Positions 1 to 64,000 of a DNA stretch of 64,000 bases are shown here, in pieces (position 1 is the stretch's first letter; each line of letters opens with the position of its first letter). The stretch comes from Odoribacter splanchnicus DSM 20712 (lineage in GTDB: Bacteria > Bacteroidota > Bacteroidia > Bacteroidales > Marinifilaceae), in contig NC_015160.1 of NCBI RefSeq assembly GCF_000190535.1, positions 3,348,001-3,412,000 on the forward strand. Reading direction: 5' to 3'. The translations under genes and the position numbers were made by a program. A model generated the notes under the pieces. The model was not told the origin of the DNA and did not search any database. It worked only from the letters and a program-made list of their open reading frames with translations.

Positions 1-329
1 CACTGACGAAATGGCAACAATATTGGAAAGAACAACTGGGTAATTGGTACGGGATGTTCCTCCACGAAGCGATGTACTCAGAGCCTGTGATGAGGGATAT
101 TGAAAGATTTTTAGAAAATAGTCAGCAAAAAGTAAGCGGCAAAGTATTCATTCGCCTTCGGCCTTATCATTTCGATCTGATCGGTATCGAGTCGGAACAT
201 GATCTCATGAATTCGGGATTTGCCGAGTATGGTGAAATGAATAAGGCCTGGACAGCAGACGATGTGAAAGGCTTTACTAAAATATTGTCGATGCCTTTGC
301 GGATATACAATGTAGTAAATGGATTATAA
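1..329 (+). CDS. argG: argininosuccinate synthase, C-terminal end (partial)
   Basis: This is the 3' end of argininosuccinate synthase, which joins citrulline and aspartate using ATP in the second-last step of arginine synthesis. The frame is open from base 3 to the stop at 327-329, so the gene begins outside the window. The visible residues, including HEAMYSEPVMRDIERFLE, the VSGKVFIRLRP strand and the LMNSGFAEYGEMNKAW segment, match the C-terminal tetramerisation part of ArgG as I know it. The gene lies 18 bp before argC and heads an argG-C-D-B-E-H operon. A start at base 54 would only be an internal methionine. Confidence 0.9.
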   Translation, partial: LTKWQQYWKEQLGNWYGMFLHEAMYSEPVMRDIERFLENSQQKVSGKVFIRLRPYHFDLIGIESEHDLMNSGFAEYGEMNKAWTADDVKGFTKILSMPLRIYNVVNGL

Positions 330-347
330 CCCTGAAAATAAATTGCA

Positions 348-1307
348 ATGAGAGTAGGAATTGCCGGAGCTGCCGGTTATACAGCGGGGGAATTGATCCG
401 GATACTGATCGGTCACCCCGGAGCAGAACTCAGATATATTCAGAGTGAATCCCACCAGGGATTGCCGGTATATAAAGTACATCAAGATTTGTTGTATTCC
501 CGGCTTGTTTTCTCGGATATCGATTTTTCAGATATTGACGTACTCTTTCTCTGTATGGGACATGGGGTGTCGGGAAAATTTCTGAATGTTCATCCGATCC
601 CTGCAAATGTGAAGATTATCGACCTTGGGAATGATTTTCGTTTGGAAAAGGAGTCCAACGGTTTTATTTATGGCCTGCCTGAGTTGTCCCGTGAAGAGAT
701 TAGAAAGGGGCGATATGTAGCTAACCCGGGATGTTTCGCTACAGCCATCGAGCTGGGACTTATTCCGTTGGCTTCGATCGGGCGCTTACCGGAAGAGATT
801 ACTGTTGTGGGGATTACCGGATCGACCGGTGCCGGCCAAAAGCCGACAGCAGATACTCATTTCAGTAATCGTTGTAATAATCTCTCCAATTATAAGGTTT
901 TCACCCACCGGCATTTGGATGAAATCCGGGAGACTTTGGTGAGAGCAGGAGCAAAAGGCTTCCCCGATTTGGCTTTTGTACCGGTGAGGGGGTGCCATAC
1001 CCGGGGGATACTGGTCAATACGGTGATTCGTACGGATATTACGATCGAAAGCATTACAGCCCTTTATAAAGCTTATTATAATACACATCCTTTTGTATAT
1101 GTCTCTGACGAACCGTTGTATCTGAAACAAGTAGTGAATACGAACTACTGCTATATTCATATCTCTAAGCAAGGCGAACAAATGCTGATCACTTCAGTGA
1201 TCGACAACCTGCTGAAGGGGGCTTCCGGCCAGGCAGTTCAAAATATGAACTTGCTTTTTGGCCTGGAAGAAACAACCGGTCTCCGTCTGAAGGCCAACTA
1301 TTTTTGA
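348..1307 (+). CDS. argC: N-acyl-gamma-glutamyl-phosphate reductase
   Basis: NADPH-dependent reductase that converts N-acetyl (or N-succinyl) glutamyl phosphate to the semialdehyde in arginine synthesis. The 319-residue protein opens with a Rossmann nucleotide-binding motif (GIAGAAGYTAGEL, residues 4-16). It carries the catalytic cysteine in the NPGCFATA segment near residue 127 and the ArgC-type GSTGAGQKP loop near residue 165. Length and motif order fit the short ArgC class. It sits between argG and argD in a co-directional operon. Whether the acyl group is acetyl or succinyl in this organism cannot be read from this gene. Confidence 0.95.
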   Translation: MRVGIAGAAGYTAGELIRILIGHPGAELRYIQSESHQGLPVYKVHQDLLYSRLVFSDIDFSDIDVLFLCMGHGVSGKFLNVHPIPANVKIIDLGNDFRLEKESNGFIYGLPELSREEIRKGRYVANPGCFATAIELGLIPLASIGRLPEEITVVGITGSTGAGQKPTADTHFSNRCNNLSNYKVFTHRHLDEIRETLVRAGAKGFPDLAFVPVRGCHTRGILVNTVIRTDITIESITALYKAYYNTHPFVYVSDEPLYLKQVVNTNYCYIHISKQGEQMLITSVIDNLLKGASGQAVQNMNLLFGLEETTGLRLKANYF

Positions 1308-1361
1308 CTGAAAGCCTGGAAGCGATGTTTCTTTCAGCTTTTTACCTTTACCTTTTTTATT

Positions 1362-2534
1362 ATGGGATTATTCGAAGTTTATAGTTTATTGGATTTGGAA
1401 CCGGTAAAAGCCAAAGGAGCTTACCTCTGGGATAAAAATGGGGATAAATATCTTGATTTTTATGGAGGACATGCCGTGATTTCCATCGGTCACAGCCATC
1501 CGGTATATGTGGAGAAAATGACTCGCCAGCTGAATCGGATCGGTTTTTATTCGAATGCGGTGAGGAATCCTTTACAGGATGAATTGGCTTTGCTATTGGG
1601 AAAAGTTTCCGGTTATCCGGAATACAACTTATTCCTTTGCAATAGTGGAGCCGAAGCGAACGAAAATGCGTTGAAGCTGGCCTCTTTCATTACAGACCGG
1701 TCCAAAATACTGGCTATGAGAGCTGCGTTTCACGGTAGGACGAGTGTGGCGGTGGCGGTGACGGATAATCCGGCCATTCAAGCACCCTTGAACCGATGTC
1801 ATGAGGTGACTTTTATTGGATTGAACGATCGGAAGGCATTGGAAAGCGAGCTGGAGACCGGTGCTTATGCTGCTGTGATTGTCGAAGGTATACAGGGAGT
1901 CGGTGGTATACAAATGCCCGATACCGGTTTCTTGCAGTCGATGCGCGAACTTTGCACCTCTACAGGTACTCTGATGATTGTAGACGAAGTACAATCCGGA
2001 TATGGGCGTACAGGTAAATTCTTCGCTCATCAGCATGCCGGTGTTTTACCGGATATCATCACGATGGCTAAAGGGATGGGCAACGGCTTTCCGATAGGTG
2101 GTTTGTTGATTTCGCCTAAGATTAAAGCCCGTAAAGGAATGCTCGGGACTACTTTCGGCGGAAATCATCTGGCTTGTGCCGCTGCTCTGGCAGTATTGGA
2201 GGTTATACAACAAGAATATTTGGTCAATAATGCTGCCGGCTTGGGGAAATATCTGATTCAGGAATTGAAGAATATGCCGGGGGTGAAGGAAGTACGGGGA
2301 AAAGGCTTGATGATAGGAGTAGACGTGAAAATTTCACAGGAAGAGGTCCGGAAGAGATTGATCTCCGAACACCGGATAATGACAGGATATAGTGGAAATT
2401 ATACCCTTCGTTTACTTCCGCCTTTGATCATTACCCGGAAAGAAGTGGATGAATTTTTGAAGGCTTTCCGGCAAACGATGGACAATGGGATGGCTCGGTT
2501 ACAGGAGAAGGTCGGCGAGACCTGTAGTCGCTGA
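1362..2534 (+). CDS. argD: acylornithine aminotransferase
   Basis: PLP-dependent class III aminotransferase that makes N-acylornithine from the semialdehyde produced by ArgC. The 390-residue protein shows the class III features: a GGHAVISIGHSHP entry segment, SGAEANENALKLA phosphate-binding loop, DEVQSGYGRTG cofactor motif, and the PLP lysine in TMAKGMGNGFPIGG. The start is the ATG at 1362, 54 bp after argC. The spacer holds a pyrimidine-rich stretch (ACCTTTACCTTTT) but no clear Shine-Dalgarno site. It belongs to the argG-C-D-B-E-H operon. Succinylornithine activity is possible in this phylum and cannot be excluded. Confidence 0.93.
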   Translation: MGLFEVYSLLDLEPVKAKGAYLWDKNGDKYLDFYGGHAVISIGHSHPVYVEKMTRQLNRIGFYSNAVRNPLQDELALLLGKVSGYPEYNLFLCNSGAEANENALKLASFITDRSKILAMRAAFHGRTSVAVAVTDNPAIQAPLNRCHEVTFIGLNDRKALESELETGAYAAVIVEGIQGVGGIQMPDTGFLQSMRELCTSTGTLMIVDEVQSGYGRTGKFFAHQHAGVLPDIITMAKGMGNGFPIGGLLISPKIKARKGMLGTTFGGNHLACAAALAVLEVIQQEYLVNNAAGLGKYLIQELKNMPGVKEVRGKGLMIGVDVKISQEEVRKRLISEHRIMTGYSGNYTLRLLPPLIITRKEVDEFLKAFRQTMDNGMARLQEKVGETCSR

Positions 2535-2597
2535 TCGGTACCTGGCAGCCTGGTGTCTTCGGGGTACGGATCACTTTATAAACTTAATAAATTCTTT

Positions 2598-3353
2598 ATG
2601 ATCAGAATAATAAAAATCGGTGGTAAACTGATCGAGAACGATGCTGTATTGAACGGTTTGTGTGATGAATTATCCGCCTGCTACCGGGATAGTGTATTGG
2701 TACATGGAGGGGGAAGTATGGCCGGACAATTGTCTGCGCGTTTGGGGATCAGGACCCGTATGATCGATGGCCGGCGGATTACCGACCGGGAAACCCTGGA
2801 GGTTGCCGTGATGGCCTATGCCGGATGGGCGAATAAAAAACTGGTCGCAGCTTTACAGGTACGGAATGTGAATGCCTGCGGCCTGTCAGGATGTGACCAA
2901 AAAGTGATTCTGGCACATAAGCGGGAGGTGAAAGAAATCGATTGGGGATTTGTCGGAGATATCGATCGCGTGGATACCGGGGTTTTGGCCGGTCTGTTGC
3001 ATCGGCAGGTGATGCCGGTCATTTCTCCGATTACATACGATGGAGCGGGACAACTCTTAAATACCAATGCCGATAGTGTTGCCGGAGCTGTGGCGGTTGC
3101 TCTGAGTCGGATCGATGATACCGAATTGATATTTTGTTTCGATAAACCCGGCGTATTGCTGGATGTAAACGATGCGGATTCGGTGATCCCGGTGCTCGAT
3201 AAAGAAAAGTATGCCGGATATTTGGAACAAGGAGCGATTCATGCAGGGATGATCCCTAAACTCGATAATGCTTTTAAAACTATAAAGGCCGGAGTAAAAT
3301 CGGTGCGTTTGACGGATCCCTGCCATTTGGACGGGGGAACGGTTTTAAGATAA
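2598..3353 (+). CDS. argB: N-acylglutamate kinase
   Basis: Phosphorylates N-acylglutamate in arginine synthesis. It is an amino-acid-kinase-fold protein of 251 residues with the ATP-binding IKIGGKLIEN motif at the N terminus, the VHGGG glycine loop near residue 36, and the distal K-D binding region (GMIPKLDNAFKTIKAGVKSVRLTD). I start it at the ATG at 2598 because that places the first beta strand (MIRIIKIGGK) at the N terminus as in the family. An upstream in-frame start at 2553 would add 15 unrelated residues. It follows argD and precedes argE by 10 bp. The compact size suggests a kinase without the N-terminal helix found in many arginine-inhibited forms, which is an inference only. Confidence 0.92.
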   Translation: MIRIIKIGGKLIENDAVLNGLCDELSACYRDSVLVHGGGSMAGQLSARLGIRTRMIDGRRITDRETLEVAVMAYAGWANKKLVAALQVRNVNACGLSGCDQKVILAHKREVKEIDWGFVGDIDRVDTGVLAGLLHRQVMPVISPITYDGAGQLLNTNADSVAGAVAVALSRIDDTELIFCFDKPGVLLDVNDADSVIPVLDKEKYAGYLEQGAIHAGMIPKLDNAFKTIKAGVKSVRLTDPCHLDGGTVLR

Positions 3354-3363
3354 AAGACGAAAT

Positions 3364-4404
3364 ATGGAGACCATAGAACTTTTAAAGAAAATGATTTCTA
3401 TTCCTTCGTTCAGCGGGAATGAAGAACGGGTAGCCGATTTGATGGTAGCTACGTGGGTAGAACATGGATATTCCGCAGAACGAAGTGGAAATAACGTATG
3501 GGTAAAATCCCGGAATTTCGATCCGGTAAAACCGACGATTCTGCTGGATGCTCATTTGGATACCGTTCGGCCGAATGGAAACTGGGAGAAAGATCCGTTT
3601 ACTGCCGTAGTGGAAGATGGAAAATTATACGGCTTGGGGAGTAACGATACCGGTGGTAGTGTAGTTGCCATGATGGCCGCTTTTCTACAATTGGCAGAAA
3701 AGAAACAGGCCTATAATCTGGTTTGTCTCGAGTCGGCAGAGGAGGAGAATACCGGAAAAAATGGCATACAGCGTATTGTCGGCAACTTAGGTAAAATCGA
3801 TTTGGCCCTGATCGGTGAGCCCACAGGCATGCAGGCAGCTATTGCTGAAAAAGGTTTGATGGTCGTCGATTGTGTCGCGAAAGGAAAATCCGGACATGCG
3901 GCAAGAAATGAAGGACTGAATGCTATTTACGAAGCGATATCCGATATCGAATGGTTCAGGTCCTACCGCTTCGGGAAGGAATCTCCTTTATTAGGTAAAG
4001 TAAAAATGACTGTGACCGGAATCGAAGCCGGAACCTTACACAATGTTGTACCGGCTGAATGCCGGTTTATGGTAGACATCCGGGTAAATGAATATTATAC
4101 GAATTCCGATATTTACGAGACGATTCGCAGAAATGTGAAAAGTGAAGTCCGGCCCCGTTCTTTTTCTCTCAACTCTTCGGCTATTCCTATCGATCACCCG
4201 ATCGTATTGCGGTGTAAGGATTTAGGCTTGAAAACCTACGGATCGCCTACAACTTCCAATCAGGCCGTTATCCCTTATCCGTCGCTGAAGATCGGACCGG
4301 GGGACAGTGCCCGTAGCCATACGGCCGATGAATATATCGGATTGGATGAAATAGAGGAAGGAATCATGCTCTTTGTTAAATTGTTGGATGGCTTTTGTTT
4401 TTAA
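3364..4404 (+). CDS. argE: M20-family deacylase of arginine synthesis (ArgE-like)
   Basis: Zinc-dependent M20 peptidase-family hydrolase that removes the N-acyl group from an arginine-pathway intermediate. The 346-residue protein shows the metal-site motifs LLDAHLDTVRPNG near residue 60 and GSNDTGGS near 95, the catalytic EE pair in LESAEEENTG near 125, and the GEPTG segment near 154. The dimerisation domain lies around residues 170-280. It is placed between argB and argH. In Bacteroidetes, carbamoylation is carried out on acetyl- or succinyl-ornithine (ArgF'), so the true substrate may be an acylcitrulline rather than acetylornithine. No argF' or argJ is present in this window to settle it. 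Confidence 0.85.
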   Translation: METIELLKKMISIPSFSGNEERVADLMVATWVEHGYSAERSGNNVWVKSRNFDPVKPTILLDAHLDTVRPNGNWEKDPFTAVVEDGKLYGLGSNDTGGSVVAMMAAFLQLAEKKQAYNLVCLESAEEENTGKNGIQRIVGNLGKIDLALIGEPTGMQAAIAEKGLMVVDCVAKGKSGHAARNEGLNAIYEAISDIEWFRSYRFGKESPLLGKVKMTVTGIEAGTLHNVVPAECRFMVDIRVNEYYTNSDIYETIRRNVKSEVRPRSFSLNSSAIPIDHPIVLRCKDLGLKTYGSPTTSNQAVIPYPSLKIGPGDSARSHTADEYIGLDEIEEGIMLFVKLLDGFCF

Positions 4405-4502
4405 GCCTATGTATAATCGGTCGGTTACCCTACTGGTATCCTCCGGAAAATGATCTGGGAGGGAGGCTGACAGGGGATCGTTAAAATTAAAATGATACTC
4501 AT

Positions 4503-5840
4503 ATGAAACTTTGGGATAAAGGATACGACATCGATCGTTTCACCGAAGAATTTACGATCGGTAAAGATAGAGAGTTGGATGTAATGTTGGCGAAAGCCGA
4601 TGTATTAGGTAATATGGCTCATTTAAAAATGCTGCATCATATCGGGCTGATTTCCGATGGTGAATTGAAAGATTTGGCGCAAGGGTTGAAAGATATCTTC
4701 GCTGAAATAGAACAGGGAAAATTTCATATAGAGGCGGGGATAGAGGACATCCATTCGCAAATAGAATGCCTCCTCACCCGAAAGTGTGGGGAAGCCGGTA
4801 AAAAGATTCATACAGGGCGTTCCCGTAATGATCAGGTACTGACCGATCTGAAACTGTTTACCCGTACTGCCTTGATCGATGTGCTGCAACAGGTGACCTC
4901 CTTGTTTCATTTGCTTATGGAAAAGGCAGAAGCCAACAAAGATATTCTGATGCCGGGGTATACCCATCTGCAAATCGCTATGCCTTCTTCATTCGGCATG
5001 TGGTTTAGCGCTTATGCGGAGTCTTTGGCAGACGACCTGTTGATGTTGAAAGCTGCTTACGATATGGTCAATACCAATCCCTTGGGATCGGGAGCCGGTT
5101 ATGGTTCTTCTGTACCTTTAAACCGGACGATGACGACCCGGTTATTGGGATTCGGCGATCTGGCTTATAATTCAGTTTACGCCCAGATGCAAAGAGGGAA
5201 AATGGAGAAAAATGTACTCTTTGCTTTGGCTACTGTTGCGACGACACTGGGGAAACTGGCTGCAGACGTGTGTTTGTTTGCTTGTGGAAATTTTGGTTTT
5301 CTCAGACTTCCCGATCGGTTTACCACCGGTTCCAGTATTATGCCTCATAAGAAAAACCCGGATATCTTCGAGTTGATCCGGGCGAAGACCAACCGGATTC
5401 AGTCTCTGCCTACACAGATGGCTATGCTTTGTGCGAACCTGACTTCCGGGTATTTCAGGGATATGCAGTTGAGTAAGGAGATATATTTGCCGGCATTTAA
5501 AGAACTGACCGATTGTCTGTTTATGACAGAGATGGTGTTGAAAGAAATCGAATTGAATCCGCTGATTCTTCAGGATAAAAAATACAGTTATCTCTTTACG
5601 GTTGAAGAAGTAAATGACAGAGTCGCTGCGGGGATTCCTTTTCGCGAAGCTTACCGGATGGTCGCTGAAAAAGTGCAGCTCGGAGAATATAGGGGGGATA
5701 CTTCCCGGCCTTTACATCATACCCATGAAGGAAGTATCGGCAATCTGTGTTTGCAGCAGATTCGGGAGAAATTTGAACGCCATAGTTCGGAATGGAAGCC
5801 GGAGCAGGTGTGGCGGGCAGAAGCAGAATTAATGGAATAG
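4503..5840 (+). CDS. argH: argininosuccinate lyase
   Basis: Cleaves argininosuccinate to arginine and fumarate, the last step of the pathway. The 445-residue protein has the fumarase/lyase superfamily signature GSSIMPHKKNPD near residue 279, the HTGRSRNDQV motif near 102, and the GYTHLQIAMP segment near 153. It is the final gene of the arg operon and is separated from argE by 98 bp. An inverted repeat with a T run follows directly after the stop, which suggests that the operon ends here. Confidence 0.95.
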   Translation: MKLWDKGYDIDRFTEEFTIGKDRELDVMLAKADVLGNMAHLKMLHHIGLISDGELKDLAQGLKDIFAEIEQGKFHIEAGIEDIHSQIECLLTRKCGEAGKKIHTGRSRNDQVLTDLKLFTRTALIDVLQQVTSLFHLLMEKAEANKDILMPGYTHLQIAMPSSFGMWFSAYAESLADDLLMLKAAYDMVNTNPLGSGAGYGSSVPLNRTMTTRLLGFGDLAYNSVYAQMQRGKMEKNVLFALATVATTLGKLAADVCLFACGNFGFLRLPDRFTTGSSIMPHKKNPDIFELIRAKTNRIQSLPTQMAMLCANLTSGYFRDMQLSKEIYLPAFKELTDCLFMTEMVLKEIELNPLILQDKKYSYLFTVEEVNDRVAAGIPFREAYRMVAEKVQLGEYRGDTSRPLHHTHEGSIGNLCLQQIREKFERHSSEWKPEQVWRAEAELME

Positions 5841-5862
5841 TTCCACACTTTTCCACACTGTT

Positions 5863-5886
5863 GGGGAATCGATTCCCCATTTTTTG
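5863..5886 (+). terminator. rho-independent terminator of the arg operon
   Basis: A perfect 16-base palindrome GGGGAATCGATTCCCC (5863-5878) is followed by ATTTTTT. It lies 23 bp after the argH stop and fits an intrinsic terminator for the arg operon. Confidence 0.7.
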
Positions 5887-6015
5887 AAATATATCGTTTG
5901 GGATAATGATTTGATTTTTAGGCTTTTGTATCCGCTCTGACCATTGCTGTTTTTTGTGGCATATATTTTTCTTGTCTTCTATATAAAACAGAAAAAACTT
6001 TAAAAGACAAGGAGC

Positions 6016-6351
6016 ATGAAAAATATAAAGAGAACATTATGGATCGCTATTGTGGTTGGGGCGTTTACATTATCTGCATTTGCCGTAGATCTGGTCCCTA
6101 CTTCAGAATCCTTACTCCAGAAAGTGGAAAAAAAGAACGAAGTACGGACAGAATTGCCCCAGGCTGTCAAGTCGGCTGTGATTTCAAAATATGTCGCTTA
6201 CGCTATTGAACAGTTTTCTTTTGAAGAGAATTCGGTCTATAAACTGATTCTGAAAGGCGATCGCAATAAATTGATCGTTTATTACACGGCGGATGGGGAA
6301 TATCTGAGTCAGGAAACCGTTAAAACCGTACAAATGGTTGCCTTGATATAG
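6016..6351 (+). CDS. small secreted PepSY-like protein
   Basis: A 111-residue protein of unknown role. Residues 1-24 look like a Sec signal peptide (lysines, then a hydrophobic run ending in LSAFA), so it is probably periplasmic or exported. The rest shows a LPQAVKSAVISKYVAYAIEQ helix followed by beta strands (YKLILKGD, KLIVYYTADGEYL). This resembles one repeat of the PepSY-like/BLIP-like proteins common in Bacteroidales, which is a weak family assignment. The gene stands alone between the arg terminator and the hairpin repeats at 6393-6895. Confidence 0.7.
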   Translation: MKNIKRTLWIAIVVGAFTLSAFAVDLVPTSESLLQKVEKKNEVRTELPQAVKSAVISKYVAYAIEQFSFEENSVYKLILKGDRNKLIVYYTADGEYLSQETVKTVQMVALI

Positions 6352-6392
6352 TTTCTGATACCTAAAATGTAGGTTTATTCTATTCCGATTCC

Positions 6393-6550
6393 GGGTTTTG
6401 TGCCGTCAGATTGGTTCGTTTGGAACGGTCAGGTTAGGCTTTCCTTCACTGACCGGCGGAACTCGCTTCGCTCAGACACCACCGGTCGGGCGTTCGGAAA
6501 ACCTAACCTGACCCTCGTTCCTGCTCCAATGGTCTTCCGCCACAAAACCC
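6393..6550. repeat. nested hairpin repeat element, copy A
   Basis: A large imperfect palindrome follows the secreted-protein gene. The outermost arms are GGGTTTTGTG (6393-6402) and CACAAAACCC (6541-6550). The next arms are GGTCAGGTTAGG (6427-6438) and CCTAACCTGACC (6502-6513). Inside lie TTTCC/GGAAA and a GC-rich core from 6451 to 6486 that begins GACCGGCGG and ends CCACCGGTC. The same core occurs inverted in copy B, while the arms differ. The in-frame ORF across this region (6400-6603) is most likely spurious. Together with copy B this fills the 573-bp gap between convergent genes, where it could act as a bidirectional terminator or be a mobile hairpin. Confidence 0.7.
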
Positions 6551-6732
6551 TGCATCTCACGTTAACACGACCTGGCAAAGGAAGAATTAGAAAAATTTTA
6601 TAGAATAAAATACCGGCTCACCTCTATCGGATTATGGATAGTTGGGTTACTTTACCGGAAAATCTTTTTTCGTTGAAATTTATGGTTTTCAGGTCCGGTT
6701 TAGCTTGCCAGGTAGTGACAACGGGAGTCGAA

Positions 6733-6895
6733 GGTGTTCGTGTTCGGGGACCATTGGAGCTCCGGCGAGTGTCGTCTTGCTTTTTCTGAACGCCCGACCG
6801 GTGGTGTCTGACGAGCTTGCGAGGAGTTCCGCCGGTCAGTGAAAGAAAAAGGTAGATGACCGACAGAAGCGACCGGGTCCCCGAACACGAACACC
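6733..6895. repeat. nested hairpin repeat element, copy B (inverted core)
   Basis: Second copy of the element at 6393-6550, with its core in the opposite orientation. The outer arms are GGTGTTCGTGTTCGGGGACC (6733-6752) and its exact reverse complement (6876-6895). The shared core, read on the minus strand from about 6839 to 6791, again starts TGACCGGCGGAACTC and ends ACCACCGGTCGGGCGTTC. The loop between the core halves differs between the copies. The outer arms share no sequence with copy A but still pair with each other. It ends 29 bp before the creD stop codon. Confidence 0.7.
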
Positions 6896-6924
6896 GAAGA
6901 CGAACAAGGACCGGAATAATTCTA

Positions 6925-8301
6925 CTATTTCATTCCTCCGTTCCAGTTGATCTTTTGTGAATAATACATGATGACCGCCAGGATGATGAATAATCCGAGG
7001 CTACCGGCTAATAAAGCGTAAGTCTCCATCTGAATCAATACAAAGATATAGAGATATAATAGAGCCAGCAATCCGCCTATTGTAAAGGCTGTTTTCCGGA
7101 TTTTGAGAATTCCCCGCATATATAGTGTCAATAGAATAATAGTCATGATCGCTGAAATAAGATAGGCTAAATTAAACCCCAGATGTTCCGAAATGGCGAT
7201 CAATAACGTATAAAATAAACATAAGCCAAGTCCTATCAGTAAATATTGGAAAGGATGGATATTCTTTTTTTGCATCACTTCCACAAAAAAACTGATCACA
7301 AAAGTAAGAATGATAATCAGGGAGGCATACTTCACGGAGCGCATAGATTGCTGGTATTGTTGTACGGGTAATAAGAGGTTGACTCCGAAAGAAGAGAGTT
7401 CTTCTTCATTGTGGTACTGGTTACTGGTGAATACCTGGGGGTAATTTCGGTTGAGGTTCAATACCTTCCAGTCGGCAGTGAAACCGCTGTTCGTAATCTC
7501 ACGGTTCTCCGGTAAAAAGGCTCCCGTAAAACTCGGGGTAGTGCAATTGGAGGTTAGGTGGATTTGTGTCGTTTTACCGAAGGGACTGAATTGAATCGAT
7601 TCTGAGCCTTTAAGCTGTAGTTGGATCGAAAATTCAATCGAATCTCCGGCCTGAAGTTTTTGGTGTTGAGGTAGTACGGAGGAAACACCCGAAGATAAAA
7701 TAAAATCCGAAGGTAATCCTGGGTTGAATTGAAGCGTTTCTTTACCCCAGTCGACAGTTATTTGTTCGCTGATTCCCCGAAGATCGGAAATCCCCAGATT
7801 CAAGGTCGCATGCTGAAGCGCTATGTCTTCGGGCAAAATGGTGGTTTCGAAATGTTCCGGGATGATAAATTTGCCTTTTAATACTAACGGCGTTTTATAT
7901 ACGACAATATCGTATAAACCACGACTCAGTTCTTCGGTTTCTACATTTCCTGTAATATCCAGAAGCTCGGGAAGAATATGGATATAGTTTTTGACTTTCT
8001 TTACCCTGATTTTCGTGGCTCCGTTTTCATAATAAGTCTCTTCGTAGTTTTCATAGCAGGGAATACTGATGAAAGGGCCTGTTACCAATTGTGAGCTGCT
8101 CCATTTGTTTTGTACTTCCGTTGTTGCTTCCGAGGCGGTTTCGGAACGTTCCGAGATTAATCCCCGGATCATTGCAAGCGGAATCAGGAGAATGAGAATT
8201 AAAACTCCGATTAAAATAATTTTGACAGACAAGGCATTCCGTTGCATAAACCCTTGGCGTGGGTATTTTTCCTGGTTGGAAAAAGAGATTTGTGTTTCCA
8301 T
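6925..8301 (-). CDS. creD: CreD-family inner membrane protein
   Basis: A 458-residue membrane protein of the CreD/inner membrane family, whose molecular activity is not established. One transmembrane segment lies at residues 25-47 (LSVKIILIGVLILILLIPLAMI). A large extracytoplasmic domain spans about 50-325. A cluster of five or so hydrophobic segments follows from about 330 to the end. The ERSETASEATTEVQNKWSSSQLVTGP stretch after the first segment is typical of the family. It lies downstream of a winged-helix regulator and a small membrane protein in the same direction. This regulator-CreD pairing suggests regulated expression in envelope stress, which is an inference. Confidence 0.88.
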   Translation of the reverse strand: METQISFSNQEKYPRQGFMQRNALSVKIILIGVLILILLIPLAMIRGLISERSETASEATTEVQNKWSSSQLVTGPFISIPCYENYEETYYENGATKIRVKKVKNYIHILPELLDITGNVETEELSRGLYDIVVYKTPLVLKGKFIIPEHFETTILPEDIALQHATLNLGISDLRGISEQITVDWGKETLQFNPGLPSDFILSSGVSSVLPQHQKLQAGDSIEFSIQLQLKGSESIQFSPFGKTTQIHLTSNCTTPSFTGAFLPENREITNSGFTADWKVLNLNRNYPQVFTSNQYHNEEELSSFGVNLLLPVQQYQQSMRSVKYASLIIILTFVISFFVEVMQKKNIHPFQYLLIGLGLCLFYTLLIAISEHLGFNLAYLISAIMTIILLTLYMRGILKIRKTAFTIGGLLALLYLYIFVLIQMETYALLAGSLGLFIILAVIMYYSQKINWNGGMK

Positions 8302-8374
8302 AATCAGAAGAGTTTAAATTTATTTAATAAAGAACTTTGTATTTCAAAGTATAAGTGTAAAAAAATAGATATTA

Positions 8375-8677
8375 TTATTCCAGTTGATTTTTTAGAAAAT
8401 TTTCCAGGGCATTCAGGTGTTTTTTAAAAGCTTCTTTTCCTTCGGGGGTGACAGAAAAGGTAGTGTTGGGTTTACGGCCGATAAATTGTTTGTAGCTTCG
8501 GATATACCCCAATTCCTCCAGATTCCGGGTATGGCTGGCCAGATTACCATCGGTTAGTTCAAGCAAATTTTTCAAGGATACAAAATCGATGGATTCATTG
8601 ACCAGGAGTACCGACATGATTCCTAACCGGGCTTTACTTTCAAAGGCCTTATTAATATCTTCCAGGTTTAGTTTCAT
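8375..8677 (-). CDS. winged-helix transcriptional regulator
   Basis: A 100-residue DNA-binding protein. The helix-turn-helix (FVSLKNLLELTDGNLASHTRNLEELGYI) and wing (KPNTTFSVTPEGKEAFKKHL) match the small winged-helix MarR/ArsR-like regulators often found next to creD. I use the ATG at 8675-8677 because it overlaps the upstream gene's TGA as ATGA, a translational-coupling arrangement. A longer frame starting at 8752 would overlap that gene by about 79 bp. It probably controls this three-gene unit, but no operator was identified. Confidence 0.85.
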   Translation of the reverse strand: MKLNLEDINKAFESKARLGIMSVLLVNESIDFVSLKNLLELTDGNLASHTRNLEELGYIRSYKQFIGRKPNTTFSVTPEGKEAFKKHLNALENFLKNQLE

Positions 8678-9297
8678 TTGTTCTTTTTTTCGTATTTCAA
8701 ATGAAAAAAGATACCGTAGACGATATGAAAGAGGCCGAAGCCGACGACCCAAAACAACAGGGCATAATTTTCTACAAAACTATCGGCCAGGCCGAGAGCG
8801 ATTTCCGCATAACCCAGATAGCGGGTATTGGAAAACGTATAATTCGACGCACTGATCAGAGCGACGCCATAGAATATCAGCATGATCGAAGAAGTAAGGC
8901 CATAATGGCTTTGCCAGATCAATGATATACAAAGTATTCCGCCTACAACCAAAGGCAGGAAGAAATTCCACAGTAGCCTTTTGGTATTGAAATCGAATAA
9001 AAGAGATTGGTTGTTTTGGTGGGCTTTGTGCCTGCACATCAGGATGACCGTAACGATACAAACGATAATCAGTAAAGAAGCGAAGACGATCAAAAGTTGT
9101 AGTTTCGCAGGCGTGTCGACATCCAGTCTGGGTACCGGTGTTGTATTTCCCAGGATAGAATAAGCAATTATCGCGGCGATACAAGCGTATATGCCGATGA
9201 CGATAGAGGACAATCCGCTGAATGAGACAAACCGGGTGGACTTTTCCATCATGTTCCGGATGTCGTTTAAAGTGTTTAAAGCTTCCTGATTATTCAT
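8674..9297 (-). CDS. multi-pass membrane protein of unknown function
   Basis: A 207-residue integral membrane protein with about six hydrophobic segments: near residues 22-46, 66-88, 108-126, 130-150, 157-178 and 180-200. The N terminus (MNNQEALNTLNDIRNMMEKSTRFVSFSGLSS) is a charged cytoplasmic helix seen in other Bacteroidales proteins placed next to winged-helix regulators. It is the first gene of the unit that continues with the winged-helix gene (4-bp ATGA overlap) and creD. No catalytic motif is visible and I assign no function. Confidence 0.8.
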   Translation of the reverse strand: MNNQEALNTLNDIRNMMEKSTRFVSFSGLSSIVIGIYACIAAIIAYSILGNTTPVPRLDVDTPAKLQLLIVFASLLIIVCIVTVILMCRHKAHQNNQSLLFDFNTKRLLWNFFLPLVVGGILCISLIWQSHYGLTSSIMLIFYGVALISASNYTFSNTRYLGYAEIALGLADSFVENYALLFWVVGFGLFHIVYGIFFHLKYEKKNK

Positions 9298-9318
9298 ATT
9301 TCAAATTACTTTGTGATG

Positions 9319-9326
9319 CAAAGTTA
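9319..9326 (-). promoter_or_regulatory. -7 box upstream of the membrane protein-wHTH-creD unit
   Basis: The minus strand reads TAACTTTG, matching the Bacteroidetes -7 consensus TAnnTTTG, 22 bp before the ATG at 9297. No convincing -33 TTTG was found at the usual spacing. Confidence 0.45.
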
Positions 9327-9410
9327 AATATTTTTTGAAAAATTCGCCTTTGAATTGACTTTTTTTTGCGAAAAAAAAGATAAATGCTTCGTTTCGTGGA
9401 GTTAGTTTCC

Positions 9411-9418
9411 TAATTTTG
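9411..9418 (+). promoter_or_regulatory. -7 box of the sigma-54-type regulator gene
   Basis: TAATTTTG fits TAnnTTTG, 42 bp before the ATG at 9460. A near match to the -33 box (TTCG, 9388-9391) lies 19 bp upstream. No -24/-12 sigma-54 promoter was seen here. Confidence 0.5.
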
Positions 9419-9459
9419 TAAAACAGTTCAGTCGGTTCGACTGTTTTATAAATTGGTAT

Positions 9460-10788
9460 ATGGCTAAAATTTTATTGGTAGATGACGATACCACTTTTTG
9501 TCTGATGTTGAAAACATGGTTGACAAAAAGAGGGTTTGAAGTAGAGAATGCTTTTTCTTGCCGCGAAGCTTTGGCGAAGCTGAAAGGGACGAAATATGAT
9601 GTCGTGTTGACAGATTTGCGTTTACCGGATGAGGACGGAATTTATTTGTTGAAAAATATCAAGGCATCGACTCCTGAGGTTCAGGTGATTTTGATGACCG
9701 GTTATGCTGATATACAAACTGCGGTATTGGCGATGAAATTAGGGGCTTTCGATTATGTGGCGAAGCCCGTCATTCCGGACGAGATTTTGAAAAAGATCCA
9801 GGACACTTTGGAACAGACTGCTGTTCCCGAACAAAAAAAGCGGACAAAAAAGCCCCAATCGGTGCCATACATCAAAGGTACGAGTCTGGAAGCCGACAAA
9901 CTTTACGAATATATTCGATTGGTAGCTCCGACTATGATGACTGTATTGATTACCGGAGAAAGTGGTTCCGGTAAAGAGTACATAGCCCGTTTGATTCATG
10001 CTCAGAGCAATCGTAAGGAGGCGCCTTTTATTGCCGTCGATTGTGGGGCGATCCCCAAGGATTTGGCAGCCAGTGAATTTTTTGGACATGTGAAGGGGGC
10101 TTTTACGGGAGCTGTGAACGATAAGACGGGTTATTTTGTGGCTGCTTCGGGAGGGACGATTTTCCTCGATGAAATCGGAAATCTGAGTTACGATGTGCAG
10201 GTACAGTTGCTACGGGCCTTGGAAGAACGTAAAGTGAAGCCTGTGGGGAGTGATAAAGAGATCGCTTTTGATGTACGTATTATATCCGCTACGAACGAGA
10301 ATCTGACAAAGGCTGTGGCCGAGGGGAATTTTCGGGAGGATCTTTATCATCGTCTGAATGAATTTTCTTTAAAAGCTTTAAGTTTGCGTGAAAGAAAGGA
10401 AGATATTCCGGTTTTTGCCAATCATTTTCTGGCTGCCTCGAATGAAGAACTAGGAAAAGATGTGATCGGTTTCGAGGATGAGGTAATGTCTGTCTTTAAA
10501 AACTATAACTGGCCCGGTAACCTTCGCGAAATGCGGAATGTGGTCAAGCGGGCGACATTATTGTGTCTCGGTGATTTTATCTCTTTGAAAGATATTCCGG
10601 CCGAATTGGCAGCTGTGGATCCTGTCCCTCAAATCGAAGATCTGGCTTTGAAGCGAGAAAAGAATGAAGTACAGCTTATCCGTGAAGCATTGGCGAAATG
10701 CCACAACAATAAAAGTGAGGCTGCACGCTTATTGAAAATAGACCGTAAAACCTTGTATAATAAAATGAAGCTTTATTCTATTGAATAA
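9460..10788 (+). CDS. sigma-54-dependent response regulator (NtrC type)
   Basis: A 442-residue transcription activator in three parts. The receiver domain (residues 1-120) has the acidic pocket D8-D10 and phospho-acceptor D52 in VVLTDLRLPDEDG. The AAA+ domain (about 140-375) has Walker A GESGSGK at 166-172 and an intact GAFTGA loop at 213-218, the element that contacts sigma-54. A Fis-type helix-turn-helix lies at the C terminus (NKSEAARLLKIDRKTLYNKMK). All key residues are present, so it should be a functional sigma-54 activator. No histidine kinase is adjacent in the same direction, so its partner and targets are unknown. Confidence 0.93.
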   Translation: MAKILLVDDDTTFCLMLKTWLTKRGFEVENAFSCREALAKLKGTKYDVVLTDLRLPDEDGIYLLKNIKASTPEVQVILMTGYADIQTAVLAMKLGAFDYVAKPVIPDEILKKIQDTLEQTAVPEQKKRTKKPQSVPYIKGTSLEADKLYEYIRLVAPTMMTVLITGESGSGKEYIARLIHAQSNRKEAPFIAVDCGAIPKDLAASEFFGHVKGAFTGAVNDKTGYFVAASGGTIFLDEIGNLSYDVQVQLLRALEERKVKPVGSDKEIAFDVRIISATNENLTKAVAEGNFREDLYHRLNEFSLKALSLRERKEDIPVFANHFLAASNEELGKDVIGFEDEVMSVFKNYNWPGNLREMRNVVKRATLLCLGDFISLKDIPAELAAVDPVPQIEDLALKREKNEVQLIREALAKCHNNKSEAARLLKIDRKTLYNKMKLYSIE

Positions 10789-10796
10789 AGCTTCAT
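10765..10796. terminator. perfect dyad overlapping the regulator's stop codon
   Basis: ATGAAGCTTTATT (10765-10777) and its exact reverse complement AATAAAGCTTCAT (10784-10796) flank a 6-base loop. The left arm codes for the last residues and the stop codon (10786-10788) falls in the right arm. No T run follows on the plus strand, so it may stabilise the mRNA end or act as a weak terminator between convergent genes. Confidence 0.55.
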
Positions 10797-10838
10797 CCCG
10801 GCAGTTGAATTTTCAATTATTATCGATAAATCCTGTTT

Positions 10839-13800
10839 TTATTCTGCCAGAATCGTTATTTCGGCACCGGAGGCAAAGTCCTGACCGTTCTGTTCGCTTA
10901 AAGCTGTGAAACGGATATAACGGGCTTGCACCGGTTTGGCAAACTCAACTTGCTTCTCTTTGCTGCTATTATCGAAAGTACCTTTCTGAACAGGAGTTCC
11001 CCAGTTTTTACCGTCCATGCTTACCTGGATGCTATAATCTTTGATCTTACCGTTATTGCCGTCTTGGCGGGGTAAGTAAATGAAACCTTTGATATTCTTC
11101 ACTTCTCCGGCATCCAGATCCACCCAATGCGGGTATTTGGCAACTGTTACGGAATACATCGTATGCCAGATTGTATTGGGATCTCCGTCTGTGAGGTGTG
11201 AAGCATCTCCCTCTCCGGCTTCCTGGCTGCTGGCATAGATCACAACAGTTTGGATGTTTTCCTGCTTCTCAAAGGAAATCTTCGTTTTGATAGCAGGTCT
11301 GTCTTTGAACCAGGCAGTTACCAGACCTCCTTCACGAAGTGATATCGGGGTTGTGTATTCTTTTACTTTGCTTTTTCCAACGGTGTAGCAAATTGTTGCA
11401 TTCTTACGGGCTGAGGTTATTTCTACAGTTCCCGACTTACTACGTGTGATAGACAATGGAATTTCTCCGGCAGGAGCGATATTGGCTATTTTACTCAGGT
11501 CTTTACCGGCAGGACGAATGATAAATCCGAAATTGTGATTGTTGGCGAAAACCCGGTCCGCTACCAAAGGACCACCCTGACCGCAACTGTTTCCTCCCAG
11601 TCCTGTCACTGCTGCATCCAGATGCAACCAGGTGTCGCCGGCTTGTGGCAACTGATAAGGATGGGAAGCCAGAATCAAATCCTGGGCCGAATATGGTAAA
11701 GCGGAGACGGATAACCGATCGGTGGCTATAAATACAGCCCCCTGATTTGCCTGATTGGTTAGGGCACACCAACGCACATCTTCATGATTTCCCATGTCCT
11801 GAGGTTTCGGGAAGTTGACAAATTCTCCGGCAACCGTATTCTTATGCTGTTCAATGAACTGTCCGCTTTTCCGGTCTGCATAATTGTCGATCGGACCACG
11901 TCCGTAGTAGGTAAAATTGGCATATTCCTGAGGGATTTTCATGGCATAACCCAAACGGGGTAATACCAGATCAGGCTGATTGGAAGTAACACTGGCCTGT
12001 AATTCAATGGAACCATCCGGATAAACCGTCCAAATCTGATTGGTAGTGAATTTGAAATCGTTCGGACCGAAAGGGGTGTCGGTTAATTCTTCGATCGTAT
12101 TCTTACCGGAACTGGTACCACCCAGTATTTTTGCTGCATGAGGCGCCTGGGATTCTACTGTAAAAGCCAATACAATACTTCCGTCCGGTTTATTCATAAT
12201 CGTTGTTTCTTTGGCTTTGTGTTGTAAATGGTGTAAACCACGGTCAAACCACGAAGAATAGAACCAGTTGTCATTGTTCGTAAAAGCACGGAGTACATCC
12301 AGTTTCGGTCCATTACCTGCTGCTATGATTGTTGTTGAATCATAAGTCAGACTGTAAATCGTTCCTGTGGATTCATCGAACTCGACTTTGAAATTATTCC
12401 CTTGGATCACAGGGCGGGCAGTCCTGCTTTTGTCGCAGGTCAGTTTTCCGCCTTGTCTTATCATCGTGCTGATGAGAGGCCGGTGGGCTTCTTTCACCTG
12501 AATTTGTTCTTCTGCAACCACGAATCCTTTTCTCGCCCAAGGCATATCGTTTTTCAGTAAAAACTGCACTTTTACGAAATATTCGGAATCTTTCTTCAGA
12601 TTATTGTATTGATAAGGAATAACTACCTGTACCGTATGGCGGGCAGGAACAATGCCTGTAGTCACAGGACCGGATTGTATTTCCTTGCCATTTTCATATA
12701 AGGACCATTTTACATCATAATCCGAAAGGTCTTTAAAATAATATTTGTTGAATATCCCGAATTGACCTTTCTCGATGTCAATCGCTTTCACAGCCATATT
12801 CTGATAGACTTTCTTCACTTCATAATATTGTGGTTTAGGTTCAAGATCTCCAAATACAATACCATTCATTACAAACTGACCGTCATTGGGGATATCTCCG
12901 AAATCTCCTCCATAGGCCAGATAACGCTTACCGGTTTTCTTGTCATAATTATACATCGACTGATCCACCCAATCCCAAATGGCACCGCCACAGAAGAAAT
13001 TAGTAGATTCGATAGCTTCCCAGTAGTCGATCAGATTTCCACAGGCATTACCCATGGAATGGGCATATTCCGAGATATGGAACGGATATTTAATATCATA
13101 ATTTCCTTTTACAGCTCCCCGTACCCAACCGATAGAAGGATATTGGTTGGAACCCATATCCACAATCGAATTGTTCCGTTCGTATTGTACCGGACGGGAT
13201 AAATCGAATTGTTTTAAAGCTTCGTAGGCAGCGACAAAGTTTTGGCCGGGGCCTGCCTCATTTCCCAGCGACCAGATGACGATAGAAGGATTGTTTACAT
13301 TGCTGTGTACCATTTCCATTACCCGGGCGACATGTGCATTTTTCCATTCAACGGGATGAGAAAGAGAAGCCGCCCCGTAATAGTATTCATGTGATTCGAT
13401 GTTGGCTTCATCTTCCAGATAAATGCCGTATTTATTACAGAGATAATACCAGTAAGGATCGTCGGTATAATGTGAGTTACGTACATGATTGATATTACCT
13501 TGCTTCATCAGCATAACCTCTTTTTCCATCATCTCACGGGTTATAGCGTGACCTACAGCCGGGTTGGTTTCATGCCGGTTCACCCCTTTTAATTTTATCG
13601 TCTTGCCGTTGACATAGTAATAACGGCCGGCCAGGCCGAACTCATCCTGATCAGCCGGAGTGTCTTTGATTTCCACTTTCCGGAAACCGACAATCGTAGA
13701 TACTGTCTCGATACTCCGGTTTTTATGATCTTTCAGTTCCGCGATCAGGGTATAACGATAAGGAGTTTCTGCCGACCATTTATTCGGATTTTTTACTTTC

Positions 13801-14888
13801 AGAACCACTTTTTCCGCTTCCTGGGTATTTCCTGTGGTAATAGGTTCTACCTGGGCAACGACACTGTTCCGGATAGCCGCTCCCTTAGTATCTCTAGCCA
13901 GAATAACCGGTTCATTCTCGTCAGAATACAATTTGTTGGCATACAAACTATAGCATACTTTATATCCTTTGGCCGTTTTCTTTCCAAAATTACGGATATC
14001 GGCCTGAATTGTCAGAGAACCGTCGGTGTAGTTATTATCCAAATCCGGAGTTGCAACCAGATCACGTATCTGTACTTTAGGGGTGGAATAAAGTGCTACG
14101 GTGCGGAAAATACCTGGCAAACGGAACATATCCTGAGCTTCCAGGAAAGAACCGTCGGAATTTCGGTAAACCTCTGCTGCGACTATGTTTTTCCCGGAAC
14201 GCAAATAGTTGGTAATATTGAAATTAGCCGTATTGCGTGAGTTTTTCGAAAAACCTACATACATTCCGTTGATCCATAGATAGAAAAATGAATCGACTCC
14301 GTCAAAACTGATAAATACTTCACGTCCGTCCCAGTGTTCGGGAATCTCGAATTCCCGACGGAAAGAACCCACTTCATTGCGATATTTGTAAGTTGTCCAG
14401 TTCGTTGGAGGCGTACGCATTACGCCACCCCGCCAGTCGTCTGCTTTTACGCTATGCATAAAAATGACAGGTTGATTGACATAGATGGGTACTCCGTATT
14501 TCAAACTGCCATCTTGCTGAACTCCATAAATATTCCAGCTGGAAGGAACCGGAATATTGTCCCAAGCCGTCACGTCGAAATCGGTTTTATAAAAATCTTT
14601 GGGACGTGAATCCGGATCCGCTGCCCAGTTGAATTTCCAGTTACCGTTCAGCGATTGCCAATATATACTGTTTTCAGGCAGAACTTTTCGGGCACTTTTT
14701 ATATCTTGAAAAGGAAAAAACCAAGCATGTGGCTGCTCTTTGTTTAGAGCCAGATTTTCCGGAGATTGCCACTCTTTTCCTGTTGGAGCCTGTTCCGAAG
14801 CATAGGTGTAACCTTTTAACGGCGGTCGTACACCGAAGCTTTGTATGACTAAACCACACAGTAATAGACTTAATGTGATTATACGCAT
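10839..14888 (-). CDS. secreted GH2 beta-galactosidase with C-terminal F5/8 type C domain
   Basis: A large glycoside hydrolase of family 2, probably releasing terminal beta-galactose from glycans. I start it at 14888 because MRIITLSLLLCGLVIQSFG forms a signal peptide; the upstream frame (to 15014) adds unrelated residues. From the N terminus: sugar-binding jelly roll (about 60-300), Ig-like domain (about 300-430), TIM barrel (about 430-720), the LacZ small-chain domain (about 860-1130), a short chitobiase-type beta domain near 1160-1210, and an F5/8 type C (discoidin) carbohydrate-binding domain to residue 1349. Acid/base E544 lies in SLGNEAG and nucleophile E607 in ISEYAHSMGN. It is much longer than E. 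coli LacZ because of the appended domains. No SusC/SusD genes are adjacent. Confidence 0.92.
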   Translation of the reverse strand: MRIITLSLLLCGLVIQSFGVRPPLKGYTYASEQAPTGKEWQSPENLALNKEQPHAWFFPFQDIKSARKVLPENSIYWQSLNGNWKFNWAADPDSRPKDFYKTDFDVTAWDNIPVPSSWNIYGVQQDGSLKYGVPIYVNQPVIFMHSVKADDWRGGVMRTPPTNWTTYKYRNEVGSFRREFEIPEHWDGREVFISFDGVDSFFYLWINGMYVGFSKNSRNTANFNITNYLRSGKNIVAAEVYRNSDGSFLEAQDMFRLPGIFRTVALYSTPKVQIRDLVATPDLDNNYTDGSLTIQADIRNFGKKTAKGYKVCYSLYANKLYSDENEPVILARDTKGAAIRNSVVAQVEPITTGNTQEAEKVVLKVKNPNKWSAETPYRYTLIAELKDHKNRSIETVSTIVGFRKVEIKDTPADQDEFGLAGRYYYVNGKTIKLKGVNRHETNPAVGHAITREMMEKEVMLMKQGNINHVRNSHYTDDPYWYYLCNKYGIYLEDEANIESHEYYYGAASLSHPVEWKNAHVARVMEMVHSNVNNPSIVIWSLGNEAGPGQNFVAAYEALKQFDLSRPVQYERNNSIVDMGSNQYPSIGWVRGAVKGNYDIKYPFHISEYAHSMGNACGNLIDYWEAIESTNFFCGGAIWDWVDQSMYNYDKKTGKRYLAYGGDFGDIPNDGQFVMNGIVFGDLEPKPQYYEVKKVYQNMAVKAIDIEKGQFGIFNKYYFKDLSDYDVKWSLYENGKEIQSGPVTTGIVPARHTVQVVIPYQYNNLKKDSEYFVKVQFLLKNDMPWARKGFVVAEEQIQVKEAHRPLISTMIRQGGKLTCDKSRTARPVIQGNNFKVEFDESTGTIYSLTYDSTTIIAAGNGPKLDVLRAFTNNDNWFYSSWFDRGLHHLQHKAKETTIMNKPDGSIVLAFTVESQAPHAAKILGGTSSGKNTIEELTDTPFGPNDFKFTTNQIWTVYPDGSIELQASVTSNQPDLVLPRLGYAMKIPQEYANFTYYGRGPIDNYADRKSGQFIEQHKNTVAGEFVNFPKPQDMGNHEDVRWCALTNQANQGAVFIATDRLSVSALPYSAQDLILASHPYQLPQAGDTWLHLDAAVTGLGGNSCGQGGPLVADRVFANNHNFGFIIRPAGKDLSKIANIAPAGEIPLSITRSKSGTVEITSARKNATICYTVGKSKVKEYTTPISLREGGLVTAWFKDRPAIKTKISFEKQENIQTVVIYASSQEAGEGDASHLTDGDPNTIWHTMYSVTVAKYPHWVDLDAGEVKNIKGFIYLPRQDGNNGKIKDYSIQVSMDGKNWGTPVQKGTFDNSSKEKQVEFAKPVQARYIRFTALSEQNGQDFASGAEITILAE

Positions 14889-15070
14889 GATGTGATTTCG
14901 TTTTATAAATATTTGTTGAGATCCGCACATTCTGTCTACAATATTCGTTAAAATCTGTCGGATTCCCAAATCATTTATAATGAATCTGATGATTTTTTCT
15001 CGATGCTGATACAACGAGAAGTAGTAACCTGTCTTTAAGGCTGATCAGCGAGCCCTGAAAGGGAGCCTGA

Positions 15071-17572
15071 TCAGGAGATTTTGAAATCTTCTTTTAGTAA
15101 CAGGATCGTTTTGTCGATTACTTCCTGAGTCAGGGATGAGATTTGATTTTCAGGGAGATCGTTTTTAGTCGCCTGTTCTAACTTTTCTAATAGGGGGATT
15201 TCTTCATCTATTTCCAGTTGACGGAACATCGGGAGCATTTTGTGGGCCAGTTGGACGATAGCTGTCCATTGTTTTTCTTCCTGATATTTTTTTAATAATT
15301 CTATATGTTCCCGGGTTGTCATTACAAATGAATCGAGGATTTTTTGTAGGGCTTCCCGATCGTTGTCGACAAACTGAAGGATATGTTTCAGGCTATATCC
15401 TCTGCGTTCTATGTCCTGGGCTGGATTTGAATAGGAAGTGGTTGCCGGTTCTGAGAGTGAAATACCTGTCAGTTGGGTGATTAAGGCTGTCAGTTGACCG
15501 GAGGTGAAAGGTTTGCTTAGAAAAGCACTGAAACCGGCATCGAGGTATTCTTTTTCCGTCCGTCCGGAATCTGCCGATAAGGCTACGATGCAGAGATCGG
15601 CAGCATTAGGTAGTGAGGAATTACGGATTTGTTTAACCAAATCGAAACCGTTCGTTTCCGGCATCTGGATATCGGAAAAAAGAAGATCGTATTTGGTAGA
15701 GGCCAGCTTGTTCAGGAGATGCTGTGGGCTGGTGGTGGCTTCTGCCTGAATACCATAATTAGCCAATAGACCGACCGCCATTTCCAGTTGAAGCGGATCA
15801 TCGTCTATAAACAGAATTTTAGATGAACCGCTCACCGGAATACCCGGTCGGGGGAGGAGGGGTGGCTCGGGGGAAGCCGTTGAGGATGAGGTGGTACACT
15901 GCCCGAGGGGAAGCAGGATCGTAAAACAACTTCCTTTACCCGGAGTGCTGTTCAGTTGAATTTCTCCCCCCAGAAGATGGATTAATTTCAATGTAATCGT
16001 TAATCCCAGGCCTGTACCTTCTATGGTTGCATGTGAAGTTAGGCGTGTAAATTCCTGGAAGATGATTTTTTGCTCCTCGGGAGTCATCCCTGAACCTGTA
16101 TCCTGGATTTTTAGTCTGATCTTTTCCGGATTGACGGTTTCGGCAGAGAAGGAGATATGTCCTGTTGTCGTGTATTTTACTGCATTGGATAAGATATTGG
16201 TCAGGATCTGCCGGATGCGCAGGGCATCTCCTGAGTAGTCTTTATCGAGATCTTCGCTGAAACGGGCTTTTAATTCCAAATGTTTGGCTGCTGCCAGTGG
16301 CATAAAATTGTCCGTAATTTCCTGGAATAAATGATACGGATTGAACACGATATGCTCGACGGGCATTTTATTGTTTTCCAGTTTCGATAAGTCCAGCAAG
16401 TTACCGATCAGTTTCAGGATATGTTCCGAAGAACCCCGCATGTTTTTCAGGAAATAACGTTGCCGTTCGTTGATGGGGGTGTTATTGAGCAGTTCGATAT
16501 AACCGATTACAGAGCTTAGCGGTGATTTGATGTCGTGTGTGACGGTCAGGATCATCTTTTCCCGGCTTTTCAATAGTTGGTCGGCATAGCGGTTGGCTGC
16601 CTCGAGTTCTTTCCGATAGCGTTGGCTACGGGATAAATCGCGAAGAATGAAGAAGGTAAAGAACAAGATCAGCAGGAAGGCAATCACTGCCAGCCAGGCA
16701 AAAATCCGTATCATCGTGTTGAGGGTTTGTTCCCGGGTTTCTTGTTTGATTAGAGAATTCGTGATTTCTTCTTTTTCATAGGCTCCTAATATTCGTTTCA
16801 ACTGATCCGTAATGTAGGTGCTCTGCTGAATTAAGGCATATTCTTTCCGGTTGATTTGACGGGTAATATCCTGGGTTTGTTTTTGTACATCTTCCCAGGC
16901 TGTTTTCAGAATATGAACGACACTGTCCGTATTTTGTAAGGCTGTTTGCCTGTTGAGCGTATCGATAACAGTATGATGAGAAACCGAAACTTTGAGTACG
17001 GAATCGGGCTCGGTCTTGGAAAAAAATAGCCAACGTCTTTTCTTTTTTTCTGATTTGGTGTACGAACTGTCCAGTGTCGTAATGTGTCTTTTCCGGATAT
17101 CCGTCCCTTGCAGGCTGTCTCTTCCGGATTCTATACTGGCAATCGCTTTATTATAGAAATCATCCGGGACAAAGGATTGTTTTACCCGGACGATATCCTG
17201 CAAATTGCGTATTTTCTGATCGAGTAGATCATCGATCGTATCCAGACGGAGAATCTGGTCCAGACGGGTAGTTAAGTCTCTTAAAGAGTCTATATTCGAT
17301 TCAACTTCCTCTATTAAATCCCGGTACTTTAGAAAATAGGATCTCGAACCGGTTTGTACAAAAGCATTTCCCAGCCCTTCCGATTCATAAAGCCCCGTGA
17401 TCGTATTGCCAATAATGAATAGTTTCCGGTTAGGATTATCACTATTTTCTTCGTTGACAATTAATTTCGTTATTTGCTTATAAATCAAAACAGCAGCCAG
17501 GATACTCAATAAGAACAGAAGACTATATCCTCCGATAACCTTCCATTGGGTATATTTTGAAAGTGAGGGCAT
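15071..17572 (-). CDS. hybrid sensor histidine kinase with receiver and Hpt domains
   Basis: An 833-residue membrane-bound hybrid kinase. A transmembrane segment near residues 12-30 precedes a long, probably periplasmic helical region and a second segment near 283-308 (IRIFAWLAVIAFLLILFFTFFI). Then come a HisKA domain with H346 in VTHDIKSPLSS, a HATPase domain (NILSNAVKYT N-box, DTGSGM and GTGLGLTI G-boxes), a receiver with D634 in FSDIQMPETNG, and a C-terminal Hpt domain with H777 in LAHKMLPMF. All His-Asp-His relay residues are present, so phosphate could pass to a separate regulator, perhaps elsewhere in the genome. The RR at 9460 is not adjacent and pairing is unproven. Confidence 0.92.
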   Translation of the reverse strand: MPSLSKYTQWKVIGGYSLLFLLSILAAVLIYKQITKLIVNEENSDNPNRKLFIIGNTITGLYESEGLGNAFVQTGSRSYFLKYRDLIEEVESNIDSLRDLTTRLDQILRLDTIDDLLDQKIRNLQDIVRVKQSFVPDDFYNKAIASIESGRDSLQGTDIRKRHITTLDSSYTKSEKKKRRWLFFSKTEPDSVLKVSVSHHTVIDTLNRQTALQNTDSVVHILKTAWEDVQKQTQDITRQINRKEYALIQQSTYITDQLKRILGAYEKEEITNSLIKQETREQTLNTMIRIFAWLAVIAFLLILFFTFFILRDLSRSQRYRKELEAANRYADQLLKSREKMILTVTHDIKSPLSSVIGYIELLNNTPINERQRYFLKNMRGSSEHILKLIGNLLDLSKLENNKMPVEHIVFNPYHLFQEITDNFMPLAAAKHLELKARFSEDLDKDYSGDALRIRQILTNILSNAVKYTTTGHISFSAETVNPEKIRLKIQDTGSGMTPEEQKIIFQEFTRLTSHATIEGTGLGLTITLKLIHLLGGEIQLNSTPGKGSCFTILLPLGQCTTSSSTASPEPPLLPRPGIPVSGSSKILFIDDDPLQLEMAVGLLANYGIQAEATTSPQHLLNKLASTKYDLLFSDIQMPETNGFDLVKQIRNSSLPNAADLCIVALSADSGRTEKEYLDAGFSAFLSKPFTSGQLTALITQLTGISLSEPATTSYSNPAQDIERRGYSLKHILQFVDNDREALQKILDSFVMTTREHIELLKKYQEEKQWTAIVQLAHKMLPMFRQLEIDEEIPLLEKLEQATKNDLPENQISSLTQEVIDKTILLLKEDFKIS

Positions 17573-17605
17573 GATCTCGTTTTTTATTACATTTCAATTT
17601 TTCAC

Positions 17606-17613
17606 CAAATATA
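17606..17613 (-). promoter_or_regulatory. -7 box of the hybrid kinase gene
   Basis: The minus strand reads TATATTTG (TAnnTTTG), 33 bp before the ATG at 17572. No matching -33 box at normal spacing. Confidence 0.4.
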
Positions 17614-17673
17614 AAAAAATGCATCAAAATTTAGAGTATGTCGTACAAAATTTTGAAAGTTACAACAAAAAAC

Positions 17674-17710
17674 AAACGCTAAATAAATGAAAAGCATTTA
17701 TTTAGCGTTT
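17674..17710 (-). terminator. terminator of tRNA-Arg
   Basis: A perfect 16-bp inverted repeat, AAACGCTAAATAAATG (17674-17689) and CATTTATTTAGCGTTT (17695-17710), with a 5-base loop. On the minus strand it is followed by GTTTTTTG, giving an intrinsic terminator a few bases after the tRNA 3' end. On the plus strand only a short T run follows. Confidence 0.75.
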
Positions 17711-17717
17711 TGCTCTG

Positions 17718-17789
17718 TGATCCCGTGGGGACTCGAACCCCAATCAAAGGAACCGGAATCCTTCATTCTATCCATTGAACTACGGAACC
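17718..17789 (-). tRNA. tRNA-Arg (anticodon CCG)
   Basis: Read on the minus strand, a 72-nt cloverleaf begins GGTTCCGTAGTTCAATGGAT. The anticodon stem is AAGGA/TCCTT with the seven-base loop TTCCGGT, giving anticodon CCG for the arginine codon CGG. The T arm contains GGTTCGAGTCC and the acceptor stem pairs with two G-U pairs. The 3' CCA is not encoded. A -7 box lies just upstream and a strong terminator downstream, so it is transcribed alone. Confidence 0.93.
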
Positions 17790-17799
17790 AAATGCGTTG

Positions 17800-17807
17800 C
17801 AAAGATA
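17800..17807 (-). promoter_or_regulatory. -7 box of tRNA-Arg
   Basis: The minus strand reads TATCTTTG (TAnnTTTG), 10 bp before the mature tRNA 5' end. Confidence 0.5.
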
Positions 17808-17810
17808 ATA

Positions 17811-17842
17811 AAAAAAAGAAAAGGGGAACCATGTCCCCCTTT
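17811..17842 (-). terminator. terminator of the exbB-exbD operon
   Basis: On the minus strand AAAGGGG and CCCCTTT arms (17836-17842 and 17820-17826) form a hairpin followed by a T-rich run (17811-17819). It lies 15 bp after the stop of the last exbD. Confidence 0.7.
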
Positions 17843-17857
17843 ATTTTTTAGAATTAA

Positions 17858-18325
17858 TTAATGGGGTTTTTTCGTACTACCGTAATTAATTCTCAATGAA
17901 TTTGCTTTACGTAATTCCTGTTTGATATCGGTAACGACACCCATCGTTACATTTTTATCTACTTTCAGGTTATTGGTAATGCTATTTCTGTCTTCCTCTT
18001 TACGACTTTCACGTTCTGAAACCACAAAAGCTCCCAGTTCCTCTAAAGTTGCGAAACGATCGTTCAACTGGATTCGGGGTTCGGTTCCGTAAGCACCTTG
18101 ATATTGAGGAGTTGGTTTACCTACATAAATATTACTTACGAGTGATTTCTTTTCCAGTTTTACGGTTTCTGTAGCCTGAGGCATCGCATTGGCAACCATT
18201 AGGGAAACTTCACGCATCGTGGTACTCACCATGAAGAAGAACAGCAACATAAACACGATGTCAGGTAAAGATGCCGTTGAAATTGCGGGCGTCTCTCTTT
18301 TACCGTCTTTTTTAAATTTTGCCAT
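17858..18325 (-). CDS. exbD: ExbD/TolR-family transport protein (second copy)
   Basis: A 155-residue single-pass inner membrane protein of a proton-driven energy-transfer complex. The transmembrane helix (PDIVFMLLFFFMVSTTMREV, about 22-41) carries the conserved aspartate D22 that takes part in proton movement. The remainder is a periplasmic domain. Its ATG overlaps the preceding exbD stop codon by one base (TAATG), so the two are probably translationally coupled. Last gene of the exbB-membrane protein-exbD-exbD operon and followed by a terminator. The TonB-type partner may be elsewhere; one tonB lies at 62057. Confidence 0.9.
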   Translation of the reverse strand: MAKFKKDGKRETPAISTASLPDIVFMLLFFFMVSTTMREVSLMVANAMPQATETVKLEKKSLVSNIYVGKPTPQYQGAYGTEPRIQLNDRFATLEELGAFVVSERESRKEEDRNSITNNLKVDKNVTMGVVTDIKQELRKANSLRINYGSTKKPH

Positions 18326-18897
18326 TATTTTTTCCCTCCTATGTTTTTAGGTTCTGCTTCAGAAATCTGCATCGGAACAACTTTTCTGACTGCTTCTTTT
18401 TGGTCTTCATTCAGTTCATCAAAGTTTTTACCCCATTTCTCGTTGGCTTTTCTGTTTCTCAATTCATTATAAGCGGATGTCAACTGATCTTGTACGGCGA
18501 TGTACATTTCATATGACGTTCCTTTATCACTCTGAAGAGAAACAATACCCTTCGAAACTTCCACGGGACCGAAAAGATCGATCGTTTTAATTTCTTTTTG
18601 GGGTAAGTCTTCGCTATTATTCGGATTTAGAACAAATTCGATTGTCCTGTCTTTCAGGGTAGAAACATCTGCCAATTCTCCGTTGATCGCCAGCTGATTG
18701 TTCCGGTTTACCAAAACCTGCAAAATATTCCGTTTTGCATATTTCGGGGCTTCGGTATTATCCGGCTGATAGGGCGGAAGTCTTCTGTATATACCGGAAT
18801 CCACATTCATCGTCGTCGTTGCCAGGAAGAATACAAGCAACAAGAATGCGATATCGGCAGTCGAAGTGGCATTAATTTCTGGTGTTTTCTTTGCCAT
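18325..18897 (-). CDS. exbD: ExbD/TolR-family transport protein (first copy)
   Basis: A 190-residue ExbD/TolR protein with one N-terminal transmembrane helix (TADIAFLLLVFFLATTTMNVD, about 13-33) and the conserved aspartate D15. The periplasmic domain is longer than in the second copy and ends in a lysine-rich tail (EAEPKNIGGKK). Paired, non-identical ExbD genes next to one ExbB are common in Bacteroidetes, and heteromeric assembly is a reasonable inference. It lies 39 bp downstream of a small membrane protein and overlaps the next exbD by one base. Confidence 0.9.
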   Translation of the reverse strand: MAKKTPEINATSTADIAFLLLVFFLATTTMNVDSGIYRRLPPYQPDNTEAPKYAKRNILQVLVNRNNQLAINGELADVSTLKDRTIEFVLNPNNSEDLPQKEIKTIDLFGPVEVSKGIVSLQSDKGTSYEMYIAVQDQLTSAYNELRNRKANEKWGKNFDELNEDQKEAVRKVVPMQISEAEPKNIGGKK

Positions 18898-18936
18898 ATT
18901 CCTTAGTTTTATCTCTATTCCCCGAAGGGAATAGTA

Positions 18937-19380
18937 TTATTTCATTCTTCTGTAAATTTCCGTTCCTAAGATAGCTAAAATAGCTGCTGCAAAAAGGAAA
19001 TACATCGTATACAAAATCGTATCTGAGAAGATCAGCATGGATGGTACGTTATCAGGCCCCGTATAACCGACCAGTTTTATCGGGGTACCATCAGCCAGTG
19101 CATACCCGATCAGGATGACTACGACTACTCCGGCTAATCCGATAAAGCTTTTCATCGCTTGTTTCGGGCGGGTAAACAGACGAATCACCGGGAAGATAAT
19201 AGCTGCAATGATTGCAATACCACACAGGATATATGCCCAATTCAATAATGTCGATGTATATACAGGAGTAGTGTACGGCTGATTCGGTACTTCACCTCCG
19301 AACATAAACAGCCCTAACAATACTACTGTAATGACGAACATTACGATTGTTACAAGGTTGAGTATTTTTTTACTATCCAT
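18937..19380 (-). CDS. four-helix membrane protein of the exbB-exbD operon
   Basis: A 147-residue protein with four predicted transmembrane helices (about 7-27, 46-67, 78-98 and 122-141) and no other recognisable motif. It lies between exbB (3 bp gap) and exbD (39 bp gap) in the same operon, the position where Bacteroidetes genomes often hold a short membrane protein. It may be an accessory subunit of this ExbBD-type motor, but only the context supports that. There are no catalytic residues to report. Confidence 0.8.
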   Translation of the reverse strand: MDSKKILNLVTIVMFVITVVLLGLFMFGGEVPNQPYTTPVYTSTLLNWAYILCGIAIIAAIIFPVIRLFTRPKQAMKSFIGLAGVVVVILIGYALADGTPIKLVGYTGPDNVPSMLIFSDTILYTMYFLFAAAILAILGTEIYRRMK

Positions 19381-19383
19381 GGT

Positions 19384-20166
19384 TTATTTGTTTTTTTGCT
19401 CGTATTTAACCAAAATGTCTAACATGCTTACAGAAGCATCTTCCATATTGTTTACGATACCTTCTACTTTCGATACACAATAGTTATAGAATACCTGCAG
19501 GATCATAGCTACGATCAAACCGCCTACGGTCGTAATCAATGCCACTTTAATACCTCCTGCTACCAGTGCCGGGCTCATATCACCTGCTGCCTGAATCTGG
19601 TCGAAGGCCTCGATCATACCGATTACAGTTCCCAAGAACCCCAACATAGGAGCCAATGCGATGAACAATCCGATCCAGGTCAATCCTTTTTCCATCAAAC
19701 CCATCTGTACCGATCCGTAAGAAACAACTGATTTCTCAACCATGTCGATTCCCTGATCGTAACGGGAAAGTCCCTGATAGAAAATACTTGCTACAGGTCC
19801 GCGGGTATTGCGGCAATATTCTTTTGCTGCTTCAATACCACCGTTGTTCAGCGCGTCTTCAAAACCAGCGATGAATTTTTTGGTGTTCGTATCGGAAAGG
19901 TTTAAATAAATAACCCTTTCAATTGCGATGGCCAAACCGAAAATCAAACACAATACAACACAAGCCATAAATCCGGCACCACCTTCGATGAATTTCTGTT
20001 TGATCGCTGCATGCATTGAAGTGCTTTCAATTTGTTCGTCATCGATAGAAACTGTTGTTTGCTCGGTTTGAGCTGCTGGTGCTGCTTCGTCTTCCTGAGC
20101 CATTAGTTTTGATGCTCCAATAGTAAGCATTCCTAAAACTGCTATTAGTGCAAATAATTTTCTCAT
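19384..20166 (-). CDS. exbB: MotA/TolQ/ExbB proton channel family protein
   Basis: A 260-residue inner membrane protein that forms the proton channel with ExbD. The N terminus (MRKLFALIAVLGMLTIGASKLMAQ) looks like a cleavable signal peptide, which some Bacteroidetes ExbB proteins carry. Three helices follow near residues 73-93, 158-180 and 204-226; the segment LAPMLGFLGTVIGMIEAF and the GGIKVALITTVGGLIVAM helix are family signatures. It is the first gene of the four-gene operon and the 127 bp upstream hold no clear TAnnTTTG box. Confidence 0.92.
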   Translation of the reverse strand: MRKLFALIAVLGMLTIGASKLMAQEDEAAPAAQTEQTTVSIDDEQIESTSMHAAIKQKFIEGGAGFMACVVLCLIFGLAIAIERVIYLNLSDTNTKKFIAGFEDALNNGGIEAAKEYCRNTRGPVASIFYQGLSRYDQGIDMVEKSVVSYGSVQMGLMEKGLTWIGLFIALAPMLGFLGTVIGMIEAFDQIQAAGDMSPALVAGGIKVALITTVGGLIVAMILQVFYNYCVSKVEGIVNNMEDASVSMLDILVKYEQKNK

Positions 20167-20293
20167 GATCTCTTTAACTGATTTTTAGTTTATAAATAAT
20201 TAAAATTTAACTCTCAAACTTCAGGCGTACCCTTGCAAACCTTTGTATTCCCACAGGACGCACCAAAAGACGCGGCAAGGTACAAAAAAAATG

Positions 20294-21340
20294 TTAAAAC
20301 CCAATATGATTCATGGTTATTTCTCCTTTTATTGATGAATTTAAGTATTTTTTTATTTCGTTAGCGTCACGGTATTTCTCCAGCAGATACATCATTTTGC
20401 AGACAGCAGCTTCCATCGTAATGTCATATCCACTTGAAACCCCGTAGTTTAATAACTCTCTGCTGGTCTCATAACGGCCCATTTCTACCGTTCCTCCCTG
20501 GCATTGGGTGACGTTGTATATGATGATGCCTTTTTGGGAGGCTTCTTTAATTTTTTCTAAAAAACAACGGTCGGTCGGAGCATTCCCCGAACCATAAGTC
20601 TCCAAAATCAGTCCTCTTAGACCGGGAGTTTGAATAACGGCATCTATTAATTCCGGACGAATGCCTGGAAATAATTGCAATATGGCGATATTGGTATTCA
20701 TTTCCGTAAATGCACCAATCGGCTCTGTCCGGGGAGTATAATCGATGGCTCCGTAATTATAGTGAATATGAATACCGATTTCTGCTAAAGGCGGATAGTT
20801 GAACGATTGGAAAGCATCGAAACTCTCTGCATTGATTTTGGTGGTTCGGTTACCCCGGAAGAGTTTGGCTCCGAATAAAATACAGACTTCAGGTACAACT
20901 GCCTTGCCTTCGATGGTCGCCGCTGCAATTTCTAAGGCTGCAATCAGATTTTCCCGGCCATCGGTACGTATGGTGCCGATCGGAAGCTGTGAACCTGTGA
21001 AAACAACCGGTTTGGTCAGGTTGTTCAGCATGAAGCTCAGGGCTGCGGCCGAATAAGCCATCGTATCTGTCCCGTGCAGAATGACGAATCCGGAGTACTG
21101 ATCGTATTTGTCCAGAATGATTTGGCACAGGTCGGCCCAAAGTGCCGGTTTCAAATCGGACGAATCGATGATCTCCGGTAAAGTATAACTGTTGATAGAA
21201 AAACCGAATTCTCTGATCTCAGGAACTGCTTTCGCTATCTGCTCGAAATCGAAAGGACACAATGCCCCTGTCGCCGGATCGTTGACCATTCCGATGGTTC
21301 CGCCTGTATATATTATCAATACCGATTTTGTCATTGTCAT
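20294..21340 (-). CDS. ansA: type I L-asparaginase
   Basis: Hydrolyses L-asparagine to aspartate and ammonia, and is probably cytoplasmic because no signal peptide is visible. The 348-residue protein has both catalytic motifs: the first threonine in VLIIYTGGTIGMV (residues 7-19) and the second in FVILHGTDTMAYSA near residue 90. The C-terminal domain contains GLILETYGSGNAP. Length and lack of an export signal fit the type I group. A second ATG six bases downstream is an equally good start. It follows tatD by 22 bp and is probably co-transcribed with it. Confidence 0.92.
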   Translation of the reverse strand: MTMTKSVLIIYTGGTIGMVNDPATGALCPFDFEQIAKAVPEIREFGFSINSYTLPEIIDSSDLKPALWADLCQIILDKYDQYSGFVILHGTDTMAYSAAALSFMLNNLTKPVVFTGSQLPIGTIRTDGRENLIAALEIAAATIEGKAVVPEVCILFGAKLFRGNRTTKINAESFDAFQSFNYPPLAEIGIHIHYNYGAIDYTPRTEPIGAFTEMNTNIAILQLFPGIRPELIDAVIQTPGLRGLILETYGSGNAPTDRCFLEKIKEASQKGIIIYNVTQCQGGTVEMGRYETSRELLNYGVSSGYDITMEAAVCKMMYLLEKYRDANEIKKYLNSSIKGEITMNHIGF

Positions 21341-21362
21341 ATCAAAGTTTATCGATGACCCC

Positions 21363-22136
21363 TCACACGTTTTCGCACTGCAAATTAAACAAATTCAAAG
21401 CATTTTGTGTCGTTATTTCTTCAATTTTTTTTGTCTCGAGACCCGTTAATTCTGCAATTTTTTGAGCTATTAACGGAATATAACTACTTTCATTTCTTTT
21501 TCCCCGGAAAGGGACTGGAGTCAGGTAAGGAGAATCGGTTTCCAGCACGATGTTTGCCGGGCCGATTTCGCGTAGGGTATCTGCCATCTGACTCTTTTTG
21601 AAGGTAACGACTCCTCCGATTCCTAATAAATACCCCATGTCGATTGCTTGCCGGGCTTCTGCTGCATTACCCGGAAAACAATGCAGAATACCACGGGTAT
21701 AAGGATGTTTTTTCAGCACTTCGAAAATCACCTCCAGAGAGTCACGGGAATGAATGATTACCGGCAAACCGGTTTCTTTTGCTATTCCAAGCTGATGTTC
21801 GAATGCTTTGATTTGTTCCCGGTAATAACTTTTATCCCAATATAAGTCTATACCACATTCTCCGATGCCGTAAAAGGTATGGTTACCCAAAGCTTTTTCT
21901 ACCTGGGCCAGTTCTGTTTTATAGTTCTCATACACAGAAGTGGGATGTAGCCCTGCCAAAGGAAATAACATCTCCGGGTGTCGGGCTGCCAGATCGAGCA
22001 TCCGGTTGCGCGATTCACTATCGATGTCCGGAAGAACGATGTAATTCACTCCCGCCTCTCTGGCACGTTGTACGACAGCTTCCCGGTCTTCTCTGAATTC
22101 CTCTTCGTAGATATGTGAATGAGTGTCGATGTACAT
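21363..22136 (-). CDS. tatD: TatD-family metal-dependent DNase
   Basis: A 257-residue TIM-barrel hydrolase of the TatD family, thought to act as a 3'-5' DNA exonuclease. The metal ligands appear as DTHSHI at residues 4-9, GECGID near 92, and the HSRD and HCFPG segments near 127 and 153, with ETDSPYLTP near 202. I start it at the ATG at 22136, which puts the DTHSH motif at the N terminus. A frame open to 22214 adds 26 hydrophobic residues that overlap the gdhA terminator. It lies directly upstream of ansA. Confidence 0.92.
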   Translation of the reverse strand: MYIDTHSHIYEEEFREDREAVVQRAREAGVNYIVLPDIDSESRNRMLDLAARHPEMLFPLAGLHPTSVYENYKTELAQVEKALGNHTFYGIGECGIDLYWDKSYYREQIKAFEHQLGIAKETGLPVIIHSRDSLEVIFEVLKKHPYTRGILHCFPGNAAEARQAIDMGYLLGIGGVVTFKKSQMADTLREIGPANIVLETDSPYLTPVPFRGKRNESSYIPLIAQKIAELTGLETKKIEEITTQNALNLFNLQCENV

Positions 22137-22196
22137 AAATTTGAAGCTAAAAATGATTAGCTGAAAACTGAATGATTTTGCGGAAACGAAGATAAT

Positions 22197-22226
22197 AAAA
22201 AAAGCGCACACCATTGAAGTGTACGC
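22197..22226 (-). terminator. terminator of gdhA
   Basis: On the minus strand GCGTACAC and GTGTGCGC pair (22226-22219 and 22211-22204) with a 7-base loop, followed by TTTTTTT (22203-22197). It stands about 50 bp after the gdhA stop. Confidence 0.8.
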
Positions 22227-22251
22227 TTTAATTTTCAGGTAATCGTTTTTT

Positions 22252-22278
22252 CAGCTTTTAACTTTTACCTTTAACTTT
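22252..22278 (-). repeat. short degenerate 7-bp tandem array after gdhA
   Basis: Directly after the gdhA stop the minus strand reads four 7-mers, AAAGTTA AAGGTAA AAGTTAA AAGCTGA. They resemble the longer heptamer arrays at 35027-35309 and 39026-39512 and again begin at a stop codon. Confidence 0.5.
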
Positions 22279-23613
22279 CTATACGTGTCCCTGAGCACAC
22301 ATTGCTTCAGCTACTTTTATAAAGCCGCCGATGTTAGCACCTTTCACGTAGTCGATCTTGTCTCCCTCCTTACCGAATTTAACACAAGTATCGTGGATAT
22401 CTTTCATGATCTGAGACAGTTTCTGGTCAACTTCTTCAGCTGTCCAGCTATATCTCATTGAGTTCTGGCTCATTTCCAGACCTGATACGGCAACACCACC
22501 TGCGTTAGCTGCTTTACCCGGAGCGAAAGTGATATGAGAATTCAAATATTTAACAGCTTCAGCTGTACAACCCATATTGGAAGTTTCTACAACCATCTGG
22601 CAACCGTTAGCAACCAATTGTTTTGCATCTTCTTCGTTCAATTCGTTCTGAATAGCACACGGGAAAGCGATATCACATTTTACTTCCCATGGTTTTTTCT
22701 TAGCGAAGAATTTAGCTCCGAATTTAGCTGCATACGGTTCTACAACGTCGTTGTTGCTTGCTCGTAATTCCAGCATATAGTCGACACCTTCCTGAGTCAG
22801 ACCTTTTTCGTCATAGATATATCCGTCCGGTCCGGAGATGGTTACCAATTTGGCTCCCAATTGAACGAGTTTCTGTGCAGCACCCCAGGCAACGTTACCG
22901 AATCCCGAGATAGCGACAGTTTTACCCTTGATGTCCTGGCCTTTTTCTTTCAGCATGTGCTGAGCGAAATATACCGTACCGTAACCGGTAGCTTCCGGAC
23001 GTACACGTGATCCACCGAATTCTCTTGGTTTACCGGTCAGTACACCTACGAATTCGTTCCGGATTCTCTTATATTGTCCGAACAGATAACCGATTTCACG
23101 GGCTCCTACACCGATATCACCGGCAGGAACGTCTGTGTCGGCGCCGATATATTTGCAAAGTTCAGTCATAAAGCTCTGGCAAAAACGCATTACTTCATTG
23201 TCTGATTTTCCTTTCGGGTTGAAGTCCGAACCTCCTTTACCACCACCCATAGGCAGCGTAGTCAGAGAGTTTTTGAAAGTCTGCTCGAAACCTAAGAATT
23301 TCAATCCGCCCAAAGTTACCGACGGGTGGAAACGTAAACCTCCTTTGTACGGTCCGATAGCACTATTGAATTGAACGCGGTAGCCGCGGTTGATTTGTAC
23401 TTCACCTTTGTCGTCGATCCATGGAACACGGAACATGATTACTCTTTCAGGTTCTACCATTTTTTCGAGGATCTTATTGGCCTTGTATTTCGGGTTTGCC
23501 TGATAGGTATCCCATACAGTTTCAATAACTTCTTCTACAGCCTGGTGGAACTCTGCTTCACCTACTGTTTTTGCCTTTAAGGCTTCCATGAATTCTTTAA
23601 TTTCTGGTCTCAT
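22279..23613 (-). CDS. gdhA: NADP-type glutamate dehydrogenase
   Basis: Interconverts glutamate with 2-oxoglutarate and ammonium; the main ammonium-assimilating enzyme in this group. The 444-residue protein is a full-length hexameric-type GDH. It has the catalytic-lysine segment PMGGGKGGSDFNPKGKSD near residue 122, the GxGNVAW dinucleotide motif in ISGFGNVAWGAAQKLV near 235, and the substrate-binding RPEATGYGTVYF stretch near 205. Specificity for NADP is inferred from the family branch, not from a decisive residue. It has its own consensus promoter and a strong terminator, so it is monocistronic. Confidence 0.95.
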   Translation of the reverse strand: MRPEIKEFMEALKAKTVGEAEFHQAVEEVIETVWDTYQANPKYKANKILEKMVEPERVIMFRVPWIDDKGEVQINRGYRVQFNSAIGPYKGGLRFHPSVTLGGLKFLGFEQTFKNSLTTLPMGGGKGGSDFNPKGKSDNEVMRFCQSFMTELCKYIGADTDVPAGDIGVGAREIGYLFGQYKRIRNEFVGVLTGKPREFGGSRVRPEATGYGTVYFAQHMLKEKGQDIKGKTVAISGFGNVAWGAAQKLVQLGAKLVTISGPDGYIYDEKGLTQEGVDYMLELRASNNDVVEPYAAKFGAKFFAKKKPWEVKCDIAFPCAIQNELNEEDAKQLVANGCQMVVETSNMGCTAEAVKYLNSHITFAPGKAANAGGVAVSGLEMSQNSMRYSWTAEEVDQKLSQIMKDIHDTCVKFGKEGDKIDYVKGANIGGFIKVAEAMCAQGHV

Positions 23614-23657
23614 GTGTATAATTTTTAGTATGAGTTAATTCAAACGTTTTCGGATGT

Positions 23658-23687
23658 CAAAATTATCTAATTATTTACGATATCAAA
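23658..23687 (-). promoter_or_regulatory. Bacteroidetes-type promoter of gdhA
   Basis: On the minus strand TTTG (23687-23684) and TAATTTTG (23665-23658) are separated by 18 bp, matching -33 TTTG and -7 TAnnTTTG. The -7 box lies 45 bp before the gdhA ATG. Confidence 0.7.
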
Positions 23688-23821
23688 ACTTTTTGCAGTT
23701 AATTTTTTATTAACAAACCTTGATTTTGCTTTCGGATTGATAGTTGGAGATATATCCCTGCTGATAATCTGTTACTAAAACTGAAATTAGTACTTCGGCG
23801 GGCCCTCTCGGAGTGATAAAA

Positions 23822-24937
23822 TTACCGGAGAGAATACTTTTTGCCTGCCAGACCGATTATTTTCCCTTCCAGTTCGAGTTGCAATAGGATAGCCGCTAGT
23901 TCACTACTTGGACGCTGGGTCAACTGGCATAATTCATCGATATGCAGGGCTCCATTTTCACTTAAGAGCTGAATGAGTGTATTCCCTTGTTCGTCGTCGC
24001 TGAAATTCGGTAAGATCGTTTGTTGTAGTGTCGTTTTTTTTATCGGGTAACCTAAGAGGTGGGCCACGTCGGTGGCATTTTCGGTTAATGCGGCAATGTT
24101 TTCTTTAATCAGAAAATTGCAGCCTGCCGAATATTTATCTTCCGGACGTCCAGGGAAAGCCATGACTTCCCGGTCGTATGACATGGCCAGGCGCGCTGTG
24201 GCCATAGCTCCTCCCTTTATGGCCGATTCGGCTACCAGGGTTGCATGACAGAGACCCGCAATAATCCGGTTGCGGCGTAAGAAATTGCTCGGATGTATAT
24301 TCGCCGTGCAAGGAAATTCGCTGATCCAGGCCCCGCCGGTCTCCAGAATCTGACGTGCCATGCTTTTATGGGTCGCCGGATAAATCATGTGTAATCCATG
24401 TCCCAATACGGCTAAAGTCGTCAAGCCGAACTTCAGGGAAGCCCGGTGGGCCGAGGCGTCGATGCCATAAGCCAATCCGCTGACCAGGACAGGACGACAA
24501 CCCAGATTCACCAGGTCTTCGACCAATGCCGTCACTCTGGCTTCACACCGGGACGATGCATGTCTTGTCCCTACGATGGCCAGATATTTATTTGCCGGAG
24601 AGGACTTTAACTTCCCTTTATAAAAAAAGACCAGGGGAGCATCGGCACATTGCCGGAGCAATTCCGGATAACACCCGTCTTCGATTGTGCAGATTTGTAT
24701 CTCGTGTTTGTCCAACTGTTCTATCTCCGCTTCTGAATTTTGTATAGCCGTTTTCCGGTTAAAAGTGTCCGTGGGTATATTCAACTCCCGATAGAGCTGA
24801 TTCAGCGTTTGGTCGCTTTCGAGAAAAAAACCTTCCAGACCTCCGCATCTTTCGATCAACGGGAGGTATATGCAGCTATTCAGCTTGGGTAATAAACTGA
24901 TCGCAATGCGGGCTTTCACAGAGCTATTTCGATTCAT
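23822..24937 (-). CDS. dprA: DNA-processing protein DprA
   Basis: Loads RecA on incoming single-stranded DNA during transformation and is widespread even in species not known to be competent. The 371-residue protein has an N-terminal SAM-like helical region (1-100), a Rossmann-fold DprA core with VGTRHASSRCE near residue 140, VSGLAYGIDASAH near 170 and the VAESAIKGGAMATA segment near 242. A winged-helix-like C-terminal domain follows (HIDELCQLTQRPSSELAAILLQLELEGKI). I use the ATG at 24937; the longer frame begins with a TTG that lies inside the -7 box. It reads away from aroB. Confidence 0.92.
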   Translation of the reverse strand: MNRNSSVKARIAISLLPKLNSCIYLPLIERCGGLEGFFLESDQTLNQLYRELNIPTDTFNRKTAIQNSEAEIEQLDKHEIQICTIEDGCYPELLRQCADAPLVFFYKGKLKSSPANKYLAIVGTRHASSRCEARVTALVEDLVNLGCRPVLVSGLAYGIDASAHRASLKFGLTTLAVLGHGLHMIYPATHKSMARQILETGGAWISEFPCTANIHPSNFLRRNRIIAGLCHATLVAESAIKGGAMATARLAMSYDREVMAFPGRPEDKYSAGCNFLIKENIAALTENATDVAHLLGYPIKKTTLQQTILPNFSDDEQGNTLIQLLSENGALHIDELCQLTQRPSSELAAILLQLELEGKIIGLAGKKYSLR

Positions 24938-24970
24938 GGCTAAAGAAGATTTAAATGGATCCGTATTTAA

Positions 24971-24978
24971 CAAAGTTA
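24971..24978 (-). promoter_or_regulatory. -7 box of dprA
   Basis: The minus strand reads TAACTTTG, 33 bp before the ATG at 24937. Its position argues against the TTG start at 24973. Confidence 0.5.
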
Positions 24979-25055
24979 TGAAATATTATTGAATTATACT
25001 TCTTAAAAACAAGATATTATTCCGTAGCTTCGATGGGCAGAGAAGCTGATTTCTT

Positions 25056-25063
25056 TACTTTTG
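25056..25063 (+). promoter_or_regulatory. -7 box of aroB
   Basis: TACTTTTG (TAnnTTTG) lies 67 bp before the aroB ATG. No -33 TTTG at the expected distance. Confidence 0.45.
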
Positions 25064-25130
25064 CCGTTTTCTCCGATTAATATTGGAGTTTTGCTTTTTC
25101 CTTTTTATTTTTGGCAAAATTTGCAGGTAT

Positions 25131-26162
25131 ATGAACAATATAATTTTTACCCGTGATATCCGGGCGGATTTACAATTGAAGCTGGCGGACTTCGGTATTG
25201 CAGATATTTTCGTACTGGTCGATAATAATTCCCGTAATTTTTGTCAGAGAAGTTTCGAGGATTTCGGTATTCCTGAAGAACATATTATTACAATTCCTGA
25301 AGGTGAACATCACAAATCTTTAGAGAGTGTGGCTGAGATTTGGCAGGTATTGTCCGATCAGGGGGCCCGGCGAAATGCTGTTTTGGTGAATGTGGGAGGA
25401 GGAGTGATTACCGATCTCGGTGGGTTTGCTGCTTCTTGCTTCAAACGGGGAATACATTGTGTGAATATACCGACGACACTTCTGGCTCAGATCGATGCGT
25501 CGGTGGGAGGAAAGACCGGCTTTGATTTCAATGGATTGAAAAACGAAATCGGTAGTTTCGCTATCCCCGATTGGGTACTTATCGATAATCATTTTTTAGC
25601 TACTTTGCCCGAACGGCAGATTATGTCAGGATTTGCCGAAATGCTGAAACACGCTTTATTAGCCGATGAAGAACATGTGGCTGAAGCGATGCAGGTAGAT
25701 TTTGCCGGAGTGGCGGAAGAAGATTTTTTGAAGCTGATACGTAAATCCGTTGCGGTGAAAGCGGCTATTGTACAAAGTGATCCCCGGGAAAAAGGATTGC
25801 GCAAAGCATTGAATTTCGGACATACGGTGGGGCATGCTATCGAAAGTGTCGCTATCCGCCGTGGACTCGATATTTTCCATGGAGATGCTGTTGCGTACGG
25901 CATGATTGCCGAATTGTTCCTCTCCGTGCAAAAACTTGGTTTCGATGAAAAACATTTCGAGGCGGTAAGGAAGTTTATCCGCGAAAAATACCCGGTCTAC
26001 CATCCTGTAGCCGAAGCGGACGAATTATATGAGCTGATGCTGCACGATAAGAAAAACGAACAGGCAGGGGTTAATTTTACACTCATACATAAACCCGGCG
26101 AATTTGACATCGATAATTATTGTAGCCGGGATGAAATTTTCGAAGCCCTTAAACAAATTTAA
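25131..26162 (+). CDS. aroB: 3-dehydroquinate synthase
   Basis: Second enzyme of the shikimate pathway, converting DAHP to 3-dehydroquinate with NAD and a divalent metal. The 343-residue protein shows the NAD-binding GGGVITDLGGFAASCFKRG segment near residue 88, the PTTLLAQIDASVGGKTG loop near 115, the metal-site EMLKHALL helix near 170 and the FGHTVGHAIE histidine motif near 231. The ATG at 25131 begins the conserved domain; a longer frame from 25083 adds 16 hydrophobic residues without support. The stop overlaps the aroA start (TAATG), so the two are coupled. Confidence 0.94.
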   Translation: MNNIIFTRDIRADLQLKLADFGIADIFVLVDNNSRNFCQRSFEDFGIPEEHIITIPEGEHHKSLESVAEIWQVLSDQGARRNAVLVNVGGGVITDLGGFAASCFKRGIHCVNIPTTLLAQIDASVGGKTGFDFNGLKNEIGSFAIPDWVLIDNHFLATLPERQIMSGFAEMLKHALLADEEHVAEAMQVDFAGVAEEDFLKLIRKSVAVKAAIVQSDPREKGLRKALNFGHTVGHAIESVAIRRGLDIFHGDAVAYGMIAELFLSVQKLGFDEKHFEAVRKFIREKYPVYHPVAEADELYELMLHDKKNEQAGVNFTLIHKPGEFDIDNYCSRDEIFEALKQI

Positions 26163-27409
26163 TGGGAAGGGGAATGGATATAACTTTGGATTTCAAGTCG
26201 AAACGGGTACAAGGTACGGTTACTTTGCCTGCCTCGAAAAGTATTTCCAATCGGGTGCTCATCGTCAATGCCTTGGCCGATAGTGAACTACCGATAGAAA
26301 ATCTCGCCGATTGTGACGATACGCAAAGTATGGTGCGGATACTGTGTAGTGAAAATAGCTATTTTGATGTGGGGCATGCCGGGACAGCGATGCGTTTTCT
26401 GACGGCTTATCTTTCAAGGATTATCGGGAAGTGGGTACTGACGGGATCCGAGCGGATGAAACAAAGACCCATTCGGGTGTTGGTAGAAGCTTTGAACCGA
26501 TTGGGAGCACGGATCGGGTATCTTGAAAACGAAGGTTTTCCGCCATTGGAGATTTACGGTTCCCGCTTGGTGGGTGGAAGTATAGATATTCCGGCTTCTG
26601 TCAGTAGCCAGTATATCTCTGCTTTATTGATGATCGCTCCTTATATGGAAAAAGGATTGGAAATCCGGCTTACCGGCAAGGTAGTTTCGAGTTCCTATAT
26701 CGATATGACTTTGCAGATCATGCGGGAGTTTGGAGCCGAAGTCGGTCGGGAGGATACTGTGATCGGAGTGAAGCCGGGAGAATACCGGTCTGTTCCTTAC
26801 CGGGTAGAATCGGATTGGAGTGCTGCTTCTTATTTTTATGAATTGCTGGCTATCGCCGGAGAAGGAGAGATTATCCTGACCGGCTTGAAAGAAAAAAGCA
26901 TGCAGGGAGATTCCCGTCAGACTGTTGTGTGGAGGAAATTAGGGGTTCGAACCTGCTATGAGGGAGATTTAGTGAGATTATCGGCCGCAAAGCCTGAAAT
27001 CGATCGGTTGGATTATGATTTTGTGGAAATGCCCGATCTCGTCCAATCGTTTGCTGTGGCTTGTTGTATGCGGCGTATTCCATTTCTGTTCCGGGGAGTG
27101 GAGACCTTGCGGATTAAAGAAACCGATCGGATCCAGGCGCTGATAGAGGAATTGGGCAAATTGGGTTATCTGTTGAAAGCTGAAGGAGATGGAGCCTTGA
27201 TTTGGGAAGGGGAACGGACCGGGGGGCAGCCATGTCCCCGGATTGCGACTTATCACGATCATCGCATGGCCATGGCATTTGCTCCTGCAGCCCTGAAACA
27301 TCCGGGATTAGTTATTGTGGATAAAGAAGTCGTTTCCAAATCTTTTCCCCGTTATTGGGAAGCACTGGCCGGATGTTTTGGGACGAAATCCGGATATTCG
27401 GACTCTTAA
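26162..27409 (+). CDS. aroA: 3-phosphoshikimate 1-carboxyvinyltransferase (EPSP synthase)
   Basis: Transfers the enolpyruvyl group of PEP to shikimate 3-phosphate. The 415-residue protein shows LPASKSISNRVLIVNALA near residue 21, the AGTAMRFLTAYLS segment near 79 (equivalent of the GNAGTAMR motif), RPIRVLVEAL near 102, and the C-terminal RIKETDRIQAL and DHRMAMAFAPAAL motifs. The start overlaps the aroB stop by one base; a second ATG 12 bp downstream is possible. Its 3' end overlaps the convergent tadA by 4 bp. Confidence 0.93.
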   Translation: MGRGMDITLDFKSKRVQGTVTLPASKSISNRVLIVNALADSELPIENLADCDDTQSMVRILCSENSYFDVGHAGTAMRFLTAYLSRIIGKWVLTGSERMKQRPIRVLVEALNRLGARIGYLENEGFPPLEIYGSRLVGGSIDIPASVSSQYISALLMIAPYMEKGLEIRLTGKVVSSSYIDMTLQIMREFGAEVGREDTVIGVKPGEYRSVPYRVESDWSAASYFYELLAIAGEGEIILTGLKEKSMQGDSRQTVVWRKLGVRTCYEGDLVRLSAAKPEIDRLDYDFVEMPDLVQSFAVACCMRRIPFLFRGVETLRIKETDRIQALIEELGKLGYLLKAEGDGALIWEGERTGGQPCPRIATYHDHRMAMAFAPAALKHPGLVIVDKEVVSKSFPRYWEALAGCFGTKSGYSDS

Positions 27410-27843
27410 GATCTTTTAGCTTTGAAAAATTGTTTCACTATTTCACTGCATTCCCCGGTTAAAATGCCTGAGGTGATTCGGGTTTTCGGATGCAATACGG
27501 GAGGGGTCAGACGCGAGTATCCCCGATGAGGGTCGGGGGCTCCGGTCACTAATTCGCCGAGTTGTGCCCATGATAATGCACCGGCACACATGGTGCAAGG
27601 TTCCATCGTTACGTACAGCGTGCATTCATTCAGGTATTTACCTCCCAGATAAGAGGTTGCCATCGTGATGGCGAGCATTTCTGCATGAGCGGTGACGTCA
27701 TTCAGTTTTTCGGTTTCATTATGGGCCCGGGCGATAATTTTTCCTTTACATACGACGACGGCTCCTACAGGGATTTCTCCCTCCTCTGCGGCTTGTCGGG
27801 CTTCCTGCAGGGCTTTATGCATATAATATTCATGTGTCGTCAT
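27406..27843 (-). CDS. tadA: tRNA(adenosine-34) deaminase
   Basis: Deaminates adenosine 34 of tRNA-Arg(ACG) to inosine. The 145-residue protein has the cytidine/deoxycytidylate deaminase zinc site: H-A-E in VTAHAEMLAI near residue 52 and PCTMCAGAL near 83, with catalytic glutamate in the HAE motif. Length is typical. It is convergent with aroA and overlaps its end by 4 bp, so no terminator is visible between them. A general nucleoside deaminase role cannot be excluded, but TadA is the best fit. Confidence 0.88.
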   Translation of the reverse strand: MTTHEYYMHKALQEARQAAEEGEIPVGAVVVCKGKIIARAHNETEKLNDVTAHAEMLAITMATSYLGGKYLNECTLYVTMEPCTMCAGALSWAQLGELVTGAPDPHRGYSRLTPPVLHPKTRITSGILTGECSEIVKQFFKAKRS

Positions 27844-28085
27844 CGGCTACGTCGGATCTGTTCGGTCGGAAAAATTTACCATTCAGCAACTTTTACCCGG
27901 CAAAGTTAAGGATTTTTCCCGGATCACCGCCCGGAAAGCCGGTCTTTTATATCAATCGTTTGAGTATGATATTGAGTGGATTGTAATCAAAATATTTGGG
28001 TAGCAGATAAATTATTCCTAATTTTATCATCCCGAAACAACGGGGCATATGAATTGCTAGTTCATTAATCATTAATAATAATTTT

Positions 28086-29345
28086 ATGCAGACGATTGAC
28101 ACTTACAATTTTCAAGGGAAAAAAGCATTGATCCGTGTGGATTTCAATGTACCCTTAAATGATAAATTCGAGATCACCGACGACACCCGTATGCGGGCGG
28201 CTATTCCTACGATCAGGAAGGTGCTTGCCGGCGGCGGTGCTGTTATTCTGATGTCTCATCTGGGACGTCCGAAAGGGGTTGACAGTAAATATTCGCTGAA
28301 ACATATTCAGAAACATTTAGAAGAATTACTGGGACAACCGGTCAGATTTGCGGATGATTGCATAGGTGAAAGTGCCAAAAAACAAGCTGCTGAATTGAAA
28401 CCGGGAGAAGTATTACTGCTCGAAAATCTGCGTTATTATGCAGAAGAAGAAGGTAAACCCCGTGGTTTGGCTGACGATGCCTCCGATGAAGAAAAAAAAG
28501 CTGCAAAGGCAGCGGTCAAAGAATCTCAGAAGAAATTTGTCGCCGACCTGGCTTCTTTAGGTGATGTTTGGATCAACGATGCATTCGGTACCGCCCACCG
28601 GGCTCATGCTTCTACCGCTTTGATCGCAAAATATTTCCCCAACGATAAATTATTCGGTTATGTGATGGAAGGTGAACTGAAGGCGGTCGACAGTGTGATG
28701 AAAGATCCGAAACGTCCTTTTACCGCTATCATGGGGGGATCTAAAGTTTCTTCTAAAATCGACATCATCATGAACCTGATGGATAAGGTGGACAACCTGA
28801 TCCTGGGTGGAGGGATGACCTATACCTTCAAGGCTGCTTTGGGGGGACATGTCGGAAGTTCTATTTGTGAAGCCGATAAGCTCGATCTGGCGCTCGATAT
28901 CATGCGTATTGCCAAAGAAAAAGGGGTTAATCTGGTATTGTCCGATCAGGCTGTCATCGCCGATGGTTTCAGCAATGATGCGAATACCAAATTGGCTGAT
29001 CCCATGAATATTCCGGATGGCTGGGAAGGATTGGATATCGGTCCGGAGACTCGCGAACGTTTTGCTAAAGTAATCGAAGAATCCAAAACGATTCTTTGGA
29101 ACGGTCCGGTCGGGGTATTCGAAATGCCCAAATTCGCCGAAGGTACCAGGGCTATTGCCGAGGCTATTGTGAAAGCTACTGAAAAAGGTGCTTTCTCTCT
29201 GATCGGTGGTGGCGACTCTGTCGCTGCTATCAACCAGTTCGGACTGGCCGACAAGGTCAGCTACGTATCTACCGGTGGAGGTGCCCTTCTCGAATACATC
29301 GAAGGAAAAGAATTACCCGGAATCACTGCTATCCGCGGAGAATAA
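28086..29345 (+). CDS. pgk: phosphoglycerate kinase
   Basis: Glycolytic enzyme that transfers phosphate from 1,3-bisphosphoglycerate to ADP. The 419-residue protein carries the N-domain RVDFNVPLN motif at 17-25, MSHLGRPKG near 56, [14 protein letters not shown], the [11 protein letters not shown] histidine region near 166, and the nucleotide-binding GGSKVSSKI and GGGDSVAA segments. An insertion of charged residues ([19 protein letters not shown]) after RYYAEEE is seen in other Bacteroidales Pgk proteins. It stands alone with a strong terminator at 29370-29399. Confidence 0.95.
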
Positions 29346-29369
29346 TCGTGACTTCGATAAAATAAATGA

Positions 29370-29399
29370 GCGTCCGTTGAAGTGCGGACGCTTTTTTTT
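29370..29399 (+). terminator. terminator of pgk
   Basis: GCGTCCG (29370-29376) and CGGACGC (29385-29391) form a stem with an 8-base loop, followed by eight T residues. It lies 25 bp after the pgk stop. Confidence 0.9.
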
Positions 29400-29435
29400 A
29401 TGTCATTAAGGTCGGATTTTTCAATTATATATTTT

Positions 29436-29443
29436 TACTTTTG
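29436..29443 (+). promoter_or_regulatory. -7 box of the PLP-enzyme gene
   Basis: TACTTTTG (TAnnTTTG) lies 21 bp before the ATG at 29465 and after the pgk terminator. The -33 region is weak. Confidence 0.5.
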
Positions 29444-29464
29444 TAGGAGTAAAACTAGTTTGTT

Positions 29465-30565
29465 ATGAGCACGATGATTCAGGTAACAGAGCCGACGATG
29501 GTCCTCAATGAGGAAGTGTGTAAAAGTAATATTGCCCGGATGGCGGCCAAAGCGAAAGCAGCCAATGTGGTATTCCGGCCACATTTTAAAACTCATCAGT
29601 CCCGGGAAATCGGTGAGTGGTTCAGAGCGAGCGGAGTGGATAAGATTACCGTTTCTTCATTGAACATGGCTATGAAATTCGCCGAATGGGGATGGAACGA
29701 TATTACGGTCGCTTTTCCGGTAAATTGTCTGGAACACGAGAAAATCAACGCTTTAGCAGCTAAGATTCGTTTGAATTTGTTATTGGTCCATTCCGAAGGA
29801 GCCCGGCAATTGTCCGAATGCCTGAAATATCCGGTAGGCGTATATCTGGGAGTAGATACCGGATACCATCGGGATGGGGTAGACGCCGGTAACTATGAAA
29901 AAATCGAACGGATCATGAATATCGTTGCTCCCGATGTGAATATCAAATTCGAGGGTTTCCTTACCCATGCCGGACATACGTATAATGCCCGTTCTAAAGA
30001 AGAAATTTTGCAGATTCATAAAGACAATCTGCGCATGCTTAAAAATATCAAAGAAAGATATATTGATCGCTATCCTCAGCTCAAGATTTCTTTAGGGGAT
30101 ACGCCTTCCTGTTCATTGGCCGATCGTTTTGGTGTGGCCGATGAAATTCGCCCCGGAAACTTTGTTTTTTATGATGTAACACAATTGAAAATCGGTTCCT
30201 GCGACTGGTATAATATCGCTTTGGCAGTGAAATGCCCGGTGGTGGACATCAACCGGCACCGGAATGAGGCGGTGATTTATGGGGGGGGAGTACATTTTTC
30301 TAAGGATAGGATCGATCGTCCCGGTAATCGTCCGCTTTATGGGATGGTTGCTGAAAACCATAACGATTATTGGGGAAATATTATTTCGGGTGTGGAATTG
30401 GTGTCCTTGTCCCAGGAACATGGCGTAATGCATTGTACGGACGATTTTCTCGATCGGCTTCATGTCGGGGATGTTGTCACCGTATTGCCTGTGCATTCCT
30501 GTATGACGGCCGATCTGATGAAAATTTACCACATGAACGACGGGAAAACTGCCGCCCATATTTAA
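29465..30565 (+). CDS. D-threonine aldolase / D-serine dehydratase-like PLP enzyme
   Basis: A 366-residue fold-type III (alanine racemase-like) PLP enzyme of the DSD1/D-threonine aldolase group, acting on a D-hydroxyamino acid. The PLP lysine is in VVFRPHFKTHQS near residue 41. Barrel segments VYLGVDTGYHRDG and FEGFLTHAGHTYN follow. The C-terminal domain ends with the HSCMTADLM metal-binding pattern (His-x-Cys) that these metal-dependent enzymes use. The exact substrate cannot be fixed from sequence. The next gene, a Crp/Fnr regulator, starts 7 bp downstream and is likely co-transcribed. Confidence 0.82.
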   Translation: MSTMIQVTEPTMVLNEEVCKSNIARMAAKAKAANVVFRPHFKTHQSREIGEWFRASGVDKITVSSLNMAMKFAEWGWNDITVAFPVNCLEHEKINALAAKIRLNLLLVHSEGARQLSECLKYPVGVYLGVDTGYHRDGVDAGNYEKIERIMNIVAPDVNIKFEGFLTHAGHTYNARSKEEILQIHKDNLRMLKNIKERYIDRYPQLKISLGDTPSCSLADRFGVADEIRPGNFVFYDVTQLKIGSCDWYNIALAVKCPVVDINRHRNEAVIYGGGVHFSKDRIDRPGNRPLYGMVAENHNDYWGNIISGVELVSLSQEHGVMHCTDDFLDRLHVGDVVTVLPVHSCMTADLMKIYHMNDGKTAAHI

Positions 30566-30571
30566 AGCATC

Positions 30572-31153
30572 ATGGAGGATAAAATTAAAGTTGCCGGTGA
30601 AATAGCAGCTCATACTTATCCTTTGAGTGAAAAAAGCCTTTGCCGTTTGGCTGCTATCTTAGAACCACGGAAATTATTGAAGAATGAATTATTTCTGAAA
30701 GAAGGCGATGTCGCACGTTCGATGGGAGTCGTCGAACAAGGGATGGTGAGGCAGTTTTACCGGAAAAAAAATCTGGAGATTACGGAGCATTTTACATACG
30801 AAGGCCATCTTTTCGTATGTCTGGAAAGTTTTATTCGTCAGATCCCGGGACAATTTTATGTTGAGGCACTCGAGCCTACTCTGATCTATGAAATACCTTA
30901 CGGGCCTTTTCATGAACTCATGCAACAGGATCCCGAAATTTTGCGGGTATATTGTACCATCCTCGAAAGTTCGTTAATCATTTCCCAACATAAAGCGGAT
31001 GCCCGCAACCGGCATTCTGCTTTCGAACGTTATCGGCGTCTGGAGTTCGAACACCCTCAGATCGTCCGGAGGGCTCCTCAGATTCATGTGGCTTCTTTTT
31101 TGGGGATGAGTCCTGAAACCTTAAGCCGGATACGGGCTGGTAAGATTGCTTGA
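30572..31153 (+). CDS. Crp/Fnr-family transcriptional regulator
   Basis: A 193-residue regulator with an N-terminal cyclic-nucleotide-binding fold (about 20-120; LFLKEGDVARSMGVVEQGMVRQFY). A short C-terminal helix-turn-helix (QIHVASFLGMSPETLSRIRAGKI) ends the protein. The cNMP-contact residues of E. coli Crp are not conserved and there is no cysteine cluster for an iron-sulphur site, so the ligand is unknown. It follows the PLP enzyme by 7 bp and precedes a secreted beta-glucosidase by 100 bp; it may regulate either, which is an inference. Confidence 0.85.
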   Translation: MEDKIKVAGEIAAHTYPLSEKSLCRLAAILEPRKLLKNELFLKEGDVARSMGVVEQGMVRQFYRKKNLEITEHFTYEGHLFVCLESFIRQIPGQFYVEALEPTLIYEIPYGPFHELMQQDPEILRVYCTILESSLIISQHKADARNRHSAFERYRRLEFEHPQIVRRAPQIHVASFLGMSPETLSRIRAGKIA

Positions 31154-31253
31154 TACAGATCAAGAAATGTCCTGCCGGAAAGTATTTCAGTATCGAAAAC
31201 GTTGTAAATCGGATCGAAATACAGAATTTTGCACTGTTTTTAAATCTTGTGCT

Positions 31254-33590
31254 ATGATAAAATACTGTATTTTTTCTATTTTTTGTTTTCTTCCCTTTTT
31301 GATTTGGGCGGATGAGTTACCCCAACTGGGTAAGGCTCCTTTGGAAAAAGTGATTCAGGCCATGACGGTCGACGAAAAGATCCGGTTGTTGACCGGAACG
31401 GGTGAGGTGGCCGAAGATATTTTGGTTGCCGTGGGCGAAACCGATAAAATTGTGCCCGGTGCTGCCGGTACCACCTATCCCATTCTCCGGCTGGGTATTC
31501 CGGCGATGGTAATGGCCGACGGTCCTGCCGGACTTCGGATTTCTGCCCGGCGTGATAGTTGTCCGCGAACATTTTATTGTACTGCTTTCCCTGTAGCTAC
31601 TTTGCTGGCTTCGACCTGGAATACGGATTTGGTACAACAGGTCGGGCAGGCCATGGGTAACGAAGTGCTCGAATATGGTTGTGATATTTTATTGGCACCT
31701 GCTCTTAATATCCACCGGAATCCTCTGTGTGGCCGGAATTTCGAGTATTATTCCGAAGATCCTTTCCTGACAGGTAAAATCGCAGTAGCTATGGTAAAAG
31801 GTATTCAACAAAACGGCGTAGGCACGTCTGTGAAACATTTTGCCGTCAATAATCAGGAGACGAACCGGATTGCTAATGATGCGATTCTCTCTCCCCGTGC
31901 GATGAGGGAGATTTATCTCAAAGGCTTTGAAATGGTGGTGAAGGAAGCGAATCCCTGGACGGTAATGTCGTCGTATAATAAGATCAACGGCGTTTATACC
32001 TCCGAGAGTTATGATTTACTGACAACGATTTTGCGTAAAGAGTGGGGATATCAGGGGATGGTGGTCACCGACTGGTTCGGTGGACGCGATGCCGTCGGGC
32101 AGGTCCAGGCTGGAAACGACCTGCTGATGCCCGGGAAAATTCGCCAGCAAGATAGTATCCGCCAGGCATTGAAGACAGGAAAACTATCTATGGCCGACGT
32201 CGACCGGAATGTACGCCGGGTGTTGGAGTTGATCCTGAAAACGCCCCGTTTTAAAGGATATCCCTATTCCGAACAGCCTGATCTGAAAGCACATGCTTCG
32301 GTTACCCGTGAAGCTGCTGCCGAAGGAATGATTTTGTTGAAAAATGATGGAAAAACGTTACCGTTGGCCGCTGATGTGCGTGATATTGCCGTTTTTGGAA
32401 ATACTTCTTACCAGTTTATTGCCGGAGGTACCGGTAGCGGTGATGTCGAAGAAGCTTATTCTGTCTCTTTGGAAGAAGGATTGACCGGAGCCGGTTTTAT
32501 CCTCGATAAGGGCTTGAAACAGCATTATTTGGATTATATCCGGGCTGAAGAGGCTAAAATCGATTGGAAGAAATACAACCACGTCACTCCTCCCCGTATC
32601 GTGGAATGTACTTTAGACGAAGGGTTGATCCGGCGAAAAGCCGAAGAAACGGATATGGCTATGATTACCATCGGCCGGAATGCCGGAGAATACAGTGACC
32701 GGAAAGTGAAAGACGATTTCGAGCTTTGTGCCGACGAACGGGAAATGCTGGAAAAGGTAACCCGAATCTTTCATCAGGAGGGTAAAAAGGTAGTCGTCAT
32801 CCTGAATATCGGGGGAGTGATCGAAACGGCTTCCTGGAAAGACCGGCCCGATGCAATCCTGTTGGCTTGGCAGGGGGGACAGGAAGGTGGAAACTCGGTG
32901 GCCGATATTTTATCGGGCAAGGTGAATCCCTCCGGTAAGTTACCGATGACTTTCCCTGTCCGTTATGAAGATGCCGCTTCCTCTGAAAATTTTCCCCTAA
33001 TCGGCGATGAGGAAGCTCTCGATATTTACCGGGAGTTTTATACCGGGCCTAAAGGTACCGACCGGCCGAATATCGACTTTACCCGATATGAAGAGGGGAT
33101 CTATGTCGGTTACCGTTATTTCGATAAATATCGGGTAGATGTTTCCTATCCCTTCGGTTTCGGCTTGTCGTATACCGGATTTACTTATAGCAAACCTCGG
33201 TATTTGCGTACAGAACAAGGATATGAATTTTCCTGTACAGTGACCAATACCGGAAAGATACCGGGAAAAGAAGTGGTACAGTTATATATCGCCGCTCCCG
33301 GAAAAACAATGGTTAAACCACAGAAAGAACTGAAAGCCTTTGCCAAAACGAAAATATTGGCTCCCGGAGAGAGTGAGGTCGTTCGGTTGGTTGTCGGTTT
33401 GTCCGAACTGGCGTCCTTCGACGAGCAAGCTTCCTGTTGGGCAGTTGAATCCGGTCGCTATCTGGCTATTTGGGGGAGTTCTTCCCGGGATTGCCGTTTA
33501 AAACAATCTTTTACGCTTCGGCAAGCCGTGACGGGTGAAGAGGTGCATCGGGTTTTATTACCCGTACGACAACTCGAAGAGTTGTATTGA
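31254..33590 (+). CDS. secreted GH3 beta-glucosidase
   Basis: A 778-residue glycoside hydrolase of family 3, probably removing terminal beta-glucose from oligosaccharides. I start it at 31254, where MIKYCIFSIFCFLPFLIWA forms a signal peptide; a longer frame from 31146 overlaps the regulator gene. The GH3 N-terminal barrel (about 30-330) holds the nucleophile D273 in GMVVTDWFGG and the substrate-binding segments GPAGLR and KHFAVNNQE. The GH3 C-terminal domain (about 370-600) and a fibronectin-III-like domain near 690-765 (VQLYIAAPG) follow. Several GH3 specificities share this layout, so beta-xylosidase remains possible. Confidence 0.9.
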   Translation: MIKYCIFSIFCFLPFLIWADELPQLGKAPLEKVIQAMTVDEKIRLLTGTGEVAEDILVAVGETDKIVPGAAGTTYPILRLGIPAMVMADGPAGLRISARRDSCPRTFYCTAFPVATLLASTWNTDLVQQVGQAMGNEVLEYGCDILLAPALNIHRNPLCGRNFEYYSEDPFLTGKIAVAMVKGIQQNGVGTSVKHFAVNNQETNRIANDAILSPRAMREIYLKGFEMVVKEANPWTVMSSYNKINGVYTSESYDLLTTILRKEWGYQGMVVTDWFGGRDAVGQVQAGNDLLMPGKIRQQDSIRQALKTGKLSMADVDRNVRRVLELILKTPRFKGYPYSEQPDLKAHASVTREAAAEGMILLKNDGKTLPLAADVRDIAVFGNTSYQFIAGGTGSGDVEEAYSVSLEEGLTGAGFILDKGLKQHYLDYIRAEEAKIDWKKYNHVTPPRIVECTLDEGLIRRKAEETDMAMITIGRNAGEYSDRKVKDDFELCADEREMLEKVTRIFHQEGKKVVVILNIGGVIETASWKDRPDAILLAWQGGQEGGNSVADILSGKVNPSGKLPMTFPVRYEDAASSENFPLIGDEEALDIYREFYTGPKGTDRPNIDFTRYEEGIYVGYRYFDKYRVDVSYPFGFGLSYTGFTYSKPRYLRTEQGYEFSCTVTNTGKIPGKEVVQLYIAAPGKTMVKPQKELKAFAKTKILAPGESEVVRLVVGLSELASFDEQASCWAVESGRYLAIWGSSSRDCRLKQSFTLRQAVTGEEVHRVLLPVRQLEELY

Positions 33591-33601
33591 GTTCGACGGA
33601 G

Positions 33602-33620
33602 AAACGGGCCTGCCGTTTTT
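33602..33620 (+). terminator. terminator of the GH3 gene
   Basis: AAACGG (33602-33607) and CCGTTT (33613-33618) form a short hairpin with a 5-base loop, followed by TTGGTTTTT. It lies 12 bp after the stop. Confidence 0.55.
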
Positions 33621-33777
33621 GGTTTTTCGTTTACTTTATTACCTTTGCTGTGATAATGAACGTTTTATTAGTTGAATAACATAATTTTATAACATTCCCG
33701 AATCGGAAAATTATTCTGTTTCTTTATCGGATTATTCCTTGGGTTTTCATCGTTTATTCTAATAAACCGTCTGATTA

Positions 33778-34197
33778 TCAGTTTCCTTTCAGGGCTTCAC
33801 AATAACGATGAATTCCGTGTATTACGATTTCAATTTCCTCGTCATCCAATACCTCCAGTATTTTGGATATCGTTTCATTAATCGAATCTGTTGCTTCTGC
33901 AAGCCGGGACTCCCCTGCTGCCGAGAGGGTGATCACTTTCCTCCGTTTGTCCTTTTCATCCTGATAGATATCCACCAAGCCGGCTTGGACTAACTTTTTT
34001 ATATTTCTACTCATCGTAGAATGTTCGACATGAAGAAAATCTGCTAATTCCTGAATAGAAAGACTTATATTGTTCTTTATATGATAGAGGATATGCCGCT
34101 GACTGAATGATAAGCCCGCACGATGTTTGAATAAACCCAATTCCTTGACCAGTTCATAGTTCAGTTGGCGGAGTATATCGATATAGTTTTGCATCAT
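33778..34197 (-). CDS. MarR-family transcriptional regulator
   Basis: A 139-residue winged-helix regulator. The helix-turn-helix (SLSIQELADFLHVEHSTMSRNIKKLVQAGLVDI, about residues 55-88) and wing (YQDEKDKRRKVITLSAAGE) are typical MarR features, with dimerisation helices at both ends. It has its own consensus promoter, and an imperfect 17-bp palindrome lies between the -33 and -7 boxes, which suggests autorepression. The ligand is unknown. Downstream genes are convergent, so its targets are not obvious from context. Confidence 0.9.
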   Translation of the reverse strand: MMQNYIDILRQLNYELVKELGLFKHRAGLSFSQRHILYHIKNNISLSIQELADFLHVEHSTMSRNIKKLVQAGLVDIYQDEKDKRRKVITLSAAGESRLAEATDSINETISKILEVLDDEEIEIVIHGIHRYCEALKGN

Positions 34198-34249
34198 GTC
34201 GTTAATAAAGGTGTTTTTATATATGTATCAAACATGGATCTTCTCTCTG

Positions 34250-34280
34250 CAAATATATGTATTATGCATATAAATCCAAA
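34250..34280 (-). promoter_or_regulatory. promoter and likely operator of the MarR gene
   Basis: On the minus strand TTTG (34280-34277) and TATATTTG (34257-34250) are separated by exactly 19 bp, matching the Bacteroidetes consensus. The spacer contains the near-palindrome ATATGTATTATGCATAT (34255-34271; 14 of 17 positions symmetric), placed where a bound repressor would block transcription. Confidence 0.65.
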
Positions 34281-34331
34281 TAAAGTTTGAAAATTTAACA
34301 CAAATAATTTAAAAAATCCAAATTTTCCGGC

Positions 34332-35006
34332 TCAATTGCGCGAAAGTACCCGGAATCGGTTGCGTTTACCGAAAAGAATAAACACATCGTTGGCGTTGAC
34401 CACAAAGTCATCGGATACTTCTTCGAGAAGTTCCATGCGTAAATACCCCTTTTCTTCATCCCGGTCATAATGTTTTATAGCGATTAATTTGAGCGAGAAA
34501 TCTTTTTCCAGTTTGATATCTCCCAGTCGTCGTCCGACAAAAGCAGGGGGAAGCTTCATTTCATAAATATAATAATCCGGTGATACCTGATAAGAATAGA
34601 TTAATGTAGTTAATTCGGTTTTTGTTGCGAAAAAATCGGCATATTCTTTTTCGAGTTGAATGATTTCCGTTATACCCATTGCTTCCAGAACCGTTTTATG
34701 TAAGGTAGAAATAGCCCGGACAATAATACGTTTAGCTCCGTTTTGTTTAAGAATAGCCACGGTCAGTATAGAAGCTCCTGCATCCTTACCTAACGAAACG
34801 ATATTCAGGTCTGCATCTTTCAACGGTAAATTGCGGGCAGCCTGTTCGTTGTTGAGGTTCAGGCAGATCGTATTTTTAATACTATCTTTATATGCATTCA
34901 CTTTATCTATATCTTTATCGACCCCGATAACTTCATATCCCATGGCCGTCAACCGTTGAGCCAGCGCCATCCCGAAATTCCCCAAACCGATGATAATACA
35001 TTTCAT
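34332..35006 (-). CDS. potassium uptake regulatory subunit (TrkA/KtrA family)
   Basis: A 224-residue RCK protein that gates a Trk/Ktr potassium channel. The N-terminal RCK_N domain (1-140) has the nucleotide-binding GLGNFGMALAQRL motif and acidic residue in EVIGVDKD. The RCK_C domain (about 140-224) ends with DVFILFGKRNRFRVL. The start at 35006 follows the Rossmann strand; an ATG four codons upstream (35018) is an alternative. It lies downstream of the channel gene on the same strand, separated by about 300 bp of heptamer repeats. Confidence 0.88.
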   Translation of the reverse strand: MKCIIIGLGNFGMALAQRLTAMGYEVIGVDKDIDKVNAYKDSIKNTICLNLNNEQAARNLPLKDADLNIVSLGKDAGASILTVAILKQNGAKRIIVRAISTLHKTVLEAMGITEIIQLEKEYADFFATKTELTTLIYSYQVSPDYYIYEMKLPPAFVGRRLGDIKLEKDFSLKLIAIKHYDRDEEKGYLRMELLEEVSDDFVVNANDVFILFGKRNRFRVLSRN

Positions 35007-35026
35007 AACAAAAAACAAAAAACAAT

Positions 35027-35134
35027 AAGCAATAGGCTAAAGGCTATAAGCTAAAGGCTAAAGGCTAAAGGCTATAGGCTATAAGCTAAAGGCTAAAGGC
35101 TATAGGCTATAAGCTAAAGGCTATAAGCTAAAAG
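35027..35134. repeat. heptamer tandem array, left arm
   Basis: About 15 head-to-tail copies of a 7-bp unit with consensus A[A/G]GCTA[A/T], such as AGGCTAA, AGGCTAT and AAGCTAA, in unbroken 7-bp register. An array of the reverse-complement family lies at 35247-35309. It sits between the two potassium uptake genes. Confidence 0.9.
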
Positions 35135-35246
35135 TAAAAATGAATAACAATAATGTCTACGTATATTTTAAAAATGAGTTCCTTTTCTTTTCCCCCTTTT
35201 AGCTTCCTCCTTTTCTTCTCCTTGTCCCTCGTTTCTTGCCTTTTTC

Positions 35247-35309
35247 TTTTCGCTTTTCGCCTATAGCTTTTCGCCTATAGCCTTTGGCCTTTAGCTTATA
35301 GCCTTTCGC
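35247..35309. repeat. heptamer tandem array, right arm (inverted)
   Basis: Nine copies of a 7-bp unit (TTTTCGC, CTATAGC, CTTTGGC, CTTTAGC and similar) whose reverse complement matches the left-arm family. The array begins 4 bp after the stop codon of the channel gene on the minus strand. The 112 bp between the arms are pyrimidine-rich with no gene. Confidence 0.85.
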
Positions 35310-35313
35310 CTTT

Positions 35314-37122
35314 TTAAACAATCACATTCTCCTCCGCATAAGTATAACTTTGTGAACTTTGCCGGGGAATAAGTCCTGAAAGTAAAGTGATCAATCCCAC
35401 TCTACCTACGAACATCGTCAGGCTGATGATGATTTTTCCGGCCGTATTCAACTGGGAGGTAAAGTCGAGGCTAAGGCCTACGGTACTTATCGCCGACGTT
35501 ACTTCGAATAAAATTTGGGTGACCGATCCCTCCGGTACCCAAAAAGCCACCAGGCAGGTGGCGGTTCCGATCCACAGGATAGATAATAATATGATTGCAT
35601 GAGCCCGTCGCACGTTTTCCGATGGGAGTTGACGTTTAAAAATTTCGATTTTTTCTTTGCCTCTCAGCGTATTGATGATATTCTTCAACGCAATAGTAAT
35701 CGTTGTTGTTTTTATCCCCCCGCCGGTAGATAAGGGCGAAGCGCCGATCCACATCAATAGGAGAGTCAGGAACCAAGTCGACGGCAGGAGAGAAGTCAGA
35801 TCGACTGTATTAAAACCCGCAGTGCGGGGAGTCACTGCACTGAAGAAAGACACCGCCAGCTTTCCTCTTAATGGAAGCCCTCTCAGGCAATTGTTGTTTT
35901 CAGACAACCAGAAGAGTAAAGTTCCTCCCACAAGGAGCAGTAAAGTTGCCGTAATGACAATACGGGTAGTGGTATTCACAATTCTTACATGCGACGGCAT
36001 ACGCTTCGAAGAGCCGGTAAGCCGGTAAAAAAGGTTTCTGACTTTATGATTTACCAGTTTACCGTAATTGAACAGGATGGGAAACCCGATCCCTCCCAAT
36101 ATAATCAGGGTGGCTATCCAGCACTGTAAGCCGTATAAATCCCGGATACCCGGATGGTACAAATTGCCCGTTAAAGTTGAAAAGCCGGCATTGCAAAAGG
36201 CCGATACGGCATGGAAAATAGCAAAAAATATCTTATTCGGTATAAGGGAGGGGGAGAGATCCCGGATCTCCCACCACAAGATCCAGGCTCCGATAGCTTC
36301 CACGATAATCGTCGTGAAAAGTGTGTAGAAAAGAGTTCGGAAAATATTATTCATCGATTCCTCGCTCAGGATATTTTTTAAAGCCATTTGATCGTTAAAA
36401 GAGGTTTGGGTGAAAAAAGACAAAGCGATAAAACTGGTGAAAGTCATGACCCCGATCCCTCCGATTTGGATCAGCAAAAGGAGAACCACCTGACCTGTTG
36501 TAGTAAAAGTGGTGGCCGTATCGACAACCGTCAGGCCCGTAATACACACGGCACTCGTAGAAGTGAACAGGGCATCGATAAAACTCAGCGATCCATGATG
36601 CGCTTTCGGTAACATAAGCAGGAAAGCACCTGTCAGGATGATGGCCAGGAAACTGTAGACAAACGTCATTTCAGGTCTTATATGCCGTTGTAATCCCGTA
36701 ACTACCACTTTCGAGAGATGGATGATGCTTATAAACAACAAGAGAATATGGGTCAGGATATGATCTGTTTTTTGTAACCAGTTGTCGGTGGGAAAATGAG
36801 CCGGTGTTTGGGTCAGGATAACGAATAACAAAAGTGCTAATACGATAATCTCTATCCAATATCCTTTCTCTTGCCAGATCTCTTTGGGATCCAGAAAGAT
36901 CGTTGCGATACTGCCGAAAAAGAAAATCCGGATGATGATATTGAATCCCTCTGTAACGTATCTTTTCCCTGCCTCACTGATCGCATAACCGTATTCGTAG
37001 GCCATCAGTACGATCGTTGCCACTGAAGCGAGGATAAATAAAATACGGATCAGCTGGACGGTCGCTTTTTTCAGGATACGTCGGAGATTGTTGAGTTTAT
37101 ATCTGAATTCGGTAGAAAACAT
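35314..37122 (-). CDS. TrkH/KtrB-family potassium channel subunit
   Basis: A 602-residue membrane protein that conducts potassium (or sodium) together with the RCK protein downstream. The TrkH/KtrB core (about 150-590) has the filter-forming turns TSTSAVCITGLTVVD near residue 188, FCNAGFSTLTGN near 314, TPRTAGFNTVDL near 429 and SAISTVGLSLD near 545, each with the filter glycine. The N-terminal ~150 residues add three or four extra transmembrane helices, longer than classical KtrB. The gene ends at the heptamer array and is followed by the trkA-like gene. Confidence 0.9.
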   Translation of the reverse strand: MFSTEFRYKLNNLRRILKKATVQLIRILFILASVATIVLMAYEYGYAISEAGKRYVTEGFNIIIRIFFFGSIATIFLDPKEIWQEKGYWIEIIVLALLLFVILTQTPAHFPTDNWLQKTDHILTHILLLFISIIHLSKVVVTGLQRHIRPEMTFVYSFLAIILTGAFLLMLPKAHHGSLSFIDALFTSTSAVCITGLTVVDTATTFTTTGQVVLLLLIQIGGIGVMTFTSFIALSFFTQTSFNDQMALKNILSEESMNNIFRTLFYTLFTTIIVEAIGAWILWWEIRDLSPSLIPNKIFFAIFHAVSAFCNAGFSTLTGNLYHPGIRDLYGLQCWIATLIILGGIGFPILFNYGKLVNHKVRNLFYRLTGSSKRMPSHVRIVNTTTRIVITATLLLLVGGTLLFWLSENNNCLRGLPLRGKLAVSFFSAVTPRTAGFNTVDLTSLLPSTWFLTLLLMWIGASPLSTGGGIKTTTITIALKNIINTLRGKEKIEIFKRQLPSENVRRAHAIILLSILWIGTATCLVAFWVPEGSVTQILFEVTSAISTVGLSLDFTSQLNTAGKIIISLTMFVGRVGLITLLSGLIPRQSSQSYTYAEENVIV

Positions 37123-37324
37123 ATATACTGGGATTTAATATAAAATGAACGGGATTATATCAGAAAGGTTTTCTTCCGGAATTGTTTTTCTTTGTCAAAA
37201 TTTGAATGAGTATATATTATTACGTCATTCTTTCTGCTTTTAATCTATAGCTCTGTTTTTTTTGTTCTTACGGTATGGGGGAAAAACAGATCGTTTTATT
37301 GAATTCTGTTGCATTTAATTACCG

Positions 37325-37622
37325 GGTGCGTTTTTCAAGATCCTGATCAACTTTTTGAATAATGCCATAAAATTTACTGAACAGGAAAGTATCTCGATGG
37401 GATACTGCCTGTCCGATAACCGGGAACTTTATTTTTAGGTCAAAAACCGGTATTCGGCCGTTTGGTCAGACTCGATCCTTTTGTTCAGGGGATAGGTTTG
37501 GGATTGGCCATCTGTGAAATGATCGTCCGGAAAATGAAGGCCGGATCGGTGATGACTCCCAACCCGGCGAAGATGTCGAATTTTGGTTTACCTTACCGTA
37601 TAAACCTGTCCAACCCTCCTGA
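37325..37622 (+). pseudogene. decayed C-terminal end of a sensor histidine kinase
   Basis: Conceptual translation in shifting frames gives a recognisable HATPase domain. From 37331 it reads FFKILINFLNNAIKFTEQ (the N-box region) up to an in-frame TAG. After a frame change it reads RLDPFVQGIGLGLAICEMIV (the GxGLGL box). After another change it reads DSQPGEDVEFWFTLPYKPV and stops at 37620-37622. At least one stop and two frameshifts interrupt it, and no 5' part is present, so it is a relic. It fills most of the 508-bp gap between the channel gene and the DUF486 gene. Confidence 0.85.
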
Positions 37623-37630
37623 AAATAGGC

Positions 37631-37999
37631 TTATTTCATAAATACAAAATATACGGCCATTACCAGACATACTCCCGCTGCCAGGTGATTCCATTTTAAT
37701 GTTTCTCCCTGAAAAAAGATCATCGTGAAAATGGCAAAAATGATAAGGGTAATCACTTCCTGGATCACTTTCAGCTGAACAAGTGTAAACGGTCCGCCAT
37801 TGCCTTGAAAACCGATACGGTTGCCTGGGATTTGGAGCGAATACTCGAAAAAAGCCATTCCCCACGATATCAGGATAACACCGATGAGCGGCCAGTTGTT
37901 GATCACTTTCATCTCTTGCAACTTTAAATGTCCGTACCACGCAAAAGTCATAAAGATGTTCGAACAAACCAGTAATAAGACGGTATATAACCCTTTCAT
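37631..37999 (-). CDS. DUF486 / DMT-superfamily small membrane protein
   Basis: A 122-residue protein with four transmembrane helices and the DUF486 pattern: FMTFAWYGHLK near residue 17, VILISWGMAFFEYSLQIPGNRIG near 41-63, and LKVIQEVITLIIF near 76. DUF486 belongs to the drug/metabolite transporter superfamily, but no substrate is established. The gene starts opposite the ATPase gene at 38195 with 195 bp between their starts. Its end lies 8 bp from the histidine-kinase remnant. Confidence 0.88.
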   Translation of the reverse strand: MKGLYTVLLLVCSNIFMTFAWYGHLKLQEMKVINNWPLIGVILISWGMAFFEYSLQIPGNRIGFQGNGGPFTLVQLKVIQEVITLIIFAIFTMIFFQGETLKWNHLAAGVCLVMAVYFVFMK

Positions 38000-38119
38000 A
38001 GATTCAGGTAAAAATTAAAACTAAAAGATAATGAATTGAAATCGTTTCAAGTGCCGCAAAATTATATCTTTTCTGATTTACTTATTCTTTTTTCTCATCT
38101 GTTTTTCATTTTTGTTTTC

Positions 38120-38127
38120 TATCTTTG
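38120..38127 (+). promoter_or_regulatory. -7 box of the ATPase/DUF4435 locus
   Basis: TATCTTTG (TAnnTTTG) lies 67 bp before the ATPase ATG. No -33 TTTG at standard spacing. Confidence 0.45.
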
Positions 38128-38194
38128 TTGAAGGGTCGATTGTTGCGGCTTGCTCTTTCCACCCTTTTACATTTTTACCTTTTACTTTAAAGTT

Positions 38195-39034
38195 ATGTCG
38201 AATACGGTTCATAGTATCGAAATCCGGAATCTCTGGAAGAAATACGATTTTTTTTGGGAGAATCTCAATCCCGATGTGAATATATTGATTGGAATCAATG
38301 GAAGCGGTAAGACGACCTTATTCAATATCATCGATTCCATCATGATGGCTGATGTAAAACGATTGAGAATTTACGGTGTCGGGGTAAAGATTACCATCGA
38401 CGATTATACCGTCGATTTCCAACAGAAAATGACTGCAGGAGAGTTGAAAACTGCATTGAGAAACGTAAAATATCAAAAAATCAGTACTTTCGACGTTCCG
38501 TTCCGGGACCGGCCGAAAGCCGGTAAAGAGTATAGCCAGTTATATAACGAGCTGCATACTATTGTATACGATATCGGCGGGTCCAATCCTTCTTTCTCGG
38601 ATTATCGGTTGAAAGCGACTAATTTCCCTGAAGAAGCCGGCCGGATTAATCAACGCATCAAAACACTTTTTGAGACGGTCGACCGGCTTTTTGCCAAAAC
38701 ACAGAAGACCATTCAAATCGATCCGCATACCAATCATCTGATCTTTATCGACGATGGAGAAGTGATACCGCTTTACAAACTATCATCCGGGGAAAAGCAG
38801 TTGTTGCTGATTCTGATGCGTGTATTCCTGATGGAAGAACAGCCTTACATCCTCTTGATGGACGAACCTGAAATATCTTTACACATTGAATGGCAATATA
38901 AATTATTCGAAGAAATCCGCCATCTGAATCCCAATTGTCAGATCATCACTTCCACCCATTCTCCCAGCCTGTTCGGCGATGGTTGGGGAGATAAGCTGGT
39001 ATTTGTGGAAGACTTGATAAAGGTAAAAAGCTAA
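38195..39034 (+). CDS. ABC-like AAA ATPase (AriA-like candidate)
   Basis: A 279-residue ATPase of the AAA15/OLD-like group. Walker A GINGSGKTT begins at residue 33. The ABC-type signature KLSSGEKQLLLIL lies near 197, Walker B ILLMDEPE has D223-E224, and a switch histidine is in STHSPSLF near 255. There is no transmembrane segment, so it is not a transporter domain with its own permease. I use the ATG at 38195; the frame from 38150 adds a hydrophobic stretch. The downstream DUF4435 TOPRIM protein makes this an ATPase-TOPRIM pair like PARIS (AriA-AriB). A housekeeping DNA-repair role is the alternative. The stop codon lies within a heptamer array. Confidence 0.8.
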   Translation: MSNTVHSIEIRNLWKKYDFFWENLNPDVNILIGINGSGKTTLFNIIDSIMMADVKRLRIYGVGVKITIDDYTVDFQQKMTAGELKTALRNVKYQKISTFDVPFRDRPKAGKEYSQLYNELHTIVYDIGGSNPSFSDYRLKATNFPEEAGRINQRIKTLFETVDRLFAKTQKTIQIDPHTNHLIFIDDGEVIPLYKLSSGEKQLLLILMRVFLMEEQPYILLMDEPEISLHIEWQYKLFEEIRHLNPNCQIITSTHSPSLFGDGWGDKLVFVEDLIKVKS

Positions 39035-39067
39035 AAGCCAGAGGCTATAAGCGATAAGCTAAAGGGT
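39026..39067. repeat. heptamer array upstream of the four-helix-bundle gene
   Basis: Six 7-bp units (AAAAGCT, AAAAGCC, AGAGGCT, ATAAGCG, ATAAGCT, AAAGGGT). The first two overlap the last codons and stop of the ATPase gene. Same family as the array at 35027-35134 and inverted relative to 39464-39512. Confidence 0.75.
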
Positions 39068-39089
39068 GGAAAGTTAAAGTAGAGAAGAT

Positions 39090-39455
39090 ATGATACCGTT
39101 ATTAAAAGATAAAAGTTATTCTTTTGCTGTTGAAATTGTACGCCTGGTTCAGTACTTACAGCAGGAAAAGAAGGAGTATGTGCTAAGTAAACAAATTTTG
39201 AAAAGTGGTACGTCTATCGGGGCATTGATTCATGAAGCCGTTTTTGCTCAAAGTGATTCGGATTATTTAAATAAGTTGGCAGTGAGCTTAAAAGAAGCGA
39301 ATGAAACGTTGTATTGGTTGAATTTATTACGGGATACCGATTATATTCATATTGATTTATATGAAAAATTAGCTGAAATTGTTAAAGAATTAATAGCACT
39401 TTTAGCTTCGTGTGTAAAAACTTTGAATAACAGACTAAAGTCAAAAAATAGTTAA
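39090..39455 (+). CDS. four-helix-bundle protein (23S rRNA intervening-sequence family)
   Basis: A 121-residue all-alpha protein of the family named after ORFs in 23S rRNA intervening sequences. Recognisable are the first helix SYSFAVEIVRLVQYL, the conserved LSKQILKSGTSIGALIHEA stretch near residue 37, and SLKEANETLYWLNLL near 71. The family's biochemical role is not established. It sits between the ATPase and DUF4435 genes, bounded on both sides by heptamer arrays in opposite orientation, which looks like a later insertion into a two-gene unit. It has the operon's orientation. Confidence 0.85.
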   Translation: MIPLLKDKSYSFAVEIVRLVQYLQQEKKEYVLSKQILKSGTSIGALIHEAVFAQSDSDYLNKLAVSLKEANETLYWLNLLRDTDYIHIDLYEKLAEIVKELIALLASCVKTLNNRLKSKNS

Positions 39456-39463
39456 TAGTACTC

Positions 39464-39512
39464 AGCCTATAGCTCTTTGCTTTTAGCTTTTAGCCTATAG
39501 CTTTTTGCTTAT
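39464..39512. repeat. heptamer array downstream of the four-helix-bundle gene (inverted)
   Basis: Seven 7-bp units (AGCCTAT, AGCTCTT, TGCTTTT, AGCTTTT, AGCCTAT, AGCTTTT, TGCTTAT). The reverse complements AAAAGCT and ATAGGCT match units of the left array at 39026-39067. It starts 9 bp after the stop codon. Confidence 0.75.
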
Positions 39513-39537
39513 TTTTTAACTTTTTACTTTATATTTT

Positions 39538-40512
39538 ATGTTTGGTGCTCGTGCTGAGAATCCCTCTCGTGCTTCGCATTTTGCTAATGCGGCACGGCGT
39601 TTTGCTCTGGATGCGAAAATGTTTCGCTGTAGGGCGGCTGTACATGTTGAAAACAAAGACGATATTGCTTTCTGGGGAGCTGTACTGAAACATTTCCGGC
39701 CGGACGATAAGTTTCACTTCATTTCCGGTTCACGGAACGAATATGGACGGGAGACTTGTGGAGTTACCCAATGTTTGAAATATTTTGATTTCCTGAGTCC
39801 CGATTTCTTCATTTGTATCGACAGCGACTATCGTTATTTGTTGAGGGAAAGAAAGATTGATGTCAAACATTTCGTGCTTCAAACTTACACCTACTCTTTT
39901 GAAAACCACCACTGCTTTGCCGATGGCCTCGACGATGTGTGCAGCAGAGTCACCCACTTAAAAAATACGGTATTCGATTTCCGTCGGTTTCTGAGTGACT
40001 TTTCAGCCATCCTGTACGATCTTTTCATATGGCATCTTTACTTTCAGAATGCCGATCCCGTGCTTTTCAGCCAGTTCGAATTCGATGCTTACATCAGCTT
40101 GTCCAATTCCAAAGCTTTTCCTTTGGTATACGACAACGGGGCCCGGGCGTTGGATGAACTACGGATGAGAGTCGAAAGAAAAATCAATTACCTCGGACGT
40201 AAATATCCCCATGCCGATCTGGCTATTGTTCGTGAAAAATACCGCGAATTGGGATTAAAACCCGATAACGTGTATTTCTTTATTCGCGGTCACAACCTGT
40301 ACGATTTGATTTCGATCGTATGTAAAGAAGTTTGTAAGGCTATGCTGCGCACAGCGAAGAAAAACAAAGTTGTCACCCACGATATGGTCAGTGAGTTGTA
40401 TCGCAGACGTAACAATCTCGACTACGAATTGCGACAGAACATAAAATACGGAGCTTATTTCCCGATCCGTAAACTAGAGCAGGATATTCGGGAGTTTTTG
40501 GGAGAAAATTGA
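39538..40512 (+). CDS. DUF4435 TOPRIM-like protein (AriB-like candidate)
   Basis: A 324-residue DUF4435 protein. The TOPRIM pattern is visible as acidic E38 in VHVENKDDIAFW and the D95-S96-D97 triplet in FFICIDSDYRYLL, the residues that hold metal in TOPRIM nucleases. The rest is helical, with FRRFLSDFSAILYDLF near residue 142. DUF4435 is the AriB effector of the PARIS phage-defence system, where it pairs with an AAA15 ATPase, and such an ATPase lies upstream here. The pairing is seen; the defence function is inferred. It ends 62 bp before ruvB, which has its own promoter. Confidence 0.78.
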   Translation: MFGARAENPSRASHFANAARRFALDAKMFRCRAAVHVENKDDIAFWGAVLKHFRPDDKFHFISGSRNEYGRETCGVTQCLKYFDFLSPDFFICIDSDYRYLLRERKIDVKHFVLQTYTYSFENHHCFADGLDDVCSRVTHLKNTVFDFRRFLSDFSAILYDLFIWHLYFQNADPVLFSQFEFDAYISLSNSKAFPLVYDNGARALDELRMRVERKINYLGRKYPHADLAIVREKYRELGLKPDNVYFFIRGHNLYDLISIVCKEVCKAMLRTAKKNKVVTHDMVSELYRRRNNLDYELRQNIKYGAYFPIRKLEQDIREFLGEN

Positions 40513-40519
40513 CCGGTGC

Positions 40520-40550
40520 TTTGATAGCACTATTAGTTTTCCTATTTTTG
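40520..40550 (+). promoter_or_regulatory. Bacteroidetes-type promoter of ruvB
   Basis: TTTG (40520-40523) and TATTTTTG (40543-40550) are 19 bp apart, a full match to -33 TTTG and -7 TAnnTTTG, 24 bp before the ruvB ATG. It shows that ruvB need not depend on the upstream DUF4435 gene. Confidence 0.75.
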
Positions 40551-40574
40551 GATGAAAATCTGTAAATACGAACC

Positions 40575-41603
40575 ATGAGTGAATTCGATATAAGAAACAC
40601 CGATTTAAAAGAAACCGAAAAAGAGTTCGAGAGGGCTTTAAGGCCGTTGAATTTCGGCGATTTCCAAGGTCAGAAAAAGATTGTCGAGAATCTCGAAATC
40701 TTCGTGCGGGCTGCAAAGATGAGGGGCGAATCGCTGGACCATGTCATCCTTCACGGGCCTCCCGGACTGGGGAAAACGACTTTATCCGCCATTATTGCCA
40801 ACGAATTGGGGGTAGGCATCAAAATTACTTCCGGACCGGTACTCGATAAACCCGGAGATTTAGCCGGACTATTGACCAACCTGGAAGAGAACGACGTGCT
40901 CTTCATCGATGAAATACATCGTTTGAGTCCTGTGGTCGAAGAATACCTGTATTCTGCTATGGAAGACTACCGCATCGATATTATGATCGATAAAGGACCT
41001 GCAGCCCGTTCGGTACAGATACAAATCAATCCGTTTACCTTGATCGGCGCTACTACCCGTAGTGGGTTACTGACCGCTCCCTTGCGGGCTCGGTTCGGTA
41101 TTAATTGCCATCTGGAATATTACGATACCGACATCCTTTCCGGAATCATTTCCCGTTCTGCCGCTATCCTGAATGTGGGGATTACCGGTCAGGCTGCTAT
41201 GGAAATCGCTTCCCGGAGCCGGGGTACACCCCGTATCGCCAATGCATTGCTGCGCAGAGTGCGCGATTTTGCAATGGTCAAAGGTAATGGAAGCATCGAT
41301 CGTGACATCACCCGTTATGCACTCGAAGCATTGAATATCGATAAATACGGGCTGGATGAAATGGACAATAAAATCCTGCTCACCATTATTGAAAAATTTA
41401 AGGGAGGACCGGTGGGCCTGACGACGATTGCTACTGCTGTCGGCGAAGATGCCGGTACCCTGGAAGAAGTGTATGAGCCCTTCCTGATCAAAGAAGGGTT
41501 TATCAAGCGTACTCCGCGCGGTAGGGAAGTGACCGACTTGGCTTATAAACATTTGGGGAAAACCCGTAGAAATGACGGTGGGGAACAAATGACGCTTTTT
41601 TAA
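40575..41603 (+). CDS. ruvB: Holliday junction branch migration helicase RuvB
   Basis: ATPase motor that drives branch migration of Holliday junctions with RuvA. The 342-residue protein has Walker [12 protein letters not shown] near residue 60, Walker [11 protein letters not shown] near 112, the sensor segment [18 protein letters not shown] near 156 and the C-terminal winged-helix domain (about 265-335, ending [16 protein letters not shown]). All core motifs are present. The gene is followed by 195 bp with short direct repeats before rprX. Confidence 0.96.
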
Positions 41604-41765
41604 GGGCATAAGGGAAAAAACAAAGGGAGAAAACTAATATTTTAACATTTGTTTTAGAGACCTGCCACAGAGCGAATTTAACAAATCGACCTTCCCTCTA
41701 GTAAAGTGTTAAAATCGGCTAGTGTTATGAAGTAACGTTATAGGTTAAAGTGTGTTAAGTGTGCA

Positions 41766-41793
41766 AAGTGTTAAATTTGAAGTGTTAAATTTG
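41766..41793. repeat. tandem 14-bp direct repeat upstream of rprX
   Basis: AAGTGTTAAATTTG occurs twice head to tail (41766-41779 and 41780-41793), ending 5 bp before the rprX ATG. Further AGTGTTA copies lie near 41705 and 41721. Each repeat ends in TAAATTTG, which also matches the -7 consensus. Confidence 0.7.
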
Positions 41794-41798
41794 TGGGT

Positions 41799-43349
41799 AT
41801 GAGAAAAAAACAGATTATCATACTAGGTGTGGTTTTAGGTCTGTCATTGTTGGGATTGATCTTTACACAGGCGAGGTATTTTCAAACGGCTTTTCAGTTG
41901 AAAAAAGCACATTTTGATTATCTCGTCAATAAATCTATCGACCAGGTAACGACTTATTTAGAAGAGAAGGATAAGCAGCAGATGGCCGAAGAAAAGAAAA
42001 ACGAAATCCACCATCTGGGGAAAAATGGAGTCGTCCATGAAATGCCCCGGGCTCTGGATTTACGTCCTGGGCTCAATGTAAAGAATGATATGAATATTGT
42101 CATCGATTACAGCCGCTTCCCCATCGGTTACGACGAAAGGATAGAGAATGTATGGGAACTGTTCGGACAGAAAGGCAATCGGAATCTCCAGAATTCTATC
42201 CAGAAATCCCGCCAGGAAATCAAAAACAGTCTGGGAAAAGAATATGATCTCGTGGTTAAAAAGATTCCCGAAATGCCCGAAAAATCGATCGAAGAACGAT
42301 TGGATGGCAGCGATCTCAAAGAGATTATCGGTGAACGTTTAAGGAATAACGGTGTCAAAATTCCTTTCGAGTATGCGGTAAAAGAGAAAGGGGAATTTAT
42401 CCTCATGTCACAAAACTTCTTCAATCAGCATTCCGATTACACCTACAACCGGAAAATGAGTTTTGGACAACAGCAGGAACCGGCCACCCTCTTTCTGATT
42501 TTTCCCGATCAGTCACATGATCTGTTGTCTTCTGTCGTCTTGTTATTGCCCAGTTTGATCATCACCATTTTGTTGGTGTTGTGTTTCGGATTCTGTATCG
42601 TAGTCATCGTTAAACAGAAAAAATTATCTGCGATCAAGAACGACTTCATCAATAATATGACACACGAATTTAAAACCCCGATAGCGACCATTTCTTTGGC
42701 TGCACAAATGCTTAAAGACGGGGCTGTGAACAATTCCCCCTCTACCATCGACCATATTGCCGGGATTATCCGCGATGAAAGTAAACGGCTCACTTTCCAG
42801 GTAGAAAAAGTGCTCCAGACCGCTTTGTTTACCGAAACCCGGATGAAACTGAAACTAAAAAATGTCAATCTCAACGAGGTTGTTGAAAATCTTGTGACAA
42901 AATTTAGCCTGCGTGTAGAAGATAAAGGAGGACAACTCTATAGTTATTTAGAGGCTGACCAGGATGAAGTTTATGCTGATGAGGTACACATCACGAACGT
43001 AGTATCCAATTTATTGGATAATGCGATAAAATATTGTACTAAAGTTCCGGAGATCAGTGTTTACACCCGGAATAAAGGTCAGGAAATAATTATTAGTGTG
43101 ATAGACAATGGCATAGGAATTGCTGCGAAAGAGCAAAAGCTGATTTTCGAACGTTTTTATCGGGTTTCGACCGGTAATTTACATGACGTAAAAGGATTCG
43201 GCCTCGGATTATCCTATGTAAAAACTATCGTGGAAGCACACGGAGGGCGTATCGAAGTGGAAAGCGCTGAAGGAAAAGGAAGCCGATTTGATATTATTTT
43301 ACCATTAACCTCAAAAAAACAAAAAGTAAAGAGAACTTTATTTTTCTAA
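41799..43349 (+). CDS. rprX: sensor histidine kinase, RprX type
   Basis: A 516-residue membrane kinase. A first transmembrane helix (residues 4-21) and a second near 243-267 (SSVVLLLPSLIITILLVLCFGFCIV) enclose a periplasmic sensor domain of about 220 residues. HisKA has H289 in NNMTHEFKTPIATISLAAQML, and the HATPase domain has the N-box NLLDNAIKYC, DNGIGI and GFGLGLSYV. With the OmpR-type regulator 43 bp downstream it resembles the RprX-RprY pair described in Bacteroides. The ATG at 41799 is preferred; a GTG at 41793 is an alternative. The signal sensed is unknown. Confidence 0.88.
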   Translation: MRKKQIIILGVVLGLSLLGLIFTQARYFQTAFQLKKAHFDYLVNKSIDQVTTYLEEKDKQQMAEEKKNEIHHLGKNGVVHEMPRALDLRPGLNVKNDMNIVIDYSRFPIGYDERIENVWELFGQKGNRNLQNSIQKSRQEIKNSLGKEYDLVVKKIPEMPEKSIEERLDGSDLKEIIGERLRNNGVKIPFEYAVKEKGEFILMSQNFFNQHSDYTYNRKMSFGQQQEPATLFLIFPDQSHDLLSSVVLLLPSLIITILLVLCFGFCIVVIVKQKKLSAIKNDFINNMTHEFKTPIATISLAAQMLKDGAVNNSPSTIDHIAGIIRDESKRLTFQVEKVLQTALFTETRMKLKLKNVNLNEVVENLVTKFSLRVEDKGGQLYSYLEADQDEVYADEVHITNVVSNLLDNAIKYCTKVPEISVYTRNKGQEIIISVIDNGIGIAAKEQKLIFERFYRVSTGNLHDVKGFGLGLSYVKTIVEAHGGRIEVESAEGKGSRFDIILPLTSKKQKVKRTLFF

Positions 43350-43392
43350 AAGCGTATATTTTTCAGAGAATTTATTTAAAAACTAAATAGTT

Positions 43393-44082
43393 ATGGAGGA
43401 GAAAATAAAAATTTTATTAGCAGAAGATGATACGAATCTGGGTATGCTCCTGAAAGAATATCTGAGGGCAAAAGGATTCGAGACTGTTTTATGCGAAGAT
43501 GGGGAGGTAGCTTATGAAGCCTTTCTGAACCAGCCTTTCGATATATGTATCCTGGATGTGATGATGCCTAAAAAAGATGGCTTTACCCTGGCTAAGGAAA
43601 TTCGCCAGATCAACAGCGAAATTCCAATCATTTTCCTGACGGCTAAAAATATGAAGGAAGATGTCCTGGAAGGCTTCAAATTAGGGGCTGACGACTATAT
43701 GAGCAAACCTTTCAGTATGGAGGAGTTATTACTCAGAATCGAAGCCGTACTGCGTCGTTCTACCGGACTCAAACCTGAAGATGAACAGGAAATCTTCAAA
43801 ATCGGTAAATTGACCTTCAACTCTAAAAAACAGACCCTGTTCGATGGAGAAGAAGAACAAAAACTGACGACAAAAGAGTCTGAGCTCTTGAAATTATTAT
43901 GCCAGAATGTCAACAAAGTGCTCGAAAGAAATTATGCACTCAAAAACATCTGGGCCGACGACAATTATTTCAATGCCAGAAGTATGGATGTTTACATCAC
44001 CAAATTACGTAAACACCTTAAAAAGGATCCTTCTGTTGAAATCATCAACGTTCACGGTAAAGGATATAAGCTTATTCTCTAA
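43393..44082 (+). CDS. rprY: OmpR-family response regulator, RprY type
   Basis: A 229-residue regulator. The receiver (1-120) has E11-D12-D13, phospho-acceptor D55 in CILDVMMPKKDG, and the conserved lysine in DDYMSKPFS. The C-terminal OmpR/PhoB winged helix (about 135-229) includes LTTKESELLKLLCQN and SMDVYITKLRKHLKKDPSVEIINVHGKGY. It follows rprX by 43 bp, so the two form one operon, closed by the terminator at 44102-44129. Confidence 0.92.
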   Translation: MEEKIKILLAEDDTNLGMLLKEYLRAKGFETVLCEDGEVAYEAFLNQPFDICILDVMMPKKDGFTLAKEIRQINSEIPIIFLTAKNMKEDVLEGFKLGADDYMSKPFSMEELLLRIEAVLRRSTGLKPEDEQEIFKIGKLTFNSKKQTLFDGEEEQKLTTKESELLKLLCQNVNKVLERNYALKNIWADDNYFNARSMDVYITKLRKHLKKDPSVEIINVHGKGYKLIL

Positions 44083-44101
44083 AAAAGAAATATTTTCTTT
44101 G

Positions 44102-44129
44102 CGGGTATTCGGAAGAATACCCGTTTTTT
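44102..44129 (+). terminator. terminator of rprXY
   Basis: CGGGTATTC (44102-44110) and GAATACCCG (44115-44123) pair with a 4-base loop and are followed by six T residues. It lies 20 bp after the rprY stop. Confidence 0.9.
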
Positions 44130-44130
44130 A

Positions 44131-44163
44131 TTTGCTTTCCTTAAGGATAAAACTTTAACTTTG
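44131..44163 (+). promoter_or_regulatory. promoter of rpiB
   Basis: TTTG (44131-44134) and TAACTTTG (44156-44163), 21 bp apart, fit the Bacteroidetes -33/-7 pattern. The -7 box lies 66 bp before the rpiB ATG. Confidence 0.55.
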
Positions 44164-44229
44164 TATTTCAGAATAATCACATCGTTGTAACAGTTTGCAC
44201 GTTGCGACTATAATAACAAATCGATAGAA

Positions 44230-44661
44230 ATGAAAATAGCTATTGCCTGTGACCATGCCGGTTACGAATACAAAGAAAAATTAGTGGCATTCCTTCGCCA
44301 GAAAGGTTATGAAGTAAAAGATTTCGGTACACATTCTGCTGAAAGTATGGATTATCCCGATACTGCCCATCCGATGGCTGCTGCTGTTGAATCCGGCGAG
44401 TTCGAGAGAGGAATCGCGCTCTGTGGGAGTGGGAATGGGATTTGTATGACTGTCAATAAACATCAGGGTATCCGGGGTGCACTCTGTTGGACGACCGAAA
44501 TCGCCTGGTTGGCACGCCTCCATAACAATGCCAACGTATGTTGTATCCCTGCCCGTTTTATCTCCTTCGACGATGCTCAGGATATCGTCGAGCGTTTTCT
44601 GTCTACCGAATTTGAAGGCGGAAGACACCAGAGAAGAATCGAGAAAATTCCCCTAAAATAA
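44230..44661 (+). CDS. rpiB: ribose-5-phosphate isomerase B
   Basis: Interconverts ribose 5-phosphate and ribulose 5-phosphate in the pentose phosphate pathway. The 143-residue protein has the RpiB/LacAB fold features: ACDHAGYEYKEKL at residues 5-17, DFGTHSAESMDYPD near 32, and the active-site CGSGNGICMTVNKHQGIRGALCW near 66-88 with its catalytic cysteine. It has its own promoter after the rprXY terminator. Allose-6-phosphate activity, known in some RpiB proteins, cannot be excluded. Confidence 0.92.
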   Translation: MKIAIACDHAGYEYKEKLVAFLRQKGYEVKDFGTHSAESMDYPDTAHPMAAAVESGEFERGIALCGSGNGICMTVNKHQGIRGALCWTTEIAWLARLHNNANVCCIPARFISFDDAQDIVERFLSTEFEGGRHQRRIEKIPLK

Positions 44662-45009
44662 GGATTTATATTCTGTTTGAAATAAACAACTAGCGGCTGT
44701 CTATCGGAAGAATCAATTTTTTTTCTGTATATGAGAGTTTGATATTTGAATAGACATGTTTTATTTGTTTATCATAAAAATTGAAGGTGGTGATTTTATT
44801 TGATTTTTTAGGATTTGATTTTAAATATTCGGCATTTGTAAAATGGTGACAGGGCTAAAAAGAATGGTTTTAATCCTTCCGGTGAATGGAAGTAAAGCAC
44901 TGGTGATTACGGAAGAGAGTGGTTAAATAAAGGTTAAAGCTCCCTATTTTGATCCGATCACAATCGCAGTTTATTAAATTCGCTCATCTTAAACTAAAAT
45001 TATAGTAAT
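44662..45009. other. 348-bp intergenic stretch with no supported gene
   Basis: AT-rich DNA between rpiB and the thioredoxin lipoprotein gene. A 27-codon frame starting at 44842 (MVTGLKRMVLILPVNGSKAL and a few more residues) has no recognisable homologue and I do not call it. I saw no clear hairpin or consensus promoter. Confidence 0.5.
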
Positions 45010-45354
45010 ATGATGAAATTCTCTTTCCTTGCTATTCTTATAATGGCTCTCATGTCATGTAATAATGCATCTAAAACTACTGTACGGGTTCATCTCGACA
45101 AACCCCAAGGTGAAATCAAGCCTCAGTTGATAACCAAGGATTCTACTTACGTGATGGCTTTGGATTCGACGAATACTGCCCTTTTTGTGATGGCTGAAAA
45201 CCTTAAGCCGGGTTACGCTACCGTTGTATTGGGTAGAATGCAGGTGCCGGTTTATGTTGAACCGGGCAAAAGTTTCGACGTTTCTGTAAAATTCGAAGGT
45301 CGTCGTATGATTCCTGCATTCACCGGTGAAGGCGCTAAAAAAATGAATACCTGA
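45010..45354 (+). CDS. TlpA-like thioredoxin lipoprotein, N-terminal part (frameshifted)
   Basis: N-terminal part of a secreted lipoprotein. The signal sequence ends in the lipobox LMSC (cysteine at residue 17), so it is probably anchored in a membrane. Residues 24-110 form a beta-rich domain (TTVRVHLDKPQGEIKPQLI, YATVVLGRMQVPVYVEPGKSF) like the DUF4369-type N domain of Bacteroidales TlpA proteins. The frame stops at 45352-45354, just after a run of seven A residues (45337-45343). Moving to the -1 frame there continues smoothly into the thioredoxin part at 45342-46352. The gene is therefore frameshifted by mutation, slippage or a sequencing indel. Confidence 0.75.
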   Translation: MMKFSFLAILIMALMSCNNASKTTVRVHLDKPQGEIKPQLITKDSTYVMALDSTNTALFVMAENLKPGYATVVLGRMQVPVYVEPGKSFDVSVKFEGRRMIPAFTGEGAKKMNT

Positions 45355-45389
45355 ATAGTCCGGCTTTACGGTTTAGCCCCGATTATAAG

Positions 45390-46352
45390 TTGGAAGAAGC
45401 TGAATTTTTGGCCTCTTTAGACGAACAAATAAAGAAATTGAATGAAAATTTGGATACCCTGGGATTCGACCCGCAGTTCAATCAGTTAGAGAAAAAAAGA
45501 TTGGCTTATATGGTTTATGGACCGCTTCCTATTTATCCCCTTTATCATCCCTACTATGCACAGGCTCCTGATTTCAAGCCTACCGATGCTTTCTACAATA
45601 AATTGGTTTCTGCAATTACCGAAGATGAAGCTTTGATTGGTATGAATTGGTATCAGGAGGCGTTGATCGGTCGGGTTCAGGCGATGGCTGCTAAAGATCT
45701 GGAAGATCGCGATAATCTGACTTTCACGAAAAAACAATTGGATTACGTTGAACAAAACTTCAAAAATCCTGCAGTTGTTGAATATTTGGTCGATCAAATC
45801 GTTACCGCTTATGTGAAAGATTCCGGTGTCGATCATTTGGCTGAAGTTGCTCCGGTATATAGTGCTAAAGTTACCGATCCTGCAAAAAAAGCTAAATTCG
45901 ACGAATTGTGTGCAAAATGGGCTAGAATTGCCGTTGGACAGCCTTCACCGTCTTTCAAATATCTCGACATCAATGGCAAAGAGGTTAGCTTAGCCGATTT
46001 GGCCGGAAAATATGTCTATATCGACACCTGGGCTACCTGGTGTGGACCTTGCCGGGGTGAATTGCCTCACTTGAAAACTTTAGAAGAAAAATACGGAAAA
46101 AAGAATATTTATTTCGTAAGTATTTCTTGTGACCGCGACAAAGCAGCCTGGGAAAAGATGGTAAAAGAAGATAAATTAGGAGGTATCCAGTTGCACAACG
46201 GTGGCGACAATACTTTTATGGATGCTTATATGATTACCGGAATTCCTCGTTTTATCCTTTTGGATAAAGAAGGAAAAATCATCAATGCAAAGATGACCCG
46301 TCCTTCAAATCCTGAAACAGCTAAAACTTTCGACGCTCTGGAAGGAATCTAA
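45390..46352 (+). CDS. TlpA-like thioredoxin lipoprotein, C-terminal part (frameshifted)
   Basis: C-terminal part of the gene starting at 45010. Its frame is open from 45339, and the residues before the listed TTG start (KNEYLNSPALRFSPDYK) fit the family, so 45390 is not a true start. A helical linker (about residues 1-180) leads into a thioredoxin domain with the redox motif WCGPC in TWATWCGPCRGELPHL, the cis-proline in GIPRFILLDKEG and ISCDRDKAAWEKMV. Such proteins reduce or exchange disulphides in the periplasm. It is followed by a terminator. Confidence 0.8.
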   Translation: MEEAEFLASLDEQIKKLNENLDTLGFDPQFNQLEKKRLAYMVYGPLPIYPLYHPYYAQAPDFKPTDAFYNKLVSAITEDEALIGMNWYQEALIGRVQAMAAKDLEDRDNLTFTKKQLDYVEQNFKNPAVVEYLVDQIVTAYVKDSGVDHLAEVAPVYSAKVTDPAKKAKFDELCAKWARIAVGQPSPSFKYLDINGKEVSLADLAGKYVYIDTWATWCGPCRGELPHLKTLEEKYGKKNIYFVSISCDRDKAAWEKMVKEDKLGGIQLHNGGDNTFMDAYMITGIPRFILLDKEGKIINAKMTRPSNPETAKTFDALEGI

Positions 46353-46386
46353 TCAGCCGTTTTTCAAATCGGTTGTCCTCGAATGA

Positions 46387-46440
46387 ATACCCCCTGAAAG
46401 TTTTATTACAAGCTTTTAGGGGGTATTTATATGTCGAAAT
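46387..46440 (+). terminator. terminator of the thioredoxin lipoprotein gene
   Basis: A 14-bp stem, with arms at 46387-46400 (ATACCCCCTGAAAG) and 46423-46436 (CTTTTAGGGGGTAT), is complete except for one G-U pair and has a 22-base loop. TTAT follows, so the T tract is weak. Confidence 0.65.
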
Positions 46441-46715
46441 AAATGAGTTGGTGTATTTTATAAACTCATTCTATTTATCTTTTAAGTTACTACCGTTGAC
46501 TTATCTTCTACATTTTTGTAACTGTTCAAACCTCTGTAATTATTTAAAAACCTACATTACCATGGATTAGTGTCACTTCGTTCCGGATCCGTATCTCCTT
46601 TTAGGTTGGCAAGCCTTGGATTGTGGTTGGTAATCTCGATCCGGAATGTAGTTTCGTCAACCGGTATCGAAGATGTGCCGATCTGCACGGCGCTGATCGG
46701 TCATCTCCGGCTACG
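46441..46715. other. intergenic region with two inverted repeats
   Basis: No gene is supported. TTCCGGATC (46581-46589) pairs with GATCCGGAA (46638-46646). A second hairpin, AGATGTGCCGATC (46671-46683) with GATCGGTCATCT (46695-46706), has one bulge and lies 9 bp after the gldA stop on the minus strand, where it could end that transcript. Confidence 0.55.
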
Positions 46716-47648
46716 TTAATCTTTTCCCGGCTTTGCCGGAAAATTCTGTGTATATCGGTGGAAAATATCTTCCAGCTGATAAACTTCTGTATGCAATGCG
46801 ATAATCGGACAGCGGCGAACGGCAGCCTCGAAAAACAAGGCTTCCCGTGGATCTTTCCCTTGAGGGGAAGTTAAACGCCAGCAGTTCGGAGCCTGTTGTG
46901 AGGTGTGAGTGAACAGTTCGCTTTTACTTAGCCAGTGTGTATCGCTTCCCGGGCTGAATTCAACGCGAAGTACCATCCCTTCGTCTGCATGTGTACAGAT
47001 CTCTCCGATCGGTCGGTCCGCAACGATTTTTCCCTGGTTAATGATTATTACCCGGTCACAAATCGCTTCTACCTCCTGCATAATATGGGTCGATAACAAC
47101 ACCGTCTTCTTTTTTCCGGTTTCTTTGATCAAATGCCTGATCTCTTCCAGTTGGTTCGGATCGAGTCCCGTCATCGGTTCGTCCAGGATCAGAATCTCGG
47201 GATCGTGCACCAAAGCTTGCGCTAATCCCACTCTCTGCCTGTATCCCTTCGATAATTGTCCTATTTTTTTTTGAATTTCCGGCTCGAGTCCGGTTCGCTC
47301 TATGATCGCATTCACCTTGGCTACAGGCCGGCCGACACGATAAAGCCGGGTCACGTGAAGCAGATATTCCCGGATATACAGATCCGGGTAGAGTGGGTTT
47401 TGTTCGGGTAAATAGCCGATAATCGCTTTGATTTTCAGCGGATTTTCACGCAGATTCATCTCCTTGATCCTTACTTCTCCCTGATAGTCGTTCAGACAGC
47501 CGGTAATGATTTTCATGGTAGTAGATTTACCGGCTCCATTAGGTCCTAGAAAACCGCATATTTCACCTTCTTCCAGCCTGAAACCGATATCGTCCAGCGC
47601 CTTTTGCCGGCCATATGCTTTACTGACATGCTCTAATATTACCGACAT
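46716..47648 (-). CDS. gldA: GldA-like ABC transporter ATP-binding protein
   Basis: A 310-residue ABC ATPase of the GldA/drug-export type. Walker A GPNGAGKST begins near residue 34, the signature LSKGYRQRVGLAQAL lies near 133, Walker B ILILDEPMTGLDP near 153 and the H-loop STHIMQEVEAICDRV near 186. The C-terminal ~90 residues are an extension with little conservation. In gliding Bacteroidetes GldA works with GldF and GldG; no such permease gene adjoins this one, so its partner is elsewhere or its role differs. It lies 29 bp downstream of mutL. Confidence 0.83.
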   Translation of the reverse strand: MSVILEHVSKAYGRQKALDDIGFRLEEGEICGFLGPNGAGKSTTMKIITGCLNDYQGEVRIKEMNLRENPLKIKAIIGYLPEQNPLYPDLYIREYLLHVTRLYRVGRPVAKVNAIIERTGLEPEIQKKIGQLSKGYRQRVGLAQALVHDPEILILDEPMTGLDPNQLEEIRHLIKETGKKKTVLLSTHIMQEVEAICDRVIIINQGKIVADRPIGEICTHADEGMVLRVEFSPGSDTHWLSKSELFTHTSQQAPNCWRLTSPQGKDPREALFFEAAVRRCPIIALHTEVYQLEDIFHRYTQNFPAKPGKD

Positions 47649-47677
47649 ATTCTTTTCGATTAAACGCGACTCTGTTT

Positions 47678-49531
47678 TTATTTAAACCAACTGTTCACAT
47701 CCTCATAATTCAGAATGTGGATGATCGTTTTGCCGTCTGCAGTGAAATTATGATGTTTACAGGCAAAAAGATTACCGGTCATTTCATTCATTTCCTCACA
47801 GCTGAGTGCCGTATTGTAACTGATTGCCGAGGCCTTTGCCAAAGCCAGTACCACCCGTTCTTTCATCTTCTCCCGGATACTGCCCTCCGTGTTTTTATAA
47901 TGTTCGATCAGTTCGATCAGCACTTCCTTCGCCCGGGTATAAGATAAGTCCGGTGGGGTGGCATGTATGGCATAACCGTTTTTACCGAAAACATTTAATT
48001 CGAACCCTAAATATTCCAGGTCTGCAAGAATTTCTCCTACCAGCATAAAATCGCCTGCCGACAACTCCAGTATTTCCGGGAACAGACTCTTCTGCCCCGT
48101 TACCTTTTGCGTATTCAGGGTCGTCATATATTTTTCGAATAAGATGCGTTCGTGGGCTCTTTTCTGGTCGATCAGCATCAAACCGCTTTGTACCGGCGTA
48201 ACGATATACCGGCCTTTCAGTTGGAAATAGCAATTCGTATGCGGTACCACCGGATTGATATTTTCGGTCATTTCCGGTATCGAAGTCTGAATCGATTCCT
48301 CCTTTTCCTTTAAGCCGTCGAATAAGATATCCCAGTTGGCCGGTGCTTTTTCCTGGTGAAAACTGCTTGCCGTGCGACTGGGATGTTCGAAATCCGAATC
48401 CTGTGGATTAAGCTTACTGCTGCTGTAATTGAAAGGATTATAGTTCGGATTATAGTTGATTCGCGGAACATAGGGGGCTGCTGGCTTCTCCGTAGGAATG
48501 AGTTCGATACTTCCAGCCGTATCGAAGTCCAGGGGAGGAGTGATATTGAATTTTCCCAGGGCTTCCTTGATACCTGCCAACAGGATTTGGAAAAAATCCG
48601 TCTCATTCTGGAATTTGATCTCCGTTTTCGTCGGATGTATATTGATATCGATTAAAGACGGATCCACCGTAAAATAGATGAAATAGGAGGGGATACAATC
48701 CACACCGATCAGTCCCGAATAGGCCTCCGTCACTGCTTTATGAAAAAACGGATGCTTCATAAAACGGTTATTGACGAAAAAATATTGTTCGCCATAAGTC
48801 TTTCGGGCTTGTTCCGGACTGCAAATGAAACCTTTGATATCTACCAGACCCGTGGCACAATCGATATTGATCAGTCTCGAATTGATCGACTTGCCGAAAA
48901 TATTTACGATCCGCTGACGTAGTCCCGAAGGGGATAAGTTGTAGATCACATTTCCGTTGTTCGACAAACAGAAGCTGATCTCCGGATTCGTCAAAGCTAC
49001 CCGCAGAAATTCATTGGTAATATTGCGCAATTCCGTCGTATCGGATTTCAGAAACTTCCGGCGGGCAGGAATATTATAAAAGAGGTTCCTGACCGAGATG
49101 TTCGTACCTTTCGGACAGCTGACAGACTCCTGATTTTTTAGTTCCGAAGCCGCGATAAAAATCGAGGTTCCCAATTCATCTTCTTCCTGCCGGGTTTTTA
49201 ATTCCACTTCCGATACCGAAGCGATAGAGGGAAGGGCTTCTCCCCGGAATCCTAAGGTGTTGATACTGAATAAATCCTGTGCCGAAGCGATTTTTGAGGT
49301 TGCATGCCGTTCGAAAGCCATCCGGGCATCCATGTTCGACATGCCTTTCCCATCGTCGATCACCTGTATGATCGCTTTCCCGACATTCTTCAACACTACC
49401 TGAATATGCTTAGCTCCTGCATCGATCGCATTCTCCATTAATTCCTTGACAACAGAGGCAGGACGTTGTACGACTTCTCCTGCTGCTATCTGATTGGCTA
49501 CTGAATCGGGTAAAAGATGAACGATATCCAT
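47678..49531 (-). CDS. mutL: DNA mismatch repair protein MutL
   Basis: ATPase that couples mismatch recognition by MutS to strand removal. The 617-residue protein has the GHKL motifs ELMENAIDAGAKHI near residue 31, DDGKGM near 58 and HATSKI and GFRGEALPSI near 76-99. A central linker is followed by a C-terminal dimerisation domain (about 430-617). The endonuclease DQHA-type motif is altered to DQKRAHERILFE, and no CPHGRP-type motif is visible near the end (CKHHNFTADGKT instead). Endonuclease activity is therefore doubtful, although sequence alone cannot exclude it. gldA follows by 29 bp. Confidence 0.94.
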   Translation of the reverse strand: MDIVHLLPDSVANQIAAGEVVQRPASVVKELMENAIDAGAKHIQVVLKNVGKAIIQVIDDGKGMSNMDARMAFERHATSKIASAQDLFSINTLGFRGEALPSIASVSEVELKTRQEEDELGTSIFIAASELKNQESVSCPKGTNISVRNLFYNIPARRKFLKSDTTELRNITNEFLRVALTNPEISFCLSNNGNVIYNLSPSGLRQRIVNIFGKSINSRLINIDCATGLVDIKGFICSPEQARKTYGEQYFFVNNRFMKHPFFHKAVTEAYSGLIGVDCIPSYFIYFTVDPSLIDINIHPTKTEIKFQNETDFFQILLAGIKEALGKFNITPPLDFDTAGSIELIPTEKPAAPYVPRINYNPNYNPFNYSSSKLNPQDSDFEHPSRTASSFHQEKAPANWDILFDGLKEKEESIQTSIPEMTENINPVVPHTNCYFQLKGRYIVTPVQSGLMLIDQKRAHERILFEKYMTTLNTQKVTGQKSLFPEILELSAGDFMLVGEILADLEYLGFELNVFGKNGYAIHATPPDLSYTRAKEVLIELIEHYKNTEGSIREKMKERVVLALAKASAISYNTALSCEEMNEMTGNLFACKHHNFTADGKTIIHILNYEDVNSWFK

Positions 49532-49574
49532 ATTGATTGATGTAGTTAAGCTAATGTGCCGTTATATGATAGGA

Positions 49575-49582
49575 CAAAGATA
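49575..49582 (-). promoter_or_regulatory. -7 box of mutL
   Basis: The minus strand reads TATCTTTG (TAnnTTTG), 43 bp before the mutL ATG. No -33 TTTG at usual spacing. Confidence 0.4.
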
Positions 49583-49593
49583 ATGGATATTTG

Positions 49594-49911
49594 TCAAAGT
49601 CCCAGAAATCGCAGGATACCGTCCGGATTCTTTACAAACACATAAAAGGCCATGATGAACAACAACGTCAGGATCATAAACAAACGCAGCGCATAATTGC
49701 TATTCAGCCCGTTACGGTTCGCCTTCCGTTTTTCATACTCCTGTCTGAATTGTCCTTTTATATTCGGGATATAAGTTTTATCGTCGTCCTTTAAGCCGAG
49801 TTCTGCTTTTACCCTGCGCTCCCGTTCTTCCCGTTCTTCTTTGGCAGGATCCCAGTAGCGGGGTTTCAGATTGAATCTTCTGTATTCCGGTTTTTTAAAT
49901 ATCAAAAACAT
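49594..49911 (-). CDS. small conserved membrane protein of unknown function
   Basis: A 105-residue protein. The N-terminal two thirds are highly charged and soluble (RYWDPAKEEREERERRVKAEL), and one transmembrane helix lies near residues 76-94 (LRLFMILTLLFIMAFYVFV). No domain of known function is recognisable. It lies 5 bp downstream of the UPF0104 gene and upstream of mutL on the same strand, and is probably in an operon with the former. I have seen similar small proteins beside mutL in Bacteroidales but cannot assign a role. Confidence 0.8.
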   Translation of the reverse strand: MFLIFKKPEYRRFNLKPRYWDPAKEEREERERRVKAELGLKDDDKTYIPNIKGQFRQEYEKRKANRNGLNSNYALRLFMILTLLFIMAFYVFVKNPDGILRFLGL

Positions 49912-49916
49912 AATTA

Positions 49917-51044
49917 CTACTGATTTTCAAGGTTATGATTTAAATCGTCCGATGGGGTAGAAGCTGTCGATGGTTTCGGACGTCCGCCGAAATGTTGCCC
50001 TATCCATTTCGGTACGATAAAAACACCTACGAACAGATAAGGATAATAAGTGATCAGACGCCATACGATGGCCATAGCGATCGCTACACCGGCTCCTCCT
50101 CCTATAATAAAGGAACCCAGATATTCTTTAAATACGAATTCGGCAAAACCGCTTCCTCCCGGAGTCGGACTGATCAGCATCATGATCCACATAATCAGTT
50201 GCCGGGCAAAAATCAGAAATTGAGTCGCCCAATCCGTATCCTTCAATACAAAAAAGGCCATTAAGATCGCATTCACTACCCAATACCGTGCCGTCCATGA
50301 AAAGAAAGTGGCTCCGAAAGTCTTCAGCCAGAAAGAAAACGGCATATGACGCAATTCGTAAGAGTTACGGATGATATCCGAACCTGCTTCGTTGGCACTG
50401 TGCCGCCATTTACGTAAAAGCTTTAATTTGAAACATTTCATCAATAGATATTTCAGCCCCCGGGGATTCTTGAAAAGTCCGTAACTCAGAATTAAAAGAT
50501 ATACCAGCTTGATCGAATAGCCGCCCACTGCAAACCAGATCAGGCTTTTGCTTACTCCTGAACTCACTCCCGACATCTCCCACAACCCGCTCGAATCCAC
50601 GCAAAGCAGAATAATCGGAAACATCAGAATAAAATAAAGCTCGTCCAGAAAAGAAGTAGCCATGACAATAGCCGAGCTGCGTCCTACTTTGATCCCCTCT
50701 TTATTGACAAAAAGAATAGCGAGACTGGTACCGCCGATCGCTGAGGGAGTTACCGCCGAGGTAAATTCCCAAAGAAAAATAATCCGGATCGACTTGATCC
50801 AGCTCAAACGATCCCCCGAAAGAACCCGGATACGGATAACGTACCCCAGATCACGGATAAACATACACATCACTGCTACGGAAAGCCAGAACACCGAGCT
50901 CCAGCCGAAAGAAATTTGCTCGAAAGCAGTGAGATCGAATTCCCGGTATAGCATATACGACACAACACCCAGACCGATAATGACCGGGTAAATGATCTTA
51001 TAGGGACTGATCTTACGGGTTAGTTTTTTATCTGATTCTTCCAT
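49917..51044 (-). CDS. UPF0104 / lysylphosphatidylglycerol synthase-like membrane protein
   Basis: A 375-residue multi-pass membrane protein of the LPG synthetase/UPF0104 group, whose members are proposed flippases or lipid-modifying proteins. About eight hydrophobic segments are visible. The conserved PTPGGSGFAEFVF loop near residue 290 is a family hallmark. I use the ATG at 51044; a longer frame to 51224 would run through the tRNA-Ala gene. It is the first protein gene after that tRNA and is followed closely by the small membrane protein gene. Confidence 0.85.
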   Translation of the reverse strand: MEESDKKLTRKISPYKIIYPVIIGLGVVSYMLYREFDLTAFEQISFGWSSVFWLSVAVMCMFIRDLGYVIRIRVLSGDRLSWIKSIRIIFLWEFTSAVTPSAIGGTSLAILFVNKEGIKVGRSSAIVMATSFLDELYFILMFPIILLCVDSSGLWEMSGVSSGVSKSLIWFAVGGYSIKLVYLLILSYGLFKNPRGLKYLLMKCFKLKLLRKWRHSANEAGSDIIRNSYELRHMPFSFWLKTFGATFFSWTARYWVVNAILMAFFVLKDTDWATQFLIFARQLIMWIMMLISPTPGGSGFAEFVFKEYLGSFIIGGGAGVAIAMAIVWRLITYYPYLFVGVFIVPKWIGQHFGGRPKPSTASTPSDDLNHNLENQ

Positions 51045-51126
51045 AAAACGAATAATAAGAATTCGATAAAACAATAAAGTCCATAAAGTTAATGGAAAGT
51101 TTCCTGATAAGGAATACCTTCGGTCA

Positions 51127-51153
51127 TAAACTTTATGAACTTTACAAACTTTA
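51127..51153. repeat. nonamer tandem repeat after tRNA-Ala
   Basis: Three 9-bp units (TAAACTTTA, TGAACTTTA, CAAACTTTA) in perfect register, 12 bp from the 3' end of the tRNA-Ala gene. It resembles the heptamer and octamer arrays elsewhere in placement and in its A/T-plus-CT composition. Confidence 0.6.
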
Positions 51154-51165
51154 AGAACTCTGGAG

Positions 51166-51239
<74 letters not shown>

Positions 51240-51258
51240 ATAATTTTCTTTAACGCTG

Positions 51259-51290
51259 CAAAAATAGAATAATTCCCCAAATCCACCAAA
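51259..51290 (-). promoter_or_regulatory. Bacteroidetes-type promoter of tRNA-Ala
   Basis: On the minus strand TTTG (51290-51287) and TATTTTTG (51266-51259) are 20 bp apart, ending 20 bp before the mature tRNA 5' end. Confidence 0.65.
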
Positions 51291-52013
51291 TAATCTTCGG
51301 AATTTTCTGATAAATCAACTTCCCTTCCTTATCTTCACCTTGATCGGATAATGATCCGAAAGCGTGATATCCTCCCGGATATAACCCACCGTATATAGTG
51401 TCGGGGAATGTAAGACGTAATCGATGCGGAAAGAGGGAAACTCTCCGATGTAAGTATTGCCGATGCCCCGGCCTTTTTCAATAAAACTATCCGTTAACTT
51501 CCTGCTTAATTGCCTGTAAGTATAGGAGAGAGGAGTATCGTTGAAGTCGCCGCACAATATCACAGGATAAGGGCTTCCGTCGATATGCCGTTGAATTTCC
51601 TCCGCCTGATGTGCCCGGTTTTTGTTCGCTATCATTAAGCGTGTCGTGAGATTCTTCACCCCTTCGGGGATATCGTTACCTTTCAGCCCTGAGCTGATTT
51701 CTTTCATAAATTGCCGCTCCTTCTTGCCCAGCTTGTAGGATTCCAGGTGAACACTGTACAACCGCACCGTATCTTTTCCTAGCTTGAAATCTCCGTAAAT
51801 ACAAGAACTGCTGTAACCAGGGGCGAAAGTCAGGTGTCCTTTGTGCAGAATCGGGAGCCTGGAAAAAATAGCCATATCCTTCTCGATATAATAATAGGGG
51901 TAGGTATGCAATTGTTCGATTACCGTTTTCCGTCGGTCCGGATTCCCGTTCATTAGAAATTCCTGCAAGCAGATCACATCCCCGTCGAATTTATTCAGAT
52001 AATTGAATAATTT

Positions 52014-53112
52014 AATGATTATCCGCATGATGTCCGTCTATAAATTTTCGACCTAAAGTCGGTGTTATAGTTGATAGCTGTGAAAGCGAGTCTATCAAAT
52101 AGTTTTTCATCGAGATAGCGTCTGTTGAATTTATAGCAGAACTCATTCAGATAGTATTGTAAGTATTCGTTTTTAAGCTTATGATGAACGTCCAACAGAA
52201 GCCTTTTGGCATTGCTTATTGCAATATGCACCCAGGGCAGGAAGACTTTAACCGCTTCTTTGCCGGAAGTGACCGCCTTATGGCTCTTGACGAGTTTATC
52301 AAACTTGATATATGATGTGGAATCGTCTGTAGTCAGTTCTACTGACGGCTCCAGTTGCTCTTTGACAACCTTGGTAATTGTCTTCGACCCCAAATCTGAT
52401 ATGACCTGCATTTTGAGGTGTCCGACTGCTTTATTGGGTCTTCCTCTCTTGGGAGTTTTCGTAGAATAGGAGCTTTCAACCATGACCAGAATCCTGGCTT
52501 TCCTTTGACTGCCACGACCTCTTTTCAACGGTTTGTCCTTTTCTTCTTCTTGAAGCTCCACAGTGAAGAAACCTTCGTCCAGTTCTACAGAACCGGTCAG
52601 GCGGTAGCGTTCATCACGCTTTCCCATGACATCCCGAAGCTTGCAGACCATCTCCCAGATGGGTTGATAACGTTTGTGACCTAACTGGCGACGGATTTCC
52701 TCTGTTGAAAAGGATTTCTTAGTGCTTGTTAGCAGGAACATGGCTGCTATCCAGTAACGGAAAGGCAGCTTGCTATGTTCCATAACAGTTCCGGAGCGTA
52801 ATGATTGCCTATGATGGCAGTGCTTGCACTCAAAAACAAGTTTATTGGCATCCCAGCGATGTTCCGTACAGCCACAATGTTTGCAGACAATACCTGATTG
52901 TTCCCTCTGTTCCTTCAGATAAGCAATGCAAGATGCTTCATCGGGGAACCGTTGCATGAAATTTAGTATGTTCATAATGATATTTCGGATTAAAACAACA
53001 TTATGAATATACTGAATTTCAGCAAAATACGCAAATATTTTTGTATAAATATTTATCATTAAAACATTCGTATGATGTTAAATAAATTAACGGACATTAT
53101 ACGGATAATCAT
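52014..53112 (-). mobile_element. IS1595-family insertion sequence
   Basis: A 1,099-bp element with terminal inverted repeats of 23 bp at 52015-52037 and 53090-53112, identical at 21 positions; both begin ATGATTATCCG at the outside. It is flanked by 8-bp target duplications AATAATTT at 52006-52013 and 53113-53120. It carries one transposase gene, whose stop codon lies inside the left terminal repeat. Intact ends and transposase suggest a recent and possibly active insertion. Confidence 0.93.
52019..52975 (-). CDS. IS1595-family (ISXO2-like) transposase
   Basis: A 318-residue transposase. An N-terminal zinc ribbon (CKHCGC near residue 26 and CKHCHH near 44) binds DNA. The catalytic domain shows ELDEGFFTV near 127 and TTDDSTSYIKF near 214 as the acidic positions. 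The third motif region is WVHIAISNAKRLLLDVHHKLKNEYLQYYL, where an asparagine takes the place of glutamate, as in many ISXO2-type enzymes. I use the ATG at 52975; the frame extends further to 53059 without support. The gene is uninterrupted and ends within the left inverted repeat. Confidence 0.9.
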   Translation of the reverse strand: MNILNFMQRFPDEASCIAYLKEQREQSGIVCKHCGCTEHRWDANKLVFECKHCHHRQSLRSGTVMEHSKLPFRYWIAAMFLLTSTKKSFSTEEIRRQLGHKRYQPIWEMVCKLRDVMGKRDERYRLTGSVELDEGFFTVELQEEEKDKPLKRGRGSQRKARILVMVESSYSTKTPKRGRPNKAVGHLKMQVISDLGSKTITKVVKEQLEPSVELTTDDSTSYIKFDKLVKSHKAVTSGKEAVKVFLPWVHIAISNAKRLLLDVHHKLKNEYLQYYLNEFCYKFNRRYLDEKLFDRLAFTAINYNTDFRSKIYRRTSCG

Positions 53113-53545
53113 AATAATTTTTCCCTCGTGTTTTTCTGATTACTCCAGCCATACACATCGAAATAACGGATATTGTACGACAAGAGCGACAAATCGTACG
53201 AAGCATCCCCTGTTTCGGTTTTCGCTGTCCCGTAGTAAGTCCTGAAAGTCGGATACCCGATCGCAATCACGACTACGATCTGCCAGGTCCTCCGCTTCCA
53301 ACGGAAAATCCAGTACAGTAAAAGGATAAAATTGCCGATCAGAAGATAAGGATAAGCCAAACCCAGTAACGAAAAAAAGACAAAGGTATTGGGGTTGATT
53401 ATAGGGGAAAGATATGCTCCTATTAACCCGAACGCAGCGATCAAACTGACGATATATACAATCTTATCCAATATTTTCAGCATAGTAGGGAAAACACTTC
53501 TGGTTTGATAAAGAACTGCTATCTGGTTTACTTACCTCCATAAAA

Positions 53546-54502
53546 TCAGTTTTTAGCCTTGAAGAGGATTGCTTTTTCTTCCCGGGTCAGGCTTTCGTAA
53601 CCCGAACGCGAGATTTTATCCAGAATCTCGTTGATCCGTTCTTGCTCGTTCTTCTTATGGGCATTGTATTCCCGGTCGTTCATTTCCGAGACATGCTTCT
53701 TATACCTCACCCTCATCTTCTTCTTCCGCTGGAAGAGCCGTCCGATCCCTTCGAAAAAATTCACGATTCCTGAAGCAAAGTCCCGGTTTCTTCTCACTCC
53801 CACGATAAAGAACCACCCGAACAGGGCTCCGCCTAAATGGGCGATATGTCCCCCCGCATTTCCCGAAGATATACTCATAATATCGATCAGGGCGGTAAAC
53901 AACGCCAGATAAACCAGTTTCACCGGTCCGAGCAGGAAAATATAGACCTTATGTTGCGGCAGATAAGTACATACCGCAAAGACGATTGCCATCACAGAAG
54001 CCGACGAACCGATAGCCCACGAGGTCAGCCGTAGCGCCGGGCGGGGGAAAGGACTGATTTGAGGCTCACTGAAATAAGGGAAAATATTATAGGCCGCAAT
54101 ATACAGCAAACCTCCGAATAGGCCACCCAAAAGATAGACACCTGTTAATTTACGTTCCGTAAAGTAATTCAGGAAAAAACTCCCGAACCAATAAAGCCAT
54201 AACATATTGAACAACAGATGTAAAAAATCGAACTGAGTAAACATATAGGTGAAGATCGTCCACGGACGGCTCAATAAATACTCCGGATCTGCCGGCACGC
54301 CGATCCATTCCAGCAATGTCGGATAAAATTCTTCTCCTTTCCCCAACAACAACATCATGATATATATCAACTTCAAAGCAAGAAAAATCCCGCAATTGAT
54401 ATAAATCAGACGGGTGAGAGAAGAACCCTTCCGGAAAGAATTTTTGATCCCTTCCCGGATTCCTTCTGAAAAATTTCCGCCGTAATTGTTGTAATACATC
54501 AT
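53546..54502 (-). CDS. rhomboid-family intramembrane serine protease
   Basis: A 318-residue membrane protease with six or so helices and a long charged C-terminal tail (about 235-318). The HxxxN element LHLLFNML lies near residue 96 and the second-helix histidine in HIAHLGGALFGW near 218. The catalytic serine motif reads GSSASV near 168 rather than the usual GxSG. It is the downstream member of a tandem rhomboid pair, 3 bp from the other. Activity is likely but the altered motif leaves some doubt. Confidence 0.87.
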   Translation of the reverse strand: MMYYNNYGGNFSEGIREGIKNSFRKGSSLTRLIYINCGIFLALKLIYIMMLLLGKGEEFYPTLLEWIGVPADPEYLLSRPWTIFTYMFTQFDFLHLLFNMLWLYWFGSFFLNYFTERKLTGVYLLGGLFGGLLYIAAYNIFPYFSEPQISPFPRPALRLTSWAIGSSASVMAIVFAVCTYLPQHKVYIFLLGPVKLVYLALFTALIDIMSISSGNAGGHIAHLGGALFGWFFIVGVRRNRDFASGIVNFFEGIGRLFQRKKKMRVRYKKHVSEMNDREYNAHKKNEQERINEILDKISRSGYESLTREEKAILFKAKN

Positions 54503-54505
54503 CTC

Positions 54506-55327
54506 TTAATAGAACCTTCGCCTGTTTTTACTCCAGTATTTGACCATAAAGAAACCGAACAACATCCCTCCCAGATGAGCGAAATGGGCTACATTGTCCG
54601 TTGCGCTATTCTGCATGCCCAGGAAAAGCTCCAGCAGACCGTATCCCAATACAAAATACTTTGCTTTGATCGGAATAGGTATAAACATCAGATACAATTC
54701 CGTATTCGGAAACAGCATTCCGAATGCCAGCAAGATACCGAATATCGCTCCCGAAGCCCCGATCATCGGGACATTTACTTTCAGTTCTACGATCTGACGG
54801 AAGAGTTGTTTCCCTGCTACAATGTATTGTTGCGAATCCGGATTGTTGGTCCAATTATCCACCACCTCCCACACCCACTGGGCCGGATGGCCTAGCTGAC
54901 GCTCCACAAGCTGCGCTAAAAGCGCAGGAGAAGGCGCATTCTGGAAGGCATAATATTGCTCCATCAGCCGGTGGATTTCCAACCAGCCGACCGCACTATT
55001 CAGCAAGCCCGCTCCGATACCGCAGACAAAATAGAAAATCAGAAAACGCTGCGTTCCCCATACCGATTCCAGTATCCGGCCGAACATAAAAAGAGCGAAC
55101 ATATTGAAAAACAAATGCCCGAAAGACCCGTGCATAAACATATGTGTAACATATTGCCATGGGCGCCAAAAGACAGATTGCGGCAAATGAAGTCCTAATA
55201 GATGGGCTGTATCCACATGCATCCGGCTATCGATAAACATACTCAGAAAGTACATCACGATGTTCAGAATCAATAAAATTTTGACAGCAGGGGTAATACC
55301 GGTAAAAGGACGATAGTTTTGCATCAT
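54506..55327 (-). CDS. rhomboid-family intramembrane serine protease
   Basis: A 273-residue membrane protease with a canonical rhomboid core: HxxxN in GHLFFNMFALFMFG near residue 75, catalytic serine in MIGASGAIFGILLAF near 190, and the partner histidine in HFAHLGGMLFGFF near 250. A long extramembrane insertion (about 120-175) lies between the first helices. Its ATG overlaps the stop of the RicT/PSP1 gene upstream (ATGA), and the second rhomboid follows 3 bp after its stop. The operon layout suggests co-translation; the substrate is unknown. Confidence 0.92.
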   Translation of the reverse strand: MMQNYRPFTGITPAVKILLILNIVMYFLSMFIDSRMHVDTAHLLGLHLPQSVFWRPWQYVTHMFMHGSFGHLFFNMFALFMFGRILESVWGTQRFLIFYFVCGIGAGLLNSAVGWLEIHRLMEQYYAFQNAPSPALLAQLVERQLGHPAQWVWEVVDNWTNNPDSQQYIVAGKQLFRQIVELKVNVPMIGASGAIFGILLAFGMLFPNTELYLMFIPIPIKAKYFVLGYGLLELFLGMQNSATDNVAHFAHLGGMLFGFFMVKYWSKNRRRFY

Positions 55328-56844
55328 TGTTCAGTTTTGGATTGTGAATGCTGATCGGTTCGTGGCTTGGGCCTTTGTATAGGTCTCGAATCTCTGCGCT
55401 GATCCTGTCTCGGGCCGTTACGGAAAGGCCGTTGTCCTCCCCGTTCTCCGTTTCTTTCATTTTTTTCGTTACGGGGAGTGTTAGAGTTTCCATTTTCACG
55501 ATTATTATTATTTCGTTGCCTGGAATGACGCTTCTTCTGCTTCTTTTCGTCGAAACGGTTCAGGCTTTCTTCTCCCACGCCGTCCGTATATTTTATATCT
55601 GTCGGGGTATTTCCGCTTTCTTCTACCGCTTTTGGAGGAATAATTCCTTTCCGGTTCATCGCGATGATTTCCTTTACCCGTTTTACCGGAATCTGGATAA
55701 AAATACCCTTCCCTTCTTTATCCGTACTATAAGACGTCATCTGACCGAAGATATCCGTTTTTTGATGGTAAAGCAAACCCTCTCCCGTATTTAAAGTAAT
55801 ATTGGTCGAAGGGAAATCTTTCTGCGCATCGACGTACGCATCCACTTCATAGTTCAGACAACATTTCAGTTTCCCGCACTGTCCGGCCAGCTTCTGAGGA
55901 TTCAGCGAAATATCCTGATAGCGGGCGGCTGAGGTCGACACCGAAATAAAATTGGTGATAAAAGTCGAACAGCATAATTTGCGTCCGCAGGGACCGATAC
56001 CCCCGATTCTGCCTGCTTCCTGACGTGTCCCGATCTGTTTCATTTCGATACGGATATGGAAAGTCTCCGCCAACACCTTGATCAGCGTCCGGAAATCCAC
56101 CCGGTCGTCTGCGATATAATAAAATATAGCTTTTGTTTTATCTCCCTGATACTCCACATCACCGATCTTCATATTCAGTTTCAGGTCGGCTGCGATTTTC
56201 CGCGAACGGATCATCGTATCGTGCTCTAAAGCAATGGCTTGTTGCCATTTCTCGATGTCGTGGGGTTTGGCCTTCCGGTATACCTTCTTCAGCGGATTCC
56301 GCTCGAGATCCACCCGTTTGATCCGGATTTGTTCCTTTACCAGTTCACCCGATAAAGATACCACCCCGATATCGTGTCCCAAGGCTGCTTCAACCGCCAC
56401 GATATCTCCTGCTTTTAAAGCTAGTTTCGACGGATTGCTGTAAAACCCTTTCCGTGTATTTTTAAACCTTACTTCTACGATCTCCGGGGCACAATCCGTC
56501 GCAGGCAGATCTTCCAGCCAGTCGTATACCGTCAATTTCCCCGCTAGCAAACGATGGTCGATTACCGGTACATCCCGCCGCGGATGCTTCGTATGAAGTT
56601 CCTGAATTTCCTCTTCTTCCTCTTCTTTTTTCGGGACTGTAAATTCCCCGGCTTCGATAATTTCTATCTCTTCCGTCTCTTCGATCTCTACGGCTTCCTC
56701 CGTCGGTTCTCCCGGTTGTTCACGGGGCTCCCCGGTCGAAGGCCCCGATTGCTCAGGCGTCGCTTTGCCGTTTACTTTTTCTTGCCCGGGCGAAACGAAT
56801 TCTTCTTCCTGGCTTATATTTTCGTTATTGTGTATATCGTTCAT
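55324..56844 (-). CDS. PSP1/RicT-family protein
   Basis: A 506-residue protein with the PSP1 C-terminal domain (about 100-370), which in B. subtilis RicT (YaaT) acts with RicA and RicF in RNA processing and regulation. The conserved cysteine clusters GPCGRKLCCSTF and GQCGKLKCCLNYE, able to hold an iron-sulphur cluster, are intact near residues 283 and 325. The N-terminal 90 residues are acidic and low-complexity. The C-terminal ~90 residues are rich in Arg, Asn and Gln and probably disordered. It lies between holB and the rhomboids on the minus strand, 43 bp after holB. Confidence 0.9.
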   Translation of the reverse strand: MNDIHNNENISQEEEFVSPGQEKVNGKATPEQSGPSTGEPREQPGEPTEEAVEIEETEEIEIIEAGEFTVPKKEEEEEEIQELHTKHPRRDVPVIDHRLLAGKLTVYDWLEDLPATDCAPEIVEVRFKNTRKGFYSNPSKLALKAGDIVAVEAALGHDIGVVSLSGELVKEQIRIKRVDLERNPLKKVYRKAKPHDIEKWQQAIALEHDTMIRSRKIAADLKLNMKIGDVEYQGDKTKAIFYYIADDRVDFRTLIKVLAETFHIRIEMKQIGTRQEAGRIGGIGPCGRKLCCSTFITNFISVSTSAARYQDISLNPQKLAGQCGKLKCCLNYEVDAYVDAQKDFPSTNITLNTGEGLLYHQKTDIFGQMTSYSTDKEGKGIFIQIPVKRVKEIIAMNRKGIIPPKAVEESGNTPTDIKYTDGVGEESLNRFDEKKQKKRHSRQRNNNNRENGNSNTPRNEKNERNGERGGQRPFRNGPRQDQRRDSRPIQRPKPRTDQHSQSKTEQ

Positions 56845-56887
56845 AAATTGATTTTTTCATTATATATTATTGTACGTGAAAACAGTT

Positions 56888-58009
56888 TCAATTGGGTCTG
56901 ATATTTTGCATGACTTTTATGCAGAGATCCGTAAAAATGATTTTTGCATTTCCGTTCCGGCTGATGTCGCTATAAGCACGCTCGAACTCGTTGCTCAATG
57001 GAATGACATTTCCTTCATGTACATAAGGGGCAAAGCGTTGTGAGAAATTTTTTTCCCGTTCCGTCATATAATTCAGTTGCTCCAAACCGAAATTCCGGAC
57101 AAAATTTTCCCGGATCATCCGTGAGGCATGCGCTAAGAAATTCTTTTGCCTTTCTCTTCCAAGGCTGCATATTTCATTGACCCATTCATTTACCGGAAGC
57201 ATTTTTCTTTCCCAGCACAGCCGCATGAGGCTGATAAATTTTTCCTGGTTGTAAATTTGCTCTTCTGTTTCGTCCAGCAACCGCAGGGCTTTATACCAGT
57301 TCCCCGAAGCCACATGGGCATATTCTTCCGCTTTTTGTGCAGCGATTCCTTTTTCAGCTATCAGCTGTCGTTGTATTTGCTCCTGATGCAGGGGAGGAAT
57401 GTGAATACGCTGCAAACGCGATTGTATCGTATTGATGATCTGTTCCGGATGCTCCGAAACCATCAGAAACAATGTCTTGTCGAACGGCTCCTCGATGATC
57501 TTTAACAGTTTGTTCGAGCATTCCGGATTCATCTTTTCCGGCAACCACATCACCAGAATCTTATAATCCGATTCGAATGATTTCAGGTTCAGCTTACGGA
57601 GAATATTGGCACTTTCTTCGGTATATATCGCGGCTTGTGCATTATCCTCTACTCCCATTTCCGTATACCATTCTTCCAGACCGAAATAATTCGTCCGCGT
57701 CAGCAGACGCCGCCATTCGTTGATATATTCATCACTGACCGGGCTTTTTGTTTTCCGGACAACCGGAAATACAAAGTGCAGATCCGGATGGATGTATTTC
57801 TGTATTTTCCTACATGAAGGGCATTCTCCGCAGGCATCTTCTTTTTTATCACCTGTGCAAAAGACATATTGGGCGAATGCCAAAGCCAAAGCCAGAGAAC
57901 CGTATCCCGTTTCTCCGGCAAATAGTTGGGCATGACTGATCCGACCCGTCCGGAGAGAGGTGATCAGTCTTTGCTTGATATCTTCATGTCCGATTACATC
58001 CTTAAACAC
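56888..58009 (-). CDS. holB: DNA polymerase III delta-prime subunit
   Basis: Clamp-loader subunit that helps open the sliding clamp. The 373-residue protein starts with FKDVIGHEDIKQRLITSLRTGRISHAQLFAGETGYG. The P-loop is degenerate (GETGYGSLAL, no GKT), as expected for delta-prime, which does not hydrolyse ATP. A zinc-binding cysteine group is present (C-x8-C-x2-C-x2-C, about residues 51-65). The NKLLKIIEEP segment near 160 is a further hallmark. It lies 21 bp downstream of aspS and upstream of the RicT gene, which suggests one long operon. Confidence 0.9.
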   Translation of the reverse strand: MFKDVIGHEDIKQRLITSLRTGRISHAQLFAGETGYGSLALALAFAQYVFCTGDKKEDACGECPSCRKIQKYIHPDLHFVFPVVRKTKSPVSDEYINEWRRLLTRTNYFGLEEWYTEMGVEDNAQAAIYTEESANILRKLNLKSFESDYKILVMWLPEKMNPECSNKLLKIIEEPFDKTLFLMVSEHPEQIINTIQSRLQRIHIPPLHQEQIQRQLIAEKGIAAQKAEEYAHVASGNWYKALRLLDETEEQIYNQEKFISLMRLCWERKMLPVNEWVNEICSLGRERQKNFLAHASRMIRENFVRNFGLEQLNYMTEREKNFSQRFAPYVHEGNVIPLSNEFERAYSDISRNGNAKIIFTDLCIKVMQNIRPN

Positions 58010-58030
58010 TTGTATGAATTTAGGGGTAAA

Positions 58031-59776
58031 TCATTGATTCAGTTTAATGCCTAATTCCTTGAATTGCTCGACCGAAATCTCCGACGGAGAATCGATCATC
58101 ACATCCCGGCCCGAATTGTTTTTCGGGAAAGCGATGGTGTCTCGAATGCTGTCCAGGCCTGCAAACATAGAAACCAAACGGTCGAAACCGAAGGCGATAC
58201 CACCGTGAGGAGGAGCGCCGTATTTGAAAGCATTCAACAGGAAACCGAATTGTTTTTCAGCTTGCTCCGGGGTAAATCCCAGGCATTTGAACATCCGTTG
58301 CTGCAATGCTGTATCATGGATCCGGATAGAACCTCCCCCTACTTCCACGCCGTTGATCACCATGTCATAGGCATTCGCTCTCACATCTCCCGGCCGTGTT
58401 TCCATCAAATCGATATCCTCTGGATTCGGAGAGGTGAACGGATGGTGCATCGCATAAAAACGTTGTGTCTCTTCATCCCATTCCAACAACGGAAAGTCGA
58501 CGATCCATAACGGTTTGAATACATTTTTATCTCTCAATCCCAGCCGGTTTCCCATTTCCAGACGAAGCTCACACAACTGGGGTAAAGTTTTGTTTTTCGC
58601 TCCGCATAAGATTAGGAGCAGATCGCCCGGTTGAGCTTGGCAGGTGTCTAGCCATACTTTCAGCTCTTCGGCCGTATAGAATTTATCTACCGACGATTTT
58701 ATGCTGCCGTCTTCATTGTATTTGACATACACCAATCCTTTCGCTCCTACCTGCGGACGCTTCACGAAATCGGTCAGCTCGTCCAGCTGCTTACGGGTAT
58801 ACGAAGCACAACCCGGGACACAAATCCCTCCGATATATTCTGCACTGTTGAATACTGCAAAGTCCTTGGTTCGGGCCAGACGGGTCAGGTCTGCGAATTT
58901 CATACCGAAACGGATATCCGGTTTGTCACAACCATATTGCTCCATCGCTTCATGCCACGTCATCCGCGGAAATGCCGGGATATCGATGCCTCTGATTTCT
59001 TTAAAAAGATGGCGGATCATATCTTCGAAAATACCGAGCACATCTTCCCGTTCTACAAACGACATTTCACAGTCGATCTGAGTGAATTCAGGTTGACGGT
59101 CTGCCCGAAGGTCCTCGTCCCGGAAACATTTCACAATCTGATAGTATCGGTCGAAACCGGCGACCATCAACAGTTGTTTGAAAGTCTGCGGGCTTTGCGG
59201 TAATGCATAAAACTGTCCCTGATTCATCCGCGAAGGCACCACAAAATCACGGGCTCCTTCGGGAGTACTCTTGATCAATACCGGCGTCTCTACCTCCATA
59301 AATTGCTTGCCATCCAGAAAATTACGTACCAAATGCGCCATCCGGTGACGCAATTCCAGGTTCCTGCGCACCATTTGCCGGCGTAAATCGAGATAACGGT
59401 ATTTCATCCGGATCTCGTCACCCCCGTCCGTATTGTCTTCGATAGTAAAAGGAGGTATCTCCGAACGGCTCAGAATCTTTACCGTATCTAAGATAATTTC
59501 GATCTCTCCTGTAGGTATTTTATTGTTTTTACTGGCTCTCTCCACCACCTTACCTTGAATTTGAATCACAAATTCCCGTCCTAACTGTGCCACTTGTTTT
59601 TTTATCTCTTCAGAAGCAGATTCTTCTGCCACCAATTGGGTAATTCCGTATCTGTCGCGGAGATCGATAAATGTCATGGCTCCCAGGTTTCTGATTTTCT
59701 GAACCCAGCCACTCAAACAGACATTCTCGTTTACATTTTCAATCCGAAGTGCTCCGCATGTGTGTGTTCTGTACAT
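58031..59776 (-). CDS. aspS: aspartyl-tRNA synthetase
   Basis: Charges tRNA-Asp with aspartate. The 581-residue class II synthetase has an OB-fold anticodon-binding domain (about 1-110), motif 2 ([21 protein letters not shown] near residue 217), the bacterial GAD insertion (about 285-420) and motif 3 ([15 protein letters not shown] near 530). Presence of the GAD domain marks the bacterial type. Whether it also charges tRNA-Asn cannot be decided here. It is the first gene of the minus-strand run aspS-holB-RicT-rhomboid-rhomboid. Confidence 0.96.
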
Positions 59777-59904
59777 TATATTTTGTTTTTATAAAGTGAT
59801 ATATTAACAAGGGGGTATAAGAACCCTATTTACCAATTGGCGAAAATACTAAGAATTTATCAAATAATAGAAAATGAAAGGGAAAAATGCTCCCGATAAA
59901 TTCG

Positions 59905-59912
59905 TATCTTTG
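59905..59912 (+). promoter_or_regulatory. -7 box of cvpA-tyrS
   Basis: TATCTTTG (TAnnTTTG) lies 24 bp before the cvpA ATG. Confidence 0.5.
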
Positions 59913-59936
59913 AAACCCGTTTAAATCGGATTTGCC

Positions 59937-60416
59937 ATGAACTATATTGACATTGTTATTCTCTTGTTTTTACTATACGGCGCTTTCCGTGGATTCTCGA
60001 AAGGATTGATTATCGAGGTCGCCACTTTAGCCGGGCTGATATTGGGGGTTTTCATTGCCATACGCTACAGCCCTTTTACCGAAGGGATATTGAAAGACTT
60101 CCTGAATATCACGTCCCGTTACTTGTCTTATATCGCTTTGGCCGTTACCTTCCTGTTGGTTGTGATTGCAGTCTATTTGCTGGGGAAGATGTTGACCAGA
60201 CTGGTCGATATTATTTCGTTGGGGTTGGTCAATAAACTGCTTGGCACCCTCCTCGGTATCGCAAAATATTTCATTATGGTTTGTGTACTTTTAATGATTG
60301 TCGATGCTTTGAACGATAAATTCCATTTTATCAGCGAAGAAACCAGGGAGAACAGTTTGTTATTCGATCCTTTTCTTAACTTTGCACAACAGATGTACAA
60401 CACGATCCGCTTTTGA
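59937..60416 (+). CDS. cvpA: CvpA family membrane protein
   Basis: A 159-residue inner membrane protein with four helices (about 3-20, 25-47, 63-88 and 100-125). The N terminus MNYIDIVILLFLLYGAFRGFSKGLIIEVATLAGL matches the CvpA pattern (D-x-x-x-x-x-x-x-G-x-x-G-x-x-x-G). CvpA is linked to colicin V production and envelope robustness, but its activity is not defined. It lies 21 bp before tyrS and probably shares its transcript. Confidence 0.9.
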   Translation: MNYIDIVILLFLLYGAFRGFSKGLIIEVATLAGLILGVFIAIRYSPFTEGILKDFLNITSRYLSYIALAVTFLLVVIAVYLLGKMLTRLVDIISLGLVNKLLGTLLGIAKYFIMVCVLLMIVDALNDKFHFISEETRENSLLFDPFLNFAQQMYNTIRF

Positions 60417-60437
60417 AACGATATAAAATAGAATACG

Positions 60438-61730
60438 ATGAATTTTGTTGATGAATTAAAATGGAGAGGCATGATTCATGATATCATGCCGGGAACAGAA
60501 GAACTATTGGCTAAAGGACAAACTACGGCATACGTAGGTATCGACCCGACTGCCGATTCTCTGCATGTCGGACATCTGGTCTCTGTGATGATGATGAAAC
60601 ACTTTCAGATGGCCGGGCACAAACCGATTTTTATTATCGGTGGAGCTACCGGTATGATCGGCGATCCTAGTGGCAAATCACAGGAAAGAAACTTATTGGA
60701 CGAAGAGACTATCCGTAAAAATATGGCCGGGATCAAAGCTCAGTTATCCCGGTTTATCGATTTCAACTCCACTGCTTCCAATGCTGCTATTATGCTGAAT
60801 AACTACGATTGGATGAAACAATTCTCATTTCTGGATTTCATCCGTGAAATCGGTAAGCATATTACCGTCAACTATATGATGGCTAAAGATTCCGTAAAAA
60901 AACGCCTCAGTAGCGAGTCGGCCCAGGGTATGTCGTTTACAGAATTCACCTATCAGCTGGTGCAGGGATACGATTTCCTTCATCTGCGTAAAAACTACGG
61001 TTGTATGTTGCAGATGGGAGGTTCCGACCAATGGGGAAATATTACTACCGGAGGCGAATTGATCCGTCGTAAAGAAGGGCTCGACGCTTATGGCTTGACC
61101 TGGCCGCTGATGACCAAGAGTGATGGAAAAAAATTCGGGAAAACCGAATCGGGGAATATCTGGTTAGATCCCGAACGTACTTCCCCTTATAAATTTTATC
61201 AGTTCTGGTTGAATACCACCGATGAAGATGCCGCACGTTATGTCAAAATCTTCACCATCCTGCCTCCCGCTCGGATCGATGCTTTGATCGCTGAACACCG
61301 GGAAGCTCCGCACCTCAGGAAATTACAGAAAACCCTGGCAAAAGAAATTACTTGCCTGATCCATGGGGAAGAAGCTTACAACCTGGCCCTGGAAGCCTCC
61401 CAAATCCTCTTTGGGAATGCAACCTCCGAGACCTTGAGGAAAATCGATGAAAATACTTTCCTGTCCGTATTCGAAGGGGTTCCCCAATACGAAATTGCGG
61501 CGGCCGATTTAAAAGCAGGTATCTCCATTGTCGACTTCTTAGCCGATAAAACAGCCATCATGTCTTCCAAAGGAGAAGCCCGCAGAGCTTTGAAATCCAA
61601 TGCTATCGGTATCAATAAAGAAAAAGTACAGGGTGAAGAAACCATCATCGGTGAATCTCACCTCATCGACGGAAAATATATCCTCGCCCAAAGTGGCAAA
61701 AAGAATTATTTTCTCGTAATCGTTAAATAA
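60438..61730 (+). CDS. tyrS: tyrosyl-tRNA synthetase
   Basis: Charges tRNA-Tyr. The 430-residue class I synthetase has the HIGH-type motif HVGHL near residue 43, the [12 protein letters not shown] segment near 174, [10 protein letters not shown] near 194 and the KMSKS-type motif KFGKT near 234. The C-terminal ~75 residues form an S4 RNA-binding domain ([22 protein letters not shown]). Length fits TyrRS of the HVGH type. It is followed by the 124-bp inverted repeat at 61742. Confidence 0.96.
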
Positions 61731-61741
61731 CGGCTCCATAA

Positions 61742-61865
61742 AATACAAGAGGGTGTCCAAAAAGGCAAAATACCCCCTTGTAGAATCGGATATTTGATTT
61801 CAGTCTCCAATAGGGATACGAATAAATCGAGGGTGCCAAATACTTTTTGGACACCCTCTTGTATT
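61742..61865. mobile_element. MITE-like 124-bp inverted repeat
   Basis: Perfect 23-bp terminal inverted repeats at 61742-61764 and 61843-61865 (core GAGGGTGTCCAAAAAG and its complement) enclose 78 bp with no ORF. The arms are far longer than a typical terminator stem and end in a GAGGGTGTCC motif of the type seen at transposon tips. It begins 12 bp after the tyrS stop and may serve as its terminator. Confidence 0.55.
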
Positions 61866-61956
61866 CTTTAGGCAGTTATATACATGTTTATACTTATAAA
61901 CTTACATTTTGGGTAAATTATGTATATAAACACCTTTTTTATTTCAACTCTCCCCC

Positions 61957-62060
61957 CAACTCATCAACTCAGTAACTCAATAACTCAGTAACTCAATAAC
62001 TCAGTAACTCATCAACTCAGTAACTCATCAACTCAGTAACTCATCAACTCATCAACTCAG
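61957..62060. repeat. octamer tandem array ending in the tonB stop codon
   Basis: Thirteen 8-bp units in perfect register with consensus [C/T]AACTCA[T/G/A]; a fourteenth partial unit (TAACTCCC) codes for the last residues of TonB. The tonB TGA (62057-62059) lies within unit 13. Between the array and the MITE-like element lies about 90 bp of AT-rich DNA without a gene. Confidence 0.9.
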
Positions 62061-62743
62061 TAACTCCCTATCTGAAATGCAATCGGAAGCGTATAAGCCA
62101 CCCTCACCGCTTTGCCTCTTTGTTTACCGGGTTTCCATTTCGGCATCACCGACACCACTCTCACCGCTTCCTTATCCAAAGAAGCATCTACTCCGCGCAC
62201 CACTTTGATATTGCTCACACTGCCGTCTTTTTCAACCACAAACTGAACGAATACTTTCCCCTGTACCCCGTTCTCAAGGGCAATTTGAGGATACTTCACA
62301 TGCTTTGAGAGCCATTTTTGTATATTCTCCGGAAATACCGGCATATCCTCGCTCGGCACGAAAGCGATTACTTCGTCTGTGTCGTATTCCTCATCGTAAT
62401 TCAAATTGTTCAGGTCGAAAGATTCTTTATTATTACTTTCGTCATCTGCATCGATGATATCCAGATCGTCCGGCAAAGGATCTGTTTCATCCACAATTTC
62501 CAGTAAATCGAAAGGCTTCGGGGCTGGGGGAGGAGGTGGGGTAATCTGATGCATCATGGTGATCGGTACCATCTCGATTTCGGTCGGGATTTCAGATACC
62601 GTGACGAAATCAGCGGGTTGACGCCCGGAAACTTTCCATTCGAATGCGAATAGAATAGTACCCAGGGCAAGCATAAGACCTATTTCCAAAAAAATATTTT
62701 TCTTGTTTTCAAGGTCTGCCTGAGGTGATTTTTTTACTTCCAT
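62057..62743 (-). CDS. tonB: TonB energy transducer
   Basis: A 228-residue TonB protein that passes proton-motive energy to outer-membrane receptors. One N-terminal transmembrane helix lies at residues 16-34 (NIFLEIGLMLALGTILFAF). A proline-rich and acidic periplasmic linker (ITPPPPPAPKPF, then DETDPLPDDLDIIDADDE) follows. The C-terminal TonB domain (about 140-228) includes VQFVVEKDGSVSNIKVVRGVD and VMPKWKPGKQRGKAVRV. No exbB/exbD genes adjoin it; a set lies at 17858-20166. The stop codon is part of an octamer array. Confidence 0.92.
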   Translation of the reverse strand: MEVKKSPQADLENKKNIFLEIGLMLALGTILFAFEWKVSGRQPADFVTVSEIPTEIEMVPITMMHQITPPPPPAPKPFDLLEIVDETDPLPDDLDIIDADDESNNKESFDLNNLNYDEEYDTDEVIAFVPSEDMPVFPENIQKWLSKHVKYPQIALENGVQGKVFVQFVVEKDGSVSNIKVVRGVDASLDKEAVRVVSVMPKWKPGKQRGKAVRVAYTLPIAFQIGSY

Positions 62744-62900
62744 AATCTTTCATTTTAATGTTTCCAGACTTTTCCGGTTCATTAAAAATAAAAGAATATG
62801 TTAAAAAAACAAAATTGTGAATGATTGATTTTAAGTATTTGTTAATATTAAAACGTTTTCATTGAGATGTTGTCTTAATATTAACAAATAGTAAAGAAAC

Positions 62901-64000
62901 CTACTCCTCTGTTTCCGGATTGTTTTCGGTATAATCCTGGTATAAAAAGTCATTATAGGGGAATCGTGCCGAATGGATCTCTTTGACGATATCGTAAAGC
63001 TTTTCTTTCAGTTCTTCTATATTCTCCTTTTTAACGGCCGATATATATACGGTTTCACTTCCCTGTCGCGACATCCACATTTGTTTCAGGTCGTTCAGAC
63101 TATAGTTTTCTCTGGTCACAGGGGTTAAATCGTCTTCCTCCTTCTGTACATAATGAAAAGCGTCGATTTTATTGAAAATGATAATCGTCGGTTTGGGTTC
63201 TTTGATCAATTCTGCCAGAGTAGCATTGACCACCTTCATCTGATCTTCGAATTGCGGATGGGAGATATCCACGACATGAAGAATAACGTCTGCCTCGCGC
63301 ACTTCGTCCAACGTAGATTTGAACGATTCCACCAGGTGATGGGGTAATTTACGAATAAAACCTACCGTGTCCGCCAGCAAAAACGGCACATTTTTAATCG
63401 CAATTTTCCGCACGGTCGTATCTAGTGTAGCAAACAATTTGTTTTCTGCAAATACATCCGATTTACTCAGCAGGTTCATCAACGTCGATTTTCCGACATT
63501 CGTATAACCTACCAAAGCGACACGCACCAGTTTACCCCGGTTTTTCCGTTGAATGACCTTTTGTTTGTCGATCTTGGTTAGTTCATTTTTCAAACGGCTG
63601 ATTTTATCCCGGATGATCCGGCGGTCGGTCTCGATTTCCGTTTCTCCCGGTCCTCTTAATCCGATACCTCCTTTTTGTCTCTCCAGATGTGTCCACATTC
63701 CGGTCAGACGCGGAAGTAAATACTGGTATTGAGCCAGTTCCACCTGGGTTTTGGCATGTGCCGTACGTGCCCGGCTGGCAAAAATGTCCAGAATCAGGTT
63801 CGTCCGGTCCAGCACTTTGATTCCCGGAAAGACAGATTCTATATTTCGTAACTGTGTCGGGCTCAATTCATCGTCGAAAATAACCATATCTACCGGGTTT
63901 TCTTCGGTGTAAGCTTTGATTTCTTCCAGTTTCCCTTTGCCGATAAAAGTGGCATGTACCGGTTTATCTAAATTCTGTGTGAAAATTTTTACCGTTTCTG
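62901..64000 (-). CDS. hflX: GTPase HflX (5' end outside the window)
   Basis: Ribosome-associated GTPase of the HflX family, which helps rescue stalled ribosomes. The frame is open to the window edge (translating TVKIFTQNLDKPVHATFIGKG), so the true start lies beyond 64000. The HflX N-terminal domain has GLRGPGETEIETDRR. The G domain follows with G1 GYTNVGKST, G3 DTVGFIRKLPHHLVESF and G4 FNKID. The C-terminal tail is short. Separated from tonB by about 157 bp. Confidence 0.93.
   Translation of the reverse strand, partial: ETVKIFTQNLDKPVHATFIGKGKLEEIKAYTEENPVDMVIFDDELSPTQLRNIESVFPGIKVLDRTNLILDIFASRARTAHAKTQVELAQYQYLLPRLTGMWTHLERQKGGIGLRGPGETEIETDRRIIRDKISRLKNELTKIDKQKVIQRKNRGKLVRVALVGYTNVGKSTLMNLLSKSDVFAENKLFATLDTTVRKIAIKNVPFLLADTVGFIRKLPHHLVESFKSTLDEVREADVILHVVDISHPQFEDQMKVVNATLAELIKEPKPTIIIFNKIDAFHYVQKEEDDLTPVTRENYSLNDLKQMWMSRQGSETVYISAVKKENIEELKEKLYDIVKEIHSARFPYNDFLYQDYTENNPETEE

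What the first reader, a model, noticed from the sequence alone, without database searches (positions are those of the whole stretch)
38195..40512. Possible PARIS-like ATPase plus DUF4435 TOPRIM pair
Seen: an AAA15/OLD-like ATPase with intact Walker A (residue 33), ABC signature and Walker B (D223-E224), followed by a DUF4435 protein with TOPRIM acidic residues (E38, D95, D97), in the same direction. Known: PARIS defence consists of AriA (AAA15 ATPase) and AriB (DUF4435 TOPRIM). Inference: this could be a compact, Bacteroidales-type relative. It is unusual in carrying a third gene between the two and in sitting in core genome beside ruvB rather than in an island. The ATPase is only 279 residues, which may be shorter than classical AriA.
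Basis: partly seen in the sequence, partly recalled or inferred. Interest (0 to 1): 0.7.

Follow-up and report, generated by a model that had tools for sequence, protein, structure and literature searches.

The report
Core-genome PARIS-type ATPase–nuclease pair
An Odoribacter chromosome carries a compact relative of the PARIS anti-phage gene pair that almost every sampled genome of its own lineage, and of what is likely the Bacteroides family, also keeps, so it is likely a built-in switch predicted to stop growth by cutting RNA rather than a borrowed, mobile defence.

Summary
The ATPase (38195-39034) is a compact AriA and the DUF4435 protein (39538-40512) an AriB, by PADLOC profiles (2e-98, 7e-87) and predicted fold (solved PARIS chains rank first for both). 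The named motifs are intact.

Two things change the picture. First, the pair is not sporadic in its lineage. It occurs in 24 of 25 genomes of eight genera (the one miss has a contig end at the site) and in 0 of 31 genomes of the family's nine other genera. In another family, very likely that of Bacteroides, 78 of 81 genomes carry AriB, 74 with an adjacent AriA. It evolves like a core gene.

Second, the third gene is not part of the system. It is a 23S-IVP-type insertion, absent from the seven congeners, flanked by inverted short-repeat arrays. That signature recurs at 54 of 70 such genes across the order, against 13 of 198 gap-matched control genes.

Best reading: a core-genome PARIS-type growth-arrest module. 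Defence role and tRNA target are inferred; the core retention leaves housekeeping open. New variant of a known kind.

The parts
38195..39034 (+). compact AriA: ABC/AAA ATPase, 279 aa, predicted sensor and keeper of AriB
39538..40512 (+). AriB: DUF4435 TOPRIM nuclease, 324 aa; acidic residues E38, D95, D97
39090..39455 (+). inserted 23S-IVP/four-helix-bundle (S23-type) gene, 121 aa; not part of the AriAB pair
   Evidence: PF05635 2.3e-23, TIGR02436 2e-27; no match in the 23 other family loci searched with it
39025..39068 (+). left short-repeat array of the insertion (44 nt)
   Evidence: 75% complementary to 39463-39506; pairs with it in the RNA fold of 39000-39545, z -2.6, 0 of 100 shuffles
39463..39506 (+). 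right short-repeat array, reverse complement of the left one
37631..37999 (-). divergent DMT_6 (DUF486) transporter gene, the usual upstream neighbour
   Evidence: PF04342 2.2e-43; near AriA in 18 of 24 family copies, window included
40575..41603 (+). ruvB, the downstream neighbour in Odoribacter and three sister genera
   Evidence: beside AriB in 13 of 24 family copies, window included

Best explanation
This is a compact AriA-AriB (PARIS-type) pair, kept as core chromosomal genes, in which the ATPase AriA is predicted to hold the TOPRIM nuclease AriB inactive until a trigger, likely a phage protein, would release it to cut RNA and stop growth. Shown here: family membership by profile and fold, intact motifs, a co-directional AriA-then-AriB order in all family and f60 genomes that hold both genes, and clade-wide retention that fits vertical descent. 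Inferred from the characterised E. coli system: sequestration by AriA, release and dimerisation of AriB, tRNA as target, translation arrest. Untested: the trigger, and whether the benefit is phage defence. The compact AriA lacks the stretch corresponding to about residues 62-271 of E. coli AriA, so trigger recognition and oligomeric form likely differ. The gene between the two is a separate IVP-type element that likely inserted into the operon in the window's species or its near kin.
Against: Near-universal retention in whole clades is unusual for a defence system and fits housekeeping equally well. AriA, the sensor in PARIS, is the better conserved partner (59-91% vs 51-80% identity to the window's copy across the family), not what an arms race at the sensor would predict. 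About 200 residues of E. coli AriA are missing. AriB has no sequence-level match to PDB AriB; its fold match is moderate (Foldseek 7.8e-4). Elsewhere in the order the cassette is not strict: of 18 loci fetched, 14 hold an adjacent same-strand pair, one (L170) has the two genes on opposite strands with others between, two (L167, L169) have AriB and no AriA match, and one (L162) has AriB at a contig end without AriA. No activity, trigger or target was tested. Six genomes of genus g7 (64-84% complete) and one 96%-complete f60 genome (G793) lack it, so it is likely dispensable.
Confidence: 0.6

Rival explanations
1. A domesticated housekeeping pair: an AriAB-derived ATPase-regulated RNase that was recruited to normal physiology (for example tRNA turnover or a stress-induced translation brake) and no longer serves phage defence.
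For: Present in 24 of 25 genomes of eight genera and 78 of 81 genomes of f60, with partly shared neighbours, AriA evolving at the pace of nearby core genes. Divergent second copies are sporadic: 2 of 56 family genomes and 4 of 81 f60 genomes. A precedent for an OLD-family ATPase with a cell-cycle role is listed (PMC12796447, start of abstract only).
Against: The nuclease and ATPase motifs are as in defence members. The pair is missing from whole related genera (31 genomes) and from most of the order sample, which is odd for an essential housekeeping function.
Confidence: 0.28
2. A classical mobile PARIS system recently captured next to ruvB by this strain.
For: PARIS is known from phage satellites and hotspots (PMC9122126 passages). 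Sporadic divergent copies exist beside glycan genes (L103, L104).
Against: Same neighbours and broadly similar trees across genera; only four remote plasmid hits (23-31% identity), at least one of which lies among chromosomal-looking genes; no AriB match in phages or viral contigs.
Confidence: 0.04
3. A three-gene system in which the middle four-helix-bundle gene is a functional regulator or adaptor of the pair.
Against: The 23 other family loci carry no such gene, and in all seven congeners the two genes lie 3-55 nt apart. The family has two other copies elsewhere in the genome and is scattered at other loci with its own flanking arrays in 54 of 70 cases.
Confidence: 0.05

Closest known systems
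PARIS (AriA + AriB) of E. coli B185, structures 8ux9 and 8v45-8v49
   Same: ABC ATPase plus DUF4435/TOPRIM nuclease, co-directional; best profile (AriA) and fold (both) matches; same ATPase motifs and a TOPRIM acidic triad
   Different: AriA 279 aa instead of 464, lacking about residues 62-271; low sequence identity in the structure alignments (AriA 25-26%, AriB 8-11%); core and apparently vertically inherited instead of satellite-borne; trigger and target unknown. That 8ux9/8v45-8v49 are of the B185 system is recalled
PADLOC AriA PDLC04164 / AriB PDLC04165 models
   Same: full-length matches (AriA profile 4-252 of 253, AriB 5-285 of 289), so the compact form is already modelled as PARIS
   Different: the models label defence genes; they say nothing of clade-wide fixation, and no test of the compact form turned up in my searches
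OLD / Gabija / Septu-retron PtuA ATPases
   Same: same ATPase superfamily; TOPRIM domain shared with OLD
23S rRNA intervening sequences with S23/IVP ORF (Coxiella, Leptospira)
   Same: same protein family (PF05635); borders complementary and able to form a stem around the ORF
   Different: here the element lies between protein genes, with copy-specific arrays of mostly 7-8 nt units instead of one 28-bp stem; excision not tested

Membership tests
PARIS (detection rule of PMC9122126) | AAA_15 (>=32 bits) or AAA_21 (>=27 bits) ATPase | tested here: met
   83.7 and 85.5 bits; rule read
PARIS (detection rule of PMC9122126) | DUF4435 protein (>=27 bits) | tested here: met
   87.5 bits
PARIS (detection rule of PMC9122126) | the two genes form a cassette | tested here: met
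   same strand, AriA first, in 24 of 24 family copies and 74 of 74 f60 genomes with both; in the window one inserted gene lies between them; elsewhere in the order 14 of 18 loci
PARIS (PADLOC models) | best-scoring models are AriA and AriB | tested here: met
   2.2e-98 and 6.6e-87
PARIS (structure) | AriA and AriB folds | tested here: met
   PARIS chains rank first for both models
PARIS (catalysis) | intact Walker motifs and TOPRIM acidic residues | tested here: met
   that E38 equals E. coli AriB E26 is inferred, no residue-level alignment to AriB was made
PARIS (function) | anti-restriction-triggered release of AriB, tRNA cleavage, growth arrest | not testable with these tools
   described for E. 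coli in PMC11455837 (whole text) and PMC12409363 (passages and introduction)
E. coli-type PARIS with long AriA | long stretch between Walker A region and signature (E. coli AriA about 62-271) | tested here: not met
   profile positions 4-61 and 111-271 align to chain residues 5-61 and 272-439; so it is not of this subtype
23S rRNA intervening sequence (middle element) | IVP/S23 ORF bordered by complementary sequences | tested here: met
23S rRNA intervening sequence (middle element) | inserted in the 23S rRNA gene | tested here: not met
   lies between ariA and ariB; so it is IVP-like, not a 23S intervening sequence
23S rRNA intervening sequence (middle element) | excised from RNA by RNase III | not testable with these tools
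   described for Coxiella in PMC4990558 (passages)

The most novel reading that the evidence does not exclude
A PARIS-type toxin-like tRNase and its ATPase keeper have been taken into the core genome of major gut Bacteroidales lineages, perhaps more than once, and now act as a permanent, vertically inherited translation switch, either as core immunity or as a domesticated regulator. Separately, IVP genes across Bacteroidales define a class of operon-inserting elements whose copy-specific inverted repeat arrays fold into RNA stems that would be cut out of mRNAs by RNase III.
Probability: 0.35. Interest if true: 0.8.

Novelty: new variant of a known kind. Interest (0 to 1): 0.58.

Why it matters
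[quoted passage not shown] A compact form that is near-fixed in whole gut lineages makes it directly testable, in genetically tractable commensals, whether a suicidal RNase switch can become core machinery and what keeps it there. The intervening element, if its pattern holds, points to a little-described class of small inserted elements in a dominant gut order.

Tried and rejected
Rejected: (1) the third gene as a system component. (2) A truncated AriA: compact length is the rule in 15 of 17 copies read (the two others are 376 aa, an ORF that starts far upstream, and 326 aa, an accessory copy). (3) Loss of the pair in G012: its contig ends inside the neighbouring gene at the site, so its absence is undecided. 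(4) dN/dS ratios: pS is saturated in most comparisons, so only pN was used. (5) The first flank analysis took minus-strand hits on the wrong strand; it is superseded. (6) The phylum search with AriA at E<=1e-20 (4 of 345) is too strict for distant forms and shows only that close forms are rare. (7) Direct PDB sequence search with AriB found nothing relevant. (8) Literature: searches listed no paper that by title or abstract start deals with a core-genome PARIS or DUF4435 pair in Bacteroidales, and none on arrays around IVP genes in Bacteroidales; the library holds open-licence papers only and the listings are capped. The two Nature papers on PARIS are not held.

That f60 is the family of Bacteroides is inferred from a named B. 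finegoldii record whose AriB is 76% identical to one f60 copy and whose meaB gives matches of up to 89% in f60 loci. Neighbourhoods in f60 are only partly shared: of 30 f60 loci with about 1.5 kb flanks, 18 show at least one of the three B. finegoldii neighbours (transporter 12, meaB 6, channel 6), 12 show none. The species name O. splanchnicus is recalled from the genome size; the genus follows from relatives. Of the IVP loci, 3 are the genome's own, 30 were the best-scoring ones and 40 were picked by hand from the listed places, not at random; 16 of 70 do not show the flank signature. Trees are quick ones with many open branches; the AriB tree used every second one of the 30 f60 loci and holds one genome (G311) twice. 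IVP presence in near relatives rests on equal longest-contig lengths only.

Full report
What is there. The window is bases 3,348,001-3,412,000 of a 4,392,288-base, one-contig genome whose named relatives are mostly Odoribacter. On the plus strand lie an ATPase gene 38195-39034, a small gene 39090-39455, a DUF4435 gene 39538-40512 and ruvB 40575-41603.

How it differs from the studied PARIS. E. coli AriA has 464 residues. The profile alignment covers its residues 5-61 and 272-439 and skips the stretch between; the compact protein has about 50 residues in that place. Compact length (244-288 aa) holds in 15 of 17 copies read. Residues 93-115 are well conserved in the AriA alignment (mean 0.88) although the model is least sure at 100-104: a candidate contact loop, by inference.

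Distribution in the family. AriB was found in 24 of 56 genomes: 8 of 8 of the window's genus (window included), 6 of 6, 1 of 2, 3 of 3, 1 of 1, 1 of 1, 2 of 2 and 2 of 2 in seven other genera, and 0 of 31 in the nine remaining genera. The single miss inside a positive genus, G012, has a contig that ends inside the flanking transporter gene, so it is undecided. AriA precedes AriB on the same strand in all 24 (one AriA is cut by a contig start). The transporter gene lies near AriA in 18 of 24. ruvB lies next to AriB in 13; one copy ends at a contig end and the other ten have ruvB elsewhere. Quick trees of ruvB, AriA and AriB give broadly similar groupings, with many weakly supported forks and a differing place for genus g15. 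Genus g7, in which all six incomplete genomes lack the pair, falls with pair-carrying genera in the ruvB tree (four of the six are in it), which suggests a loss.

Distribution in the order. AriB relatives at E<=1e-3 occur in 29 of 344 evenly drawn genomes, so the pair is not universal. Of 18 such loci fetched outside the family, 14 hold an adjacent same-strand AriA-AriB pair. One (L170) has the two on opposite strands with other genes between, two of one genus (L167, L169) have AriB with no AriA match, and one (L162) has AriB at a contig end without AriA. In genus g75 the pair follows a DUF218 gene and an enoyl-reductase-like gene in 3 of 3 genomes.

Family f60. Searching it with its own copy gave AriB at E<=1e-10 in 78 of 81 genomes and 28 of 30 genera (59 of 60 high-quality genomes) and AriA at E<=1e-25 in 74 of 81. 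In all 74 the two are adjacent, same strand, with a median gap of about 26 bases between matches. Four genomes of one genus have only a divergent AriB; of the three without AriB, two are 56% and 77% complete and one, G793, is 96% complete. A named Bacteroides finegoldii record shows DMT transporter, AAA ATPase and DUF4435 in this order beside meaB; its AriB is 76% identical to an f60 copy, so f60 is very likely the family of Bacteroides. A Phocaeicola record has the same three genes. Both are filed as plasmids; the former carries chromosomal-looking genes. Neighbours in f60 are only partly shared: 18 of 30 loci show at least one of three B. finegoldii neighbours. A quick tree of 57 AriB proteins puts the 24 family copies, and the 20 f60 copies, each on one side of a branch (support 77 and 81), and two sporadic second copies elsewhere. 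The AriB query found no match in phage records, and a pattern-based scan of viral contigs none; four remote plasmid matches exist.

Rates. Against the nearest relative, nonsynonymous difference is 0.054 for AriA and 0.122 for AriB, against 0.030 for the transporter, 0.035 for ruvB, 0.073 for the neighbouring histidine kinase, 0.007 for its response regulator and 0.036 for rpiB, with synonymous sites at or near saturation. AriA thus lies within the range of its core neighbours; AriB lies above all of them here. In the four other comparisons AriB is slightly to clearly above the kinase, and in one of them (G043) the transporter is faster still. Both are under purifying selection.

Mechanism. In E. 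coli PARIS, AriA forms a hexamer that holds up to three AriB; phage anti-restriction proteins such as Ocr release AriB, which dimerises and cleaves tRNA, stopping growth (PMC11455837 whole text; PMC12409363 passages and introduction). I infer the same logic here because both partners, their order and the catalytic motifs are kept. What is not shown: interaction, activity, trigger, target. The core pattern argues for either core immunity or a domesticated role; I favour a growth-arrest module of PARIS type and leave the physiological trigger open.

The third gene. It belongs to PF05635/TIGR02436. The 23 other family loci lack it, and in all seven congeners the pair is 3-55 bases apart against 503 in the window. 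It is bordered by 44-base arrays that are 75% complementary and pair in the predicted RNA, with folding energy below all 100 shuffles (z -2.6). The other two PF05635 genes of the genome, one a 67-aa fragment, have arrays of other units around them. In the order, 147 of 198 genomes have PF05635 matches. Of 73 loci taken, 70 were usable; 54 have complementary flanks at a score of 16 or more and 16 do not, against 5 of 114 genes in the same loci, 32 of 1050 in other loci and 13 of 198 genes with comparable gaps. Pairing one gene's upstream flank with another gene's downstream flank reaches that score in 8.6% of cases, so arrays match mainly within a copy; the unit length is 7, 8 or 14 in 37 of 44 arms measured. 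Both neighbours run in the gene's direction in 51 of 66 cases against 233 of 498 controls. Coxiella's 23S intervening sequence has the same protein family, complementary borders, RNase III excision and heptamer repeats before its ORF (PMC4990558 passages). I infer an IVP-like element that inserts into operons; movement and excision are untested.

Verdict. The surprise is the clade-wide core retention, plus an intervening element of a recurrent and, in my searches, undescribed kind.

Noticed in passing
window 39025-39506; L028 about 1320-1915; L030 about 1393-1755; 70 loci: PF05635 (IVP) genes across Bacteroidales are flanked by inverted arrays of short repeats whose unit differs from copy to copy (54 of 70), and they sit mostly between co-directional genes (51 of 66).
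   Followed up: partly
L103 (G008) and L104 (G045): Sporadic, divergent second AriA-AriB copies lie beside glycosyltransferase or polysaccharide genes, unlike the core copy.
   Followed up: partly
L241 (NZ_OY725943.1) and L242 (OY726067.1): Two Bacteroidaceae records filed as plasmids carry transporter, AriA and AriB; the first also holds meaB and other chromosomal-looking genes and may be a chromosome piece.
   Followed up: partly
AriA residues 93-115 (window 38471-38539): A highly conserved stretch that the structure model places with its lowest confidence; a candidate contact loop with AriB or the trigger.
   Followed up: no
f60 genus g368 (G742, G769, G791, G810): Four genomes of one genus have a divergent AriB (35-36% identity) and no AriA at the threshold used.
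   Followed up: no
L167 and L169 (genus g129); L170: AriB relatives without an adjacent AriA match, or with AriA on the opposite strand: the nuclease may have other partners.
   Followed up: no
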